Shown here: positions 1 through 64,000 of the stretch, piece after piece
Position numbering within the stretch: position 1 is the stretch's first letter
Layout: each line of letters begins with the position of its first letter
Source of the DNA: Rhizobium sp. CCGE 510
Lineage (GTDB): Bacteria; Pseudomonadota; Alphaproteobacteria; Rhizobiales; Rhizobiaceae
Assembly: GCF_000292525.1 (NCBI RefSeq)
Contig: NZ_AEYF01000039.1
Coordinates: forward strand, 1 to 64,000
DNA length: 64,000 nucleotides
Direction: 5' to 3'
The notes under the pieces: generated by a model
The model's input: only the letters and a program-made list of their open reading frames with translations
The model's database searches: none
Told to the model about the DNA's origin: nothing
Translations under genes and position numbers: made by a program

Positions 1-83
1 CCATCCCAAAAGTTTTTTGACAATTTTGTAACAGGCTGAAAATGAAGGGTTTTTAGCGACGCTTTCCAAAAACGACGAAATCG

Positions 84-105
84 ACCGCCCAAATGGGCGG
101 TTTTT
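84..105 (+). terminator. Rho-independent terminator of a gene left of the window
   Basis: A 7-bp GC-rich stem (ACCGCCC at 84-90, GGGCGGT at 95-101) with a 4-nt AAAT loop runs straight into a T tract. It reads as a plus-strand terminator, so a plus-strand gene probably ends left of the window. The remainder of 1-253 shows no coding region; it must hold the promoter of the following gene, but I cannot place one with confidence. Confidence 0.7.
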
Positions 106-253
106 GAGATTCGTTTTCGCCAAATCCCCAGGAATGGCTTCGGCGAGGGAGACAAGGTCCATATGGGAAGCCTGATGCGGAATTCCAGGTGCTTGCCTAT
201 AACGCGCCTCAGTCGCTAATTTGGCGACGATAGAAGATCCGGCGGAGTGAAGA

Positions 254-1201
254 ATGCTTGTCCTCGATGAAGAACAGACGCGCGCGGCCCTGCCCTGGCC
301 GGAACTGATCGAGGCGATTGCCCGCATGTTCCAAAGCGAATGCGTGATGCCGGTGCGCCATCACCATGAGATGGACGTGCCGGGTGAGGAGAGCGCCACG
401 CTGCTTTTGATGCCTGCCTGGGTTCCCGGACATTATGCCGGGGTAAAGACCGTCTCGGTCTTCCCTGGCAATATGCGGCGCGGCCTGCCGGCGATCTTCG
501 GAACCTATCTTCTTTCCTCCGGCGCTACCGGCGAGATGCTGGCAGCGATCGACGGCGGCGAACTGACTGCGCGGCGGACGGCGGCGGCATCGGCGCTGGC
601 GGCCCGTTATCTCGCCCGTGCCGACGCGGAGGAACTGCTCGTCTGCGGGACCGGTCGGCTGTCTCTCAACCTGATGTTTGCCCACGGCACGACCCGGCCC
701 ATCAAGAAGTACCGGGTCTGGGGCCGCAACCGACAAGCTGCTGAAACGATCGCGGCCGAAGCGCGGGCACTGGGGCTGGATGCCGAGGCGGTCGCAGATG
801 CTGAAGCCGCGGCGCAGAAGGCCGATATCATTTCCTGCTCCACGCTTTCCAGCGAGCCGTTGATATCAGGCGAATGGCTGAAGCCCGGCGCCCATCTCGA
901 TCTCGTCGGCGCCTTCAAGCCCAGCATGCGCGAAAGCGACGACGAGGCGATCCGCCGCGCTTCGGTCTATGTCGATACCCGCGCCGGCGCCATCAGCGAG
1001 GCGGGTGATATCGTCCAGCCGCTGAAAAGCGGTGTGCTTAGGGAAAGCGACATCAGGGCAGAGCTTGCGGAACTGGTCAGCGGCGCCCATGGCGGGCGAG
1101 CCCATGATGAGGAAATCACGCTGTTCAAATCGGTCGGCGCAGCGCTCGAGGATCTTGCCGGGGCAATTCTTGCCTATGAGACAGTGACGGGCCGAAAGTG
1201 A
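254..1201 (+). CDS. Ornithine cyclodeaminase / mu-crystallin family protein
   Basis: A 315-residue cytosolic NAD(P)-dependent enzyme of the ornithine cyclodeaminase / mu-crystallin family, whose members deaminate ornithine or reduce cyclic imines and imino acids. Family signatures seen are the substrate-side stretch YAGVKTVSVFPGN (about 61-73), the segment AIDGGELTARRTAAASALAARYLAR (about 98-122; quoted in part by its DGGELTARRTAA core), the nucleotide-binding loop CGTGRLS just after it, and HLDLVGAFKP near 217. Length is normal for the family. The start ATG follows a purine-rich GGAGTGAAGA. The stop overlaps the hrpB start (GTGA), so the two are coupled. Whether it is a true ornithine cyclodeaminase, a pyrroline/piperideine-carboxylate reductase or an alanine dehydrogenase-like member cannot be decided from sequence; no ornithine-catabolism partner lies nearby. 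Confidence 0.85.
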   Translation: MLVLDEEQTRAALPWPELIEAIARMFQSECVMPVRHHHEMDVPGEESATLLLMPAWVPGHYAGVKTVSVFPGNMRRGLPAIFGTYLLSSGATGEMLAAIDGGELTARRTAAASALAARYLARADAEELLVCGTGRLSLNLMFAHGTTRPIKKYRVWGRNRQAAETIAAEARALGLDAEAVADAEAAAQKADIISCSTLSSEPLISGEWLKPGAHLDLVGAFKPSMRESDDEAIRRASVYVDTRAGAISEAGDIVQPLKSGVLRESDIRAELAELVSGAHGGRAHDEEITLFKSVGAALEDLAGAILAYETVTGRK

Positions 1202-3663
1202 CGATCAGCGCATCATTGCCGGAACTTCCGGTTTCACATGTCCTGCCGGCCGTCGGTGCGGCGTTGGCTGACGAGGGACGCGCCGTTCTTTCGGCGCCGC
1301 CCGGCGCCGGCAAGACGACGCTGGTGCCGCTTTACCTGCTTGACCAAGCCTGGCGCGGCGATGGCAAGATCATTCTGCTGGAGCCGCGGCGGCTGGCAGC
1401 GCGGGCGGCGGCAAGCCGGATGGCGTCATTAATCGGCGAACAGGTTGGCGGCACGGTCGGCTACCGCATGCGCCTCGACAACCGGATATCGGCAGCGACA
1501 CGGATCGAGGTGGTGACCGAGGGCGTTTTCGCCCGGATGATCCTCGACGATCCGGAACTGACGGGCGTCTCTGTCGTCATCTTCGACGAATTCCACGAGC
1601 GTTCGCTCGATGCCGATTTCGGACTGGCGCTGGCGCTCGACGTCCAATCGGCTCTGCGCGAGGATCTGCGTATCCTGGTGATGTCGGCGACCCTCGACGT
1701 CGAACGTGTGGCGGCCCTGCTCGATCATCCGCCTGTGATCGAAAGTCTGGGGCGTAGCTTTCCGATCGATATCCGGTACCGGGATCGGCCGGGCGGCGAG
1801 CGCGTCGAGGATGCGGTCACGCGGGCGATACTCGATGCCCATGCCGATGAGGCCGGCTCGATCCTCGCTTTCCTGCCCGGACAGGCGGAAATCACCCGGA
1901 CGGTGGAACGGCTGCAGGGACGATTCGGAGCCGAAACACTGATTGCGCCGCTCTATGGCAATCTCAGCCAGAAGGAGCAGGATGCGGCAATCCGACCGGC
2001 CTCCAAGGGAACACGCAAGATCGTACTGGCGACATCGATCGCCGAAACCTCGATCACCATCGACGGGGTCAGGATCGTGATCGACAGCGGGCTGCAGCGT
2101 CTGCCGGTGTTCGAGGCGTCGACCGGGATCACCCGATTGGAGACGGTGCGCGTGTCACGGGCTTCCGCCGATCAGCGGACGGGCCGTGCCGGACGAACGG
2201 AACCGGGTATCGCCGTCAGGCTATGGCACCAGGGACAGACAGCGGGCTTGCCTGCCTTCACGCCGCCGCAGATCCTTTCGAGCGATCTTTCCGGGCTGGT
2301 GCTTGATCTCGCCCATTGGGGCGTTCAGGATCCAGGATCGCTTGCCTTTGTCGACCAGCCGCCGGAAACGACACTCAGGGAAGCGCGGGTGCTGCTTGGC
2401 CAGCTCGGCGCGCTCGACAAGGATGGGGCGCTGACAGCCCGCGGCAAGGTGATGCGCGATCTCGCTTTGCCGCCGCGGCTTGCCGCCATGGTCGTTTCAG
2501 CAGGCGAATCAGGGCACGCCCGGGATGCGGCATTGATTGCCGTGCTTCTGACCGAACAGGGCCTGGGCGGAACGAACATCGATATCGAGGAGCGGCTGCG
2601 ACGCTTCAAGGCTGAGCGCGGCGAAAGAGCAGAGGCCTCACGGCGACTGGCGGGGCGGCTGGCGAGCGGCCTCGACACCGTTACCGCAACGGCGCCAGCG
2701 CTTGCGGGCCAGCTGCTGCTGCATGCGTTCCCGGATCGGATCGCGCTTCAGCGCGGCGGGCGCGGCCGATTCGTGATGGCGAACGGTCGGGGCGCGGAGC
2801 TACCGGAAACCGAGAGGCTGGCCGGCAGCCAGATGCTTGTTATCGCCGATCTCACCGGGCGGGCAGCGCGGGGGCGGGTATTGGCGGCAGCCGAGGTAAC
2901 ACGCGGCGATATCGACGCCGAGCTGCCCGGCGAGATCAAAACCGGCGATCAGATCTTTTTCGACCGGCAAAGCCGACAGATACGGGCGCGGCGGGCTACC
3001 CGGCTCGGTGCGATTGTCTTCGAAGAGACGCCCTTGCCACGGCCTTCCGGGGCCGCGGTCACCCAGGCACTGGTGGAGGGCGTGCGCGAGCTGGGGCTCG
3101 ATCATCTCGCCTTCTCGAAGGAGGCCGTGCAGCTTCGCGAGCGGATCGGATTCCTTCACAGGACGATCGGCGAGCCCTGGCCCGATGTCGGCGACGATGC
3201 CCTGCTTTCGCGGCTGGACGATTGGTTCGGCCCGTTTCAGACAGAGGCCCGCGGCCTTTCCGAGATTTCCGCAGCCGGGCTGTCGAACGGGCTGCTGTCG
3301 TTGGTGCCGCACGAGGTGCAACGCGACCTTAGCCGACTTGCGCCGACCCATTTCGAAGCGCCGACCGGCCAGAGGCACCCGATCCAATATGAGGGCGAGG
3401 AGCCGGTGTTGACGATCCGCGTGCAGGAGCTGTTCGGGCTGAAGCAGCACCCGGCCATTGCCGGCGGCCGTCTGCCGCTGCTGCTCGAACTGACCTCGCC
3501 GGCGCATCGGCCGATCCAGACGACCCGCGACCTGCCGGGCTTCTGGGCCGGCTCGTGGAGAGATGTGCGTGCCGATATGCGCGGACGTTATCCCCGGCAT
3601 CCCTGGCCGGAGCGGCCGGAAGAGGCGTTGCCGACGACACGGGCGAAACCGCGTGGTACATGA
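1198..3663 (+). CDS. hrpB: ATP-dependent helicase HrpB
   Basis: An 821-residue DEAH-family helicase, full length for HrpB. Motifs in order: Walker A SAPPGAGKTT (about residues 31-40), the DEFHERSL form of the DEAH box near 130, motif III VMSATLD near 160, motif VI QRTGRAGR near 328, then the HrpB-specific C-terminal domain ending in the conserved GRYPRHPWPE. Start is GTG at 1198, inside the stop of the preceding gene. The stop TGA overlaps an ATG at 3660, but the ActS start is probably at 3687. The family resembles RNA-processing DEAH helicases, but its bacterial substrate is poorly defined; it is cytosolic and not essential where tested. Identity is clear from the motif set and C-terminal domain. 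Confidence 0.95.
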   Translation: MTISASLPELPVSHVLPAVGAALADEGRAVLSAPPGAGKTTLVPLYLLDQAWRGDGKIILLEPRRLAARAAASRMASLIGEQVGGTVGYRMRLDNRISAATRIEVVTEGVFARMILDDPELTGVSVVIFDEFHERSLDADFGLALALDVQSALREDLRILVMSATLDVERVAALLDHPPVIESLGRSFPIDIRYRDRPGGERVEDAVTRAILDAHADEAGSILAFLPGQAEITRTVERLQGRFGAETLIAPLYGNLSQKEQDAAIRPASKGTRKIVLATSIAETSITIDGVRIVIDSGLQRLPVFEASTGITRLETVRVSRASADQRTGRAGRTEPGIAVRLWHQGQTAGLPAFTPPQILSSDLSGLVLDLAHWGVQDPGSLAFVDQPPETTLREARVLLGQLGALDKDGALTARGKVMRDLALPPRLAAMVVSAGESGHARDAALIAVLLTEQGLGGTNIDIEERLRRFKAERGERAEASRRLAGRLASGLDTVTATAPALAGQLLLHAFPDRIALQRGGRGRFVMANGRGAELPETERLAGSQMLVIADLTGRAARGRVLAAAEVTRGDIDAELPGEIKTGDQIFFDRQSRQIRARRATRLGAIVFEETPLPRPSGAAVTQALVEGVRELGLDHLAFSKEAVQLRERIGFLHRTIGEPWPDVGDDALLSRLDDWFGPFQTEARGLSEISAAGLSNGLLSLVPHEVQRDLSRLAPTHFEAPTGQRHPIQYEGEEPVLTIRVQELFGLKQHPAIAGGRLPLLLELTSPAHRPIQTTRDLPGFWAGSWRDVRADMRGRYPRHPWPERPEEALPTTRAKPRGT

Positions 3664-3686
3664 GCGCCATCCAAGGAGACCCCGGC

Positions 3687-5015
3687 ATGATCGACACGCC
3701 CGGCACGATTGACAAGACGCAAAGCCTCACGCTGGAGGACAGGTACAGCAGCCGCAGGCTACGCCTGCAGACGCTGGTGCGGCTGCGCTGGCTTGCCGTC
3801 TGCGGACAGGCGCTGACGGTGTTCATCGTGGCCTTCTGGCTGAAATTTTCCTTGCCGCTGATTGCCAGCTCTTCGCTGATCGCCGCCCTTGCCTGGGTGA
3901 ATTTCTACCTGACGATCCGTTATCCGCCGACCCACCGGCTGGGACCGCCGGCCGCCTTTGCGCTGCTCGGCTTCGATCTTCTGCAGCTGTGCGCGCTGCT
4001 CTTCATCACCGGCGGCCTCGCCAACCCTTTCGCAGCGCTGGTCTGCGTGCCGGTCATCATTTCGTTTGCCTCGCAGCCGATCCGTTACAGCACAGCGCTG
4101 ATCGGCTTTGCGATGGGGTGCATCACGGTGCTTGCCTTTTCGCCTTTTCCGCTGCCCTGGTTCGACGGTGTCGAGATCAACGTCCATAACGTCATGCAGT
4201 TCGGGGTCTGGTGCTCGATCGCCTCGACCATGGCCTTCGCCGCCTTCTATGCCTACCGTGTCTCGCTGGAAGCGAGCCAGCTTGCCGATGCGCTGGCTGC
4301 GACCGAACTGGTGCTGCAGCGGGAAAAACACCTTTCGCAGCTCGACGGGCTGGCGGCGGCGGCCGCCCACGAGCTCGGTACGCCGCTGGCGACGATCAGC
4401 GTCGTCGCCAAGGAAATGGAGCGGGAACTCAAGGACGACGATCGTTTCCGCGAGGACGTGATGCTGCTGCGCAGCCAGAGCGAACGCTGCCGTGACATCC
4501 TGCGGCGGCTGACGACACTGTCCTCCGAAGGCGAAGCGCATATGCGCCGGCTGCCGCTTTCCTCGATGATCGAGGAGGTAGTCGCACCACATCGGGAATT
4601 CGGCATCATCTTGGAGCTGATCGAAAAGAGCCCGCGCAAGGACGAACCGGTGACCGACCGCAATGCCGGCATCATGTACGGGCTCGGCAACCTTATCGAA
4701 AACGCCGTCGATTATGCGCGGGAGAAAGTGATCGTCACAGTCGAGCATGATCACGATAAAGTGCTGATCGTCATCGAGGATGACGGCAACGGCTATGCGC
4801 CGGATATCCTGACGCGGATCGGCGAACCCTACATGACCAAGCGGCAGAAAGAGGATACGGCGGGCGGGCTCGGCCTCGGGCTTTTCATCGCCAAGACGCT
4901 GCTGGAGCGCTCGGGGGCATCACTGATTTTCGAGAATCGCGACCCGGAAAGTGCGGGCGCGCGCATCCGGATCGAATGGCCGCGGATGCTGATCGACGCA
5001 AATTCGACAAAGTGA
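3687..5015 (+). CDS. actS: ActS/RegB-type redox sensor histidine kinase
   Basis: Inner-membrane sensor kinase of the RegB/PrrB/ActS family, partner of ActR. From the ATG at 3687 (AAGGAG eight bases upstream) it has 442 residues; a further in-frame ATG at 3660 has no comparable ribosome site. Six or so hydrophobic segments occupy residues 33-190. The quinone-sensing signature GGLANPF is at 109-115. The H-box AAAHELGTPLA places the phospho-His at 228, and the redox-active cysteine of the family is present at 268 (SERCRDI). ATPase motifs DDGNGYAP and GLGLGLF close the protein. In known members oxidised quinone and cysteine disulphide formation inhibit kinase activity, controlling respiration, CO2 and nitrogen fixation and acid tolerance. 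All sensing residues are intact. Confidence 0.93.
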   Translation: MIDTPGTIDKTQSLTLEDRYSSRRLRLQTLVRLRWLAVCGQALTVFIVAFWLKFSLPLIASSSLIAALAWVNFYLTIRYPPTHRLGPPAAFALLGFDLLQLCALLFITGGLANPFAALVCVPVIISFASQPIRYSTALIGFAMGCITVLAFSPFPLPWFDGVEINVHNVMQFGVWCSIASTMAFAAFYAYRVSLEASQLADALAATELVLQREKHLSQLDGLAAAAAHELGTPLATISVVAKEMERELKDDDRFREDVMLLRSQSERCRDILRRLTTLSSEGEAHMRRLPLSSMIEEVVAPHREFGIILELIEKSPRKDEPVTDRNAGIMYGLGNLIENAVDYAREKVIVTVEHDHDKVLIVIEDDGNGYAPDILTRIGEPYMTKRQKEDTAGGLGLGLFIAKTLLERSGASLIFENRDPESAGARIRIEWPRMLIDANSTK

Positions 5016-5083
5016 CTTTGTCGGCATAAACAGGATATAAGCGGTTGACGCAGATCGGGCGCTCAAGCGCCAGGACCAAGACG

Positions 5084-5662
5084 ATGACAGAACAAAATCA
5101 CGAAAATTTCGCCGCGGCGGATGAAGACCATATCGGTCCTGATGCCAGCCTGCTGATCGTCGACGACGATGGGCCGTTCCTGCGCCGGCTGGCCCGGGCG
5201 ATGGAGATGCGCGGCTTCCGGGTGGAGACGGCCGAATCAGTGGCGGAAGGGGTTGCGAAATCGAGAGGCAGACCGCCGAAATATGCGGTGGTCGATCTCC
5301 GGCTCGGCGACGGCAATGGGCTCGACGTCATCGAAGCTATCCGCCAGCGGCGCGACGATACCAGGATCATCGTGCTGACCGGCTACGGCAATATCGCAAC
5401 AGCGGTCACCGCCGTGAAGCTCGGCGCCGTCGATTACCTGGCAAAGCCCGCGGATGCCGACGACGTCTTTTCGGCGTTGACGCAGCGGCCGGGTGAAAAG
5501 GCCGAGCTTCCGGAGAACCCGATGTCGGCCGACCGGGTGCGCTGGGAACATATCCAGCGGGTCTATGAAATGTGCGAGCGTAACGTCTCGGAAACGGCGC
5601 GCCGGCTCAACATGCACCGGCGGACGCTGCAGCGTATCCTTGCCAAACGGGCGCCGAAATAA
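5084..5662 (+). CDS. actR: ActR/RegA-type response regulator
   Basis: A 192-residue DNA-binding response regulator, 68 nt downstream of actS and surely its partner. Receiver domain about 22-135 has the acidic pair VDDD (26-29), phosphoacceptor Asp71 in VVDLRLGDGNG, Thr99 and Lys121 (AKPAD). The C-terminal Fis-type helix-turn-helix ends in ETARRLNMHRRTLQRIL, the highly conserved RegA-family recognition helix. I chose the ATG at 5084; the same frame is open to a TTG at 5045, but known RegA/ActR proteins are about 180-195 residues. No hairpin terminator is visible in the 55 nt before the convergent mmcB. Confidence 0.93.
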   Translation: MTEQNHENFAAADEDHIGPDASLLIVDDDGPFLRRLARAMEMRGFRVETAESVAEGVAKSRGRPPKYAVVDLRLGDGNGLDVIEAIRQRRDDTRIIVLTGYGNIATAVTAVKLGAVDYLAKPADADDVFSALTQRPGEKAELPENPMSADRVRWEHIQRVYEMCERNVSETARRLNMHRRTLQRILAKRAPK

Positions 5663-5717
5663 ACAAGCCTGGCCGTGGTCGTTATTTAGAATCACTGCAC
5701 GCTTTTGTGCGGCATGC

Positions 5718-6212
5718 TTAGACATCATCGACGGTATACGGCTTTCCGTTGGCCCATTCGGCCATCATCAGCCTCTGCGCGGCGGCACGTGAGAAATTGA
5801 GCGTGACAGATTTTCGCGTGGCCGGGGCCAAACGGTGTTCCGGCGCCTCGCGAATCATATGAGCGCCATAACCATCCGAGAGGAAAAGCCCGCACTCCTC
5901 GGGAAAGATGTCGAGCGGCACACCTTCGTGAGTCGCGAAGAACAACCGGTCGCAATGCTGCCTGTATTCCGGCCATTTGCGATCCACCCTGAAATCCTCG
6001 ATCGAGGTCTTGATTTCGATAATCCAGACCTCGCCCTTTTCCGAAACAGTGATCAAATCCGCACGGCGGCCGCTGGCGAGCGGCAGTTCGGGCAGCACGG
6101 CGTGGCGCATTTCATGCAGTAAAATCTGCGTTCCGCGCCGCACCATCATGGCTCTGTCCGATTGCCGGCCATCGATTAACGGATTGTTATTGTAAACGCT
6201 CAAAATCGTCAT
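5718..6212 (-). CDS. mmcB: MmcB family DNA repair protein
   Basis: A 164-residue protein matching the alphaproteobacterial MmcB family (formerly a DUF), a predicted PD-(D/E)XK-fold nuclease induced by mitomycin C in Caulobacter. The nuclease-like core is RRADLITVSEKGEVWIIEIK (residues about 49-68), with Asp and the E-x-K pair positioned as in this fold. Other conserved blocks are KWPEYRQHCDRLFFA and the C-terminal MMAEWANG. The start ATG has AGGG eight bases upstream. It converges with actR. Whether it acts directly on DNA is unproven; the repair role is known only from a relative. Confidence 0.85.
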   Translation of the reverse strand: MTILSVYNNNPLIDGRQSDRAMMVRRGTQILLHEMRHAVLPELPLASGRRADLITVSEKGEVWIIEIKTSIEDFRVDRKWPEYRQHCDRLFFATHEGVPLDIFPEECGLFLSDGYGAHMIREAPEHRLAPATRKSVTLNFSRAAAQRLMMAEWANGKPYTVDDV

Positions 6213-6391
6213 GGATAACCCTAGCAGGGGCTGGCGCGTTGTTGCAAAAAAACCATGCGCTTCTAATTTGCGCCGCAGATGGATTTGTCGCGCAGCAGTA
6301 GCCTTGCAAAGCGCAAGTTAATCGAAAATAAACCATAATCAACGATGGTCGAAAGACTGTTCTCCTTGCCCCAAAACTTCAAGAGTCATCT

Positions 6392-7075
6392 ATGCGCATC
6401 CGCAATGCATTCCCGGTATTTGGCCTGCTGACAACGCTGGCACTGGCCGGTTGCTCCTCGACATCAGACAGCGCATCCGTCGACGACAAGGGCGCAGGCC
6501 CGACGGTACAGACAGCCCAGATCTTCAATGACGCCTATGGCGTGACCAAGGATGCCGGATACTCTCTGCCGGCGATCCCGATCGACCGGGTCAAGCCGCA
6601 GTTCCGCCGCCAGGTCGTCAGCTACGAGACCACCGAGCGTCCCGGTACGATCATCGTCAACACGCGCGAGCGCTTCCTCTATTACATCCTGGCCAACGGC
6701 AAGGCGATGCGCTACGGCATCGGCGTCGGCAAGCAGGGCTTCGCCTGGGCCGGCACCGCTTACGTCGCCTGGAAGCAGGAATGGCCGACCTGGCACCCGC
6801 CGAAGGAAATGGCCGCTCGCCGCCCTGACGTCGCCAAGTATGTCGAAGACGGCATGGGCCCGGGTCTCAGCAATCCGCTCGGCGCACGCGCCATGTATCT
6901 CTTCAACGATGACGGCAAGGACACGCTGTTCCGCCTGCACGGCACACCGGAATGGGCTTCGATCGGCACGGCTGCTTCCTCGGGCTGCATTCGCCTGATG
7001 AACCAGGACGTCATCGACCTCTATAGCCGCGTCCGTCCCGGCAAGGGCACGTCCAAGGTCGTCGTTATCCAGTAA
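6392..7075 (+). CDS. L,D-transpeptidase lipoprotein (YkuD domain)
   Basis: A 227-residue predicted lipoprotein: the N-terminus has a lipobox LAGC with Cys21 as the lipidation site. The YkuD domain (about 85-227) starts at GTIIVNTRERFLYYIL and carries the catalytic signature HGTPEWASIG...SSGCIRL, with nucleophile Cys199. Such enzymes make 3-3 peptidoglycan crosslinks or attach proteins to peptidoglycan in the periplasm; in Rhizobiales L,D-crosslinks are abundant and important for polar growth. The gene is monocistronic: a strong hairpin follows it and a 179-bp spacer separates it from the divergent mmcB. The substrate (crosslinking or protein anchoring) cannot be told from sequence. Confidence 0.92.
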   Translation: MRIRNAFPVFGLLTTLALAGCSSTSDSASVDDKGAGPTVQTAQIFNDAYGVTKDAGYSLPAIPIDRVKPQFRRQVVSYETTERPGTIIVNTRERFLYYILANGKAMRYGIGVGKQGFAWAGTAYVAWKQEWPTWHPPKEMAARRPDVAKYVEDGMGPGLSNPLGARAMYLFNDDGKDTLFRLHGTPEWASIGTAASSGCIRLMNQDVIDLYSRVRPGKGTSKVVVIQ

Positions 7076-7098
7076 GGTAGATAGCGAATTCGGTATAA

Positions 7099-7133
7099 AA
7101 AAGGCCGCCGGACTGTCGTTCCGGCGGCCTTTT
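7099..7133. terminator. Bidirectional terminator between the L,D-transpeptidase gene and glcB
   Basis: A perfect 14-bp inverted repeat (arms 7099-7112 and 7120-7133, core GGCCGCCGG) with a 7-nt loop. Both arms carry A/T ends, so the plus strand ends in TTTT and the minus strand likewise. It serves two convergent genes. Confidence 0.9.
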
Positions 7134-7152
7134 CGTATTCTGATACCTACTC

Positions 7153-9324
7153 TCAACCGGCCTGTTTCGCCTTGAGTTCAAGGCGGCGGCGATGAAGCAC
7201 CGGCTCGGTATAGCCGTTCGGCTGCTCCCTGCCCTTCAGGACGAGATCGAGGGCGGCCTGGAAGGCGATCGAGCCGTCGAAATTGCCGGCCATCGGCTGA
7301 TAGGCGGGATCCTGTTCGTTCTGCCGGTCGACGACAGCGGCCATGCGCTGCATCGTTTCGACGATCTGAGCCTCGGTAACGACCTTGTGGTGCAGCCAGT
7401 TCGCCATGTGCTGGGCCGAAATGCGCAATGTCGCACGATCCTCCATCAGGCCGACATTGTTGATATCGGGCACCTTCGAGCAACCAACGCCCTGGTCGAC
7501 CCAGCGCACGACGTAGCCGAGAATGCCTTGGGCATTGTTGTCGAGTTCGCGCTGGATTTCCTCCGGCGTCCAGTTCGGCCGCACCGCAACCGGCACCGAG
7601 AGAATGTCGGAGAGCTTGGCGCGGGCGCGATCCTTCAGCCCCTGCTGAACCCTGGCGACATTGACCCGGTGATAATGGGTGACATGCAGGGTCGCGGCCG
7701 TCGGCGACGGGACCCAAGCGGTGTTGGCGCCGGCCTTCGGATGGGCGATCTTCTGCTCCAGCATCGCCGCCATCAGATCCGGCATCGCCCACATGCCCTT
7801 GCCGATCTGGGCATGGCCGGCCAGACCGCATTCGAGGCCGATATCGACGTTCCAGTTTTCATAGGCCGCGATCCAGGCCGCCTGGCGCATGTCGCCCTTG
7901 CGAATCATCGGGCCCGCTTCCATCGAGGTGTGGATCTCGTCGCCGGTGCGGTCGAGGAAACCGGTATTGATAAAGACGACGCGCTCGCGGGCAGCACGGA
8001 TGCATTCCTTGAGATTGATCGTGGTGCGCCGCTCTTCATCCATGATGCCCATCTTGATGGTGTTGCGCGCCAGGCCGAGCGCGTCTTCGACCCGCGAGAA
8101 GATCTCGACGGCGAAAGCCACCTCTTCCGGCCCATGCATCTTCGGCTTGACCACATACATGGAGCCGGTGCGGGAATTCTTCCTGCGGCCGGCCGGGCCG
8201 ATATCATAAAGCGCAATAAGGCCGGTAATGACGGCATCCATGATGCCCTCCGGCACTTCGATGCCGTCGCGGTCGAGGATCGCCGGATTGGTCATCAGGT
8301 GGCCGACATTGCGCACCAGCATCAGCGAGCGGCGATGCACCTCGAACGAGGCGCCGTTCGGGCCGGTATATTGCAGATCCGGATTGAGCTTGCGGATGAA
8401 GCTCGTTCCGCCCTTTGCCACCTCTTCCTGCAGATCGCCCTTCATCAGGCCGAGCCAGTTGCGGTAGACGACGACCTTGTCCTCGGCGTCGACGGCGGCG
8501 ATCGAATCCTCGCAATCCATAATCGTCGTGATCGCCGATTCCAGCCAGACGTCGGAGATATGAGCCGGATCGGTCTTGCCGATCGCCGTCGTCGCATCGA
8601 TGACGACCTCGATATGGATGCCGTTGTTCTTCAGGAGAATATGCGTCGGGGCGGCGGCATCGCCGCGATAGCCGGCAAAATGCCCGCCATCTCCAAGCAT
8701 TGCCTGCTCGCCATCGGTCGATCTGATCGCGAGCGCTCCGTCCTTGACGGCAAAACTGCCGACATCTTTCCAGCTGCTATCCTGAAGCGGCACCGACATA
8801 TCGAGAAAATCTCGCACCCAGGCGATGACCTTCTCGCCGCGCTTCGGATTGTAGCCCTTGCCCTTTTCAGCGCCGTCGGTCTCGGGAATGGCGTCCGTGC
8901 CATAAAGCGCATCATAGAGCGAGCCCCAGCGGGCATTGGCGGCATTGAGCGCATAACGAGCGTTCATGACCGGAACGACCAGCTGCGGGCCGGCGATCGA
9001 GGCGATCTCAGGATCGACGTTTTCGGTCGAAACCTGGAAATCCGAACCCTCAGGCAAGAGATAGCCGATTTCGCGGAGGAAAGACTGGTATTCGTCCATA
9101 TCCGCAGGCGAGCCATGCCGGCGATACCAGTCGTCGATCTTGACCTGCAGCTCGTCACGTTTTGCCAGCAGCGCACGATTCCTAGGGGCGAGATCGTGAA
9201 CGATCGCCGAAAAACCGGCAAAGAACCTGTCCGCGTCGACCGCTAGCCCTGGCAGCACCTCGTTGACGAGGAAATCATGAAGGACGGCTTCGACGGCAAG
9301 ACCGTTCTTATCAATGCGGTTCAT
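7153..9324 (-). CDS. glcB: Malate synthase G
   Basis: Condenses glyoxylate with acetyl-CoA to malate; cytosolic, second step of glyoxylate use. From the ATG at 9324 the protein has 723 residues, the length of E. coli GlcB; the frame stays open 21 codons upstream but GGAGA precedes 9324. Malate synthase G blocks seen: [26 protein letters not shown] (about 260-275, acidic metal/substrate region), the conserved [31 protein letters not shown], and the C-terminal [13 protein letters not shown]. No isocitrate lyase lies in the window. The P450 gene ends 84 nt upstream on the same strand, so cotranscription is possible. Confidence 0.97.
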
Positions 9325-9408
9325 GCGGCATTCTCCCTGGCACGACTTTGAATGCTGCCACTTTGCCCGGCTTTCATTCACAGTCAATTCCGCAATAATT
9401 CGAAAGAT

Positions 9409-10821
9409 TTATGCTTTTGTGGAAATTATGCGCGGCGTCACGCGCATCGGAAGCCCATTCTGTGGCTGCGTCGTCAGTTTCTGCACCGGCCAAGGATTGG
9501 TCTCGTCGGTGGAATCGAAGCGATAGCGATGCATCAGGACGGCAAGCGCAATCACCGCCTCTTGAAGCGCAAAGGTTGCGCCGATGCAGACACGCGGACC
9601 GGCGCCGAAAGGCAGGAACTGGAAGCGGCCGATAGAGCCGCGATTTTCCGGCAGGAAGCGTTCCGGCATATAGGCGCGCGGCCTATCCCAGTGAAGTTCG
9701 TGGCGATGTAACGTCCAGGGCATGACGAGCACCGTGACATCGGCCTCGATCTCGACCCGCTCACCCTTGGGGCTTGTCCAGGAATCAGCCGCTATGGCGG
9801 CGCGGTTGATGGATGGTGCCGGCGGATAGAGGCGCAAAGCCTCCTCGAAGGCGGCGCGCGTCTGCGGCATCAAATCTAGCCATTCCACCGGTTCGGCGCC
9901 AGTGGCGAGCACCGCGTCGATTTCTACTTCCATTGCCTCACGGATATGCGGGCTGTTCGATACGCAATATAGCGTCCAGGCCAACGCCCGTGCTGTGGTC
10001 TCATGCCCGGCGCCGATAAACGTCAGAATATTGTCTTCAATTTCCTCCTTCGTCAGCCCGTCAGGGCCGGCCTGTTCCAGCAGCAGGGTCAGGAAATCTT
10101 CGGGCGCGGTGGCGCGATCGGCCTTCATCTTCGTCAGCCGCGTGTCCATCGTGTTGCGGACGATAGCGCGGAATTTCTCCAGCACTTTCTGACCGCCGAT
10201 GCGTGTCACACGTGGAACCCAGGACGGGGCGCGCATCAGATCCATCGGATCGACGCGGCCCATGCGATGTAGGAGATCATTGACGTCATCGGCGAAATTG
10301 CCGCTTGAGGTGACGATTTCACCGGAGAATAACGTGTCGGCGAGAATCGCGAAGGTCAGCTCGGTCATGTCGATGCTGATATCGAAAATCGCTCCCGCCT
10401 CGCCTGCGCTCTCATATTTGCCGGCATAGTCTTCAGACTGGCGCAACATCTGCCCGGCGAAGCCTTGGGCATGGCGGGGCGTGAAAACCGGCGCCACCGC
10501 CTTGCGTGATCTTTTCCAGACAGGACCTTCGGCGGTCAGAAGACCATCGCGCAGGATCGGACGCAGGACGAGCTGGCGCACATCCGACATGCGGTAATTA
10601 TTGGCATTGTCGACCAGCACATGTTTGATCAGGCCGGGATCATTGACGATCAGCGTCCGCTGGCCAAAGAAATTGGTGTGGATCCAGGGCAGCGTGTAAG
10701 ACGGCTCGCCCCAGAGTTCGAGCGGGTTGCGCAGGATGACGCGGATGATTTCCATCCGGCTCGGCGGCACGGTGCGCGGCAGCGGTGCCGGCGGGACGAA
10801 GGGGTCCGGACGCATGTCCAT
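9409..10821 (-). CDS. Cytochrome P450
   Basis: A 470-residue soluble-type cytochrome P450 with no membrane anchor. Canonical motifs: I-helix oxygen-activation sequence FIGAGHETTARAL (about 268-280), K-helix E-x-x-R in FEEALRLYPPAPS (about 330-342), and the haem loop FLPFGAGPRVCIG with the Cys ligand near 414. The motif set resembles class-I bacterial P450s related to fatty-acid or xenobiotic hydroxylases, but substrate cannot be inferred. No ferredoxin or reductase gene is adjacent, so it must use partners encoded elsewhere. It lies between a periplasmic DUF1402 gene and glcB on the same strand. Confidence 0.93.
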   Translation of the reverse strand: MDMRPDPFVPPAPLPRTVPPSRMEIIRVILRNPLELWGEPSYTLPWIHTNFFGQRTLIVNDPGLIKHVLVDNANNYRMSDVRQLVLRPILRDGLLTAEGPVWKRSRKAVAPVFTPRHAQGFAGQMLRQSEDYAGKYESAGEAGAIFDISIDMTELTFAILADTLFSGEIVTSSGNFADDVNDLLHRMGRVDPMDLMRAPSWVPRVTRIGGQKVLEKFRAIVRNTMDTRLTKMKADRATAPEDFLTLLLEQAGPDGLTKEEIEDNILTFIGAGHETTARALAWTLYCVSNSPHIREAMEVEIDAVLATGAEPVEWLDLMPQTRAAFEEALRLYPPAPSINRAAIAADSWTSPKGERVEIEADVTVLVMPWTLHRHELHWDRPRAYMPERFLPENRGSIGRFQFLPFGAGPRVCIGATFALQEAVIALAVLMHRYRFDSTDETNPWPVQKLTTQPQNGLPMRVTPRIISTKA

Positions 10822-10868
10822 CGGAAAAGCCTTTCGGGGAAAATCGACGCTTCCCGTCAGGCGTGAAG

Positions 10869-11816
10869 CTAGAGCAGGCCCTTGAGTTCGTCCAGCTTGT
10901 CGTTGATCAGCCAGCCGTAATAATTCTCCTCGGGCCAGACGGTCGCGCCGGCGGAGCGGTTTTTCGCAGCAAGGGCTGCGGCGCGCTGGCGCGAGTTGCC
11001 GACATTATAAAGCGTCGCGGTCAGGCCGGGATTGCCCGAGATGTCCATGCCGGCGATCTCCTTGTAATCGTCGATCGACCGGCGGATCGAGGCGGCGACA
11101 AAGGCGAGCGAGATATCGGGATCCATGATGGACTTGTAGACGGCGCCGGCATTCTTCTCGTTCAGCTTCGGATAACCGGAGACGCGGGCAACGAGATCGG
11201 AGAGCATCAGCGCCGTCAACGGATTGACCTGGCCGAGGCCGAAGGTCTGACCGGCATAGAAGGGCTGGAAGAAGACCGCGCTGAAGCGGTTGTCGGGGAA
11301 GCTCTTGCCCCCCACGGTCTTGCCGCGGAAATCGCTTTCCCAGACATCCTCGCGGCAGGACCACAGCGTGTAGGAATCGCTCTTGCCTTTGCACTCGGCA
11401 AATTGCGGCCGCGCCACGAAGTCGTCGACGTTTTCGCCGTCATAAGCGAAGCGGAAGCTTTCTCCGGCATAGGAGGCAGCCTTGACATAATAGGATTGCA
11501 GCCGGTCGTAAGCGTCGACATTATAGGTGTGTTCGCCAACGATCGCGCCGACGACATGGATGGGATTGATGCCGTAAGCGCTGGAAACCTTGCGGATCTT
11601 GCCCATCAGCTCGCGATCGGTGGCCAGAAGCTCGTGGACCTTCTCATACTTCAGATCGAAGCTGCTCTTGGTTCCCTTGGTGCGCCGGACGGACGCGCCC
11701 GGAATATCGGGCTGCTCGGCATGACGGTTGCCAGCCGGCACCGTCTGCATTGCGAAGGCGGGCGCCGAATTCACCAGGGCAACGGCAATCAAAAGGCTTG
11801 TCAAAAGGCGTCGCAC
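10869..11816 (-). CDS. DUF1402 family periplasmic protein, lysozyme-like motifs
   Basis: A 315-residue protein with a clear signal peptide (LLTSLLIAVALVNSAPAFA, cleavage near 22), hence exported. It matches the DUF1402 family, which has no assigned function that I know. Three spaced motifs look like those of soluble lytic transglycosylases: Glu95 in GAIVGEHTYN, GLGQVNP at 193-199, and TLYNVG at 268-273; family-1 transglycosylases have catalytic Glu, GLMQ and AYN in that order. Two cysteines (142, 154) could pair. The start is GTG at 11816 with GGGAT upstream. Enzyme activity is my inference; the long 98-residue insert between motifs I and II is unusual for lysozyme folds. Confidence 0.8.
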   Translation of the reverse strand: MRRLLTSLLIAVALVNSAPAFAMQTVPAGNRHAEQPDIPGASVRRTKGTKSSFDLKYEKVHELLATDRELMGKIRKVSSAYGINPIHVVGAIVGEHTYNVDAYDRLQSYYVKAASYAGESFRFAYDGENVDDFVARPQFAECKGKSDSYTLWSCREDVWESDFRGKTVGGKSFPDNRFSAVFFQPFYAGQTFGLGQVNPLTALMLSDLVARVSGYPKLNEKNAGAVYKSIMDPDISLAFVAASIRRSIDDYKEIAGMDISGNPGLTATLYNVGNSRQRAAALAAKNRSAGATVWPEENYYGWLINDKLDELKGLL

Positions 11817-11904
11817 GATCCGCTATCCCGTCCGGTTCCATCGTCCTGTTTGCGATGCGGCTGACTGGACCAGAATCTTGGCCGAATAAAGCCGTAGCGG
11901 AAAA

Positions 11905-11940
11905 CAAAACGGGCCTTCACTAAAAAGTAAAAGGCCCGCT
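11905..11940 (-). terminator. hslU terminator
   Basis: Inverted repeat CGGGCCTT (11910-11917) and AAGGCCCG (11931-11938) with an A/T-rich interior. On the minus strand the stem is followed by TTTTGTTTT, as expected for a Rho-independent terminator after hslU. Confidence 0.75.
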
Positions 11941-12006
11941 GTCGAGAGTGGAGTTCGTCACAATCCGGTATTCACATCGGGAAAGACCCGGACCGGTGCG
12001 CCGATA

Positions 12007-13314
12007 TCACAGAATGAAACGCGAGAGATCGGTATTCTGCGCGAGATCGCCGACATGTTCGCGCACATAGGCGGCATCGATCGTGACGGCCGTGCCGCCC
12101 CGATCCGGCGCATTGTAGGAGATCTCGTCCAGGACCCGCTCCATCACCGTCTGCAGACGGCGGGCGCCGATATTCTCGACGGAGGAGTTCAAATGCACGG
12201 CGACATCGGCAAGCGCGTCGATCGCATCGTCGGTGAATTCGAGGCTCAGGCTTTCGGTTTCCATCAACGCGCGATACTGGCGGATGAGGCTTGCTTCTGT
12301 CTCGGTCAGGATCCGGCGGAAATCCTCCTTGTTCAGCGGACGCAATTCGACACGGATCGGCAGGCGACCCTGCAGTTCCGGCAGAAGATCCGAGGGTTTG
12401 GAGACATGGAAGGCGCCGGAGGCGATGAAGAGGATATGGTCCGTCTTCACCGGCCCATATTTGGTCGAGACCGTGGTGCCTTCGACGAGCGGCAAGAGGT
12501 CGCGCTGCACGCCTTCGCGCGAAACGCCGGCGCCCATGCCGCCGTCGCGGGCGGCGATCTTGTCGATTTCGTCGAGAAAGACGATACCGTCATTCTCGGT
12601 GGAGCGAACGGCCTCGCGCTGGATCACCTCATTGTCGATCAGCTTGTCGGATTCATCGCGGATCAGGTCGCTATAGGAAGCCTTGACCGTCGTGCGGACC
12701 TTCTTGGTGCGTCCGCCCATTGCCTTGCCGAACATTTCCGACAGGTTGAGCACGCCGATATTGGCGCCCGGCATGCCGGGTATTTCGAAGCCACCCATGC
12801 CGGAACCGGCATCGGCCACCTCAATGTCGATTTCCTTGTCGTCGAGTTCGCCGTCCCTCAGCTTCTTGCGGAAGTTTTCGCGGGTGGCGGGCGACGCGGT
12901 GGTGCCGACCAGCGCATCGAGAACTCGCTCCTCGGCGCTGACATGAGCCTTGGCCTGGACCTCAGTCCGTTTCTTCTCACGCACCAGGCCGATGCCGACC
13001 TCGACCAGATCGCGGATGATCTGCTCGACATCGCGGCCGACATAGCCGACTTCGGTGAATTTGGTCGCTTCCACCTTGATGAAAGGCGCGCCGGCGAGTT
13101 TTGCCAGGCGGCGGGAGATCTCGGTCTTGCCGACGCCGGTCGGGCCGATCATCAAAATGTTCTTCGGCATGACTTCGTCGCGCAAGCTCGGGTCGAGCTG
13201 CTGACGACGCCAGCGGTTGCGCAGAGCAATCGCGACGGCACGTTTGGCATCATGCTGGCCGATAATGTAGCGGTCGAGTTCGGAAACGATCTCGCGGGGG
13301 GAAAAAGTCGTCAT
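12007..13314 (-). CDS. hslU: HslU ATPase subunit of the HslUV protease
   Basis: AAA+ unfoldase that feeds substrates into the HslV peptidase; cytosolic, heat-shock class. It has 435 residues, normal for HslU. Walker A is GPTGVGKT at 57-64, the pore loop G-Y-V-G lies in [12 protein letters not shown] (about 88-99), Walker B is [11 protein letters not shown] near 245, and the C-terminus ends DLSRFIL, the tail that docks into HslV. The intermediate (I) domain spans about 110-240. It is downstream of hslV on the same strand with a 91-nt spacer (13315-13405). Confidence 0.97.
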
Positions 13315-13405
13315 TGCGTGTCATTCTCCTGGCGGTCCGGAACCATCAGCGCCCGGCCGCAATTCGTCTTTGTTCGCCGCCGCGGCGGCTGGAAGGCCCC
13401 GAGGT

Positions 13406-13933
13406 TCAGCCTTCGACATCCAGCGATTCCACCACGATATTATGGTTGGTGTAGACGCAGATGTCGGCGGCGATATCGAGAGCGCGGCGGGCGATCTCTT
13501 CGGCCGATTTGTCGGTATCCATCAGTGCGCGGGCGGCGGCGAGCGCAAAATTGCCGCCAGAGCCGATCGCCGTCGTGCCATGCTCAGGCTCGAGCACATC
13601 GCCATTGCCGGTGATCGCCAGCGTGATCGACTTGTCGGCGACGAGCATCATGGCTTCGAGATTACGCAGGTATTTGTCGGTGCGCCAGTCCTTGGCGAGC
13701 TCGACGGCGGCGCGCATCAGCTGACCTGGATATTGCTCCAGCTTCTTTTCCAGCCTTTCGAGCAGGGTAAAGGCATCGGCAGTGGCGCCGGCGAAACCGG
13801 CGATGACTTCGCCCTTGCCGATACGGCGCACCTTGCGGGCATTGCCCTTCATGACGGTCTGGCCGAGGCTCACCTGGCCGTCGCCGGCCATCACCACCTT
13901 ACCGCCTTTTCGAACTGTAATGATTGTTGTCAT
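13406..13933 (-). CDS. hslV: HslV peptidase subunit of the HslUV protease
   Basis: Threonine peptidase of the HslUV complex. The start must be the ATG at 13933: it yields M-T-T-I-I-T-V-R, so removal of Met exposes the catalytic N-terminal Thr. The TTG one codon upstream would add a residue and block this. The protein is 175 residues, one shorter than E. coli HslV. Also conserved are the [10 protein letters not shown] block (Asp and Gly around the active site), [17 protein letters not shown] and [14 protein letters not shown]. Divergent from hisB across a 176-nt spacer that must hold both promoters. Confidence 0.97.
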
Positions 13934-14109
13934 CAAACACCTGTCTGCCCACGACGCGGGCGTTTACGCGAGACCACATATTGGCCCTGTTGAACCCTAT
14001 GTAAGTGGGCCGGCGCCGTTTGCAAATGGGCCGGCTTTTCTCCTGCCCGGCTTCTGGATATTTGCCGATGCGCCTGATAAGGAACGGCCTTATTCCGATG
14101 GAGGGCCAT

Positions 14110-14718
14110 ATGGCCGAGACTGCAGCAAGCCGTACGGGCAGCGTTTCCCGCAAGACCAACGAAACGTCGATTTCCGTCTCCGTCAATCTCGACGGCACCG
14201 GAAAATCGAAGATTTCGACCGGCGTCGGCTTCTTCGACCATATGCTCGACCAGCTTTCGCGGCATTCCCTCATCGATATGGAGATCGAGGCCAAGGGCGA
14301 TCTGCATATCGACGACCACCACACGGTCGAGGATACCGGCATCGCCATCGGCCAGGCGATCTCCAAGGCGCTCGGCGAGCGGCGCGGCATCACGCGCTAC
14401 GCTTCGATCGACCTTGCCATGGACGAGACGATGACCAAGGCCGCCGTCGATCTTTCCGGCCGGCCGTTCCTCGTTTGGAACGTCGCCTTCAGCGCGCCGA
14501 AGATTGGCACGTTCGACACCGAACTCGTTCGCGAATTCTTCCAGGCGCTCGCCCAGAACGCCGGCATCACCTTGCATATTCTCAATCACTATGGCGCCAA
14601 CAACCACCATATTGCCGAGACATGCTTCAAGGCCGTCGCCCGCGCATTGCGCACGGCGACAGAGATCGATCCGAGACAGACGGGCCGTGTTCCCTCGACC
14701 AAGGGCACGCTCGTCTGA
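14110..14718 (+). CDS. hisB: Imidazoleglycerol-phosphate dehydratase
   Basis: Dehydrates imidazole-glycerol phosphate to imidazole-acetol phosphate in histidine synthesis. I place the start at the ATG of 14110, with GGAGGG six bases upstream, giving 202 residues, the usual length of monofunctional HisB. Upstream in-frame ATGs would add an unrelated tail. The two Mn-binding repeats are visible: [15 protein letters not shown] with [10 protein letters not shown], and later [17 protein letters not shown]. There is no N-terminal phosphatase domain as in enteric HisB. First gene of the his cluster. Confidence 0.97.
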
Positions 14719-14739
14719 GCCCTTCCAGGGAGCGGCGAC

Positions 14740-15225
14740 ATGACATCAAGCTATATTTTCCTGACACCACCCGGCAGCACCAGCGCCGCGGTCAACGAGA
14801 CGCGAACCATCCGCGACGGCTTCACGCTGCTCGGCTTCCTCTTCCCATGGCTGTGGCTGCTGGCCCATCGGCTTTGGCTGCCTGCGGCCGCGGCCTTTCT
14901 GCTGCAGGGCCTCGGTGGAGCGCTGATGGAAGAGCCGGGTCTCGGGCTGGCGGGAGCGGCCATCATGCTGGGCGTGAATGTAGTGGTCGGCCTCGAGGGC
15001 CAGAATTTGCGCATCCGCACGCTGGCCGCCAAAGGCTGGAACGAAGACGCGCTGATCGCAGCCGATACGATCGGCATTGCCGAGCAGGTCTATTTTTCGG
15101 ACAGGCCGGCGACCGCGAATAGCGATGATGCAGTGACACCGGACTGGGACAACAGGACCCGGCCGAACCGCCCGCCTGGTCAAGCCACATCGCTTGGTCT
15201 CTTTGGTTTTGATGGAGGACGCTGA
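14740..15225 (+). CDS. DUF2628 membrane protein
   Basis: A 161-residue protein of the DUF2628 family, preceded by a good site (CAGGGAGCGGCGAC). Residues about 28-84 form two to three hydrophobic helices beginning [20 protein letters not shown] and ending [13 protein letters not shown]; the C-terminal 60 residues are hydrophilic and end in a Gly/Phe-rich tail. It sits between hisB and hisH with only 21- and 2-nt gaps, so it is almost surely cotranscribed with histidine genes, although nothing in the sequence suggests an enzymatic role there. Function unknown. Confidence 0.85.
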
Positions 15226-15227
15226 CG

Positions 15228-15878
15228 ATGCGCGTCGCGATTATCGACTACGGCTCCGGTAACCTTCGCTCGGCGACCAAGGCTTTCGAGCGGGCCGCGC
15301 GCGAGGCAGGCATCGATGCGCATATCGATCTCACCGACAGGGCAGAGGATGTTGCCGCGGCCGATCGTATCGTGCTTCCCGGTGTCGGCGCCTATGCCGA
15401 TTGCCGGCGCGGCCTCGATGCCGTGCCCGGAATGGCCGAGGTGTTGATCGAGGCCGTCGAGAAGAAAGCGCGGCCGTTCCTCGGCATCTGCGTCGGCATG
15501 CAGCTGATGTCCTCGCGCGGCCTCGAGAAGACCGTGACGCACGGCTTTAACTGGATTGCCGGCGACGTCGTCGGGATGACGCCTGATGATCCTCAACTGA
15601 AGATCCCGCAGATCGGCTGGAACACGCTCGACCTGAAGCGCGACCATCCACTCTTTGATGGTATCGCGACCGGCCCGGAGGGACTGCATGCCTATTTCGT
15701 GCACTCTTACCAGCTTGCCGCCGAAAACGACGACGACGTCATCGCGACCGTTGACTACGGTGGTGCGATGACCGCCGTCGTCGGGCGCGACAACATGGTT
15801 GGCGCCCAGTTTCACCCGGAAAAGAGCCAGAAGCTCGGGCTGGCGCTGATCACCAATTTCCTGCGCTGGAATCCGTGA
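15228..15878 (+). CDS. hisH: Imidazole glycerol phosphate synthase, glutaminase subunit
   Basis: Class-I glutamine amidotransferase that supplies ammonia to HisF. The 216-residue protein has the oxyanion region GSGNLRS at the N-terminus, the nucleophile elbow GICVGMQL (Cys near 87) and the His/Glu pair in [10 protein letters not shown] (about 194-203). The start ATG at 15228 has GGAGGACG nine bases upstream. Its partner hisF lies 1.5 kb downstream in the same direction. Confidence 0.97.
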
Positions 15879-15930
15879 TACCGCCGCCTTATTTCCCCTT
15901 TAAGGAAACGGCGGAACAGGAGTGCGTTCG

Positions 15931-16113
15931 ATGCCGGCGTCGCGGAAATCAGGCAAGGTGATCTACACGTTGCGGCCTTGCAGAGAGGGCCTGCCTGCCT
16001 TTTCTGATATCAAGCTTCCCTGCGGCACGATCATTCGCCGTGTCGATGAGGCCCTCCACAGGAAGGCGCTTTCCAATGCGACCAAGGCGTTGAAAGAAAG
16101 GCTGGACCGATGA
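15931..16113 (+). CDS. Small hypothetical protein in the his operon
   Basis: A 60-residue basic protein (predicted from the ATG at 15931, with GGAACAGGAG just upstream; a GTG at 15922 is an alternative). The sequence starts MPASRKSGKVIYTLRPCREG and ends in a helical K/R/E-rich segment. I do not recognise a family. Its stop overlaps the start of the next unknown gene by 4 nt (ATGA), and it lies 52 nt after hisH, so it appears to be a real member of the operon. Confidence 0.55.
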   Translation: MPASRKSGKVIYTLRPCREGLPAFSDIKLPCGTIIRRVDEALHRKALSNATKALKERLDR

Positions 16114-16667
16114 CCCACGAATTCTTGGCCGGCAACGAGAATTCGCAGCTCCGCGCCAACGGGATCAACGCCGGCGACATCGCAGAAGCCGTGCTGGAAT
16201 TCTATATCGAAGGCGAGGACGATCTGATCGGCCTGCTTGCCTACGCCCTCTACGAGCGACAGAAGCGTGATTTCGTTGTCAGCCATCGCAAGCGCAACGC
16301 CGGCCGTTCGCCCAATGAGGCCGAGCTGGCCGCCGTCACCAGCAACTATCTCTCGACCGACTTGCGCAACACGCTGCGTGACCGCGCCTCGCAGATCCTT
16401 TCGAGCTATGCCGAAACCTATGTGGAGGCAATGGAACCGGAGATCCGGCTGGCCGCCGTCAACAACGATGCGCTGCGAAAGGTGCGTGACATCGAAAAAT
16501 CGATGAAGCGGCGCCTCGGCTTCTGGCGGCAGGTCCGGGCCGGCCTTACCATTGCTCTGCTGCTGCTTCTGCTTTTCGGCGCGGCCACCTTTGCCGCTGT
16601 CTTTTTCCACTCGGATATCGTAGATGCGTGGAATGCGCTGATGGTACCGACCACTCTACGGACGTAA
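16110..16667 (+). CDS. Hypothetical tail-anchored membrane protein in the his operon
   Basis: A 185-residue protein with a largely helical, charged cytosolic part (residues 1-140) and one hydrophobic helix near the C-terminus (about 145-168, GLTIALLLLLLFGAATFAAV). Residues 20-45 (AGDIAEAVLEFYIEGEDDLIGLLAYALYERQK) look like a conserved helical motif; I recognise no assigned function. It overlaps the 60-residue gene by 4 nt and ends 6 nt before hisA, so it is translated with histidine genes. Confidence 0.75.
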   Translation: MTHEFLAGNENSQLRANGINAGDIAEAVLEFYIEGEDDLIGLLAYALYERQKRDFVVSHRKRNAGRSPNEAELAAVTSNYLSTDLRNTLRDRASQILSSYAETYVEAMEPEIRLAAVNNDALRKVRDIEKSMKRRLGFWRQVRAGLTIALLLLLLFGAATFAAVFFHSDIVDAWNALMVPTTLRT

Positions 16668-16673
16668 GACGAC

Positions 16674-17420
16674 ATGATCCTTTTTCCCGCGATCGACCTG
16701 AAGGGCGGCCAATGCGTCCGCCTAAAACTCGGCGACATGCAGCAGGCGACGGTCTACAACACCGATCCGGCCGCCCAGGCGAAATCCTTCGAAGACCAGG
16801 GTTTCGAATGGCTGCATGTGGTCGATCTCGACGGCGCCTTTGCGGGACATTCGGCTAATGGCGATGCTGTCGAGGCGATCCTGAAGGCAACGAAAAATCC
16901 GGTGCAGCTCGGCGGCGGCATCCGCACCCTCGATCATATCGAAGCCTGGCTGTCGCGCGGGCTGCGGCGCGTCATTCTCGGCACCGTCGCCGTCAGAAAT
17001 CCCGATCTGGTCATCGAGGCCTGCCGGAAGTTCCCGGGCCATGTCGCCGTCGGCATCGACGCCAAGGGCGGCAAGGTCGCCGTCGAGGGCTGGGCGGAGG
17101 CCTCCGAACTGGGCATCATCGAGCTCGCCAGGAAATTCGAAGGCGCCGGCGTCGCCGCGATCATCTACACCGATATCGACCGGGACGGCATCCTTGCCGG
17201 CATCAACTGGGCCTCGACGCTGGAACTTGCCGACGCCGTCTCCATTCCTGTCATCGCCTCCGGCGGCCTCGCCTCTCTCGACGATGTCAAACGCATGTTG
17301 GAGCCCGATGCGCAGAAGCTGGAAGGGGCGATTTCCGGGCGTGCGCTTTATGATGGTCGTATCGATCCCAGGCAAGCACTGGCGCTGATCCAGGCGAACA
17401 GGGCAAAGGAGACCGCGTAA
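16674..17420 (+). CDS. hisA: ProFAR isomerase HisA
   Basis: TIM-barrel isomerase that opens the ribose of phosphoribosyl-formimino-AICAR phosphate, fourth step of histidine synthesis. The 248-residue protein has the N-terminal catalytic Asp in [14 protein letters not shown] (Asp8), phosphate-binding GGGIRT near 80, the second catalytic Asp in [13 protein letters not shown] (near 130 and just after) and GGLAS near 200. It abuts hisF with no spacer, and an AAGGAG inside its last codons serves the hisF start. Confidence 0.97.
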
Positions 17421-18209
17421 ATGACCCTTAAAGCCCGTGTCATTCCCTGCCTCGACGTCAAGGACGGCCGCGTCGTCAAGGGCGTCAACTTTCTCAATCT
17501 CGTCGATGCCGGCGATCCCGTCGAAGCGGCGAAGGCCTATGATGCGGCCGGCGCCGACGAACTTTGCTTTCTCGACATCACTGCCTCCTCGGACAATCGC
17601 GAGACGATCTTTGACGTCGTGTCGCGCACGGCCGACCAATGCTTCATGCCGCTGACGGTCGGCGGCGGGGTGCGCACCATCGCCGATATCCGCAAGCTGT
17701 TGCTGTGCGGCGCCGACAAGGTCTCTATCAATTCGGCAGCGGTCAGCAATCCCGACTTCGTCGCCGAAGCCGCCGACAAGTTCGGCGACCAATGCATCGT
17801 CGTCTCGATCGACGCCAAGCGCCGGCGGACGCAGATGGTCGGTGGCGACAATCTCAGCGCCTGGGAAATCTACACGCATGGCGGCCGCAACGCGACCGGC
17901 CTCGATGCCGTCGAATTCGCCCAAAAGATGGTAGAGCGCGGCGCCGGCGAGCTGCTGGTCACTTCGATGGACCGCGACGGCACCAAGGTCGGCTATGACC
18001 TGGAACTGACGCGGGCGATCGCCGATGCCGTGCGTGTGCCGGTCATCGCGTCGGGCGGCGTCGGCGACCTCGACGATCTCGTCGCCGGCGTCAAGGAGGG
18101 CCATGCCAATGCGGTGCTCGCCGCCTCGATCTTCCACTTCGGCACCTATACCGTCGGCGAGGCGAAGCACTATATGTCGAAGTGCGGCATCGACATGCGT
18201 CTCGACTGA
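17421..18209 (+). CDS. hisF: Imidazole glycerol phosphate synthase, cyclase subunit
   Basis: Cyclises the HisH-delivered ammonia with PRFAR to imidazole-glycerol phosphate and AICAR. The 262-residue TIM barrel has catalytic Asp in [16 protein letters not shown] (Asp12), the GGGVRT phosphate loop near 82, the second catalytic Asp in [13 protein letters not shown] (near 135) and [11 protein letters not shown] near 205. The start directly follows the hisA stop. All residues expected for activity are in place. Confidence 0.98.
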
Positions 18210-18226
18210 ACCTTGAAAGCGGACAT

Positions 18227-18550
18227 ATGAGCGGATTTTCTCTTTCCGATCTCGAAAGCATCGTCGCAGAGCGGTCGAACGCCTCACCGGAGCAATCCTG
18301 GACAGCGAAGCTGGTGGCCGCCGGCCAGCCGAAAGCGGCAAAGAAGCTCGGCGAAGAGGCGATCGAGGCCGTGATGGCGGCGGTGACCGGCGATCGCGAC
18401 AACCTGACCTATGAAGCCGCCGATGTGCTCTATCACCTTTTGGTCGTATTGAAGATTGCTGAAATACCGTTAGAGAATGTCATGGCCGAACTCGAGCGCA
18501 GAACCGCGCAGTCCGGCCTCAAGGAAAAGGCCGGCCGGCAGAGTTCATGA
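18227..18550 (+). CDS. hisE: Phosphoribosyl-ATP pyrophosphatase
   Basis: Hydrolyses PR-ATP to PR-AMP, second step of histidine synthesis. From the ATG at 18227 it has 107 residues, standard for stand-alone HisE. The MazG-like metal site is seen as [18 protein letters not shown] (E-E-x-x-E) with [12 protein letters not shown] about 20 residues later. An open frame reaches back 15 codons into hisF, but those codons overlap hisF. HisI (cyclohydrolase), HisG and HisD are not in the window. The stop overlaps the coaA start by 4 nt. Confidence 0.96.
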
Positions 18551-19542
18551 GTATCGCGACTGAGATTATCGGGGTGCCGGAAACGTTGGATCACTTCCAG
18601 TCGGACTCCTATTCGCCCTATCACTTCTTCTCTTCCGAACAATGGGCGAAGTTCCGCGCCGACACGCCGCTGACGCTGACCAGCGACGAGGTCAAGCGGC
18701 TGCGTTCGATGGGCGACCCAATCGATCTTGACGAGGTCCGGCGGATCTACCTGTCGCTGTCGCGGCTGTTGTCGGCGCATGTCGAATCCTCGCAGATGCT
18801 GTTCGAACAGCGCAACCGCTTCCTCAGCCTGTCGGATGTGACGAAGACGCCCTTCGTCATCGGCATCGCCGGCTCGGTCGCTGTCGGAAAATCGACGACG
18901 GCCCGTGTGCTGAAGGAGCTCCTGGGGCGCTGGCCTTCCAGCCCGAAGGTCGATCTCGTCACCACCGACGGCTTTCTCCATCCGAACGCCGTGCTGCAGC
19001 GGCGAAAGCTGATGCAGCGCAAGGGTTTTCCGGAGAGTTACGACACGGCGGCGATCCTGCGCTTTCTCTCGGCGATCAAGGCCGGGCAGCCGGATGTGAA
19101 GGCGCCCAGCTATTCGCACCTCGTCTACGACGTGCTGCCGGACGAATACAAGATCGTCGACCGGCCCGACATTCTGATCTTCGAGGGGATCAACGTGCTG
19201 CAATCGCGCGACCTGCCTGCGGGCGGCAAGATCGTGCCGATGGTCTCCGACTTCTTCGACTTCTCGATCTATATCGATGCTGCGGAAGACCAGATCCACA
19301 ACTGGTACGTCACACGTTTCATGCGACTGCGTGAAACTGCCTTCCGCGATCCGAATTCCTATTTCCATCGCTATGCCTCGATCAGCGACGCGGAAGCGCT
19401 CGAAATTGCCGGAGATCTCTGGGCGAACATCAACCTGAAAAACCTGCGGCAGAACATCCTGCCGACGCGGCCGCGTGCCGATCTCATCCTGAAAAAGGGC
19501 AAGGATCATCTGATCGAGCAGGTCGCGCTGCGGAAACTATAG
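18547..19542 (+). CDS. coaA: Pantothenate kinase (type I)
   Basis: Phosphorylates pantothenate, the first and controlling step of coenzyme A synthesis. The 331-residue protein has the P-loop [16 protein letters not shown] (about 108-123), substrate-binding TTDGFLHPN (about 139-147), the conserved KGFPESYD and the C-terminal block with [12 protein letters not shown]. Its ATGA overlap with hisE places it at the end of the histidine operon, a common rhizobial order. Type I enzymes are feedback-inhibited by CoA. Confidence 0.96.
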
Positions 19543-19563
19543 CAGGCGATCCTTTGCTGATTA

Positions 19564-20181
19564 TCAGTTCGAGGGATTGACGCGCCGCAGTGTCAGATTG
19601 ATGCGCCCGCCATTCTTCAGCAGCGTCGAGGTCGCCGGATGAATGCGGTCGACGCCGTGGAAACAAAGCCTCCCCTCGCCGCCCAAAACGACCAGATCGC
19701 CGCTCGAAAGCTTGAAGGATAGCGTAGGATCATTGCGGTTGAGGCCGCCGACGCGGAAGAGGCAGCTATTGCCGAGCGAGATCGAGACGACGGGCGCCTG
19801 CAAATCCCTCTCGTCCTTGTCCTGATGCAGGCCCATGCGCGCTTCATCGGCGTAGAAATTCACCAGGCAGGCTTCCGGCGGATTGTCGTAACCGGCAACA
19901 TCATTCCAGATATCAAGCAATTCCTGCGGCATGTCAGGCCAGGGTTTACCGGTTGCCGGATGCATCGGCTGGTAGCGATAGCCTCGCTCCTTGTCGGTCA
20001 CCCAGCCGAGCGGCCCGCAATTGGTCATGCGCACCGACATCGGCTTGCCGGTCCCGGGCATGACGGGCACATAAAGCGGCGCCTCAGTGACAATAGTGCG
20101 GATCACCTCGACCAATGCCTCCTGACGCGGCCGGTCGAGGTAGCCGGGGAGATGGCGAATGCCGCTCAAGAGCCCTGGCAT
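19564..20181 (-). CDS. alkB: AlkB-family 2-oxoglutarate/Fe(II) dioxygenase
   Basis: Predicted oxidative demethylase of alkylated bases. Fe ligands are visible as the H-x-D motif in LHQDKDERD and the distal His in DRIHPATS; the 2-oxoglutarate arginine pair is in RINLTLRR at the C-terminus. The 205-residue product uses the ATG at 20181, with GGAGG eight bases upstream; a GTG at 20202 would overlap arfB. It starts just after the arfB stop, so both form one unit. No Ada gene is adjacent. The N-terminal half carries the nucleotide-recognition lid (MSVRMTNCGPLGWVTDK). Confidence 0.92.
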   Translation of the reverse strand: MPGLLSGIRHLPGYLDRPRQEALVEVIRTIVTEAPLYVPVMPGTGKPMSVRMTNCGPLGWVTDKERGYRYQPMHPATGKPWPDMPQELLDIWNDVAGYDNPPEACLVNFYADEARMGLHQDKDERDLQAPVVSISLGNSCLFRVGGLNRNDPTLSFKLSSGDLVVLGGEGRLCFHGVDRIHPATSTLLKNGGRINLTLRRVNPSN

Positions 20182-20182
20182 G

Positions 20183-20626
20183 TCATTCGCCTCCGCTGCC
20201 ACCAGGGCGGCCGCGCATTTTCTTGACTTCCGAGCGGCCGGATTTTTCCTTCAGGCGGCGCTCGACCGAACCCTTGGTCGGCCTGGTCTTTTTGCGCGGC
20301 GGCGGCGGCGGCTTGGCGGCCTCCAGAATCAGTTCCTTCAGCCGGTCGCGCGCATCCTCTCTATTGCGGTCCTGGCTGCGAAACCGGCTTGCCTCGATCA
20401 TCAGCACGCCTTCCTTCGACAGGCGGCGGCCGGCGAGCTTGACCGCATTGGTTTTGACACGATCATTGAGGGCCGGCGAATTCGGGATGTTGAAGAACAG
20501 CTGGACCGCGGTCGAGACCTTGTTGACATTTTGCCCGCCGGGACCGCCCGCCAGAACGAACTGTTCCGTCAGCTCCCATCCGGCGATGGTGATTCTGTCG
20601 TCGATATAAAGTGCGTCGCTGGCCAT
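20183..20626 (-). CDS. arfB: Peptidyl-tRNA hydrolase ArfB (YaeJ/ICT1-like)
   Basis: Ribosome-rescue factor that releases nascent chains from stalled ribosomes without a stop codon. The 147-residue protein has the catalytic GGQ in LAGGPGGQNVNKVST (about 28-30 for GGQ) and the long basic tail expected to enter the empty mRNA channel (PPPPPRKKTRPTKGSVERRLKEK and following, rich in K/R). The ATG at 20626 is preferred; the open frame continues 16 codons upstream without homology. Coupled to alkB downstream. Confidence 0.93.
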   Translation of the reverse strand: MASDALYIDDRITIAGWELTEQFVLAGGPGGQNVNKVSTAVQLFFNIPNSPALNDRVKTNAVKLAGRRLSKEGVLMIEASRFRSQDRNREDARDRLKELILEAAKPPPPPRKKTRPTKGSVERRLKEKSGRSEVKKMRGRPGGSGGE

Positions 20627-20681
20627 GCGGCGTTCTATCTCACATTGGCGGCGAATTGAAAATATCGGCCACAATCAAAGA

Positions 20682-20710
20682 AAACCCGGCAATCCTGCGA
20701 TGCCGGGTTT
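20682..20710 (-). terminator. pckA terminator
   Basis: Perfect 10-bp stem (AAACCCGGCA at 20682-20691, TGCCGGGTTT at 20701-20710) with a 9-nt loop. Read on the minus strand it ends in TTTTCTTTGATT. It lies between the pckA stop and arfB start, separating the two minus-strand units. Confidence 0.85.
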
Positions 20711-20737
20711 CACGTGAGTCAAAGAATTTTGTTGTTC

Positions 20738-22348
20738 TTATTCGGCAGCGACCTTTACGCCCGGGGCCGCATCGCGGACGCCGCCGTCGACGTGACCCTC
20801 GAACTTGGCGAAGTTGGCGATGAACATCGAGACCAGCTTTTCGGCTTGCACGTCATAGGCCAATTTGTCGGCCCAGGTCGAGCGCGGATCGAGAATGCTG
20901 CCGTCGACGCCATTGACGGAGACCGGCACGGCGAAGCCGAAGTTGGTATCCGCACGGAATTCGACCTGGCCGAGTTCGCCGGTGAGAGCCGCGGCGAGAA
21001 GCGCGCGCGTCGCCTTGATCGGCATGCGCTTGCCGGTGCCGTAAGCGCCGCCGGTCCAGCCGGTATTGACCAGCCAGCACTGGACGCCGTGGCGGCCGAT
21101 CAGCTCCTTGAGCAGATTGCCGTATTCGGCCGGATGCCGCGGCATGAACGGAGCGCCGAAGCAGGTGGAGAAGGTCGCTTCCGGTTCGACCACACCCTTT
21201 TCGGTGCCGGCCACCTTGGCGGTGTAACCGGAGAGGAAGTGATACATCGCCTGATCAGGCGTCAATCGGGCGATCGGCGGCATGACGCCGAAGGCATCGG
21301 CGGTCAGCATGATGATCGTCTTCGGATGCCCGGCCCGGCCGGTTTCCGAAGCGTTCGGGATGAAATCCATCGGATAGGCACAACGGGTGTTCTCGGTCAG
21401 CGAGCCGTCATTGAAATCCGGCTCGCGGCCTTCGTTCAGAACCACGTTTTCGAGCACGGTGCCGAAGCGCTGGGTCGTCGCATAGATTTCCGGCTCAGCC
21501 TCGGCCGACAGACGGATGGTCTTGGCGTAGCAGCCGCCTTCGAAGTTGAAGATGCCGTTTTCGCTCCAGCCGTGTTCGTCATCGCCGATCAATGTGCGGG
21601 CCGGATCGGCCGAAAGCGTCGTCTTGCCGGTGCCGGAAAGGCCGAAGAACACCGCCGCGTCACCGTCCGGTCCAACATTGGCCGAGCAGTGCATCGGCAT
21701 CACACCCTTGGCCGGCAGCAGGTAGTTGAGCACGGTGAACACCGATTTCTTCATTTCGCCGGCATAGGAGGTGCCGCCGATCAGAACGAGACCGTTGGTC
21801 AGGTCGCAGGCGATCACCGTTTCCGAACGGCAGCCGTGGCGGGCTGGATCGGCCTTGAAACTCGGCAGATCGATGATCGTCAGCTTCGGCGCGAAGCTGG
21901 GCAGCGCTGCGGCGTCGGGGCGGATCAGCAGATTGCGGATGAACAGCGAATGCCAGGCAAACTCAGTGACGACCCTTGTCGGCAGAGCATGGCCTTCCTC
22001 GGCACCGCCGACGAGATCCTGGACGAACAGGTCCTTGCCGGCGGCGTGCGCGAGCATATCCTCACGCAGCAGCGCGAAATGTTCCGGCGAGAGCGGCTTG
22101 TTGTTGTCCCACCAGATTTCGCCATCGGTATTGCTGTCGCGAACGACGAACTTGTCGCGCGGCGAACGGCCGGTGTGCTGGCCGGTGATAGCCCGCAGCG
22201 CACCCTGAGCAGTCAGTTCGGCTTCGCCCCGGCGGATCGCTTCTTCATAGAGCGCGGCGGCGGAAAAGTTGTAGCGAACGCTGGCTGCGCCGCCCAATCC
22301 AACCATTGCCAGCTCTGTTGCCGGGTTATGAACTCCGAACATTTCCAT
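20738..22348 (-). CDS. pckA: Phosphoenolpyruvate carboxykinase (ATP)
   Basis: Converts oxaloacetate to phosphoenolpyruvate, the entry to gluconeogenesis needed for growth on dicarboxylates in rhizobia. The 536-residue protein starts at the ATG of 22348 (AGGG nine bases upstream; the TTG at 22354 is less likely). Seen are the kinase-1 loop [16 protein letters not shown] (about 230-245), the metal-binding GDDEHGW and [10 protein letters not shown] blocks, and RTLIGDDEH following. A strong terminator follows. The promoter side shares a 318-bp AT-rich spacer with chvI, containing paired operator-like palindromes. Confidence 0.97.
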
Positions 22349-22458
22349 GGCCAATTCCCTTCGCTCAGGCTTGGTGCCGTTAAACTAAGCGCGAAAATAC
22401 GGGCAGGATTTTTAAAACACAAGACGCTAAATTTGATAAAATGTAGTAATATCAGATA

Positions 22459-22472
22459 TTTAATCGATTTAA
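22459..22472. promoter_or_regulatory. Operator-like palindrome 1 upstream of pckA
   Basis: TTTAATCGATTTAA, symmetric about the central CG at 22465-22466 apart from one mismatched pair (61/70). A central CG with A/T-rich arms is the usual layout of LacI-family operators. Its centre lies exactly 30 bp from that of the second palindrome. The regulator is unknown; a LacI-type regulator of pckA (PckR) is known in Sinorhizobium, so that is a candidate only. Confidence 0.45.
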
Positions 22473-22486
22473 ATTTATTGCTTCCA

Positions 22487-22504
22487 TTTTAAATCGTTTT
22501 AAAA
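22487..22504. promoter_or_regulatory. Operator-like palindrome 2 upstream of pckA
   Basis: TTTTAAATCGTTTTAAAA is identical to its reverse complement at 16 of 18 positions, centred on CG at 22495-22496, about 147 bp before the pckA start codon. It shares the core TTTAAATCG (in inverted sense CGATTTAAA at 22465-22473) with palindrome 1, giving also a perfect 9-bp inverted repeat between the sites. Confidence 0.5.
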
Positions 22505-22666
22505 GACCGCGTTGAAACATTTGGCCGCACTACTCAAGATTGCCGGCGAATTTTGCGACAATCTTTCCCTTTATCTTTGCCACAATTTGTTCCACCTTTA
22601 TCCTCCATAAGCGCATCCGGTCACTGAGACCGCCTGGGGAGAGCAAATCCGGGAGATTGCGCACTG

Positions 22667-23419
22667 ATGACGGAGACCAACACCATGCCGACAATCGCGC
22701 TCGTTGATGACGACCGCAACATCCTCACCTCGGTGTCGATCGCACTGGAGGCCGAAGGATACAAGGTCGAGACTTATACGGATGGTGCTTCGGCGCTCGA
22801 CGGCCTTCTGGCGCGGCCACCGCAGCTGGCGATCTTCGACATCAAGATGCCGCGCATGGACGGCATGGAATTGCTGCGCCGTCTGCGGCAGAAGTCGGAT
22901 ATTCCGGTCATCTTCCTCACCTCCAAGGATGAGGAGATCGATGAGCTCTTCGGCCTGAAGATGGGCGCCGACGATTTCATCACCAAGCCTTTTTCGCAGC
23001 GCCTGCTGGTCGAGCGCGTCCGCGCCGTATTGCGCCGCGCCTCAAGCCGTGAAGCGGCAGCCGCCGGCACCAGCCCCGCCGGGGCGCCGAAGAACGGCGC
23101 TGTGCAGCAGGCCCGCTCGCTGGAGCGCGGGCAGTTGGTCATGGACCAGGAACGCCATACCTGCACCTGGAAGGGTGAAGCCGTGACGCTTACGGTGACC
23201 GAATTCCTGATCCTGCATTCGCTGGCGCAGCGCCCCGGCGTCGTCAAAAGCCGCGACGCGCTGATGGATGCGGCCTATGACGAACAGGTCTATGTCGACG
23301 ACCGGACCATCGACAGCCACATCAAGCGGCTGCGGAAGAAATTCAAGATGGTCGACAACGACTTTGATATGATTGAAACGCTCTACGGAGTGGGATACCG
23401 CTTCCGCGAAGCGGCCTGA
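22667..23419 (+). CDS. chvI: Response regulator ChvI
   Basis: OmpR-family response regulator of the ExoS(ChvG)-ChvI pair that controls envelope stress, exopolysaccharide, motility and host interaction in rhizobia and agrobacteria. Receiver domain: acidic DDD near 14-16, phosphoacceptor Asp in [13 protein letters not shown] (near 58), Lys in ITKPFSQR. A Gly/Ala/Pro-rich linker (about 125-150) leads to the winged helix, with [15 protein letters not shown] as recognition helix. The first ATG at 22667 gives 250 residues; an ATG at 22685 (M-P-T-I-A-L) gives 244 and agrees better with shorter orthologues. Either is possible. Confidence 0.96.
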
Positions 23420-23496
23420 GCCCACGCGGCGCAGCGCGACTGCATAATTGCCTAGATAGAGTTATGCAGCAGTTCTAACGTGTTACAGCCTCCTTG

Positions 23497-23517
23497 GCGC
23501 GTCTTTAAATGACGCGC
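23497..23517. other. Hairpin in the chvI-chvG spacer
   Basis: Perfect 7-bp inverted repeat GCGCGTC / GACGCGC around the loop TTTAAAT. It follows neither with a T tract nor a known motif, so it is not a classical terminator. It overlaps the most upstream ATG (23509) of the chvG frame and is one reason to prefer a later start. It may affect the chvI/chvG expression ratio. Confidence 0.4.
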
Positions 23518-23586
23518 GGCGCTGTCGGAATTGTTGAGGGCTGCGGGCCGGTTCCATCCGGCCCCGCCCTTCGAAAGGGCCAGTCG

Positions 23587-25377
23587 TTGGCACAGTTGGT
23601 GCAGGAAAGGGATCTCGACGATGCGGAGGGCGTGAGCACCCGTCGCGTCAAAGGCCGCCGTTGGTCGCACCCCTTCACGCTGATCCGCCGTATCTTCGGC
23701 AATGCCGTGTTTTCGAGCCTGACGCGGCGCATCCTGTTCTTCAATCTCGTCGCGCTGGTCGTGCTTGTCGGCGGTATTCTCTATCTCAATCAGTTTCGCG
23801 AGGGACTGATCGACGCCCGCGCCGAGAGTCTGTTGACGCAAGGCGAGATCATCGCCGGCGCCATTTCTGCTTCCGCGTCGGTCGATACCAACTCGATCAC
23901 CATCGATCCGCAGAAGCTGCTCGAGTTGCAGGCTGGCCAGAGCATCACGCCGGTGCCGAACGACGAGGACCTCGAATTCCCGATCGATCCCGAGAAGGTC
24001 GCGCCGGTGCTGCGCCGGCTGATCTCTCCGACGCGCACACGCGCCCGCATCTTCGATGCCGATGCCAATCTGCTGCTCGATTCGCGCCATCTCTATTCGC
24101 GCGGCCAGGTGCTGCGCTTCGATCTGCCGCCGGTCGAAGAGGAGAAGCAGACCTGGAGCGAATGGTTCGCCACCCTGTTCAACAAAGCGCTGCAGCCGGG
24201 CAATCTGCCGCTTTACAAGGAAGCGCCGGGCGGTGACGGCTCGATCTATCCAGAGGTGATGAACGCACTCACCGGCGTGCGCGGCGCCGTCGTGCGCACG
24301 ACCGAAAAAGGCGAGCTCATCGTTTCCGTCGCCGTGCCGATCCAGCGTTTCCGCGCCGTGCTCGGGGTGCTGCTGCTTTCGACGCAGGCGGGCGATATCG
24401 ACAATATCGTGCATGCCGAGCGGCTTGCGATCATGCGCGTCTTCGGCGTCGCAACGCTCGTCAACGTGCTGCTTTCGCTGGTGCTCTCGTCGACGATCGC
24501 CAATCCGCTGCGCCGGCTTTCGGCTGCCGCCATCCGGGTGCGGCGCGGGGCCAAGGCGCGCGAGGAGATTCCGGATTTTTCTGCCCGCCAGGATGAAATC
24601 GGCAATCTTTCGATTGCATTGCGCCAGATGACGACAGCGCTCTACGACCGCATCGATGCGATCGAGAGTTTCGCGGCCGATGTCAGCCACGAGCTCAAGA
24701 ACCCGCTGACTTCGCTGCGCAGCGCCGTCGAAACGCTGCCGCTTGCCAAATCCGACGATTCCAAGAAGCGGCTGATGGACGTCATCCAGCACGATGTCCG
24801 CCGCCTCGACCGGCTGATCAGCGATATCTCCGACGCCTCCCGCCTCGATGCCGAACTCGCGCGTGTCGATGCCGGTTCCGTCGACATGGAGGCGCTGTTG
24901 CGCGACCTGATCGAGGTTTCACGGCAGGTCAGGAGCACCAAGAAGCAGGTGGAGATCGAATATGCGATCGAACGCAAGCCGAACGTCAAGACGCGCTTCG
25001 TCGTCAACGGCCACGATCTGCGCATCGGCCAGATCATCGCCAACCTGATCGAGAACGCCCGCTCCTTCGTGCCGGAAAAGGGTGGCAAGATTACCGTGCG
25101 GCTGGTGCGGACACGGTCGCGCTGCGTCACCACGATCGAGGACAACGGTCCCGGCATCCAGGCGGAAAATATCGACCGCATCTTCGAGCGCTTCTATACG
25201 GATCGACCGGAATCGGAAGGCTTCGGACAGAATTCGGGGCTCGGCCTGTCGATCAGCCGCCAGATCGCCGAAGCCCATGGCGGCTCGCTGAGAGCGGAGA
25301 ACATCACCGATGCCGAAGGCGGACAGGTGCGCGGTGCTCGCTTTATTCTCGCTTTGCCTGTCGATGCCGCCCCATGA
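23587..25377 (+). CDS. chvG: Sensor histidine kinase ChvG (ExoS)
   Basis: Inner-membrane sensor kinase for ChvI. I place the start at TTG 23587 (GAAAGGG six bases upstream), giving 596 residues; an ATG at 23509 would add 26 residues and falls in a hairpin. A first transmembrane helix (about 51-69, ILFFNLVALVVLVGGILYL) precedes a periplasmic domain of about 200 residues (the ExoR-sensing part in relatives), a second helix (about 288-308), HAMP, H-box DVSHELKNPLTSLRSA, N-box NLIENARSF, DNGPGI and GLGLSIS. The stop overlaps hprK by 4 nt. All kinase motifs are intact. Confidence 0.94.
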   Translation: MAQLVQERDLDDAEGVSTRRVKGRRWSHPFTLIRRIFGNAVFSSLTRRILFFNLVALVVLVGGILYLNQFREGLIDARAESLLTQGEIIAGAISASASVDTNSITIDPQKLLELQAGQSITPVPNDEDLEFPIDPEKVAPVLRRLISPTRTRARIFDADANLLLDSRHLYSRGQVLRFDLPPVEEEKQTWSEWFATLFNKALQPGNLPLYKEAPGGDGSIYPEVMNALTGVRGAVVRTTEKGELIVSVAVPIQRFRAVLGVLLLSTQAGDIDNIVHAERLAIMRVFGVATLVNVLLSLVLSSTIANPLRRLSAAAIRVRRGAKAREEIPDFSARQDEIGNLSIALRQMTTALYDRIDAIESFAADVSHELKNPLTSLRSAVETLPLAKSDDSKKRLMDVIQHDVRRLDRLISDISDASRLDAELARVDAGSVDMEALLRDLIEVSRQVRSTKKQVEIEYAIERKPNVKTRFVVNGHDLRIGQIIANLIENARSFVPEKGGKITVRLVRTRSRCVTTIEDNGPGIQAENIDRIFERFYTDRPESEGFGQNSGLGLSISRQIAEAHGGSLRAENITDAEGGQVRGARFILALPVDAAP

Positions 25378-25823
25378 CGACGGCTCCGAACATCCATGCG
25401 ACAGCGATCATCGTCGGCAGAACGGGGCTGCTGTTCAGCGGACCTTCCGGCTGGGGAAAATCGATGCTGGCCTTCACCTGCATGACCGAGGCACGCCGGC
25501 TCGGGCTGTTCACGGCGCTGGTCGCCGACGACCAGGTTCTTTTGTCTGAAGAGGCTGGCACGGTGATCGCGGCATGTCCGCCGTCGATCGCCGGGCTGAT
25601 CGAACTTCGCGGCACCGGCATCGTCCGGCAGGATCATATTCCACGGGCGCCCATGCATTACGCCGTGCTTCCAGGCAGCGCCAGCGGTGAAGATCGCGTG
25701 CCCCCCGAAGGTGAAATCGTCAGCATCGCTGGCGGTTTTTCGCTTCCCGCATTGCGGTTGCTCACTGGCGTTTCGTCACCCCTTGCAATCCTGATGGCGA
25801 AAGCACCTGAGATCTGGCATTGA
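25374..25823 (+). CDS. hprK: HPr kinase/phosphorylase, short alphaproteobacterial form
   Basis: Phosphorylates HPr on a serine and removes the phosphate. At 149 residues it contains only the C-terminal catalytic domain of the roughly 310-residue Gram-positive enzyme; this short form is typical of alphaproteobacteria. The P-loop is GPSGWGKS (about 23-30) and the downstream VADDQVLL block matches the family's catalytic Asp region. It is coupled to chvG by a 4-nt overlap and followed by the EIIA and HPr genes, its likely partners. A link between ChvG signalling and PTS phosphorylation is suggested by order only. Confidence 0.9.
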   Translation: MTTAPNIHATAIIVGRTGLLFSGPSGWGKSMLAFTCMTEARRLGLFTALVADDQVLLSEEAGTVIAACPPSIAGLIELRGTGIVRQDHIPRAPMHYAVLPGSASGEDRVPPEGEIVSIAGGFSLPALRLLTGVSSPLAILMAKAPEIWH

Positions 25824-25973
25824 AGCCTTCCGGATTGATCAATCTGCCTTATATATTCGCATTTTTATCTTGCACTTCGGCTTTTCATGGCCAAGATGTG
25901 CCCCCACCGGTGGACGTAATTGCTGCATTGCGATATTGGGGCCACCGTTGGCGTATATGGGAGCAGTAATATC

Positions 25974-26375
25974 ATGATCGGACTTGTGCTTGTCACTCAT
26001 GGCAAGCTGGCTGAAGAGTTTCGTCATGCTGTCGAGCACGTCGTCGGTCCTCAGAAATTCATCGAGACGGTCTGTATTGGCCCCGAAGACGACATGGATC
26101 AAAGACGGCAGGACATTCTGGAAGCTGTTTCCGGTGCCGATGATGGCCATGGCGTCGTCATTCTGACCGACATGTTCGGCGGCACGCCGTCCAATCTTGC
26201 CATATCCGTCATGAGCAGCGGCCATACCGAAGTCATTGCCGGCGTCAATCTGCCGATGCTGATCAAGCTCGCCGGCGTGCGTGGCGAGAACAACATGGAG
26301 AAGGCGCTGGTCGAGGCTTCCGAAGCCGGGCGGAAATATATCAACGTCGCGAGCCGCGTGCTCAGCGGAAAATAA
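25974..26375 (+). CDS. manX: PTS EIIA component, mannose family
   Basis: A 133-residue stand-alone EIIA domain of the mannose/fructose class, the terminal phospho-acceptor of the regulatory PTS in rhizobia. The phospho-His is His10 in LVTHGKLAEEF; the conserved TDMFGGTPSN lies near 66-75. The ATG at 25974 follows GGGAG; upstream codons of the open frame are not conserved-looking. There is no EIIB or membrane EIIC here, consistent with a signalling rather than transport role. A 150-bp spacer separates it from hprK, so it may have its own promoter. Confidence 0.93.
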   Translation: MIGLVLVTHGKLAEEFRHAVEHVVGPQKFIETVCIGPEDDMDQRRQDILEAVSGADDGHGVVILTDMFGGTPSNLAISVMSSGHTEVIAGVNLPMLIKLAGVRGENNMEKALVEASEAGRKYINVASRVLSGK

Positions 26376-26384
26376 CGGCCCTCC

Positions 26385-26660
26385 ATGACATCGCTCTCCC
26401 GGGAACTCCTTATCATCAACAAGCGCGGTCTTCACGCGCGGGCCTCCGCCAAATTCGTGCAGATGGTCGAAACCTTCGATGCCGCCATCACCGTTTCCAA
26501 GGACGGAATGACGGTCGGTGGCACCTCGATCATGGGCCTGATGATGCTGGCGGCCAGCCCCGGCTCGAGCGTCGTCGTCTCGGCAAGCGGCAGCCAGGCC
26601 GAGCAAGCGCTAGAGGCCCTGGACCAGCTGATCCAGAACCGCTTCGGCGAAGAGATTTGA
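26385..26660 (+). CDS. ptsH: HPr phosphocarrier protein
   Basis: A 91-residue HPr. The EI-dependent phospho-His is in the signature KRGLHARASAKF (His17), and the Ser region targeted by HprK is in GGTSIMGLMMLA (Ser near 48). It lies 9 nt after manX and is the expected substrate for the HprK encoded upstream. EI (PtsP or PtsI) is not in the window. It could equally be called NPr, since no sugar permease is associated. Confidence 0.94.
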   Translation: MTSLSRELLIINKRGLHARASAKFVQMVETFDAAITVSKDGMTVGGTSIMGLMMLAASPGSSVVVSASGSQAEQALEALDQLIQNRFGEEI

Positions 26661-26677
26661 GTTCCGACAGCGATCAT

Positions 26678-26709
26678 ATAAAGATATAAAGACTTCTTTA
26701 TATCTTTAT
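26678..26709. terminator. AT-only hairpin after the HPr gene
   Basis: A perfect 14-bp inverted repeat, ATAAAGATATAAAG (26678-26691) and its complement (26696-26709), around a 4-nt ACTT loop. The stem has only two G/C pairs, unlike the GC-rich terminators elsewhere in the window, and is followed by TGCCTTCC rather than a T run. It sits 18 nt after the HPr stop. It could be a weak terminator, an RNA-processing site or a protein-binding palindrome. Confidence 0.5.
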
Positions 26710-26750
26710 TGCCTTCCTATCTGAAGCCTGCTAAACGGCGGATATGCCGT

Positions 26751-26861
26751 GCGCTAAAGCGCGGCGCATCGAACTTGCTTCGTGCGGACGCGCTTTAGCT
26801 CTCTGTTTTTGTGCATGTCGTTATTCCGGAACCGCTGCACACTTCCGGGCGATCTGCATGA
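26751..26861 (+). repeat. RIME1-like intergenic repeat, copy A
   Basis: Shares with copies B and C the blocks GCATGTCG (26813-26820) and CCGCTGCACACTT (26832-26844), in the same order and orientation. Its left half forms an 11-bp hairpin, GCTAAAGCGCG (26753-26763) with CGCGCTTTAGC (26789-26799), and its right half is bounded by GCATG blocks in inverted sense. This two-palindrome layout matches the Rhizobium-specific intergenic mosaic element RIME1. It lies between ptsH and ahcY, ending about 77 nt before the ahcY start. Confidence 0.75.
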
Positions 26862-26937
26862 GCACGCGGCCCATCCGTCGCGCGGCCATCTTCGCGCCTG
26901 CGCCAATTTTGAGACGTTTTTCAGCCTGGAGACCCCT

Positions 26938-28338
26938 ATGAGCACTGAAAAAGATTATGTCGTCGCCGATCTCGGGCTTGCTGATTTCGGCCGCAAGGAA
27001 ATTACGATCGCCGAAACCGAAATGCCGGGGCTGATGTCCTGCCGCACCGAATTCGGCCAGGCAAAGCCGCTGAAGGGCGCGCGCATCACCGGCTCGCTGC
27101 ACATGACCATCCAGACGGCCGTGCTCATCGAGACGCTGGTGGCGCTCGGCGCCGAAGTCCGCTGGGCCTCGTGCAACATCTTCTCGACGCAGGATCATGC
27201 CGCTGCCGCGATCGCCGCCGCCGGCGTGCCTGTCTTCGCCATCAAGGGCGAGTCGCTCGAGGATTACTGGGTCTATACCGACAAGATCTTCCAGTGGGCC
27301 GATGGCGGCCTTTCCAACATGATCCTCGATGACGGCGGCGATGCGACCATGTACATCCTGCTCGGCGCCCGCGCCGAAGCCGGTGAAGATGTGCTGTCCC
27401 ATCCGCATTCCGAGGAAGAGGAGATCCTCTTCGCACAGATCAAGAAGCGCCTTGCCGCTTCTCCGGGCTGGTTCACCAAGCAGCGCGACGCGATCAAGGG
27501 CGTCACCGAGGAAACGACGACCGGCGTCAACCGCCTCTATCAGCTCAGCCAGAAGGGCCTGCTGCCCTTCCCGGCGATCAACGTCAACGACTCGGTCACC
27601 AAGTCGAAGTTCGACAACAAGTACGGCTGCAAGGAATCGCTGGTCGACGGCATCCGCCGCGGCACCGACGTGATGATGGCCGGCAAGGTTGCTGTCGTCT
27701 GCGGCTACGGCGACGTCGGCAAGGGTTCTGCCGCGTCGCTTTCCGGCGCCGGCGCCCGCGTCAAGGTGACCGAAGCCGATCCGATCTGCGCATTGCAGGC
27801 TGCGATGGACGGTTATGAAGTCGTGCTGCTCGAGGACGTCGTTTCCTCTGCCGATCTCTTCATCACCACCACGGGCAACAAGGACGTCATCCGCATCGAC
27901 CACATGCGTCAGATGAAGGACATGGCGATCGTCGGCAATATCGGCCACTTCGACAACGAAATCGAAGTCGCCGCGCTGCGCAATCTCAAGTGGACCAACG
28001 TCAAGCCGCAGGTCGACCTGATCGAATTCCCCAAGGGCAATCGCATCATCCTTCTTTCCGAAGGCCGTCTGCTCAACCTTGGCAATGCCACCGGCCACCC
28101 GTCCTTCGTGATGTCGGCTTCCTTCACCAACCAGACGCTGGCGCAGATCGAGCTCTTCACCAAGCCCGACCAGTATTCCAACCAGGTCTATATCCTGCCG
28201 AAGCATCTCGATGAGAAGGTCGCACGCCTGCATCTCGACAAGCTCGGCGTGAAGCTCACTGAGCTTTCCGAGGAACAGGCTGCCTATATCGGCGTCTCGC
28301 CCAAGGGTCCATTCAAGTCCGACCACTACAGATATTGA
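26938..28338 (+). CDS. ahcY: Adenosylhomocysteinase
   Basis: Hydrolyses S-adenosylhomocysteine to homocysteine and adenosine, keeping methyltransferases active. The ATG at 26938 gives 466 residues, standard for the alphaproteobacterial enzyme; the frame is open 52 codons further up, through the RIME repeat, which is not coding. Seen are [17 protein letters not shown], the substrate block LDDGGDATM, the NAD-binding [11 protein letters not shown] (about 260-270) and the C-terminal [11 protein letters not shown] strong terminator follows. The leader holds the repeat and no riboswitch that I can recognise. Confidence 0.98.
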
Positions 28339-28366
28339 TCTTATCGTTAATATCCACAAGATGTAG

Positions 28367-28402
28367 AAGCCGCGGCATTGACAATTGCCGCGGCTTATTT
28401 TT
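28367..28402 (+). terminator. ahcY terminator
   Basis: Perfect 11-bp stem AAGCCGCGGCA (28367-28377) / TGCCGCGGCTT (28386-28396) with an 8-nt loop, followed by ATTTTTT. A textbook Rho-independent terminator, so divL has its own promoter in 28403-28541. Confidence 0.92.
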
Positions 28403-28541
28403 TGGACGCTCCCTTCCCGACGATTCCCATCCGAAGTATTGTTTTAAGACTTGATTCGTGGCGCCGGACCCTGTCCGACCGCTCCGAAAATGGGATGTCT
28501 TGTCGTAATGCGGCACATTGAAGGACGGAGACATACCGCGG

Positions 28542-31127
28542 ATGTCGGAAATGAAAAGCAGCCTGCCCGGTCAGGCGGATGACGGCGTTCGCGCCGGTCG
28601 CCGCCCGCTGATGGCGGGCCAAGAGCACCAATCGGCAACGGCACACGAAGCCGCCAAGCCAGAGCATGGATCATTGGCGCGCTTCCTGAAAAGCTGCGCG
28701 GCCGGCACGGCGCTGGCGGCGCTGGCGCGGCCGGTTCTGGCACAGACGGAGCAGCAGGCGGCAGCTTCGGCCCACCTCTTCACATCCTCGCAGGTCGTCG
28801 GCGTTTCCGTCGTCATCGGCGTCATATCGGCAGCATTGCTTTCGACGCTGTGGCTGGTGCGCCAGCGCGGCAATCTGGAAAGCGAGAGCCGGGAAATCCG
28901 CTCGGCGCTTTCCGATGCCCAGCAGCGCATTTCGCAATACCAGGCTTTGATCGCCGACAAGAATCGGCGGATCGTCATCTGGGACGGCAACGCGCGCCCC
29001 GAACTGCTCGGCCAGCTTCCGCCCGAAACCGGCGCACCGCAGGACGGCGAATTCCTGGCCTTCGGCCTCTGGCTGAAGTCACGCTCGGCCTCCGAGCTGG
29101 AAAAGGCGATCGACTGCTTGCGCGACGGAGCACAGAGCTTCGACATGGTGGTCGAAACCATCCGTGACGAAATCCTCGAGGCGCAGGGCCGGGTTTCCGG
29201 CGGGCGGGCCTTCGTCCGCTTCGTGGCGCTCAACAATCTGCGCGCCGAGCTTGCAGAGCTCAGGATCGAGCGCGACCGGCTGATGACTTCGATCTCGGCC
29301 TTCCAGACCATGCTCGACGCGATCGACATGCCCGCCTGGCAACGCGACCCGGCGGGCCGTCTCACCTGGGTCAACCAGGCTTATGGCGAGGCAGTCGAAG
29401 CGCGGTCGCCGCAGCAGGCGATCAATGAAGGCCGCGAGATGCTGACGACCGTGGCGCGCGAACGTATTCGCGCCACAACGACGCCGGAATCACCCTTCCA
29501 CGACACGATCTCGACGGTCGTGCGCGGCAACCGCACATTCTTCGACGTCGTCGACGTCAGGCTGCCCAGCGGCTCGGCCGGTATCGCGATCGACGTGTCC
29601 GACATAGAGGCGGTGCGTGCCGAGCTGGAACGGACGCTGAAGAGCCACGCCGAAACCCTCGACCATCTCGCCACGCCCGTTGCCATCTTCGACGGCGACC
29701 GCCGCCTGCAATTCTACAACCAGGCTTTCGTCGCGCTCTGGGAGCTGGATATCGCCTTCCTCGAAGGCCGGCCGGACAATAGCGAGCTGCTCGAGCGGCT
29801 GCGGGCTGCCAAGAAGCTGCCGGACCAGCTCAACTGGAAAAGCTGGAAGGAAGCTGCCCTTTCCGTCTATCGCGCGCTCGACACGCAATCCGATCTCTGG
29901 CACCTGCCGAACGGACAGACATTGCGCGTCTTCGCGACCGCCCATCCGCAGGGTGGCGCCACCTGGGTATTCGAAAACCTGACCGAGCAGGTCGATCTCG
30001 AAACGCGCTACAACACGCTGGTCAAGGTGCAGGGCGAGACCATCGACCATCTTTCCGAAGGTGTGGCGGTGTTCGGTCCGGACGGACGCATCCGTCTGTC
30101 GAACCCGGCCTTCCGCGCACTCTGGGGGATCACCGAAACCGAAGCCAAGCCCGGCACCCATATCCGCGGACTGGGCGAGGCCTGCGCGCCGTCCTATGAC
30201 CGGCCGGACGGCTGGAAGGCGTTCGCGGAACTGATCACCAGCTTCGACGACGAACGCCGCTCGGGCCAGGGGACGTTGGAACTCTTCTCCGGCCTCGTGC
30301 TCGACTATGCCGTCATCCCGCTGCCGAATGCGCAGACCATGTTGACCTTCGTCAATATGACGGACAGCGTGCGTGCCGAGCGGGCGCTGACCGAGAAGAA
30401 CGAAGCGTTGCGCAAAGCCGATGAGCTGAAAAACGACTTCGTCCAGCATGTGTCCTACGAGCTGCGCTCGCCGCTGACCAATATCATCGGCTTTACCGAT
30501 CTGCTGCGCACGCAGGGCGTCGGGCCGCTGAACGAACGGCAGGCCGAATATATCGACCACATCTCGACCTCGTCCTCCGTTCTGCTGACACTCGTCAACG
30601 ATATCCTCGACCTTGCGACCGTCGATGCCGGCATCATGCGGCTCAACTATGCGGATATCGATCTCAACGACCTGCTCGACGACGTTTCGATGCAGATCGC
30701 CGATCGCCTGCATGAAAGCGGCGTGGCGCTCGAAATCACCGCGCCGGCCTATCTCGGCTCGATCGTCGCCGATCCGCAGCGGCTGAAGCAGATACTTCTG
30801 AAGCTGCTTTCCAACGCGGCGAATTTTTCGCCGGAAGGCACCTCGATCGCGCTGGAGTGCCATCGCGAAGGCACGGATTTCGTCTTTTCCGTCAGCGATC
30901 GCGGCCCCGGCATCTCGCCTGACATGATCGCCACCGTCTTCGACCGGTTTGCAACGGGCGCGAAAAGCGGCAAACGCGGCGGCGCCGGCCTCGGCCTGTC
31001 GATCGTCGACAGCTTCGTCAGTCTGCATCATGGCGACGTGACGATCGACAGCGAGCCGGGCAAGGGCACAACCGTCGTCTGCCGTATCCCCTCGATCAAT
31101 GTCCCGCATACCGCGGCTGCCGAATGA
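28542..31127 (+). CDS. divL: DivL-type PAS pseudo-histidine kinase with Tyr in the H-box
   Basis: An 861-residue membrane-bound PAS kinase. After a hydrophobic segment (52-68) and a transmembrane helix (84-106) come several PAS-like regions (about 260-580) and a dimerisation/ATPase module. The H-box reads QHVSYELRSPLTNIIGF: Tyr639 replaces the phospho-His, the hallmark of DivL, which in Caulobacter promotes CckA-CtrA signalling and is bound by DivK. The ATPase motifs (LSNAANFSPEG, SDRGPGIS, GGAGLGLSIV) are intact. The ATG at 28542 has GGACGGAG upstream; a TTG at 28518 is less likely. The stop overlaps the next gene (ATGA). The DivL call rests on the Tyr, the multi-PAS layout and length. Confidence 0.88.
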   Translation: MSEMKSSLPGQADDGVRAGRRPLMAGQEHQSATAHEAAKPEHGSLARFLKSCAAGTALAALARPVLAQTEQQAAASAHLFTSSQVVGVSVVIGVISAALLSTLWLVRQRGNLESESREIRSALSDAQQRISQYQALIADKNRRIVIWDGNARPELLGQLPPETGAPQDGEFLAFGLWLKSRSASELEKAIDCLRDGAQSFDMVVETIRDEILEAQGRVSGGRAFVRFVALNNLRAELAELRIERDRLMTSISAFQTMLDAIDMPAWQRDPAGRLTWVNQAYGEAVEARSPQQAINEGREMLTTVARERIRATTTPESPFHDTISTVVRGNRTFFDVVDVRLPSGSAGIAIDVSDIEAVRAELERTLKSHAETLDHLATPVAIFDGDRRLQFYNQAFVALWELDIAFLEGRPDNSELLERLRAAKKLPDQLNWKSWKEAALSVYRALDTQSDLWHLPNGQTLRVFATAHPQGGATWVFENLTEQVDLETRYNTLVKVQGETIDHLSEGVAVFGPDGRIRLSNPAFRALWGITETEAKPGTHIRGLGEACAPSYDRPDGWKAFAELITSFDDERRSGQGTLELFSGLVLDYAVIPLPNAQTMLTFVNMTDSVRAERALTEKNEALRKADELKNDFVQHVSYELRSPLTNIIGFTDLLRTQGVGPLNERQAEYIDHISTSSSVLLTLVNDILDLATVDAGIMRLNYADIDLNDLLDDVSMQIADRLHESGVALEITAPAYLGSIVADPQRLKQILLKLLSNAANFSPEGTSIALECHREGTDFVFSVSDRGPGISPDMIATVFDRFATGAKSGKRGGAGLGLSIVDSFVSLHHGDVTIDSEPGKGTTVVCRIPSINVPHTAAAE

Positions 31128-32635
31128 CGACCAGCGACACGATCTCGCTCTTTCTGAAAGACGAGGCGGCTACATCTCGACTGGGCCAAGACCTGGCGCT
31201 GGCCTTGAAAGCCGGCGATTGCCTCGCCCTTTCCGGCGATCTCGGCGCCGGGAAATCCTCGCTGGCACGGGCAATCCTGCGCGCGATGGCCGATGACGAG
31301 GGGCTCGAGGTCCCGAGCCCGACCTTCACGCTGGTGCAGTCCTACGATCTGCGTATCCCGGTTTCGCATTTCGATCTCTATCGGCTCGGCCATTCCGGCG
31401 AATTGACCGAGCTCGGCTTCGATGAGGCCCTGGAGAACGGGATCTGTCTGGTCGAATGGCCGGAGATGGCCGAGGGCGAACTGCCGGCCGAGCGCATCGC
31501 ACTGAGACTCGAACATGAGGGCAGCGGCCGCCGGGCGACGATCGAAGCCGGCGGTGCGCCGGCCTTGCGCATCCGCCGGGTCCTGGCGATCCGCGATTTC
31601 CTTGACGATGCCGGCTATCCCGATGCGAAGCGCCGCTTCCTGACCGGCGATGCGTCGTTGCGCGCCTACGAATATGTCTATCCGAACGACGCTCCACCGA
31701 AAATATTGATGGACTGGAGGCCGCATCCCGAGGGGCCGCCGGTCTATGACGGCAAATCCTATCCCAAGGTCGCGCATCTTGCGCAGAATGCCTATCCTTT
31801 CGTCGCGATTGCCGATGCGTTGCGCCAACGGGGGTTTGCGACGCCGGAGATCTACAAGGTCGACTATGAGCAGGGCATCCTGCTGATCGAGGATCTTGGC
31901 AGCCAAGGCGTGCTCGATGACGACGGACGGCCGATCGCCGAACGCTACCGGCAAAGCGTCGCCTGCCTTGCCCATCTTCATTCCATGCAGATCCCTAGGG
32001 ATATCCCGGTTTCGACAACGCATACGCATCACATTCCGGACTTCGATCGCACGGCGATGAAGATGGAAGTGCAGCTTGTGCTCGATTGGCACATTGCCTG
32101 GAAGCGCGGTACACCTCCCACGGATGCCGAACGGGCGGAGTATCTGGCGATCTGGGACTCGCTCATCGACCAGCTTGCGTCGGCCGAGAAGAACCTGCTG
32201 CTGCGTGACTTCCATTCGCCGAACATCATCTGGCGCGAACAAGAAAGCGGCATCCGCAAGATCGGCCTCATCGATTTCCAGGACGCCATGATCGGCCCTA
32301 CCGCCTATGACCTCGCCTCGATCGTTCAGGATGCGCGGGTGACGATCGAACCGGATCTCTTCCGGCAGCTGATGGACGATTACCTCAGCCTTCGCCGCGC
32401 CCAGGGTGGCTTCGACGAAGCCGGATTCATGAAGGCCTGGGCCATCATGTCGGCGCAGCGCAACTGCAAGCTTGCCGGTCTCTGGGTGCGGCTGCTGCAG
32501 CGCGACGGCAAATCCGGCTACCTCAAACATATGCCGCGAACGCTCGCCTATCTCCAGGTCGCACTTGAGCACGAAGCGCTTGCCCCCTTGCGCGATTGGT
32601 GCGCAAGGGCTGGAATAAGCCAAAGCGAATCATAA
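31124..32635 (+). CDS. Fusion of TsaE (t6A tRNA ATPase) with an AmgK-like sugar kinase
   Basis: A 503-residue two-domain protein. Residues about 1-150 are TsaE, the ATPase needed for t6A tRNA modification: P-loop SGDLGAGKSS (about 36-45), PSPTFTLVQSYD, HFDLYRLGH and LVEWPEM. Residues about 165-500 form an aminoglycoside-phosphotransferase-fold kinase: LTGDASLRAYEYV, catalytic LRDFHSPNIIW and metal-binding LIDFQDAMIGPTAYDLAS. This half resembles AmgK, which phosphorylates N-acetylmuramate and GlcNAc at C1. The murU-like gene follows 13 nt later, supporting the recycling role. No stop or frameshift lies between the halves. Coupled to divL by 4 nt. Confidence 0.9.
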   Translation: MTTSDTISLFLKDEAATSRLGQDLALALKAGDCLALSGDLGAGKSSLARAILRAMADDEGLEVPSPTFTLVQSYDLRIPVSHFDLYRLGHSGELTELGFDEALENGICLVEWPEMAEGELPAERIALRLEHEGSGRRATIEAGGAPALRIRRVLAIRDFLDDAGYPDAKRRFLTGDASLRAYEYVYPNDAPPKILMDWRPHPEGPPVYDGKSYPKVAHLAQNAYPFVAIADALRQRGFATPEIYKVDYEQGILLIEDLGSQGVLDDDGRPIAERYRQSVACLAHLHSMQIPRDIPVSTTHTHHIPDFDRTAMKMEVQLVLDWHIAWKRGTPPTDAERAEYLAIWDSLIDQLASAEKNLLLRDFHSPNIIWREQESGIRKIGLIDFQDAMIGPTAYDLASIVQDARVTIEPDLFRQLMDDYLSLRRAQGGFDEAGFMKAWAIMSAQRNCKLAGLWVRLLQRDGKSGYLKHMPRTLAYLQVALEHEALAPLRDWCARAGISQSES

Positions 32636-32648
32636 GTTCCGGATCAGC

Positions 32649-33380
32649 ATGAGCATCAGACAAGCCATGGTACTGGCCGCGGGTCTCGGGACCCGTATGC
32701 GCCCGATCACCGAGACGATCCCGAAGCCGCTGGTGAAAATCGACGGCAAGCCGATGATCGACTACACGCTGGATTCGCTGGTGACCGCCGGCGTCGAACG
32801 AGCCGCCGTCAACGTTCATCACCACGCTGACCAGATGCTCGATCATCTGAAAAACTATCCTGGCCTCGACATCGTCATCTCCGACGAGCGGGCCGCACTG
32901 ATGAACTCCGGCGGCGGACTGGCGAAGGGGCTGAGGCTGCTGACCCGCGACGATATCTTCGTCATGAATGCCGACCTGTTCTGGATCGGCGAACAGCCGG
33001 GGCGGCCGACGAACCTGCAGCGCTTAGCCGGATTCTTCGATGCCGAACGCATGGACATGGCGCTGCTCTGTGTGATGATCGAGGATACGACGGGTCACAA
33101 CGGCAAGAACGATTTCAGCCTCGCGGCCGACGGCCGGCTGACGCGTTATCGCGACGATCCGTCCAATCCTGTCGTCTATGCCGGAGCGATCGCCATGAAC
33201 CCGTCGCTGTTCGACGACGCGCCGCAGGACGCCTTCAACCTCAATATCTACTTCGATAAGGCGATCGCGCGCGGACGGCTTTTCGGCATGGTGCTCGACG
33301 GCCACTGGCTGACGGTGGGAACGCCGGAGGCGATCGGCGAGGCTGAGGAAACGATCCGTCGGTTGCGGGCGTTCGCGTGA
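32649..33380 (+). CDS. murU: MurU-like nucleotidyltransferase
   Basis: A 243-residue sugar-1-phosphate nucleotidyltransferase: signature MVLAAGLGTRMRPITETIPKPLV at the N-terminus (residues about 7-29), catalytic MNADLFW near 105 and the late D-x-H-W-L-x-V-G-T-P (LDGHWLTVGTP). With an AmgK-like kinase directly upstream it fits MurU, which makes UDP-MurNAc from MurNAc-1-phosphate and bypasses de novo synthesis (and fosfomycin). A glucose- or mannose-1-phosphate specificity cannot be excluded from sequence alone. Three nt separate it from addB. Confidence 0.85.
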   Translation: MSIRQAMVLAAGLGTRMRPITETIPKPLVKIDGKPMIDYTLDSLVTAGVERAAVNVHHHADQMLDHLKNYPGLDIVISDERAALMNSGGGLAKGLRLLTRDDIFVMNADLFWIGEQPGRPTNLQRLAGFFDAERMDMALLCVMIEDTTGHNGKNDFSLAADGRLTRYRDDPSNPVVYAGAIAMNPSLFDDAPQDAFNLNIYFDKAIARGRLFGMVLDGHWLTVGTPEAIGEAEETIRRLRAFA

Positions 33381-33383
33381 GCC

Positions 33384-36300
33384 ATGGCGGAGCGGCATCA
33401 GCCACGCATACTGACGATCCCGGCGGGCCTCTCCTTCCTGAAAACGCTGGCGACGACGCTTTGCGACGGCCGGCTGACGCCGCTCTTCCGGCATGAGGCC
33501 GATGATCCGCTGTCGCTTGCCAGGGTAACGATCTATCTGCCGACGCGGCGCGCCGTGCGTGTGCTGCGCTCGGAATTCGTCGACCTGCTCGGCGGCCGCT
33601 CGGCGATCCTGCCGGTCATCCGTCCTCTCGGCGAAACCGATGACGACAGCGGCTATTTCGACGAGGCGCTGCCGGCGACGATCGATCTCGCCCAGCCACT
33701 GTCGAATACCGCCCGCCTGCTGGAGCTTGCCCGCCTCATCCTCGCCTGGCGAAACAAACTGCCGGAAATCGTCCGCCACATTCATTCGGACTCACCGCTG
33801 GTGGCGCCGGCAAGCCCGGCCGATGCGATCTGGCTCGCCCGCAACCTCGCGGAACTGATCGATTCCATCGAAACCGAGGATCTCGACTGGTCCGAACTGT
33901 CGAGGCTCGATACCGGCGACTATGCCGCCTGGTGGCAGCTAACGGCGGAGTTTCTGCAGATCGCCAGCGCATTCTGGCCGGAGCGGCTGTCCGAACTCGG
34001 CAAATCCTCGCCGGCGCGGCACCGAAACGCCATCCTGCGGGCCGAAGCAACAAGGCTTTCGACGACGAAACCGACTGGGCCGATCATCATTGCCGGTTCG
34101 ACGGGGTCGGTCCCCGCCACCGCCGATCTCATCGCCGCCGTGGCCAATCTGCCTGAGGGTGTGATCGTGCTTCCGGGTCTCGATCTCTCCATGCCGGAGA
34201 AACACTGGCAGATGGTGGCGCCAGAACCGGCACCCGGCCAACATGCCAATCCTGCAAGCCGAAGCCATCCGCAATATGGCCTGTCGTTACTGCTCAAGCG
34301 GCTGAAGCTGACGCGTGCCGACGTGACCCTTCTTGAACGGCCTGAGGCCGATCTCGACCGGCGCGCCGAAATCCTGTCTCGGGCACTCGTCCCGGCGGAG
34401 GCGACCAGCGATTGGGGCGCTTGGAAGAGCGACCTGCCTGAGGGCAGCCTATCTTCCTCCTTTGCCAATGTTTCGCTGATCGAGGCCGGCAATGAACGCG
34501 AGGAAGCGACCGCGATTGCCATTGCGCTGCGGCTTGCCTTGGAAAAGCCGGGGCAGGACGGCGAGAGCCGGGCAGCCCTCATCACCCCGGACCGCAATCT
34601 AGCCCGCCGGGTGATGGCCGAGCTTTCCCGTTTCGGCATCCTCGCCGACGATTCGGCCGGTACACCGCTTGCCGCCATGCCGCAGGGTACGCTGCTGCAA
34701 GTGCTGCTGGAGGCGGCGCTGCGCCCGGGCGATCCGGTGGCGATCATTTCTGTGCTCAAACATCCGCTGGCCCGCTTCGGCCTGGAACGCGGCGCATTGA
34801 TTTCCGCTACCGCGGCGCTCGAACTGCTGGCGCTGCGTGGGGGCGTGGCGGAGGTGGATATCAGCAGGCTCGAGCCGCTGCTGACCCAGCAGCTTGCCGA
34901 ACAGGCTAATGACAGGCACACGCCGCAATGGCGAAAAGCACTTTCGCCTGACGCCGCCGATGCGGCACACGACCTTGCCCGGCGGGTCACACAAGCGACC
35001 GAGCCGCTGGCTTCGGCACTGATCCGGCACCGGCCGGAAGATCGCGGCAGGACGGTAAGCTTCACCTTGTCCGAATGGGCGGAGCGTACCGGGCGTGCGC
35101 TCGAAGCCGTCGCGGCCGATCCGCACGGCAATCTCGCTGATCTCTGGTCTGGTGAAGCGGGAGATGCGCTCGCCGCCCTGCTCGGCGAGGTCATCGGCAC
35201 TGACGGCCAGATGGAGGCCGACGGGCCGCAATGGATCGACATCATGGCAGCGCTTGCCGCCGGTCATGCGGTGAAGCCAAGGGCACTCAGTCATCCCCGC
35301 CTCTTCATTTTCGGCACGCTGGAGGCCCGCCTGCAGAGCGTCGATACGCTGATCCTCGGCGGCCTGAACGAGGGCACCTGGCCAGGGCAGACCGCCAACA
35401 ACCCCTTCATTCCGCGCATGATGAAGACGGAGATCGGCCTCGAGCCGCCGGAACGGCGCATCGGCCAGCTGGCGCATGACTTCGAGATGGCGAACGGCGC
35501 GCGCCATCTGATCTATTCGCGCGCGCTGCGCCAAGGCTCGACACCGACAGTCGCCTCTCGTTGGCTGCAGCGGCTGCTGGCCCTTGCCGGAGAGGCGTTC
35601 GAAGCGGAATTGAAGGGACGCGGCAACCGGTTCCTCCAATGGACCGGCCTGATCGATCGCGGGGAGGCCCAGGCACCAGCACAGCGACCCTCGCCGAAAC
35701 CACCGTTGACACTGCAGCCGAAATCCTACTCCTTCAGCGAAGTCGGCCGGCTGCGCCGGGATCCCTACGCCATCTATGCCCGCCGCATCCTGCGCCTCGA
35801 TCCCGTCGATACGTTCAACCGCGATCCAGGAGCGGCCGAACGCGGAACGCTTTATCACAAGATTATCGACCGGTTCATTCGTGAAGCCCATATCGCCGGC
35901 ACCCCGGATGCGGCAACGGCGATGGAGCAGATCCTTTCCGAGCTTTTCGACATGGAGCAGCTGCCGCCGCATATCGATGCCGTGTGGCGGCCGCGCTTCC
36001 GCGCGGTATCCCGCGCCTTCCTCGAATGGGAAACCGGACGGCGGCCCGGCATCCGCAAAACACTGACGGAAGTGCGTGGCGGCTTCGAATTGGAGCCGAT
36101 CAATATCCGGCTTAACGGAGTTGCCGACCGGATCGACATCACCGGACCGAATGCCGCCGATATCATCGACTACAAGACCGGCTACAATCCCTCGCCGGCG
36201 CAGGCGCGCGTGCTTCTCGATCCGCAGCTTGCACTCGAAGCGGCGGCCTTGAGCGCCGGCGCCTTCCGCGATGCCGGCTGTCTGGTACCGCAAGACCTGC

Positions 36301-36578
36301 TCTATGTGCGGCTGCGGCCGGGGCGCCGTTTTCAAGTCGACACCGTCAACAATGAGAGCTCGGCGCGCAGCGACAAGGCGAAATCGGCGATGAATCTCGC
36401 CGAGGAATCGATCGACCAGCTGGTCAAGTTCGTCGGATTGCTGCAGTCCGGCGAGAAAGGCTTCACCTCGCGGCTCATCCCCGCGCAGCAATTCGATTTC
36501 GGCGGCGACTATGATCACCTCGCCCGCGTTTCCGAATGGTCGACAGCCGAAACCGAGGAAGGCGGCACCGATGAGTGA
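33384..36578 (+). CDS. addB: AddB subunit of the AddAB recombination nuclease
   Basis: Second subunit of the double-strand-break resection enzyme AddAB, alphaproteobacterial type. It has 1064 residues, with an inactive-helicase-like first half (VTIYLPTRRAVRVLRSEF near 50) and a C-terminal RecB-like nuclease: RGTLYHKIIDRF near 830 and the metal-binding IIDYKTGYNPS near 928. The N-terminal P-loop of helicase type is not evident, as usual in this clade, where AddA supplies the motor. Overlaps addA by 8 nt, so translation is coupled. Confidence 0.94.
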   Translation: MAERHQPRILTIPAGLSFLKTLATTLCDGRLTPLFRHEADDPLSLARVTIYLPTRRAVRVLRSEFVDLLGGRSAILPVIRPLGETDDDSGYFDEALPATIDLAQPLSNTARLLELARLILAWRNKLPEIVRHIHSDSPLVAPASPADAIWLARNLAELIDSIETEDLDWSELSRLDTGDYAAWWQLTAEFLQIASAFWPERLSELGKSSPARHRNAILRAEATRLSTTKPTGPIIIAGSTGSVPATADLIAAVANLPEGVIVLPGLDLSMPEKHWQMVAPEPAPGQHANPASRSHPQYGLSLLLKRLKLTRADVTLLERPEADLDRRAEILSRALVPAEATSDWGAWKSDLPEGSLSSSFANVSLIEAGNEREEATAIAIALRLALEKPGQDGESRAALITPDRNLARRVMAELSRFGILADDSAGTPLAAMPQGTLLQVLLEAALRPGDPVAIISVLKHPLARFGLERGALISATAALELLALRGGVAEVDISRLEPLLTQQLAEQANDRHTPQWRKALSPDAADAAHDLARRVTQATEPLASALIRHRPEDRGRTVSFTLSEWAERTGRALEAVAADPHGNLADLWSGEAGDALAALLGEVIGTDGQMEADGPQWIDIMAALAAGHAVKPRALSHPRLFIFGTLEARLQSVDTLILGGLNEGTWPGQTANNPFIPRMMKTEIGLEPPERRIGQLAHDFEMANGARHLIYSRALRQGSTPTVASRWLQRLLALAGEAFEAELKGRGNRFLQWTGLIDRGEAQAPAQRPSPKPPLTLQPKSYSFSEVGRLRRDPYAIYARRILRLDPVDTFNRDPGAAERGTLYHKIIDRFIREAHIAGTPDAATAMEQILSELFDMEQLPPHIDAVWRPRFRAVSRAFLEWETGRRPGIRKTLTEVRGGFELEPINIRLNGVADRIDITGPNAADIIDYKTGYNPSPAQARVLLDPQLALEAAALSAGAFRDAGCLVPQDLLYVRLRPGRRFQVDTVNNESSARSDKAKSAMNLAEESIDQLVKFVGLLQSGEKGFTSRLIPAQQFDFGGDYDHLARVSEWSTAETEEGGTDE

Positions 36579-39500
36579 TGTAGCGCCTCTTCCCAACGAC
36601 GATGATCCCGGCGCCTGGATCGGCTGGACGACGATCCAGCAGGCGATTGCCTCGGATCCCTTGCGCTCGGCATGGGTCTCGGCCAATGCCGGCTCCGGCA
36701 AAACGCATGTGCTGACGCAGCGCGTCATCCGTCTTCTGTTGGCCGGGGCGCGGCCTTCCGCCATTTTATGCCTCACCTATACTAAGGCTGCGGCCTCCGA
36801 AATGTCGAACCGCGTCTTTGAACGGCTGGCGGACTGGGTGGTGCTCGATGATGAAGACCTTAGCCGGCGGATAACCCAGATCGAGGGGACGGCGCCTGAT
36901 GGACTTAAGCTTGCCGAGGCCCGACGACTGTTTGCAAAGGCGCTGGAGACACCCGGCGGACTGAAGATCCAGACGATCCATGCCTTTTGCGAGGCGTTGC
37001 TGCATCAGTTTCCGCTGGAGGCCAACGTCGCCGGACATTTCTCGGTTCTCGACGACCGCGCGGCGGTAGCACTGCTTTCCGATGCGCGCCGGGCGCTGCT
37101 GACGGCAACCGCGCCTGAGGGAGACAGCGCGCTTGCCGAGGCGTTTGCCTATGTGCTCGATCTCGGAGACGAATCCGGACTGGAAAACCTGCTCGGCGAC
37201 ATCGTCGCCAATCGCAACGCCATCCGTCGTTTCACGGCAACCGCCGAACGGCAGGGTGGCGTGGAGAAGGTCCTGCGCGAAAGGCTTGGCCTTGCAGCCG
37301 TCGACACAGAAAGCCGGATCGCGGCGCAATATTGGCCTTTGCCGGCGCTTTCGGGCAGCATGCTGGAGCTTTATCTCTCGCTTGCAGACCAGAAGGGCGG
37401 CGCGAAGGCGCAGGAGGTTGCCTACGGCCTCAGGCTTTCCGGGCGGGAGCGCGATGACGCGAGGCGCGCCGAGTTTCTCGAGAAAATCTTTCTGACAGCC
37501 AAGGGCGAGCCGAAGGCGGACTCGCAATTCACAGTCAAGGCGATGCTTGCCGAAGCACCGCAGCTGGCGGGCGCCATCGCCGCTGCCCGCGCTCATGTCG
37601 CCGCAAGCCGCGACCGGCTGAAATTGATGCGGATGTACAGTGCCACACAGGCAGCGCTCGTGCTCGCCGACCGGCTGAATCATGACTACGAAGAACTGAA
37701 GAAGCAGCGCAGCCAGCTCGACTTCGAGGATCTGATCACCCGCACCGCCGACCTGCTGACGAAAAGCGGCGTCGGCCCGTGGATCCACTACAAACTCGAT
37801 CGCGGCATCGACCATATCCTGGTCGATGAAGCACAGGATACCAGCCCGATCCAGTGGAGCGTCATCCAATCGCTCGCCGAGGATTTCTTCTCCGGCGAAA
37901 GCGCCCGGCCGATCGTGCGCACGCTGTTTGCCGTCGGCGACGAGAAGCAATCGATCTATTCGTTTCAAGGGGCGCGGCCTGAGCGTTTTTCCGAGGAAAG
38001 CGACCGAACGAGGCGGCGCGTTTCCGACAGCGGGCAGAGCTTTTCCTCTGTCCGACTGCCGCTTTCCTTCCGCTCGACCGCCGACGTGCTCGAGGCCGTC
38101 GACCACATTTTCAAGGAACCCGACAACGCGCGCGGCCTCAGCGCGCTTAACGAACCGGTCGTGCATCGCTCCAGCCGCATCGGACATCCCGGCGCCGTCG
38201 ATCTCTGGGAGATGGTCGCGCCGGAAGCGGTGGTCAAGGAGGAAGACTGGACGGCGCCCTTCGACGCGACGCCGGAAAGCGCGCCAGCCGCAATCCTGGC
38301 GCGGCGGATCGCCCATTCGATCGGCACGCTGGTCGGGCGCGAGACGATCATCGATAAAGGCAAGGAACGCCTGATCGAAGCCGGCGACATCCTTGTCCTG
38401 GTGCGCAAACGCGACGCCTTCGTCAATGCGTTGACCCGCGCCTTGAAGCGCCGCGGCGACATTCCGGTCGCCGGCGCCGACAGACTGGTGCTGACCAGCC
38501 ATATCGCCGTGCAGGATCTGCTGGCGCTCGGCCGTTTCCTGCTTCTGCCGGAAGACGATCTTTCGCTCGCCGCCGTGCTCAAGAGCCCGCTTTTCGATCT
38601 TTCCGAAGACGACATCTTTGCGATCGCCGGACTGCGCGGCGATAATGAGAGTGTCTGGCACCATCTCAAAAGCTTCGCCGCCGATGGAACCGAGCGTTTC
38701 CGCGCAGCCGTCGATAGGCTGGATCTCTTTCTCCGCCAGTCCAGGAGCCTGTCGGTTCATGATTTTTATGCGCGTGTGCTCGGCAGCCATGGCGGGCGGC
38801 GGCAATTCCTTGCCCGGCTCGGCACCGAGGTCAGCGATATCCTCGACGAATTCCTGACCTTCACGCTCGACCACGAGAACTCCGGTCTCCCCGGGCTGCA
38901 GTCCTTCATCTCGACGCTGGAGCTGGAAGCGCCCGTGGTCAAGCGCGAGCAGGACAAGGGGCGCAATGAAGTGCGGATCATGACGGTGCATGCCTCCAAG
39001 GGTCTTGAGGCACCGATCGTTTTCCTCGTCGACGGTGGTTCGAAGGCTTTTACCCATACGCATCTGCCGAAGCTTCGTCTGATCGAGACCGATGCCGACG
39101 AGCCGCCGATGCCCGTCTGGGTTCCTGTCTCCAATCTCGCCAATTCGCTGACGCAGGACGATGCGACGCGCATCCAGATGCTGGCGGAAGAAGAATATCG
39201 CCGATTGCTCTATGTCGCCATGACGCGTGCCGCCGACCGGCTGGTGGTCTGCGGCTATCGCGGCGTGCGGGAGAATAGCGACACCTGGCATATGATGATT
39301 TCGACGGCACTGCGCGACGATCATCCGCTGGTGGAGGCGACCACATTCTCCAGTCCCGATGGCGAATGGCCGGGTATCAAATGGCGCGTGCCGCGGGTGG
39401 AGCGACGTTTCGAACGCACCGACCGCAGCCAGGAGCGCGACAGCGTGGAAACCCTGCCGGAGGGTCTGTTGCGGCCATTGCCGCCGCAGGCCGGGCTGCC

Positions 39501-40122
39501 CCGGCCGCTCAGTCCCTCCGGCGCCGGGACGATCATCGATGAAGACCAGGGGAACTTGCTCGTCGTTTCGCCGTTGTTCGGCGAAAGGCGGCGCAGCGAT
39601 CGTTCGATGGAGAAAGGCAGGCTGATCCATCGCATGCTGCAGGCGCTTCCCGAAATTCCCCTTGGCGAACGGCCTGATGCCGCAGGCCGCTATGCCGAGC
39701 GTGCGGCTCGGTTCTGGCCGGAAGCCGAACGGCGCAAACTTGTCGATTCGGTTCTGAAACTATTGGACGAGCAAGGTCTGCAGGCCGTTCTCGGTGCGCA
39801 GGCCCAGCCCGAGGTCTCGATCATGGGCACATTGACGCTCGAAGGCAGGCGCTATGCCGTCTCCGGCCGCATCGACCGGCTTGCCGTCCTCGCCGATCGC
39901 GTCGTCATTCTGGATTACAAAACCAACCGGGTGCCGCCGACGACAGCGGAGGCCATCCCCTTCGCCCACCGGGCGCAGCTGGCGATCTATCGCGAGATCC
40001 TGGCGCCGCTTTATCCTGACAAGCGTATCGATTGCATGCTTGTCTATACCGAGAACGCCTCGCTCTATACGCTGAGCGAAAAGGCGCTCGGTTTGGCGCT
40101 TGCAGCAGTCAAGACAAAGTGA
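36571..40122 (+). CDS. addA: AddA helicase-nuclease subunit
   Basis: UvrD-type 3'-5' helicase and nuclease of AddAB. From the ATG at 36571 it has 1183 residues. Motifs in order: Walker [17 protein letters not shown] (about 33-48), motif Ia [17 protein letters not shown] near 385, motif [15 protein letters not shown] near 420, [13 protein letters not shown], motif [13 protein letters not shown] near 805, motif [13 protein letters not shown] near 885, and the C-terminal nuclease motif [10 protein letters not shown] near 1115. The frame's 20 upstream codons overlap addB. Complete and apparently functional. Confidence 0.97.
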
Positions 40123-40192
40123 AATACCGGACATTGAAAATTCGGCGCCGCAGCATCACATGTGGTTCAACACCGAGATAAAGGAGCAGCCC

Positions 40193-40513
40193 ATGGCTAC
40201 CGTGAAAGTCGATATCAACAACTTCCAGTCGGAAGTTCTGGAATCCGCAGAACCCGTCGTCGTCGATTTCTGGGCCGAATGGTGCGGCCCGTGCAAGATG
40301 ATTGCGCCGAGCCTCGAGGAAATCGCCGTCGAGATGGAAGGCAAGGTCAAGGTGGCCAAGCTGAATATCGATGAGAACCCGGAACTCGCCGCCCAGTTCG
40401 GCGTGCGCTCCATTCCGACCCTGGCAATCTTCAAGGGCGGCGAAGTCGCCGATATCTCCGTCGGTGCCAAGCCGAAGACCGCGCTTTCGAACTGGATTTC
40501 GAGCGCCGCCTGA
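40193..40513 (+). CDS. trxA: Thioredoxin
   Basis: General cytosolic disulphide reductase. The 106-residue protein has the active site [11 protein letters not shown] (Cys32 and Cys35 region) and cis-Pro in RSIPTL. The ATG at 40193 has AAGGAG six bases upstream, a near-ideal site; the open frame upstream is not thioredoxin-like. It follows addA by 70 nt and ends at a bidirectional terminator. Confidence 0.97.
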
Positions 40514-40540
40514 TATCGCTTAATTTAAATCGCATTGACG

Positions 40541-40570
40541 AAAAAGCCCGGCGTCGACCGGGCTTTTTCA
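40541..40570. terminator. Bidirectional terminator between trxA and folC
   Basis: Perfect 11-bp stem AAAAAGCCCGG (40541-40551) / CCGGGCTTTTT (40558-40568), 6-nt loop. T runs on both strands serve the convergent trxA and folC. Confidence 0.92.
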
Positions 40571-40581
40571 ATTTGCGACCG

Positions 40582-41910
40582 TCATTTCGGCGGCGTGCCG
40601 TTGTCGGAGAGCACATCGCCGACGAGATAGAGAGAGCCGCCGATGAGGATGCGCGGAGGTAAACCCTCCGGATCGAGCACGGCTTTTATGGCTTCCAGCG
40701 CATCGCCGACCGTCGACATCGGTTCGGCAACCAAGCCGGCGTCATAAGCCGCATTCGACAATATCACCGGGTCGATTACCGCTTCGCTGCCCCGGATCGG
40801 CACACAGAAAACCTTCTCGACCAAGCCGGCGAAGGCCTTGAAATAGCCGACCGGATCCTTGGTATTGATCATGCCGGTAATGAGGAAAAGCGGCCGAGAC
40901 TGGCGTTCCTCGAAATTGGCCATGGCTTCGGCGATCACTTCGCCGGCCCCAGGATTGTGCCCGCCGTCGATCCAGATCTCGGCGCCGGCCGGTGCATGCG
41001 GCAGCAGCCGGCCTTCGCTCAGACGCTGCAGCCGGCCCGGCCATTCCACAGAACTCATCGCCTTTTCCATCATCGCCTCGGTGACGGTGAAACCCGCCGC
41101 CTTGACGGCGCGAATGGCGGCGGCGGCATTGGCATATTGGTGGCGACCGGGAAGACGCGGCAGCGGCAGGTCCGCAAGGCCGAACTCGTCCTGATAGACC
41201 AGGCGGCCATATTCCTCGTGCGCCATGAAATCCTGGCCGAAGACGGCGCTTGGGCAATGCAGCCGTTCGGCCGTCGCCATCAGCACGTCGAGCGCTGCGT
41301 CATATTCCTGATGACCGATGACAACGGGAAATCCCGGCTTCATGATGCCGGCCTTTTCGGCGGCGATCAGTTCGACCCGGTCGCCGAGATAGGGCTGGTG
41401 ATCCAGCGAGATCGGCATGATCACCGAAACGGCCGGATCGGAAATGACATTGGTGGCGTCGAAACGGCCGCCGAGACCGACTTCGATGATCGCCGCATCG
41501 GCCGGCTGTTCGGAAAACAGGATGAAGGTGACCGCCGTCAGGATTTCGAAGACGGTGATGTGCTGTCCTGCATTGGCATCGGCCACACGCCGCAGGGCCT
41601 CGGCAAAGACGGCGTCATCGACAAGCTGCCCGCGCCCGCCCTTGACGCCGATGCGATAACGTTCGTGCCAATTGACCAGATGCGGCGAGGTGTGGACATG
41701 AGCGCTGTAGCCGCCGGCTTCCAGCAGAGCGCGGCAGAAGGCGGTGACCGAGCCCTTGCCGTTGGTGCCGGCGACATGGATCACCGGCGGCAGTTTCCGG
41801 TGCGGATTGCCGAGCCCGTCGAGAAGACGGGTGATGCGATCGAGAGACAGATCAAAACCCTTGGGATGCAATCCCATGAGCTTTTCGATCTCCTGTGCTG
41901 CCTCACTCAC
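40582..41910 (-). CDS. folC: Bifunctional folylpolyglutamate/dihydrofolate synthase
   Basis: Adds glutamate to dihydropteroate and to reduced folates. With a GTG start at 41910 it has 442 residues; the frame is also open to a TTG at 41934 (450 residues), and I cannot decide firmly. Seen are the P-loop HVAGTNGKGSVTAF (near 45-58), the ligase block SPHLVNWHERYRIG, EVGLGGRFDATN and the C-terminal DGGHNPGAGE. It lies 51 nt after accD, in the trpFBA-accD-folC order common in alphaproteobacteria. Confidence 0.93.
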   Translation of the reverse strand: MSEAAQEIEKLMGLHPKGFDLSLDRITRLLDGLGNPHRKLPPVIHVAGTNGKGSVTAFCRALLEAGGYSAHVHTSPHLVNWHERYRIGVKGGRGQLVDDAVFAEALRRVADANAGQHITVFEILTAVTFILFSEQPADAAIIEVGLGGRFDATNVISDPAVSVIMPISLDHQPYLGDRVELIAAEKAGIMKPGFPVVIGHQEYDAALDVLMATAERLHCPSAVFGQDFMAHEEYGRLVYQDEFGLADLPLPRLPGRHQYANAAAAIRAVKAAGFTVTEAMMEKAMSSVEWPGRLQRLSEGRLLPHAPAGAEIWIDGGHNPGAGEVIAEAMANFEERQSRPLFLITGMINTKDPVGYFKAFAGLVEKVFCVPIRGSEAVIDPVILSNAAYDAGLVAEPMSTVGDALEAIKAVLDPEGLPPRILIGGSLYLVGDVLSDNGTPPK

Positions 41911-41961
41911 CGCGGTTTGGCCCCTGGGTATCAATTCGGCACCCCGCCTGCTTGTCGGTTA

Positions 41962-42867
41962 TCAGGCGCTCGCCGCCAAAGCGATCGCGCCACTATTCAT
42001 GTCGTTTGCCGCCGAAACCGGCTTCTTCGTCAGGATCTTCAGGAGGCGCGCCAGCGTTTCCGGGATATCGTGACGTTTGACGACCATATCGACCATACCA
42101 TGCTCCAGCAGGTATTCGGAGGTCTGGAAGCCTTCGGGCAGTTTTTCACGCAGCGTCTGCTCGATGACGCGCTTGCCGGCAAAGCCGATTTCGGCGCCGG
42201 GCTCGGCCAGATGGATATCGCCCAGCATGGCATAGGAGGCGGTGACGCCACCTGTGGTCGGATTGGTCAGGACGACGATATAGGGCTGGCCGGATTCCTT
42301 GAGCAGGTCGAGGGCAACAGTCGTGCGCGGCAGCTGCATCAGCGACAGAATGCCTTCCTGCATGCGCGCGCCGCCGGAAGCGGGGAACATCACCAGCGGG
42401 CACTTTTCAGAGGTCGCACGCTCGAAAGCCTTGACGATCGCCTCGCCGGCGGCCATGCCGAGCGAACCGCCGATGAAGTTGAATTCGTGCACCACCGCCA
42501 CGAGTTTCAGTCCCTGCACCTTTCCGACGCCGGCGAGGATGGTATCCTCCTGCTCGGTCTTCAGGCGGCTGTCGCGCAGGCGATCGCTATATTTCTTCGA
42601 ATCGCGGAACTTCAGCGGGTCCTGGGCGACCTTCGGCTGCGGCAGCGATTCGAACTCGCCATTGTCGAACAGATCGATCAGGCGGGCCTTGGCCGGCATC
42701 TTCATGTGATAACCGGAGGCCGGAATGACCCACTTGTTGCCTTCGAGATCCTTGTGGAAGACCATCTCGCCGGTCTCCGGGCACTTGATCCAGAGGTTCT
42801 CCGGCACTTCGCGACGGCCCAGCATGGAATTGATCCGCGGGCGAACGTAGTTGGTGATCCAGTTCAA
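41962..42867 (-). CDS. accD: Acetyl-CoA carboxylase carboxyltransferase beta subunit
   Basis: Transfers the carboxyl from biotin to acetyl-CoA with AccA; first step of fatty acid synthesis. The 301-residue protein has the usual oxyanion block [13 protein letters not shown] near 155 and [12 protein letters not shown]. The N-terminal zinc ribbon is degenerate: where E. coli has four Cys in two CxxC pairs, this one reads [10 protein letters not shown] and later VIPASGYH, keeping one Cys only. The start appears to be TTG at 42867, with AGGAG nine bases upstream and the conserved opening M-N-W-I-T; no ATG lies before residue 15. AccA is not in the window. Confidence 0.95.
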
Positions 42868-42888
42868 CTCGAATACTCCTGATTGACG

Positions 42889-42989
42889 AAAGCGCGTCGC
42901 GATCTTTCAGATCGCTTGCCAGGCTTTAGGTCTTTGGTTTCCCGCATGTCGTTGCCGCAAAACCGCTGCACACTTTGCGCGACATTGCT
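42889..42989 (+). repeat. RIME1-like intergenic repeat, copy B
   Basis: Carries GCATGTCG (42944-42951), CCGCTGCACACTT (42963-42975) and GCGCGACATTGC (42977-42988) in the order of the other copies, the outer blocks forming an inverted repeat. The left half has GCGATC / GATCGC around TTTCA. A block of about 19 bases (GCGTCGCGATCTTTCAGAT) is identical to copy C. It fills the spacer between trpA and accD and so lies in the accD leader if the operon is continuous. Confidence 0.78.
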
Positions 42990-43008
42990 TTGCTCCAATG
43001 TGGGCAAA

Positions 43009-43848
43009 CTATTCGGCAGCAACAAGGCGCGCCGCACGTGTTCCCGTCGAAAGGCCGCGGACCAGCGTGGCAACGGCCTGAACGGTGTCGGCCGTTGCCT
43101 TGCCGTCACTCGTCAGGCTGGTCGCGACCTGATTGACGATCGCGGTGCCGACGACGACGCCGTCGGCCGAACCGCCGATGACCTTTGCATGTTCCGCCGT
43201 CTTGACACCAAAGCCGACGCAGACGGGCAGTTTGGTGTGCTGCTTGATGCGCTCGACCGCGCCGGAAACCAGCGACGGATCAGGCAGCGCCGAACCGGTG
43301 ATGCCGTTCATCGAAACGTAGTAGACGAAGCCGGAGGTGTTCTTCAAAACCTTCGGCAGGCGCTTCTCATCCGTTGTCGGCGTCGCCAGGCGGATGAAAT
43401 TGATGCCTTTGCGGATCGCCGGAATGCAGAGTTCGTCATCCATCTCCGGCGGCAGATCGACAACGATTAGACCGTCGATGCCGGCAGCAATCGCGTCGTC
43501 GAGAAACTTTTCGACACCATAAATATAGATCGGATTGTAGTAGCCCATCATCACGATCGGCGTCGCACCATCGGTTTTGCGAAAATCGGCTGCCAGCTGC
43601 AACGTCTTCTTCAGCGTCTGGCCGCCCTTCAGCGCGCGCTGACCGGCGAGCTGGATCGCCGGGCCGTCGGCCATCGGATCGGAAAAGGGCATGCCGAGCT
43701 CGATGATGTCGGAGCCCGCCTCCGGCAGCGCCTTCATGATGCCGAGCGAGGTGTCGTAGTCAGGATCGCCGCCCATGAAATAGGTCACAAGCGCCGGACG
43801 GCCCTCGGCCTTCAGCTCGGCAAAGCGTTTGTCCATGCGTGCGGTCAT
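43009..43848 (-). CDS. trpA: Tryptophan synthase alpha subunit
   Basis: Cleaves indole-glycerol phosphate to indole and passes it to TrpB. The 279-residue TIM barrel has the catalytic Glu and Asp in [20 protein letters not shown] (about 48-67), YYNPIYIYG and the C-terminal phosphate loop GFGVKTAEH and [13 protein letters not shown]. It follows trpB by 3 nt. A RIME1-like element separates it from accD downstream. Confidence 0.98.
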
Positions 43849-43851
43849 GTC

Positions 43852-45072
43852 TTACAGTCCCATTCCCAGAATCTTGCCGACGGTGAAGATATCCTTGTCG
43901 CCGCGGCCGGAGAGGTTCATCAGGATAATCTCATCCTTGCCCATCTTCGGTGCGCGCTTGATCACCTCAGCAATCGCGTGCGAGGGCTCGAGCGCCGGAA
44001 TGATGCCTTCGAGGCGGGTCAAGGTCTGGAAAGCCTCCAGCGCTTCGTGATCCATGATCGGTACATAGTCGACACGGCCGGTATCGTTCAGCCAGGAATG
44101 CTCGGGACCGATGCCGGGATAGTCGAGACCGGCCGAAATCGAATGGCCTTCCTTGATCTGGCCGTCGCCATCCTGCAGCAGATAGGTGCGGTTGCCGTGC
44201 AGCACGCCCGGCGAACCGGCGGTGATCGACGCGCAATGTTCGTCGCCCTGCAGGCCCTTGCCGCCGGCTTCGACGCCGACGATCTTGACGGTCGGATCAT
44301 CCAGGAAGGGATGGAAAATGCCGATCGCGTTCGAACCGCCGCCGACGGCAGCGATAACGAGATCCGGCAGGCGGCCTTCGGCTGCCAGCATCTGCTCTTT
44401 CGCTTCGGTGCCGATCACCGACTGGAAATCGCGGACCATCTCCGGGTAGGGATGCGGACCGGCTGCCGTTCCGATCAGGTAATAGGTATCCTCGACATTG
44501 GTGACCCAGTCGCGAAGCGCCTCGTTCATGGCGTCCTTCAGCGTGCCGCTGCCCGCGGTGACCGGTTTGACTTCGGCGCCAAGCAGCTTCATGCGGAAAA
44601 CGTTCGGCGCCTGACGCTCGACGTCTGTGGCGCCCATATAGACGACGCAGGGAAGGCCGAAGCGGGCGGCAACGGTGGCGGAGGCAACGCCGTGCTGGCC
44701 GGCGCCGGTTTCGGCGATGATCCGGGTCTTGCCCATTCGCTTGGCGAGCAGGATCTGGCCGATGCAGTTGTTGATCTTGTGCGAACCGGTGTGGTTCAGC
44801 TCCTCGCGCTTGAAATAGATCTTAGCGCCGCCGAGTTCGGCCGTCAGCCGCTCGGCGAAATAGAGCGGGCTCGGGCGACCGATATAATGGGCGCCGAGAT
44901 GCTTCAATTCGGCCTGGAATGCCGGATCGTTCTTCGCCCTGTCCCACTCGTCCTGCAGATCGAGGATCAGCGGCATCAACGTTTCGGCAACGAAACGACC
45001 ACCATAAATGCCGAAACGGCCATCTTCATCGGGGCCGGAGCGGAAGGAATTCGGTTTAGGCGTCTCGTTCAC
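43852..45072 (-). CDS. trpB: Tryptophan synthase beta subunit
   Basis: PLP enzyme joining indole and serine. I choose GTG at 45072 as start (GGGAG six bases upstream), giving 406 residues; a TTG at 45078 is two codons longer. The PLP lysine is in [15 protein letters not shown] (near 98), the phosphate loop [13 protein letters not shown] near 240, and [12 protein letters not shown] near 305. Two nt separate it from trpF. TrpE, TrpD and TrpC are not in the window, as in other rhizobia where trp genes are split. Confidence 0.98.
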
Positions 45073-45074
45073 TC

Positions 45075-45743
45075 TCAACTCCCTGAGGCCATGACAGGCG
45101 CATCCGCCTCTTCGACCGCATCGAAAAGTTCATCGATCATTGCGACGCTCTTCACGCCAGGCGCGGTTTCGACACCCGAGGAGACGTCGATACCACGTGC
45201 CGTGGTATTCGCCAGCGCATCCGCGACATTGTTCTTGTTCAGCCCGCCTGAGAGCATGTAGTCGATGCTGCCGTCGAGCCAGCTAAGAAGGCTCCAGTCG
45301 AAGGAAACGCCATTGCCACCCGGCAATTCGGAACCCTTCGGCGCTTTTGCATCGAAGAGGAAACGATCGGCGATGCCGATATAGGCCTCGACGCGCTTCA
45401 GATCATCGGCCGTGCGCACCGAAAATACCTTCATGACAGGCAGACCATAAAGCGCCTTTATGGTCAGCACATGTTCGGGGCTCTCGTTGCCGTGCAGCTG
45501 CAGAATATCCGGCTTCAACAGCGAGACGATCTCGTCCAGATCGTCATTGGTGGGATCGACGACGACGGCGACGATCTTCGCCTTGCCGCGCGCGGGTTCG
45601 GCAAGCTTTGCTGCCAGGTCCGGCTCGACATAACGCGGGCTCTTCTCGAAGAAAATAAAACCGATATGGGTCGCGCCGCGCTTCAGCGCGCGATCGACAG
45701 CGTCGGGCGTCGTCAAGCCGCAGATTTTGATATCCGGTTTCAT
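45075..45743 (-). CDS. trpF: Phosphoribosylanthranilate isomerase
   Basis: Converts phosphoribosyl-anthranilate to CdRP in tryptophan synthesis. The 222-residue barrel has the catalytic Cys in [13 protein letters not shown] (Cys8), the D-x-K-A-P-K-G loop [20 protein letters not shown] (about 133-152) with its catalytic Asp, and GGLNKNNV and [13 protein letters not shown] phosphate-binding ends. First gene of trpFBA; the promoter should lie in the spacer of 45744-45947 shared with a RIME1-like repeat. Confidence 0.97.
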
Positions 45744-45808
45744 GGCAGCGAAGTGACACGAAATGCGTCGAGAGTCGAGCCAATTTGCATGGAAAGCTGC
45801 ATTTAGAG

Positions 45809-45951
45809 CGGCTTTCGGCTACGCGCGTCGCGATCTTTCAGATTCGCTCCTCGCGCTTTAGCTCCTTGTTTTACGCATGTCGTTTGCGGCAAAAGCGCTT
45901 AGCGCTTTGTCCTGGCAAAACCGCTGCACACTTTTGCGCGACATGCTCTAG
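45809..45951 (+). repeat. RIME1-like intergenic repeat, copy C
   Basis: Carries GCATGTCG (45875-45882), CCGCTGCACACTT (45921-45933) and GCGCGACATGC (45936-45946); the first and last form an inverted repeat. Compared with copy B it has an extra 28 bases or so between these blocks, where a GGCAAAA-CGC unit is duplicated around a GCGCTTAGCGC palindrome. Its right end overlaps the last codon of the adjacent peptidase gene by about 4 nt. Confidence 0.8.
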
Positions 45952-46706
45952 TCGAAATCAATGGCATGCAGCTGGCTGCCGTGCCGCTTCAACCAGGATT
46001 TTGCCTCCTCCATGCCCGGGCAAAGCTTGCGGCAGAGCGCCCAGAAGTGCGGGCCATGATTCATTTCCTTGAGGTGGGCGACTTCATGGGCGGCGAGATA
46101 ATCGATCACCGAAGGCGGCGCCATGACGATACGCCAAGAAAAGCTCAGATTCCCCTCCGACGAGCACGAGCCCCAGCGGCTGCGGGTATCCTTCATCGAG
46201 ATCGAGCGGATCGGCGCCCGGATCGTTCCGGCATGTATCGTCGCCAGCCTTACGAGGTCGGCGCGCGCCTCCTTCTTGAGAAAAGCCGCGATGCGCCGTC
46301 CGACATGTTCGGGCATGCCGCTGACGCGCAGCACCGGACCGCCGTCTATCAAAACCGCCTCCGTCAGCCCGCGTAAGCTGCCGCTATGCCGGATGCGATG
46401 GGAAACACCACGAAAGAGAATTTCGCCGCCGTCGCACAGGCCGGCATCGGTCGAAAACTTGGCAAGTTTGGTGAGCAGCCACCCCTGGTGCCGATCGAGA
46501 AAGGCATTGACCTCGCGCGCCGCAAGACCTTTCGGCACCGTCATCTTCAAAGCCCGGCCGCCTGGCTCTATGCGCAAGGTGATGCGCGTCGCCCGGTCAT
46601 GCTGCTTGATGGTCAGCGGCATGAGCCGGCCAGCCACGTCCAGCGTCCGCGTTTCGGGCGGAGCCGGATTCCGGGCTTTCGGCCTTGTCTTCAGAAGCGA
46701 GAACAT
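45948..46706 (-). CDS. YgjP/DUF45-family zinc metallopeptidase
   Basis: A 252-residue predicted cytosolic metallopeptidase of the YgjP (M48-like) type. The zinc site HEVAHLKEMNHGPHFW lies about residues 213-228, with the preceding YLAAHEV and the SRWGSCSSEGNLSF block (about 186-199) typical of the family. I prefer the ATG at 46706; an ATG at 46742 directly abuts the T tract of the preceding gene's terminator, so an mRNA starting in between is more plausible with the later start. Its substrate is unknown. Confidence 0.85.
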   Translation of the reverse strand: MFSLLKTRPKARNPAPPETRTLDVAGRLMPLTIKQHDRATRITLRIEPGGRALKMTVPKGLAAREVNAFLDRHQGWLLTKLAKFSTDAGLCDGGEILFRGVSHRIRHSGSLRGLTEAVLIDGGPVLRVSGMPEHVGRRIAAFLKKEARADLVRLATIHAGTIRAPIRSISMKDTRSRWGSCSSEGNLSFSWRIVMAPPSVIDYLAAHEVAHLKEMNHGPHFWALCRKLCPGMEEAKSWLKRHGSQLHAIDFD

Positions 46707-46742
46707 GGTTGTTTCTATCCGATTCGCCGTGGGAACGGACAT

Positions 46743-46770
46743 AGAAAAACCGGCATCGGAAGATGCCGGT
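46743..46770 (-). terminator. Terminator of the DUF2852 gene
   Basis: Perfect 9-bp stem ACCGGCATC (46749-46757) / GATGCCGGT (46762-46770) with a GGAA loop (TTCC on the transcribed strand). On the minus strand it is followed by TTTTTCT. Confidence 0.85.
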
Positions 46771-46792
46771 CATCAATTCAGCTTTCAGGCCA

Positions 46793-47227
46793 TCATGGCG
46801 TCTGGTATTCGGCGACCGGGCCGTTGTCGTCGCGCTTGGCGTTCCTGCGGTCACGCATGAAGCGATCGAACTCATCCTGATCCTTGGCGCGGCGAAGTTC
46901 GCGCATATAGGCGTCGAATTCCTCGCGCATTTCATCGAGCTTGCGGCGCTCTTCCTCGATCCGGTCGATCTCGGCCTTGCGCCAGTCGTCGAAGGCGACG
47001 TTGCCAGTCGAGAAGTGCGGGCGGTGGCGGCCGTTCGGACGGCGGCAGGAGGCAAAGAAGCCATCGGTCGCCTGGTTGACGTCACGCTTGAAGCCGCGCA
47101 GACGGTCGCCGAAGATGATGTAGGCAAGCATGGCAAGACCCAGAGGCCAGAAAACCATGAAGCCGAGAATCATCAGGGCAATGGTAGCCGGAGTCCAATC
47201 CGGTCGAAGCAATGCTGACTGGTTCAT
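46793..47227 (-). CDS. DUF2852 membrane protein
   Basis: A 144-residue protein of the DUF2852 family. One transmembrane helix (about 15-40, TIALMILGFMVFWPLGLAMLAYIIFG) is followed by a short basic stretch, a Cys/Arg-rich segment and a long charged helix (about 75-130, DDWRKAEIDRIEEERRKLDEMREEFDAYM), probably coiled coil in the cytosol. Function is unknown. It is flanked by its own terminator and a 145-bp spacer, so it is monocistronic. Confidence 0.85.
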   Translation of the reverse strand: MNQSALLRPDWTPATIALMILGFMVFWPLGLAMLAYIIFGDRLRGFKRDVNQATDGFFASCRRPNGRHRPHFSTGNVAFDDWRKAEIDRIEEERRKLDEMREEFDAYMRELRRAKDQDEFDRFMRDRRNAKRDDNGPVAEYQTP

Positions 47228-47372
47228 CGTGCGGGTATCCCTCGCTTTCCGCGCCCGGCAGGATACCGGGTGCTGAAATCGATGTGGTTACCGCAACAAC
47301 GGCCTTCAAGACGATTGCCCGCGAAATCGAACAAGGCCTTGAATCCGTTTTGCTAATTCAGCCGTTCCTGAT

Positions 47373-48650
47373 TCAGGCGGTGCGGCCGCCCTTGATGACC
47401 CGGCGTACTGGGGTCTTTGAGACAGAACGGGAATGCTCCCGGACAAAATTAATGATGCGCGGCGCGATTTCGCGGCGGAACCGCGAGCCGTTGAAAACAC
47501 CATAATGGCCGACATCCGGCTGCAGATAATGCATGCGCATATCTTCAGGAATGTTTACGCAGATGGTCTGCGCCGCCTCTGTCTGGCCGACCCCTGAGAT
47601 ATCGTCATTCTCACCCTCGACGGTCAGAAGCGCCACCTTGCGAATTGCCGCCGGATCGACGCGTTTGCCGCGATGCATCAGTTCGCCCTTCGGCAGTGAA
47701 TGCTTGATGAAGACCTGCTCGACCGTCTGCAGGTAAAATTCGGCGGTCAGATCCATGACGGCGAGATATTCGTCGTAGAAATCGCGATGTCTTTCCGGTT
47801 CGCCGTCGTTCTTCACGAGATGCATGAAGAATTCCTTGTGGGCGACGAGATGACGGTCGAGATTCATCGACATGAAGCCCGAAAGCTGCAGAAATCCTGG
47901 ATAGACCGGACGCATGAAGCCCGGCTGCGGCCAGGGCACGTTCATGACGACATTGTCGGAGAACCACTGCAGCGACCGCTCCTGGGCGAGCTTGTTGACC
48001 GCCGTCGGGTTGATGCGTGTGTCGATCGGGCCACCCATCAGCGTCATCGACGCTGGTGAAAGCGGATCATTGGCTTCCTCCATCACCGCAGCGGCGGCCA
48101 GCACCGGAACGGAAGGCTGACAGACGGCGATGACATGCGTGTCCTGACCGAGGAAATGCAGCATCTCAATGACATAGTCGACATAATCGTCGAAATCGAA
48201 CGTGCCTTCGGTCATCGGCACCATGCGAGCGTCGATCCAGTCGGTAATGTAGACATCGGCGCTCGGCAGCAGCGCCTCCACCGTGCCGCGCAATAGCGTG
48301 GCGTAATGGCCGGACATCGGCGCGACGATCAGGATGCGCGGATCATTGCCGCGGGCGCGCGAATCGTTGCGGGCGAAATGCAGGAGATTGCAGAAGGGCC
48401 GCGACCAGACGATCTCTTCGCGGACGGCAACCGTCTGATCACCGATCGTCGTCTGCTTCAGCCCGAATTCCGGCTTCCCATAGCGTCGCGTCGTGCGTTC
48501 GAACATTTCGAGACTTGCCGCCACCGTGCGACCGAACGGCGTGTGGGAAAGCGGGTTGAGCGGATTGGCATAGGCAAACCGCATGATATCGGCCGCGGCG
48601 CGAAACGGCGCCATGGCGGCATGGTTCAATTCATAAAGCTGATAAAACAT
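47373..48650 (-). CDS. phaZ: Intracellular polyhydroxyalkanoate depolymerase
   Basis: Degrades stored poly-3-hydroxybutyrate granules. From the ATG at 48650 (M-F-Y-Q-L-Y-E-L-N-H) it has 425 residues, as in the intracellular family. The nucleophile elbow has Cys in place of the usual lipase Ser, as in known intracellular depolymerases: AVCQPSVPVLAAA (near 148). The charge-relay Asp/His are probably in VEGENDDISG and LQPDVGHYGVFNG near the C-terminus. There is no signal peptide. The frame is open 17 codons upstream without support. Confidence 0.93.
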   Translation of the reverse strand: MFYQLYELNHAAMAPFRAAADIMRFAYANPLNPLSHTPFGRTVAASLEMFERTTRRYGKPEFGLKQTTIGDQTVAVREEIVWSRPFCNLLHFARNDSRARGNDPRILIVAPMSGHYATLLRGTVEALLPSADVYITDWIDARMVPMTEGTFDFDDYVDYVIEMLHFLGQDTHVIAVCQPSVPVLAAAAVMEEANDPLSPASMTLMGGPIDTRINPTAVNKLAQERSLQWFSDNVVMNVPWPQPGFMRPVYPGFLQLSGFMSMNLDRHLVAHKEFFMHLVKNDGEPERHRDFYDEYLAVMDLTAEFYLQTVEQVFIKHSLPKGELMHRGKRVDPAAIRKVALLTVEGENDDISGVGQTEAAQTICVNIPEDMRMHYLQPDVGHYGVFNGSRFRREIAPRIINFVREHSRSVSKTPVRRVIKGGRTA

Positions 48651-48785
48651 TGGAAGGCGCCACCTTTCTCTATCGAAAAGATGACGCCGATTGAGGGGCA
48701 TCGGATCTTTCCGTTACGCGGGCACGTAACGCAGACTAACAGTTTTTTGTTGCACAGCAACATGGACGAACCAGACCCGCACAAG

Positions 48786-48814
48786 AAATGCCGGAGAATT
48801 GATCCCCGGCATCA
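48786..48814 (-). terminator. Probable terminator of the FAH-family gene
   Basis: Inverted repeat ATGCCGG (48788-48794) / CCGGCAT (48806-48812) with an 11-nt interior; on the minus strand it continues TTTCTTG. The stem is 7 bp, so it is moderate evidence. Confidence 0.5.
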
Positions 48815-48855
48815 TAATCAACGTGAAAACTTAAGTTTCTCAGCACGAAGCGTCG

Positions 48856-49698
48856 TTAACGATCCGCTATGAAGGTCTGCTTCTGCGTGCCGAGACCTTC
48901 GATGCCGAGTTCGACCACGTCGCCGGCCTTGAGATAACGCGGCGGTTTGAGGCCCATGCCGACGCCCGGAGGCGTGCCGGTCGAGATCACGTCACCGGGA
49001 TGCAGCGACATGAACTGGCTGAGATAAGAGACGAGGAAAGCAACGCCGTAAACCATCGTCTTCGATGAGCCGTTCTGCATCTTCTGGCCGTTGACCGTCA
49101 GCCACATGCCGAGGTTCTGCGGCTGCTGAATTTCGTCCTTGGTGACGAGCCACGGGCCGATCGGGCCAAAGGTGTCGCAGGATTTGCCCTTCGTCCATTG
49201 CCCGGACCGCTCGGTCTGGAAAGCGCGCTCGGACACGTCATTGGAGACGCAATAACCGGCAACGTAATCCAGTGCCTCCGCTTCCGTTACATATTTGGCA
49301 GTCTTGCCGATGACGACGCCCAGTTCGACTTCCCAATCGGTCTTTTCCGAACCGCGGGGAATGAGGACATCGTCGTTCGGTCCGACGATTGCCGATGTTG
49401 CTTTCATGAAGATGATCGGCTCGGGCGGAACGGTGGCGCCGGTTTCGGCAGCATGATCCGAATAATTCAAGCCGATGCAGATGAATTTGCCGGTGCCGGC
49501 GACGCAGGCGCCGATGCGGCCGGCGCCGAGTTCCGGAAGGCTCTTCGGATCGATCGCCGCTATTCTTGCCAGGCCTGCCGGCGTGATCGCCTCGCCGCCG
49601 ATATCGGCGACGTGACCGGACAGATCGCGGATCTTGCCATCGGCATCGAGAAGTGCGGGTTTTTCATTGCCTGCTTTGCCAACACGCATCAGCTTCAT
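48856..49698 (-). CDS. Fumarylacetoacetate hydrolase family protein
   Basis: A 280-residue member of the FAH superfamily. The metal site is seen as E-P-x-x-F in PPEPIIFMKATSAIVGP (about 91-107), the E-x-E of DWEVELGVVIG (about 122-132) and DVSERAFQ; the C-terminal STGTPPGVGMGLKPPRYLKAGD is characteristic. Members act as fumarylacetoacetase, acylpyruvase, oxaloacetate decarboxylase or ureidoglycolate lyase. The C-terminal part resembles proteins often annotated ureidoglycolate lyase, but no purine-catabolism genes are near, so I leave it as family-level. Confidence 0.9.
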   Translation of the reverse strand: MKLMRVGKAGNEKPALLDADGKIRDLSGHVADIGGEAITPAGLARIAAIDPKSLPELGAGRIGACVAGTGKFICIGLNYSDHAAETGATVPPEPIIFMKATSAIVGPNDDVLIPRGSEKTDWEVELGVVIGKTAKYVTEAEALDYVAGYCVSNDVSERAFQTERSGQWTKGKSCDTFGPIGPWLVTKDEIQQPQNLGMWLTVNGQKMQNGSSKTMVYGVAFLVSYLSQFMSLHPGDVISTGTPPGVGMGLKPPRYLKAGDVVELGIEGLGTQKQTFIADR

Positions 49699-50006
49699 GG
49701 AAATTCCTCCTCATCGAAAAACGGATTTGCAGCCACCTATGAACGAATTATTCACCGGTGTCATTACGGCTTTGCCGCGAAGCGGTACGGCTTTCGTTGA
49801 ATTCGGAGCGATTTCGGCTCAAACCATATGAATCGCGCCATCATGCCCTAAAATTTCCGCAGGATCAGGACCGACGGGACCGATCTTTGGCGGGTCCTTG
49901 AACTACCGCTTGCTTTTTATGCATGTCGTAAGCCGCTTTTGTGACGGCAGTCTGTGCACCCAAACTGCGACGACGCTGCGCTTGCCAAGCCGATGACGCA
50001 GGAAAT
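49699..50006. other. 308-bp spacer between divergent FAH and DUF2218 genes
   Basis: No credible gene. It must contain both promoters. Around 49900-49970 there is a tract with ATGCATGTCGT (49919-49929) followed by GTCTGTGCACCC and GCGACGAC, reminiscent in order of the RIME1 blocks but strongly decayed; it is listed separately at low confidence. I see no terminator or riboswitch. Confidence 0.6.
49900..49990 (+). repeat. Possible decayed RIME1-like repeat, copy D
   Basis: GCATGTCGT at 49921-49929, then C-T-G-T-G-C-A-C in place of the CTGCACAC of intact copies, then TGCGACGAC in place of TGCGCGACAT. Order and orientation agree with copies A-C but identity is low. It may be a relic or coincidence. 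Confidence 0.3.
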
Positions 50007-50327
50007 ATGACTCCGCTATACGAAGATGACGTGGAGTTCGAAATGCATCTGTCGAAGGCCGTCGTGCGGACGCAACATGCAAGCCGCTACCTGCAGCAGC
50101 TCTGCAAACATTGGAGCCACAAGTCCAGTGTCGATTTCGATCCGCACAAAGGCCGGGTGCCGTTCAGCGATGCGGCCGAAGTGATGTTTGCCGCCGACGA
50201 TGCGGCACTGACCATGACGCTATCCGTCGCCGATCCTTCGCAGCAGCAGAGGATGCAAGATGTCGTCGCCGATCATCTGAAGCGCTTTGCCTTCCGCGAA
50301 GAGCTCGACATCGACTGGATCGATTAG
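50007..50327 (+). CDS. DUF2218 family protein
   Basis: A 106-residue cytosolic protein of the DUF2218 family. Conserved features: HASRYLQQLCKHWSHK near 24-39, then FDPHKGRVPFSDA, and the C-terminal DHLKRFAFREELDIDWID. The start at 50007 follows AGGAAAT; another in-frame ATG at 50043 would give 94 residues. Function is unknown in the family; members often occur near siderophore genes, none of which are here. It may be cotranscribed with the nitroreductase gene 45 nt downstream. Confidence 0.8.
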   Translation: MTPLYEDDVEFEMHLSKAVVRTQHASRYLQQLCKHWSHKSSVDFDPHKGRVPFSDAAEVMFAADDAALTMTLSVADPSQQQRMQDVVADHLKRFAFREELDIDWID

Positions 50328-50372
50328 GTCGAGCCCCGATCTCAATTTTTGTCCCCAAACCTTGGAACAAGC

Positions 50373-50972
50373 ATGACGAAAAGCAATAGCCGCGAATCCC
50401 AATATCCGATCGACCCGATGTTTCTCGATCGTTGGTCGCCGCGCGCCTTCACCGGCGAAAGCATTGAAGAGGCGCAGCTGCTCAGCTTGCTCGACGCCGC
50501 CCATTGGGCGCCGTCCTCGTCCAATCACCAGCCCTGGCGCTTCATCTATGCGCTTAAGGGTTCGGAGCATTGGGAGAAATTCCTGGCATTGCTCGTCGAT
50601 GCCAACCAGGAATGGGCCAGGAATGCATCGGCGCTGATCTTCGTCGTGTCGCGCGCCTTCACCGGCGCTGCCGGTTCTGCTGAGGAAAAGCCGAGCTACA
50701 CCCATTCCTTCGATGCAGGGGCTGCATGGGGGCATCTGGCGCTCCAGGCACGCCTATCCGGTTTCTATGCCCACGGCATGGGCGGCATCAAACATGAAGA
50801 AATCCGGCAGAGTTTCGCCATTCCCGAGGGATACCGGGTCGAAGCCGGCGTCGCCGTCGGCCGACTGGCCGACAAAAGCGTTCTTTCCGAACGCAATCAG
50901 GCGCGTGAATTCCCCAGCCAGCGTAAGCCGCTGTCCGAGGTCGCCTTCAACGGCCGTTTCATCGCGAGCTGA
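50373..50972 (+). CDS. Nitroreductase family protein
   Basis: A 199-residue FMN-dependent oxidoreductase of the nitroreductase fold. The FMN-binding block RWSPRAFTGESI with LLDAAHWAPSSSNHQPWRFI (about 20-62) is typical; the C-terminal GMGGIKHEEIRQSFAIPEGYRVEAGVAVGRLAD includes the second flavin-binding region. The ATG at 50373 is supported by A-rich upstream bases; a more upstream ATG at 50349 is possible. Physiological substrate unknown. Confidence 0.88.
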   Translation: MTKSNSRESQYPIDPMFLDRWSPRAFTGESIEEAQLLSLLDAAHWAPSSSNHQPWRFIYALKGSEHWEKFLALLVDANQEWARNASALIFVVSRAFTGAAGSAEEKPSYTHSFDAGAAWGHLALQARLSGFYAHGMGGIKHEEIRQSFAIPEGYRVEAGVAVGRLADKSVLSERNQAREFPSQRKPLSEVAFNGRFIAS

Positions 50973-50990
50973 GCTAAGCACGAAAACGCA

Positions 50991-51018
50991 AAACCCGCCG
51001 TCTTCGGACGGCGAGTTT
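50991..51018. terminator. Bidirectional terminator between the nitroreductase gene and gyrB
   Basis: A 12-bp stem (50991-51002 and 51007-51018; one mismatch) closed by a TTCG tetraloop, a very stable loop in RNA. A/T ends on both sides suit the convergent genes. Confidence 0.8.
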
Positions 51019-51035
51019 GCTTGTAAAAATAATAA

Positions 51036-53606
<2,571 letters not shown>

Positions 53607-53984
53607 TTATGACGCTTTTCCGTCGCCTTTGCCGTCATTTTCGAGAAGAGCCGATAGCCGGCCTATCTCTGCACTGTCAAGGTTGCGAATCCGCCGCGCC
53701 AGTCGGTTGGCAAATTCGGTATATTCCGGAGGCAGGCCGGAGGTGTCGATCACCACGCGCGGGTCGGACGAGCGGGCGAGCAGAAACAGTTCCTCGGCTT
53801 CATCCCAGATGATGTTGAAATAACCGGCGATGCGCTGCAGCAGATCGAATGTCGGCAGACCGCGCTTCCCATGTTCGAGCGCCGAGAGATAGGCGGGAGA
53901 AACATTCAACGCTTCCGCCATCTCCTTCTGCGAGACACCCTTGCGCGCTCTCAGCCGGCGAACCGCCTCCCCAAACGGAGTCAT
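53607..53984 (-). CDS. Xre-family transcriptional regulator
   Basis: A 125-residue DNA-binding protein. The Cro/CI helix-turn-helix occupies about 5-62: VRRLRARKGVSQKEMAEAL followed by recognition helix SPAYLSALEHGKRG. The C-terminal half (SSDPRVVIDTSGLPPEYTEFANRLARRI) is an extension seen in alphaproteobacterial relatives; I know no ligand. It is the last gene of the timA-mltA-smr unit: its start overlaps the smr stop by 4 nt. Target promoter unknown; the gyrB promoter lies immediately downstream of its stop. Confidence 0.88.
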   Translation of the reverse strand: MTPFGEAVRRLRARKGVSQKEMAEALNVSPAYLSALEHGKRGLPTFDLLQRIAGYFNIIWDEAEELFLLARSSDPRVVIDTSGLPPEYTEFANRLARRIRNLDSAEIGRLSALLENDGKGDGKAS

Positions 53985-54547
53985 GGTCTTTCCCCATGCC
54001 GCCGCGACAGGCGAATGTAGAGCGCGCCCTCACCGCCATGATGCTGTGCGGCCGCCTCATAGGACGAGATCAGGTAGCGGAACTCCGGCTTCGAGAACCA
54101 GAGGGGCACGGCTCGCTTCAGGGCGCCGGCGCTGCCCATAGAACTGCCTTTACCGGTGATGACCAGGACATGACGCATGCCGCGCTCGTGGGCGCGGATC
54201 AGGAAATCGAGAAGGATGACATGGGCCTCGCTCTGCACCAGCCCATGCAGATCGATCCGCGCTTCGAGCGCCAGCCGGCCCTTGGCGATCTTGCGCTTGA
54301 CCGGCTTTTCCAGCGGATGGTGCACCCCGGCCGGCGGTTTCGACGTCAGTGGTACCGTCGGCTGCGGCGGCATGGGCGGGGTGGGTGTCTGTTTTTGCTG
54401 TTCCCGTTCAGACGCTGCTTCGGCTTCGGCAAGAAACGCATCGAGCTCGGTCAAGTCACCAGCCTTGCCGGGCATCGGGCGCGTGCTGCGGGCAACCTTG
54501 CCCCAGAGGATCCTCTCATCCGCGCTGAGTTTGCGATCCTTGGCCAT
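53981..54547 (-). CDS. Smr (MutS2 C-terminal) domain protein
   Basis: A 188-residue protein with a disordered, Pro/Gln-rich middle (about 50-85) and a C-terminal Smr domain (about 95-185): ARIDLHGLVQSEAH carries the D-L-H-G motif, HVLVITGKGSSMGSAG the T-G-K-G motif and the end LSRRHGERP. Smr domains cut or bind branched DNA or RNA; the exact role of small stand-alone forms is not settled. Its ATG overlaps the mltA stop by one nucleotide. Confidence 0.9.
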   Translation of the reverse strand: MAKDRKLSADERILWGKVARSTRPMPGKAGDLTELDAFLAEAEAASEREQQKQTPTPPMPPQPTVPLTSKPPAGVHHPLEKPVKRKIAKGRLALEARIDLHGLVQSEAHVILLDFLIRAHERGMRHVLVITGKGSSMGSAGALKRAVPLWFSKPEFRYLISSYEAAAQHHGGEGALYIRLSRRHGERP

Positions 54548-55677
54548 CAGTCGAATCTTCCGGCGGCGGCCTTGGGAATAAGGATGGCGAAGTCAGCATC
54601 GTTGCGGACGGTGCCGGCCCTTTCTCCCGCCATATCCCCTGAGCCGGTGAAGATATCGCCGCGGGCCGGCCCGACGATTGCCGAGCCGGTGTCGAGCGCC
54701 AGCATCAGCCGGCGGAAGGGCCGACCCTGGCCGAGAGGGGTGTCGAGATGGGTCAGGCTTTCGGCGCGGATGAAAAAGGGAAAGCCGAACGTATGGATCA
54801 TCCGGTCGACGGCAAGCGAGCGCCCGGCGAGAAGCGGCACCTTGGCGGCTGCGATTGGACCTGTCTCAGGATCGGCAACGGGCGCTTCGCGAAAGAAGAT
54901 GTAAGAGCGGTTATGCCACAGCACTTCGTCGACGCGCTTAGGATTGCGCGCCAGCCAGGCCCGGATCGTCTGCATCGAGATGTCGGCGCGATCAATCTCG
55001 CCTCGGTCGATCAGCAGCTTGCCGATCGCCGAGAAGGGATGGCCGGCCTTTGCCGCATAGGTGATGCGGCCGATACGGCCATCGCCGTAACGCAAGCGGG
55101 CTGCACCCTGCACATGCACGAAGAAGACATCGACCTTCGACTTCGCCCAGGCGATTTCCAGGCCGCGGCCGTCGAGGATACCTTGATCGATGGCGCAGCG
55201 GTCCGGATAGGCGGTGATGCGACCCTCCTGCAGACGGCCGAAAGCATAGGACCTGTCGAGCCCGGCGGGGCGATTGCTGTCGTCGAGATCGACCAGGTCG
55301 TCCGGGCGCCGGTAGAAAGGGAAACGGAAAACCGCGTCCGGCCGCTCCGACACCTCGATATCAGGTTCGTAGAACGCGGTGACGAAACCGGAATTGCCAT
55401 CGCTGCGGCGGATCAGGAAGGGCCGACAATGGGTCTCGAAAAAGGCGCGCGCCGATAAGGGCGATGACGGCGTGAAATCTTCGGCGGCCACCAGCAGCGG
55501 AAGCAGGTCTTCCGAGCTCAGGCCAAGCGAACCGGTGCGGTAGGGTTTGACATCGGTGATCTGCCGCCGGCAGCTTCGCATGACTTCAAAAAGGCCGGAA
55601 GGATCATCATCCTTCCAGCCTTCCAAATTGTCGAAGCTTATGGCCTGCAGGACGAAGTCCGATGCGTGGTCACTCAT
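54547..55677 (-). CDS. mltA: MltA-type lytic murein transglycosylase
   Basis: A 376-residue protein with the MltA domain (about 100-260) and the C-terminal 3D domain: LMLALDTGSAIVGPARGDIFTGSG (quoted by its core DTGSAI and GDIFTGSG) includes the catalytic Asp of the family (here near 328). The family cuts peptidoglycan to 1,6-anhydro products in the periplasm. No signal peptide or lipobox is visible: the N-terminus reads MSDHASDFVLQAISFDN and the gene overlaps the upstream timA by 8 nt, so there is no room for a longer N-terminus. How it reaches the periplasm is unclear. Confidence 0.9.
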   Translation of the reverse strand: MSDHASDFVLQAISFDNLEGWKDDDPSGLFEVMRSCRRQITDVKPYRTGSLGLSSEDLLPLLVAAEDFTPSSPLSARAFFETHCRPFLIRRSDGNSGFVTAFYEPDIEVSERPDAVFRFPFYRRPDDLVDLDDSNRPAGLDRSYAFGRLQEGRITAYPDRCAIDQGILDGRGLEIAWAKSKVDVFFVHVQGAARLRYGDGRIGRITYAAKAGHPFSAIGKLLIDRGEIDRADISMQTIRAWLARNPKRVDEVLWHNRSYIFFREAPVADPETGPIAAAKVPLLAGRSLAVDRMIHTFGFPFFIRAESLTHLDTPLGQGRPFRRLMLALDTGSAIVGPARGDIFTGSGDMAGERAGTVRNDADFAILIPKAAAGRFD

Positions 55678-56374
55678 GTTCCGATTCGGTCGCCACGAGT
55701 TTCCAGTTCGGATCGCGCGAGCGGGTGTCGCGGGCGAAGGTCCAGAGGTCGTTGACCTCGGCGACGTTTTCGGCGTCGCCTTCGATCAGCACGTCCGCCT
55801 TGTCGTAGGTGGCCGATATCAGCTGGCTGATGATACGAACGGTGATCTGTGCTTCGCTGCCCTTCGTCTCCGCATGGGTGAGTTCGGCCTTGTCGATGCC
55901 GACGAAGGTGGACTTGACCTTCTCGCCCCGCGCTTCGCGCTCGCCGATCGCCGCATCGAACCCCTCATAGACTTCGCGGGACAATAAGTTTTTCAGCGTT
56001 TTCCGGTCGCCATCCGCAAAGGCCATGACGATCATTTCGTAAGCCATGCGGGCGCCGTTGAGAAATTCCTTCGGGCTGAAGGCGGGATCGGCCTTGTTCA
56101 GCGCGCGAAGCGATTCGTTGAGCGGTGTTCCGGGTGCGGCGAAGGCGTCGATGGCGGCGAAGCGATCCTCATCCTCCGTCGTCGCGTCGCGGCGCGGCAG
56201 CGTCACAACCTTGCCGGCATCGGCGGCTTCGGCCGGAGCCGCATCCCGCGGCGTATAGAGATCGCGCGGCGGCTTCTCATTTCCTGTGCGGCGCCCGAGC
56301 ACGGCGCGGAGCTGAAAGAAAATCAGCACAGCCGCCACCAGGAAGAATAATGTGATGAAGTCGTTCGAACTCAT
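55670..56374 (-). CDS. Tim44-like domain protein (TimA)
   Basis: A 234-residue protein with an N-terminal membrane helix (about 6-26, FITLFFLVAAVLIFFQLRAVLG), a variable linker and a Tim44-like domain (about 90-230; FLNGARMAYEMIVMAFADGDRKTL and DLWTFARDTRSRDPNWKLV). Bacterial relatives in Caulobacter (TimA) are inner-membrane proteins, homologous to the mitochondrial import component. The position next to mltA, and near fxsA and secB, is conserved in alphaproteobacteria; its role in protein export is conjecture. Confidence 0.88.
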   Translation of the reverse strand: MSSNDFITLFFLVAAVLIFFQLRAVLGRRTGNEKPPRDLYTPRDAAPAEAADAGKVVTLPRRDATTEDEDRFAAIDAFAAPGTPLNESLRALNKADPAFSPKEFLNGARMAYEMIVMAFADGDRKTLKNLLSREVYEGFDAAIGEREARGEKVKSTFVGIDKAELTHAETKGSEAQITVRIISQLISATYDKADVLIEGDAENVAEVNDLWTFARDTRSRDPNWKLVATESEHE

Positions 56375-56496
56375 ATCGTATCGCAGCCACCGTTAACATC
56401 TCTGATTTGTACTCCCATATAGTCTGCCTATACAGATGATTCAAATGATGGCTGGCATCTTCGCCAGCGCCAAGAGGAGACCGGCAGGCCCGGGAC

Positions 56497-57012
56497 ATGA
56501 CGACCATGCGTTTTTCGATCCTGCCAGCTTTCATTCTGCTGCTGCCACTCGCCGAAATTGCCGGTTTCGTCGTCGTCGGCCGGGCAATCGGATTGTGGCT
56601 GACGCTCGCGCTCGTGATGCTGGGCGTCGTTCTCGGGATGGCGCTGCTGCGCCGGCAGGGCATCGGTATTTTGCGCCGCATGTCAAGCGAAGGACGAAAC
56701 GGAGTGATGCCGGGCCGCGACCTGTTGCGGCCGGCGATGAACGTCATCGCCTCGCTGCTGCTGATCGTCCCCGGCTTCCTCACCGATATCATCGCGATCC
56801 TTATTCTCATCCCGCCGGTGCGCGAGTTCGTCTGGCGGGCGATCGCCAAACGCTTCGTGGTCGTCAATGCCAAGGGAGGTTTTTCCACTGGTCCGCAACC
56901 CGATTTCCGCGACCGCAAGCCGAACTCGAAGGTGGTCGATCTCGACGACGAGGACTATCATCGGGAGCCGAACCGCAACTCGCCGTGGTCCGGCAAACAT
57001 CTCGGCGATTGA
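56497..57012 (+). CDS. fxsA: FxsA family membrane protein
   Basis: A 171-residue inner-membrane protein of the FxsA family. Hydrophobic helices occupy about 5-55 ([23 protein letters not shown] and [17 protein letters not shown]) and 85-112 ([25 protein letters not shown]), followed by a hydrophilic tail. The signature [24 protein letters not shown] (core only) and PGFLTDIIA are characteristic. FxsA influences phage exclusion in E. coli; its normal role is not known. A second ATG at 56506 is possible. The 122-bp spacer to timA must hold divergent promoters. Confidence 0.9.
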
Positions 57013-57113
57013 GGCGCTTCGGCCGATCAACCGCGGCAGGCGCCCAGGGTTGTAAGCCCCTCCCTGAAATGTTAGATGGCGGCACCATTCCCATGCCCCT
57101 CGAGGAAAAGCCA

Positions 57114-57596
57114 ATGGCAGACGATAACAACAGCAACGGTGCGGCCAGCCCCACCCTTTCGATCCTTGCGCAATATACCAAGGATCTCTCCTTCGAAAAT
57201 CCGGGTGCGCCGCGTTCTCTGCAGGCCCGCGACAAGGCCCCGACGATCAACATCAATGTGAACGTCAACGCCAACCCGCTTTCGGATACGGATTTCGATG
57301 TCGTGCTGTCGCTGAATGCCGAAGCCAAGGACGGCGACAAGACGGTTTTCCATACCGAACTCACCTATGGCGGCGTTTTCCGCGTTGCCGGTTTCCCGCA
57401 GGAACATATGCTGCCGGTTCTCTTCATCGAGTGCCCGCGCATGCTCTTCCCCTTTGCCCGCCAGATCATCGCCGACGTCACCCGCAACGGTGGTTTCCCG
57501 CCACTGATGATCGACCCGATCGACTTCACGCAGATGTTTGCCCAGCGCGTTGCCGAAGAACAGGCCCGCGCCAAGGTTGAAGCCGTTCCGAACTGA
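57114..57596 (+). CDS. secB: Protein-export chaperone SecB
   Basis: Cytosolic tetrameric chaperone that keeps precursors unfolded for SecA. The 160-residue protein starts at the ATG of 57114 with GAGGAAAA upstream; the long upstream open frame overlaps fxsA and is not coding. Family motifs: [19 protein letters not shown] near 15-33, the Glu-rich [27 protein letters not shown], and [10 protein letters not shown] near 135. It is followed by a strong terminator. Confidence 0.97.
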
Positions 57597-57620
57597 GCGG
57601 ATCTTTCGTCTTGAAAATGT

Positions 57621-57651
57621 GAATGCCCGGGCTGGTCCCGGGCATTTTCAA
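57621..57651 (+). terminator. secB terminator
   Basis: Perfect 10-bp stem AATGCCCGGG (57622-57631) / CCCGGGCATT (57637-57646), 5-nt loop, then TTCAATT. It may also serve dnaQ weakly on the other strand. Confidence 0.82.
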
Positions 57652-57677
57652 TTGCGGCTGGTTCAATTGCGACTGGT

Positions 57678-58400
57678 TTAATTGAGGTTGGCGTATTTCG
57701 CCCAGATGCTTTTTTCACCGAGCTTGGCGACGAGCGCCCCATGCGCCTGCTCCTCGGTCTGGCTGAGGCGGGTGCCAAGCGGGCGGGGCCGCTCCAGCAC
57801 TCCGGCAATCACCACATCGTCTTCCTCGGCCATATCGCCACGACCGTTCTGACCTGATGTCGCGCCCATGCTCAGGCCGAAAGCTGCCTGCCTGCCGCCG
57901 ATCATTTCGATATAAACTTCGGCAAGCAGTTCGGAGTCGAGCAGCGCGCCGTGTTTGGTGCGGTGCGAATTATCGATGCCGTAGCGCCGGCAGAGCGCGT
58001 CGAGCGAATTCGGTCCCATCGGATGTTTGCGCCGCGCCATCGACAGGGTATCGACGACCCGCTCCGGCAGGATTGGCGGCAAACCGATCCGCGCCAATTC
58101 GGCATTGATGAAACCCATATCGAAGGTGGCGTTGTGGGCAATCCACTTCGCATCGCCGAAGAAGGTAAGGATTTCTTCGGCGACCTCCGCGAAAGGCTGC
58201 TTGTCCTTCAGGAATTCATCGGTGATGCCGTGCACGGCGAGCGCATCCGGGTGAACCTTCTGATCGCCGGGATTGATGAAGATATGGATGACATTGCCCG
58301 TGGGGAAATGGTTGAACAGCTCGATGCCGCCAATTTCGATGATACGGTCGGCGCGGCTGTCGAGACCGGTGGTTTCCGTATCGAAGATGATCTCACGCAT
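57678..58400 (-). CDS. dnaQ: DNA polymerase III epsilon subunit (proofreading exonuclease)
   Basis: 3'-5' exonuclease of the replicative polymerase. The ATG at 58400 (AAGGGAGA upstream) gives 240 residues. Exo I FDTETTGLD (residues 5-13; Asp/Glu metal ligands), Exo II HNATFDMGFINAEL (near 97), Exo III HGALLDSELLAEVY (near 159) are intact. The C-terminus (about 185-240) is the polymerase-binding tail. The start overlaps coaE by 8 nt. Confidence 0.97.
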   Translation of the reverse strand: MREIIFDTETTGLDSRADRIIEIGGIELFNHFPTGNVIHIFINPGDQKVHPDALAVHGITDEFLKDKQPFAEVAEEILTFFGDAKWIAHNATFDMGFINAELARIGLPPILPERVVDTLSMARRKHPMGPNSLDALCRRYGIDNSHRTKHGALLDSELLAEVYIEMIGGRQAAFGLSMGATSGQNGRGDMAEEDDVVIAGVLERPRPLGTRLSQTEEQAHGALVAKLGEKSIWAKYANLN

Positions 58401-59004
58401 TCCGGAAATCTCCCTTGGCAATCCGCGTTTTCAGGTCGGCGATAATCTCTAGCACCCGTTCCTTGGTCTCCGCGATCCTCTGGCTGCTGTCGATCAGATA
58501 ATCCGCCCGGCGCCGTTTTTCCGCGTCCGGCGTCTGGCGTGAGAGAATCATCTCGAATTTTTCCTCGGTCATGCCTTCGCGCGCAAGCACCCTCTCGCGT
58601 TGAATCTGTGGACTGGCGCTGACGACGACGACGACATCCACTCTTTTCTCGGCGCCGGTTTCGAAGAGCAAAGGAATATCGAGCAATACCATCTCCGCGC
58701 CGGCAGCGCGCTGCCGCGCCAGAAATTCCGCCTCGCGTTTGCGAACCAGCGGATGGACGATCGCTTCCAAGCGTTTGAAGCCATCCGGATCGAGGGCAAG
58801 CTGGCGGCCGAGTTCATGTCGGTCGACCGCGCCATCCTTCATCGTTCCGGGAAAAGCGGCATCCACTCGCGGTGCGGCCTCGCCGGTATAGAGATCGTGG
58901 ACCACCGCATCAGAATCATTCAACGGGATTCCCGCTTCGGCGAAGAGCTTTGCCGCCGTCGATTTTCCCATGGCGATAGAGCCGGTAAGACCGATCGTCA
59001 GCAT
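58393..59004 (-). CDS. coaE: Dephospho-CoA kinase
   Basis: Last step of coenzyme A synthesis. From the ATG at 59004 it has 203 residues. The P-loop is GLTGSIAMGKSTAAK (about 4-18), where the commoner Gly of GSIGSGK is Ala, still a valid Walker A; catalytic Asp in LNDSDAVVHDLY near 36; DIPLLFETG near 108; VVVSASPQIQRERVLAR. The upstream frame lies in aroE. Overlap with the aroE stop is 1 nt (both at 59004). Confidence 0.96.
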   Translation of the reverse strand: MLTIGLTGSIAMGKSTAAKLFAEAGIPLNDSDAVVHDLYTGEAAPRVDAAFPGTMKDGAVDRHELGRQLALDPDGFKRLEAIVHPLVRKREAEFLARQRAAGAEMVLLDIPLLFETGAEKRVDVVVVVSASPQIQRERVLAREGMTEEKFEMILSRQTPDAEKRRRADYLIDSSQRIAETKERVLEIIADLKTRIAKGDFRNA

Positions 59005-59861
59005 CAGTGGGCTTCCATATCGGCGATGATGAGTGCACGCAGTGCCGCGTCGACGACGGGACGCCGGCCGAACCATTTCTCGAAGCCGGGCACCGCTTGA
59101 TGCAGCAGCATGCCGAGACCATCGACGATGGGAAATCCCTGCTCTTCCGCCTGTGCCAGGAGCGGCGTCTTCAAAGGGACATAGACGATGTCGGTCACGA
59201 CGGCGTCGGCTGCAAGCGGCGTGAAATCGAGTTGCGGCGCCGGCTCGCCGTCCATGCCGAGCGAGGTGGTATTGATGAAGAGGCCGGCACTCTTCATGAC
59301 TTCCGTCAGTGCTGCCGCCGGATGGGCGTAAACCTTCGGGCCAAAACGATCCGCCAGTTCACGCGCCCGTTCGACGGTGCGGTTGACGACGTGGATTTCT
59401 CTGAAACCACGATCACGGACCGCCTGGATGATCGCCCGGCTGGCGCCGCCGGCGCCAAAGACGACCGCCGTGTCATGCCGGTCCCAGCCCGGATGGCGTT
59501 CGTCGAGATTGGCGATAAAGCCGCGACCGTCGGTGTTCGTCGCGTGCAGGGCGCCATCCTCCAGCCAAAGCGTGTTTGCGGCGCCGAGCTCGCGCGACAG
59601 CGCGTCGGGTTTGTCGGCAAGCCGGAACGCCAGCTCCTTGTGGGGAATGGTGACATTGCCTCCGGCAAAGCCCGAACTGCCATCCTTCATCGTGGCAATG
59701 AAATCGGCAAAGGCCTCGGGTGCTACTTCATGCGCGCGGTAGCTGCCTGGCAGGCCGAGCGTCTTCAGCCAATATCCGTGGATCAACGGCGAGCGCGAAT
59801 GCTTGATGGGAAAACCGGTGACAAACGCTTTCGGCCCGAATGTTTCACGTGAATCACCCAT
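59004..59861 (-). CDS. aroE: Shikimate dehydrogenase
   Basis: NADPH-dependent reduction of dehydroshikimate in aromatic amino acid synthesis. The 285-residue protein has the substrate site [15 protein letters not shown] (about 17-31), NVTIPHKEL with the catalytic Lys (near 76), the dinucleotide-binding [12 protein letters not shown] near 135-146 and NRTVERA (NADP preference). It overlaps maf by 8 nt and abuts coaE, consistent with one operon. Confidence 0.97.
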
Positions 59862-60453
59862 CGATCGCTCCGAGGTCTCGCAATTTTTTTAAGAGCGGCA
59901 GCATCGGCAGGCCGAGAATGGTGAAATAATCCCCCTCGATTTTCTCGAACAGCTGAATGCCCTCCCCCTCCAACTGATAGGCGCCGACGCTGGAAAGCGC
60001 TCTGTCGCCGACCCGCACCAAATGCCTGGCGATGAAATCTACCGTCAAGGGCCGCATCGTCAGCTCCGCCTGGGCGAGATGTTGCCACAAGACGACGCCA
60101 TTGCTGACGATCGCGACAGCACTGTTCAACCGGTGGGTCACGCCGGAAAGGGCCTCAAGGTGGTTGGCAGCGTCGGCAATATTCCGCGGCTTGTGGAAGA
60201 CGCGGTCGCCGAGCGACATCGTTTGATCCGAACCGATGACCAGCCTTTCCGGAAAACGGCTGCTGACGTCCTCGGCCTTGGCCTTGGCCAGGACAAGAGC
60301 CACTACATCCGGCTTGGCGCCGGCTTCTTCCAATGGCGCTTCGACCGCCCGTTCATCGATGCCTGCGGCATGCGCCTCGAACGATAGGCCGGCATTTTCC
60401 ATCAGCATCCGCCGAAAGGGGCTCGACGATGCAAGGATGAGTTTCTGCGTCAT
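59854..60453 (-). CDS. maf: Maf-family nucleotide pyrophosphatase
   Basis: House-cleaning pyrophosphatase acting on non-canonical or pyrimidine NTPs. The 199-residue protein has the N-terminal [19 protein letters not shown] (about 5-23), the base-binding VIGSDQTM (near 70) and the C-terminal [29 protein letters not shown] (core [14 protein letters not shown]). Specificity (dTTP/UTP or m7GTP) is not decidable. First of the maf-aroE-coaE-dnaQ group, 33 nt after ppsR. Confidence 0.95.
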
Positions 60454-60486
60454 GGGTTCCTCGGAGTACCGGCTGCCGGTCAGCGC

Positions 60487-61308
60487 TTAGCGCAGCTTTG
60501 GGCGCAGGGCAACGATTGCCGCGGCGGTTTCCTCGATTGAGCGGCGAGTCACGTCGATCAACGGCCAGTTATGGCGGGCGCAAAGCGAGCGGGCATATTT
60601 CAGCTCCTCGGAAATCGAAGCGCGATCGGTATAGTGTTCGCGATCGAAGCCATGTGTGGCGCCGAGGATGCGATTTTCCCGCACCTGGGAAATACGGTCG
60701 GTGGTGGCAATCAGGCAGACGATCAGCGGTTTGGCGGCGACGAACAGGCTCTCCGGCAACGGCACGCCATAGACGATTGGAATGTTCGCCGTCTTGATGC
60801 CGCGGTTGGCGAGGTAAATGCTGGTCGGTGTTTTCGACGTGCGGCTAATGCCGATGATGACGACATCGGCATCGTTGTAATCATCCGGCATCTGGCCGTC
60901 ATCATGATCCATGGTGAAATTCAACGCTTCGATACGCGCGAAGTAGCCGGCATTCATCACATGCTGGGCTCCGACCCGACGGCTTGATGGGGCACCGAGA
61001 TAGATCTGGAACGCATTCATGACCGGCTCCAGCACATTCACCGAGGCAACCCCCATCTCGACGCAGCGCTCATCGATCAGGCTCGCAAGCTCCCGGTCGA
61101 CGATCGTATAGAGCACGATGCCCGGTGCATCGTCGATCGCCTGCAAAACCGGCAGCAGCTGCTTGCGGTTGCGGATCAGCGGATAGACATGTTCGATCGG
61201 CTGGGCGGATCTGAACTGTGCCGATGCGGCGCGGCCGGCGGAGATGAGAGTCTCTCCCGTTGAGTCAGAAATCAGATGCAGATGAAAGAAGTTCGTTCTG
61301 TTCTCCAC
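60487..61308 (-). CDS. ppsR: Pyruvate,phosphate dikinase / PEP synthase regulatory protein
   Basis: DUF299-family bifunctional kinase/phosphorylase that switches PEP synthase or PPDK by Thr phosphorylation with ADP and removal with phosphate. The 273-residue protein has [13 protein letters not shown] at the N-terminus and the P-loop-like [18 protein letters not shown] near 150-167. The start is GTG at 61308. Rhizobia carry PPDK, so a PPDK target is likelier than PEP synthase. It borders the proposed origin; its promoter lies within or at the edge of it. Confidence 0.94.
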
Positions 61309-61393
61309 GTTATTTTCCGCTGCCTGTTGAAAAGACTGGATGAAACAGAGCTAAGGCGGCGAGGCAGTGTCGGGCAAGGGAAAACATGCCTGT

Positions 61394-61402
61394 TTATCCA
61401 CA
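61394..61402 (+). other. DnaA box, perfect consensus
   Basis: TTATCCACA, an exact match to the high-affinity DnaA box. Confidence 0.85.
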
Positions 61403-61435
61403 TTTCGAATTTTGCGGATCGGTTTCTGCTTGCCT

Positions 61436-61444
61436 TGTGGAAAA
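61436..61444 (-). other. DnaA box, one mismatch
   Basis: TGTGGAAAA on the plus strand, TTTTCCACA on the minus strand: one difference from consensus. Confidence 0.7.
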
Positions 61445-61482
61445 TGGGGAACAAGGGGATTTGTCGAGAAGAGGTCCACAGC

Positions 61483-61491
61483 TTATCCACA
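61483..61491 (+). other. DnaA box, perfect consensus
   Basis: TTATCCACA again. A TCCACA half-site ends 11 bp upstream (61475-61480), one helical turn away, which could serve as a weaker box. Confidence 0.85.
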
Positions 61492-61619
61492 AGCACGGGG
61501 AAAATCATCGGTCCGCAAGGATCTGGAATCATTTTCAGATTCGGTTTCTCCCCGGACTTTCGACCAAATGGCAAAATCCTTTTGATGCTTTTTGCCGGCA
61601 CGCGACAAATGGCATCGGC

Positions 61620-61628
61620 GGTGGATAG
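61620..61628 (-). other. Weak DnaA-box-like site
   Basis: GGTGGATAG on the plus strand, CTATCCACC on the minus strand: two differences from consensus, at the edge of the A/T-rich segment. Confidence 0.4.
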
Positions 61629-61708
61629 ATTTTAATCCTTGATAGACACCGACTCTAAGAAATAGAAACCTTTTAAAATATCTTTGATTTTTTATAGGGA
61701 AGAAGCGC

Positions 61709-62755
61709 TTGAACGACACGCGCCGAAAGATCATGAGGGTTCTCGAGGGCGAAAGCCTCTCCCCTCCGCCGCTCTGGCTAATGAGGCAGGCGGGACGATA
61801 TCTCCCGGAATATCGAGAGACGCGGGCAAAGGCAGGAAGTTTCCTCGATCTTTGCTACACGCCGGATTATGCCGTCGAAGTGACGTTACAGCCAATCCGC
61901 CGCTATGGCTTTGATGCAGCCATCCTGTTTTCCGATATCCTCGTCATCCCCGATGCAATGAAGCGGAATGTCCGGTTCACCGAAGGCCGTGGGCCGGAGA
62001 TGGATCCGATCGATGAAGACGGTATCGGCAGGTTGAATGGGGAAGCAGTTGTCGATTATCTCAGCCCGGTTCTGGAGACGGTGCGGCGGTTGCGTGAGGA
62101 GTTGCCAACTGAGACCACCCTGCTCGGCTTCTGTGGGGCCCCCTGGACGGTTGCGACCTATATGATTGCCGGACACGGCACGCCGGATCAGGCCCCTGCC
62201 CGTCTCTTCGCCTACAGGCATCCCCGCGCCTTCGAACATTTGCTGATGCTGCTTGCCGACGTGTCGGCCGATTATCTCGTCGCTCAGATCGATGCCGGCG
62301 CAGACGCCGTGCAGATCTTCGATTCCTGGGCTGGCGTTCTCGGCGCGAGAGAGTTCGAGGCGTTCGCGATCAAGCCGGTTGCGCGGATGATCGCTTCGGT
62401 CAAAGCCCAGCGCCCGCACGCCCGCATCATCGCCTTTGCTAAGGGCGCGGGCTACCAGCTGAAGACATACCGTCAAAAGACGGGTGCAGATGCAATCGGC
62501 CTCGACTGGTCGGTGCCGTTGGCCTTTGCCGCCGAACTTCAGAAGGACGGACCGGTTCAGGGAAACCTCGATCCAATGCGCGTCGTTGCCGGTGGCCGGG
62601 CGCTGGAAGAGGGTATCGACGATATTCTGCAGCATCTCGGCCACGGCCCGCTGATCTTCAATCTCGGCCATGGCATCACACCGCAGGCCGACCCCGAGCA
62701 TGTGCGCCGGCTGGTCGATCGCGTGCGGGGCGGCCAAATGCGAGGCGGGAACTGA
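61709..62755 (+). CDS. hemE: Uroporphyrinogen decarboxylase
   Basis: Decarboxylates uroporphyrinogen III to coproporphyrinogen III in haem synthesis. I place the start at TTG 61709 (AGGGAAG 6-7 nt upstream), giving 348 residues; the next ATG (61733) would remove eight residues of the normal N-terminus. Motifs: [20 protein letters not shown] (about 20-39), [10 protein letters not shown] near 79, [17 protein letters not shown] near 142, and the C-terminal [15 protein letters not shown]. It leads a hemE-hemJ-rho set, transcribed away from the origin. Confidence 0.97.
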
Positions 62756-62757
62756 CG

Positions 62758-63294
62758 ATGGAAAAGCAGACCGATCGCAGGGCCGGCGCTTACGCCCGCC
62801 GGCGGGCGCATTTTGCGCTGGCCTTCTTCGCGCTGATGGCGGTCGGACTTTTTGCCTGGAACCCGGATAATCTCTATCTCTGGATCAAGGCGCTCCATAT
62901 CATCGCAGTGATTTCCTGGATGGCCGGGTTGTTCTACATGCCGCGGCTGTTCATCTATCACACCGACGCGGAACCCGGTTCGGTGCAATCGGAAACCTTC
63001 AAGGTGATGGAACGTCGGCTGCTTCGAATCATCATGACACCAGCCATGATGTTGACCTGGATTTTCGGCCTCTATCTCGCCTGGTCGGTCTATGGATTCC
63101 AGGGGGGCTGGCTGCATGCCAAGATCGGTCTCGTCGTGCTTTTGACCGGTGTTCACGTGTTCTTCAGCCGCGCCGTCAGAGCTTTCGAACGGGACGAGAA
63201 CCGCCGCACCGCACGCTATTGGCGTTTCATGAACGAGGCGCCGACACTGTTGATGATCGTAATTGTGATCCTCGTCGTCGTGAAGCCGTTCTGA
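62758..63294 (+). CDS. hemJ: Protoporphyrinogen IX oxidase HemJ
   Basis: A 178-residue integral membrane protein of the HemJ (formerly UPF0093) family, which oxidises protoporphyrinogen IX in bacteria lacking HemG/HemY. Four hydrophobic helices are seen (about 20-36, 42-62, 82-110, 120-140, with a fifth at 158-178). The conserved haem-binding-type His is in WIKALHIIAVISWMAGLFYMPRLFIYH (near 46), followed by the typical R-L-F-x-Y-H. It starts 2 nt after hemE, so they are surely cotranscribed. Confidence 0.93.
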   Translation: MEKQTDRRAGAYARRRAHFALAFFALMAVGLFAWNPDNLYLWIKALHIIAVISWMAGLFYMPRLFIYHTDAEPGSVQSETFKVMERRLLRIIMTPAMMLTWIFGLYLAWSVYGFQGGWLHAKIGLVVLLTGVHVFFSRAVRAFERDENRRTARYWRFMNEAPTLLMIVIVILVVVKPF

Positions 63295-63491
63295 GGCAAA
63301 ATCAGCTCCAGGTTAAATTTGCTTCATTTTAAGCAGCCCTCTTGCGGCGACGATTGCGACTCGCTATTTTCCGCGCATCTCATCTACGTGGCATGTGTGT
63401 AGAGTTCAGTCGTTTGCGAGCCCTTCGCAATACCGAATACGACCCAACATCGCCTTCCCCCTTCGAAATTGAAAAGAGTATTGGTCACTTC
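63295..63491 (+). promoter_or_regulatory. rho leader region
   Basis: A 197-bp spacer. It contains one GANTC site (GACTC at about 63356) and a short TTGCGA / TCGCAA inverted repeat near 63413-63431. The rho frame stays open upstream to an ATG at 63393 with no stop, which would add 33 residues, but the later start at 63492 gives the standard N-terminus. No terminator is visible after hemJ, so readthrough into rho is possible. Confidence 0.5.
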
Positions 63492-64000
63492 ATGGCTGAA
63501 ATGAAGCTTCAGGAACTTAAGAGCAAATCCCCGACGGATCTTCTGGCTTTCGCCGAATCGCTCGAGGTCGAGAATGCCAGCACGATGCGCAAACAGGAAT
63601 TGATGTTTGCCATTCTGAAGATGCTTGCCAGCCAGGATGTCGAAATCATCGGCGAAGGGGTCGTCGAAGTGTTGCAGGATGGTTTCGGCTTCCTGCGTTC
63701 CCCCAATGCAAACTACCTGCCGGGTCCGGACGATATTTATATCTCGCCGTCGCAGATCCGCCGTTTCTCGCTGAAGACAGGCGATACGGTCGAGGGCCCG
63801 ATCCGCGGGCCGAAGGAAGGCGAGCGGTATTTCGCGCTGCTCAAGGTCAACACCATCAATTTTGACGATCCCGAAAAGATCCGACACAAGGTTCATTTCG
63901 ACAATCTGACGCCGCTCTATCCGAACGAGCGCTTCAAGATGGAACTCGATGTTCCCACCACGAAAGATCTGTCGCCGCGTGTGATCGACCTGGTGGCGCC
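63492..64000 (+). CDS. rho: Transcription termination factor Rho (5' part; cut by window end)
   Basis: Hexameric RNA helicase that ends transcription. Only the first 169 codons are in the window. The N-terminus [20 protein letters not shown] is the Rho_N helical domain; residues about 55-130 form the OB-fold RNA-binding domain ([31 protein letters not shown] by its core [22 protein letters not shown]). The ATPase domain lies beyond the window. Start chosen by homology (an ATG at 63501 also in frame). Confidence 0.97.

Follow-up and report, generated by a model that had tools for sequence, protein, structure and literature searches.

The 400-bp gap between ppsR and hemE in the window (the whole stretch of 64,000 nucleotides analyzed here, G000:C39:1-64000) is, judging from its sequence features, very probably the DnaA-dependent chromosomal replication origin (oriC) of a bacterium of the Rhizobium leguminosarum group. 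It is an origin of an already known kind; its hemE-side location has been published before, as has the lack of CtrA sites in Sinorhizobium meliloti. The parts worth following are the comparative definition of a probable opening block at 61633-61668 and the concentration of CcrM sites (GANTC) there across the order.

Gene context of the ppsR-hemE gap

The window comes from a draft of 6.9 Mb in 142 contigs, in which contig C39 has 183,533 bases. Its best-matching named hemE loci are those of R. leguminosarum, R. esperanzae, Rhizobium sp. R635, and R. phaseoli, which suggests placement of the host in the R. leguminosarum group. Pfam matches put a COG1806-type gene on one side of the gap and hemE on the other (Table 1), PF03618 being a family that we take to be equivalent to COG1806/DUF299. 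COG1806 and hemE also flank the experimentally defined Caulobacter origin, Cori (PMC1914354), and the claim of the sequence-only reading that the flanking order is that of the known hemE-side origin is borne out by these matches. As far as excerpts of the two papers go, Cori resembles the gap in its flanking genes, its length of ~400 bp, its DnaA boxes, and its A/T-rich part (PMC1914354), and GANTC sites have been noted there too (PMC3973325). Within the gap, A+T content is 54.5%, against 33 to 43% in 2-kb stretches of the window. Mechanical open reading frames (ORFs) of 80 to 119 amino acids span the gap, and the 64-kb window holds no tRNA and no Rfam match at gathering score.

Past hemE, the genes run hemJ-rho-mnmE-mnmG-rsmG-parA-parB (ORF names by eye; HemJ is PF03653), with the parA- and parB-like ORFs at C39 68805-70507, 6 to 8 kb from hemE. 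Scored against what we take to be the parS consensus, C39 gives an exact raw match at 68188, raw matches with two mismatches at 66192 and 66226, and one with a single mismatch at 107172, besides the site in Table 1. Elsewhere in the window, a parS-like palindrome with three mismatches lies at 20706-20721.

Table 1. Features of the putative origin region, in window coordinates (fractions are aligned origins)
Feature	Position	Strand	Remarks
parS-like TGTTTCACGTGAATCA	59841-59856		one mismatch to the consensus used; 1.5 kb from the gap
COG1806/DUF299-type flanking gene ("ppsR")	60487-61308	-	PF03618 Kinase-PPPase
DnaA-box-like, over ppsR start	61301-61309	+	two mismatches; ≤1 mismatch in 2/73, ≤2 in 62/73
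DnaA-box-like	61325-61333	-	two mismatches; ≤1 in 24/73, ≤2 in 62/73
DnaA box TTATCCACA	61394-61402	+	perfect; ≤1 in 72/73
DnaA box TGTGGAAAA	61436-61444	-	one mismatch; ≤1 in 26/73, ≤2 in 45/73
DnaA box TTATCCACA	61483-61491	+	perfect; ≤1 in 44/73, ≤2 in 56/73
Two GANTC (CcrM) sites	61526, 61538 (61526-61542)		present in part of the relatives
DnaA-box-like GGTGGATAG	61620	-	two mismatches; ≤2 in 12/73
Box-like 9-mer TAATCCTTG, first of abutting pair	61633-61641	+	four mismatches to TTATCCACA
Second 9-mer ATAGACACC	61642-61650	+	box-like by position only
GACTC, near-invariant GANTC (CcrM site)	61651-61655		73/73
A/T-rich tract, presumed unwinding element	61656-61700		second least stable of the window at 40 bp
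A-rich array AAG AAA TAG AAA (two WAGAAN hexamers)	61657-61668	+	middle A near-invariant
hemE, flanking gene	61709-62755	+	PF01208 URO-D; TTG start

Skew of a complete relative and replicon type

GC skew was taken from the complete close relative R. leguminosarum Norway, sampled as 67 stretches of 20 kb (1.34 of 4.9 Mb). After detrending, the cumulative GC skew is lowest at 4.522 Mb and highest at 2.158 Mb, and the homologous hemE gap lies at 4.509 Mb, ~13 kb from the minimum; the extremes of AT skew fall at 4.574 and 2.168 Mb. The position of the GC-skew minimum had been named beforehand as the refutation test, and the minimum was found at the expected place, in the detrended skew of R. leguminosarum Norway rather than in the draft itself. 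When this chromosome is split at hemE with an antipodal terminus, the two halves differ in skew by 0.020 (60 evenly spaced stretches of the 67). None of 491 antipodal splits exceeds this value (ties at 4.53 to 4.57 Mb), and none of 10,000 permutations reaches it, a count that overstates the case because adjacent stretches are not independent. Without detrending, the skew gives no useful extreme. On a finer scale, the joined region reaches its minimum at 4.532 Mb, at a distance of 23 kb from the gap, and by a free two-level fit the origin would lie at 4.28 to 4.30 Mb. The GC skew of the window itself shows no sharp switch within its 64 kb.

Among the marks by which hemE/COG1806 origins are recognized, we find a box cluster (three boxes with ≤1 mismatch in 400 bp), the raised A/T content with a presumed unwinding tract, and, in the complete close relative after detrending, a shift in GC skew. 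A plasmid-type or secondary origin in place of a chromosomal one is favored by the multipartite genome with its seven RepC matches over the cut-off, yet all seven lie on contigs other than C39 (two of them being pieces on C85), and such an origin, which we consider exceedingly improbable, is opposed by the skew, the DnaA boxes, and the order of the housekeeping genes. The genome has a single dnaA match. On C85 (G000:C85:3591-4114), a RepC-family match is split into two adjacent pieces, with five unbroken matches on other contigs.

DnaA boxes and the A/T-rich tract

The perfect boxes at 61394 and 61483 and the single-mismatch box at 61436 (minus strand) that the sequence-only reading had proposed were recovered by our scan at the same coordinates. 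A weak box proposed at 61620 is also present, with two mismatches, but no more than 12 of the 73 aligned origins retain it at ≤2 mismatches. The two perfect boxes are the sole exact matches to TTATCCACA in 64 kb, and three of the four sites of the window with ≤1 mismatch lie inside the 400-bp gap, the remaining one being at 28350. Single perfect boxes are not rare, since the 6.9-Mb draft contains 17 of them versus 28 for the reversed pattern; the special part is the clustering. At random alignment columns, a mean of 2.5 origins carry a box with ≤1 mismatch, which is the baseline for the 72, 44, and 26 of 73 origins given in Table 1. Box positions and gap length are retained across Rhizobiaceae.

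Genome-wide, the 17 perfect boxes include one further close pair, on C15. At this locus (L086 1500-1531, around G000:C15:128620-128639), two perfect boxes stand 11 bp apart, and a GTGGATGA site resembles them; the stretch is intergenic, follows an ORF for an NtrC-like regulator (by eye), and possibly forms a DnaA-titrating or reactivating site.

An A/T-rich run had been reported at 61625-61700 and is real: by nearest-neighbor stability, 61625-61704 ranks as the second least stable 80-bp stretch of the window and 61656-61695 as the second least stable 40-bp stretch. The least stable place begins at 22427-22437. The most A/T-rich stretch of the window, 22427-22506, is located between ORFs for a phosphoenolpyruvate carboxykinase-like protein and a ChvI-like response regulator (by eye).

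A conserved block at the hemE side of the gap

We aligned 73 origins: eight of 80 loci were left out for want of a ppsR match, and the window joined the other 72. The gap DNA is poorly conserved except for the boxes and one block, and this block, at about 61633-61668 on the hemE side, is the best conserved stretch of the gap. The sequence-only reading missed this GANTC-bearing block, which is laid out as TAATCCTTG, ATAGACACC, GACTC, a T, and then AAG AAA TAG AAA. The TAATCC columns of the first 9-mer are kept in 68 to 73 of the 73 origins, and the middle A of the four array triplets is kept in 73, 73, 72, and 73, with changes falling nearly all on positions one and three. The parts of the block stand in exact register in 71 of 81 loci, all 71 with four NAN triplets, by a pattern that takes any second 9-mer and in which the middle A of triplet one is prescribed; with the window's own second 9-mer, the count is 47 of 81.

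As a DnaA box with ≤2 mismatches, the second 9-mer occurs in 5 of 73 origins, against a mean of 5.2 at random columns. It reads CTATTCACC in locus L072 and CTATCCACC in L074. Both 9-mers are poor DnaA boxes in Rhizobiaceae, and their reading as boxes derives from their position and from relatives of the L072 and L074 type. For IHF, 61644-61632 on the minus strand fits a loose 12-letter form, the core letters of which differ in the Brucella-type rows, and the form WATCAN5WTR, as given in the relevant part of PMC1914354, has no match in the gap.

A loose block pattern, ANNGACTCTWAGAANNAGAA, has exactly one copy in 15 of 397 genomes of the order, compared with 0 for the reversed control, and every one of the 15 copies is located between homologues of hemE and ppsR. 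Its carriers are all six genomes of the genus (including that of the window) plus 9 of the 15 genomes from the rest of the family; in that form, the pattern is absent from the other 376 genomes of the order. Three Sinorhizobium loci (L031, L039, and L050) have the gap and block as in the window, with box strengths that differ between S. meliloti-type origins and the window, S. medicae (L039) having one box with ≤1 mismatch. The chromosomal origin of S. meliloti was reportedly described by Sibley et al. in 2006. In two Aureimonas loci (L075 and L081), the block stands 178 to 179 bp before the inferred hemE start, versus about 58 bp elsewhere. Taken by its conservation, the block is likely the site where the strands first part in Rhizobiaceae. 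A partial literature search turned up no description that we recognized of the block or of a GANTC at the unwinding element.

GANTC sites are concentrated at the presumed unwinding tract

The GANTC sites reported earlier at 61526, 61538, 61651, and 61262 are all in place, and one more, at 61248, had gone unlisted. Sliding frames of 400 bp contain a mean of 0.64 GANTC, and at least three occur in 2.7% of them. At 61651, the 73 rows comprise 72 GACTC and 1 GAGTC, and the eight loci omitted from the alignment likewise carry the block GANTC.

The comparison was widened with hemE-upstream stretches from 41 more genomes of the order, presumably Rhizobiales, and 39 from other orders of the class (38 usable). 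Counts refer to loci with ppsR upstream, 32 from the order and 25 from other orders, with 9 of 41 and 13 of 38 omitted; L195 had no hemE match. Between -140 and -30 of hemE, GANTC occurs 154 times in the family versus 55.6 expected (78 of 81 loci, which are related to each other), 57 versus 19.2 in the order (28 of 32 loci), and 21 versus 12.5 in other orders (16 of 25 loci); of 200 shuffles, 0, 0, and 1, respectively, reach these counts. Of the eight 5-letter palindrome types that we tested, GANTC comes first in every set, with runner-up counts of 87, 20, and 6. The counts farther out are, at -260 to -150, 78 versus 46.0 in the family, 15 versus 14.6 in the order, and 14 versus 11.2 in other orders and, at -400 to -290, 18 versus 33.4, 24 versus 18.8, and 13 versus 11.6. 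Set against these bins, in the order the excess is limited to the tract on the hemE side, and in the family it is strongest there. Among order loci with an array, 16 of 21 have a GANTC in or beside it (raw count).

A RAMA-domain (CcrM-type) match occurs once in the genome of the window, in all 41 sampled genomes of the order, and in 32 of 39 from other orders (73 of 80 overall); the seven genomes without one offer a usable gap in only two cases. Five loci (L065, L066, L067, L070, and L071), Ochrobactrum/Brucella-type plus one related, have five GANTC spaced 7 to 10 bp apart at the unwinding tract, ~48 to 115 bp before the inferred hemE start.

CtrA

A complete TTAA-N7-TTAA is absent from the 64-kb window, in agreement with the earlier report of no intact CtrA site, and the S. 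meliloti origin is in print as being alike in this (PMC4433202). The nearest CtrA-like site of the region, with one mismatch, is at 61673 in poorly conserved columns. According to excerpts of the same paper, the S. meliloti origin lacks both the CtrA motif and CtrA binding, and CtrA depletion causes strong genome amplification (PMC4433202); because of this amplification, indirect control by CtrA is possible. A later paper reports unchanged replicon copy numbers and calls the role of CtrA in initiation unclear (PMC11500502), and the CtrA of B. abortus is cited as not binding its own origin (in a passage of PMC2877005). Direct control is ruled out by the missing full site and the published S. 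meliloti result. Caulobacter Cori has five CtrA sites (PMC1914354), whereas the gap has no full one, and since the full site is missing, we do not place this origin in the CtrA-gated subtype.

Polarity of the array and explanations of the block

Abutting 9-mers with ATYC cores recur in the wider sample. In the order, register 9 occurs in 11 of 32 loci, registers 8, 10, and 11 once each, and the rest of registers 5 to 15 not at all; in other orders, four of 25 loci have register 9 and four have register 10, and in the family, register 9 is seen in 6 of 81. Pairs in the order set are often followed by A-rich triplets (e.g., TAA TAA AAA CAA AAA GAA). Four-triplet runs after a box with ≤2 mismatches are found in the order as NAN in 13 of 32 loci versus 0.6 in shuffles and as NTN in 0 of 32; with ≤3 mismatches, the counts are 21 versus 2.9 for NAN and 1 versus 1.9 for NTN. 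The family gives, at ≤2 mismatches, NAN in 15 of 81 versus 1.9 and NTN in 8 of 81 versus 2.9 and, at ≤3, NAN in 57 versus 15.2 and NTN in 17 versus 16.2. In other orders (n = 25), we observe NAN in 6 versus 1.0 and NTN in 3 versus 0.8, or, at ≤3 mismatches, 8 versus 5.7 and 6 versus 3.8. These mixed counts in other orders rule out a clean strand switch between orders.

On the upper strand, DnaA-trios read 5'-CTA-3', and their reversal blocked opening in Helicobacter pylori (PMC8235120). We take this strand to be the one that carries the box. With the basal unwinding system to which they belong (BUS, PMC8287927), as far as it is described in the parts considered, the window shares a box-like site, a spacer of ≤16 bp, and successive triplets that share a constant A, with four NAN triplets behind a box-like pair. 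That the array is a DnaA-trio of this Bacillus-type system is nevertheless very doubtful: its constant A lies on the box strand, against the canonical polarity (PMC8235120), its nearest box-like sites have three or four mismatches, and the order has NAN runs without a single NTN run at ≤2 mismatches, although the polarity evidence is not one-sided, given the NTN runs of the family (8 versus 2.9). Formal membership is ruled out, as no box with ≤2 mismatches lies within 16 bp and the NAN triplets are on the box strand, not the opposite one. The Rhizobium array is better likened to the element of Escherichia coli oriC, because the E. coli box strand past R1 reads CCTAATAAGAGATC; there, too, an A-rich run on the strand of box R1 comes with methylase sites in the tract. 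The E. coli sites are GATC for Dam and those of the window GANTC for CcrM, and a strong R1 contrasts with weak box-like sites here. In E. coli, DnaA grips the T-rich strand at the unwinding element, and SeqA reads the methylation state.

A different account, compatible with oriC at this place, sees in the block above all a hemE promoter whose -10/-35 spacer contains the GANTC, as is the case at GcrA-CcrM promoters. TTGATA (61639-61644) and TAGAAA (61663-61668), 18 bp apart, flank the GANTC (by eye), and GcrA binds methylated GANTC promoters (PMC3667746, in the part considered). Against this, a sigma-70 scan is blank in 61200-61800 (weak evidence, with 0.4 expected by chance and the sigma-70 type only), the block pattern is single copy in each of its 15 carrier genomes, the block of the two Aureimonas loci stands 178 to 179 bp before the inferred hemE start in place of ~58 bp, and box-like 9-mer pairs with A-rich triplets recur across the order; on balance, we regard the promoter account as unlikely. 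We hold it to be still less likely that unwinding is gated by methylation, i.e., that a CcrM mark on GACTC at 61651 alters how DnaA assembles or the duplex opens and thereby lets the origin sense its own replication state, as with GATC at E. coli oriC. This idea draws on the GANTC kept in 73 of 73 origins, on its excess at -140 to -30 in family and order, reached by no shuffle in either, and on the A-rich E. coli box strand past R1 with its repeated GATC. It is opposed by the kinship of the 81 family loci, by a second family excess at -260 to -150, so that in the family the enrichment extends beyond the tract, and by the weaker enrichment in other orders despite RAMA in 32 of 39. In addition, A. 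tumefaciens ori1 shows no significant change upon CcrM depletion or overexpression (PMC11514494), and Caulobacter without CcrM keeps a normal replication profile (PMC3973325), although the latter paper cites an older report of extra chromosomes upon CcrM overexpression; these statements are taken from portions of the two papers. Because such perturbations were without effect, the constancy of the GANTC may reflect another constraint, such as a DnaA contact or a hemE promoter, and methylation control of this origin is a hypothesis.

Proposed working and significance

For the block as the likely first opening site of a chromosomal origin, the anatomy suggests that DnaA would load on the two perfect boxes (61394 and 61483), helped by 61436 and the weaker sites as auxiliaries, and would then extend to the box-like pair at 61633-61650. 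The duplex would open in the A-rich array and the A/T tract at 61657-61700, where the helicase would enter. After each firing, the GANTC at 61651, between pair and array, would stay hemimethylated up to the late-cycle action of CcrM. CtrA does not act at the gap through full sites. A more specific proposal is a Rhizobiales opening module, in which an abutting weak DnaA-type pair and A-rich triplets of E. coli-like polarity are fused to a CcrM site whose methylation tunes melting or DnaA assembly. We think this improbable, and all the less probable since the family's second 9-mer resembles a DnaA box only to the extent that random columns do; if true, such a module would be the convergent equivalent of the Dam sites that the E. 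coli unwinding element contains.

The analysis locates the probable origin in a draft chromosome and, from the comparison of relatives, singles out 36 bp as a candidate opening block. With this block in hand, it becomes testable how alphaproteobacterial origins without CtrA sites open and why a CcrM site stays at exactly this place though perturbations of the methylase have left this type of origin unaffected.
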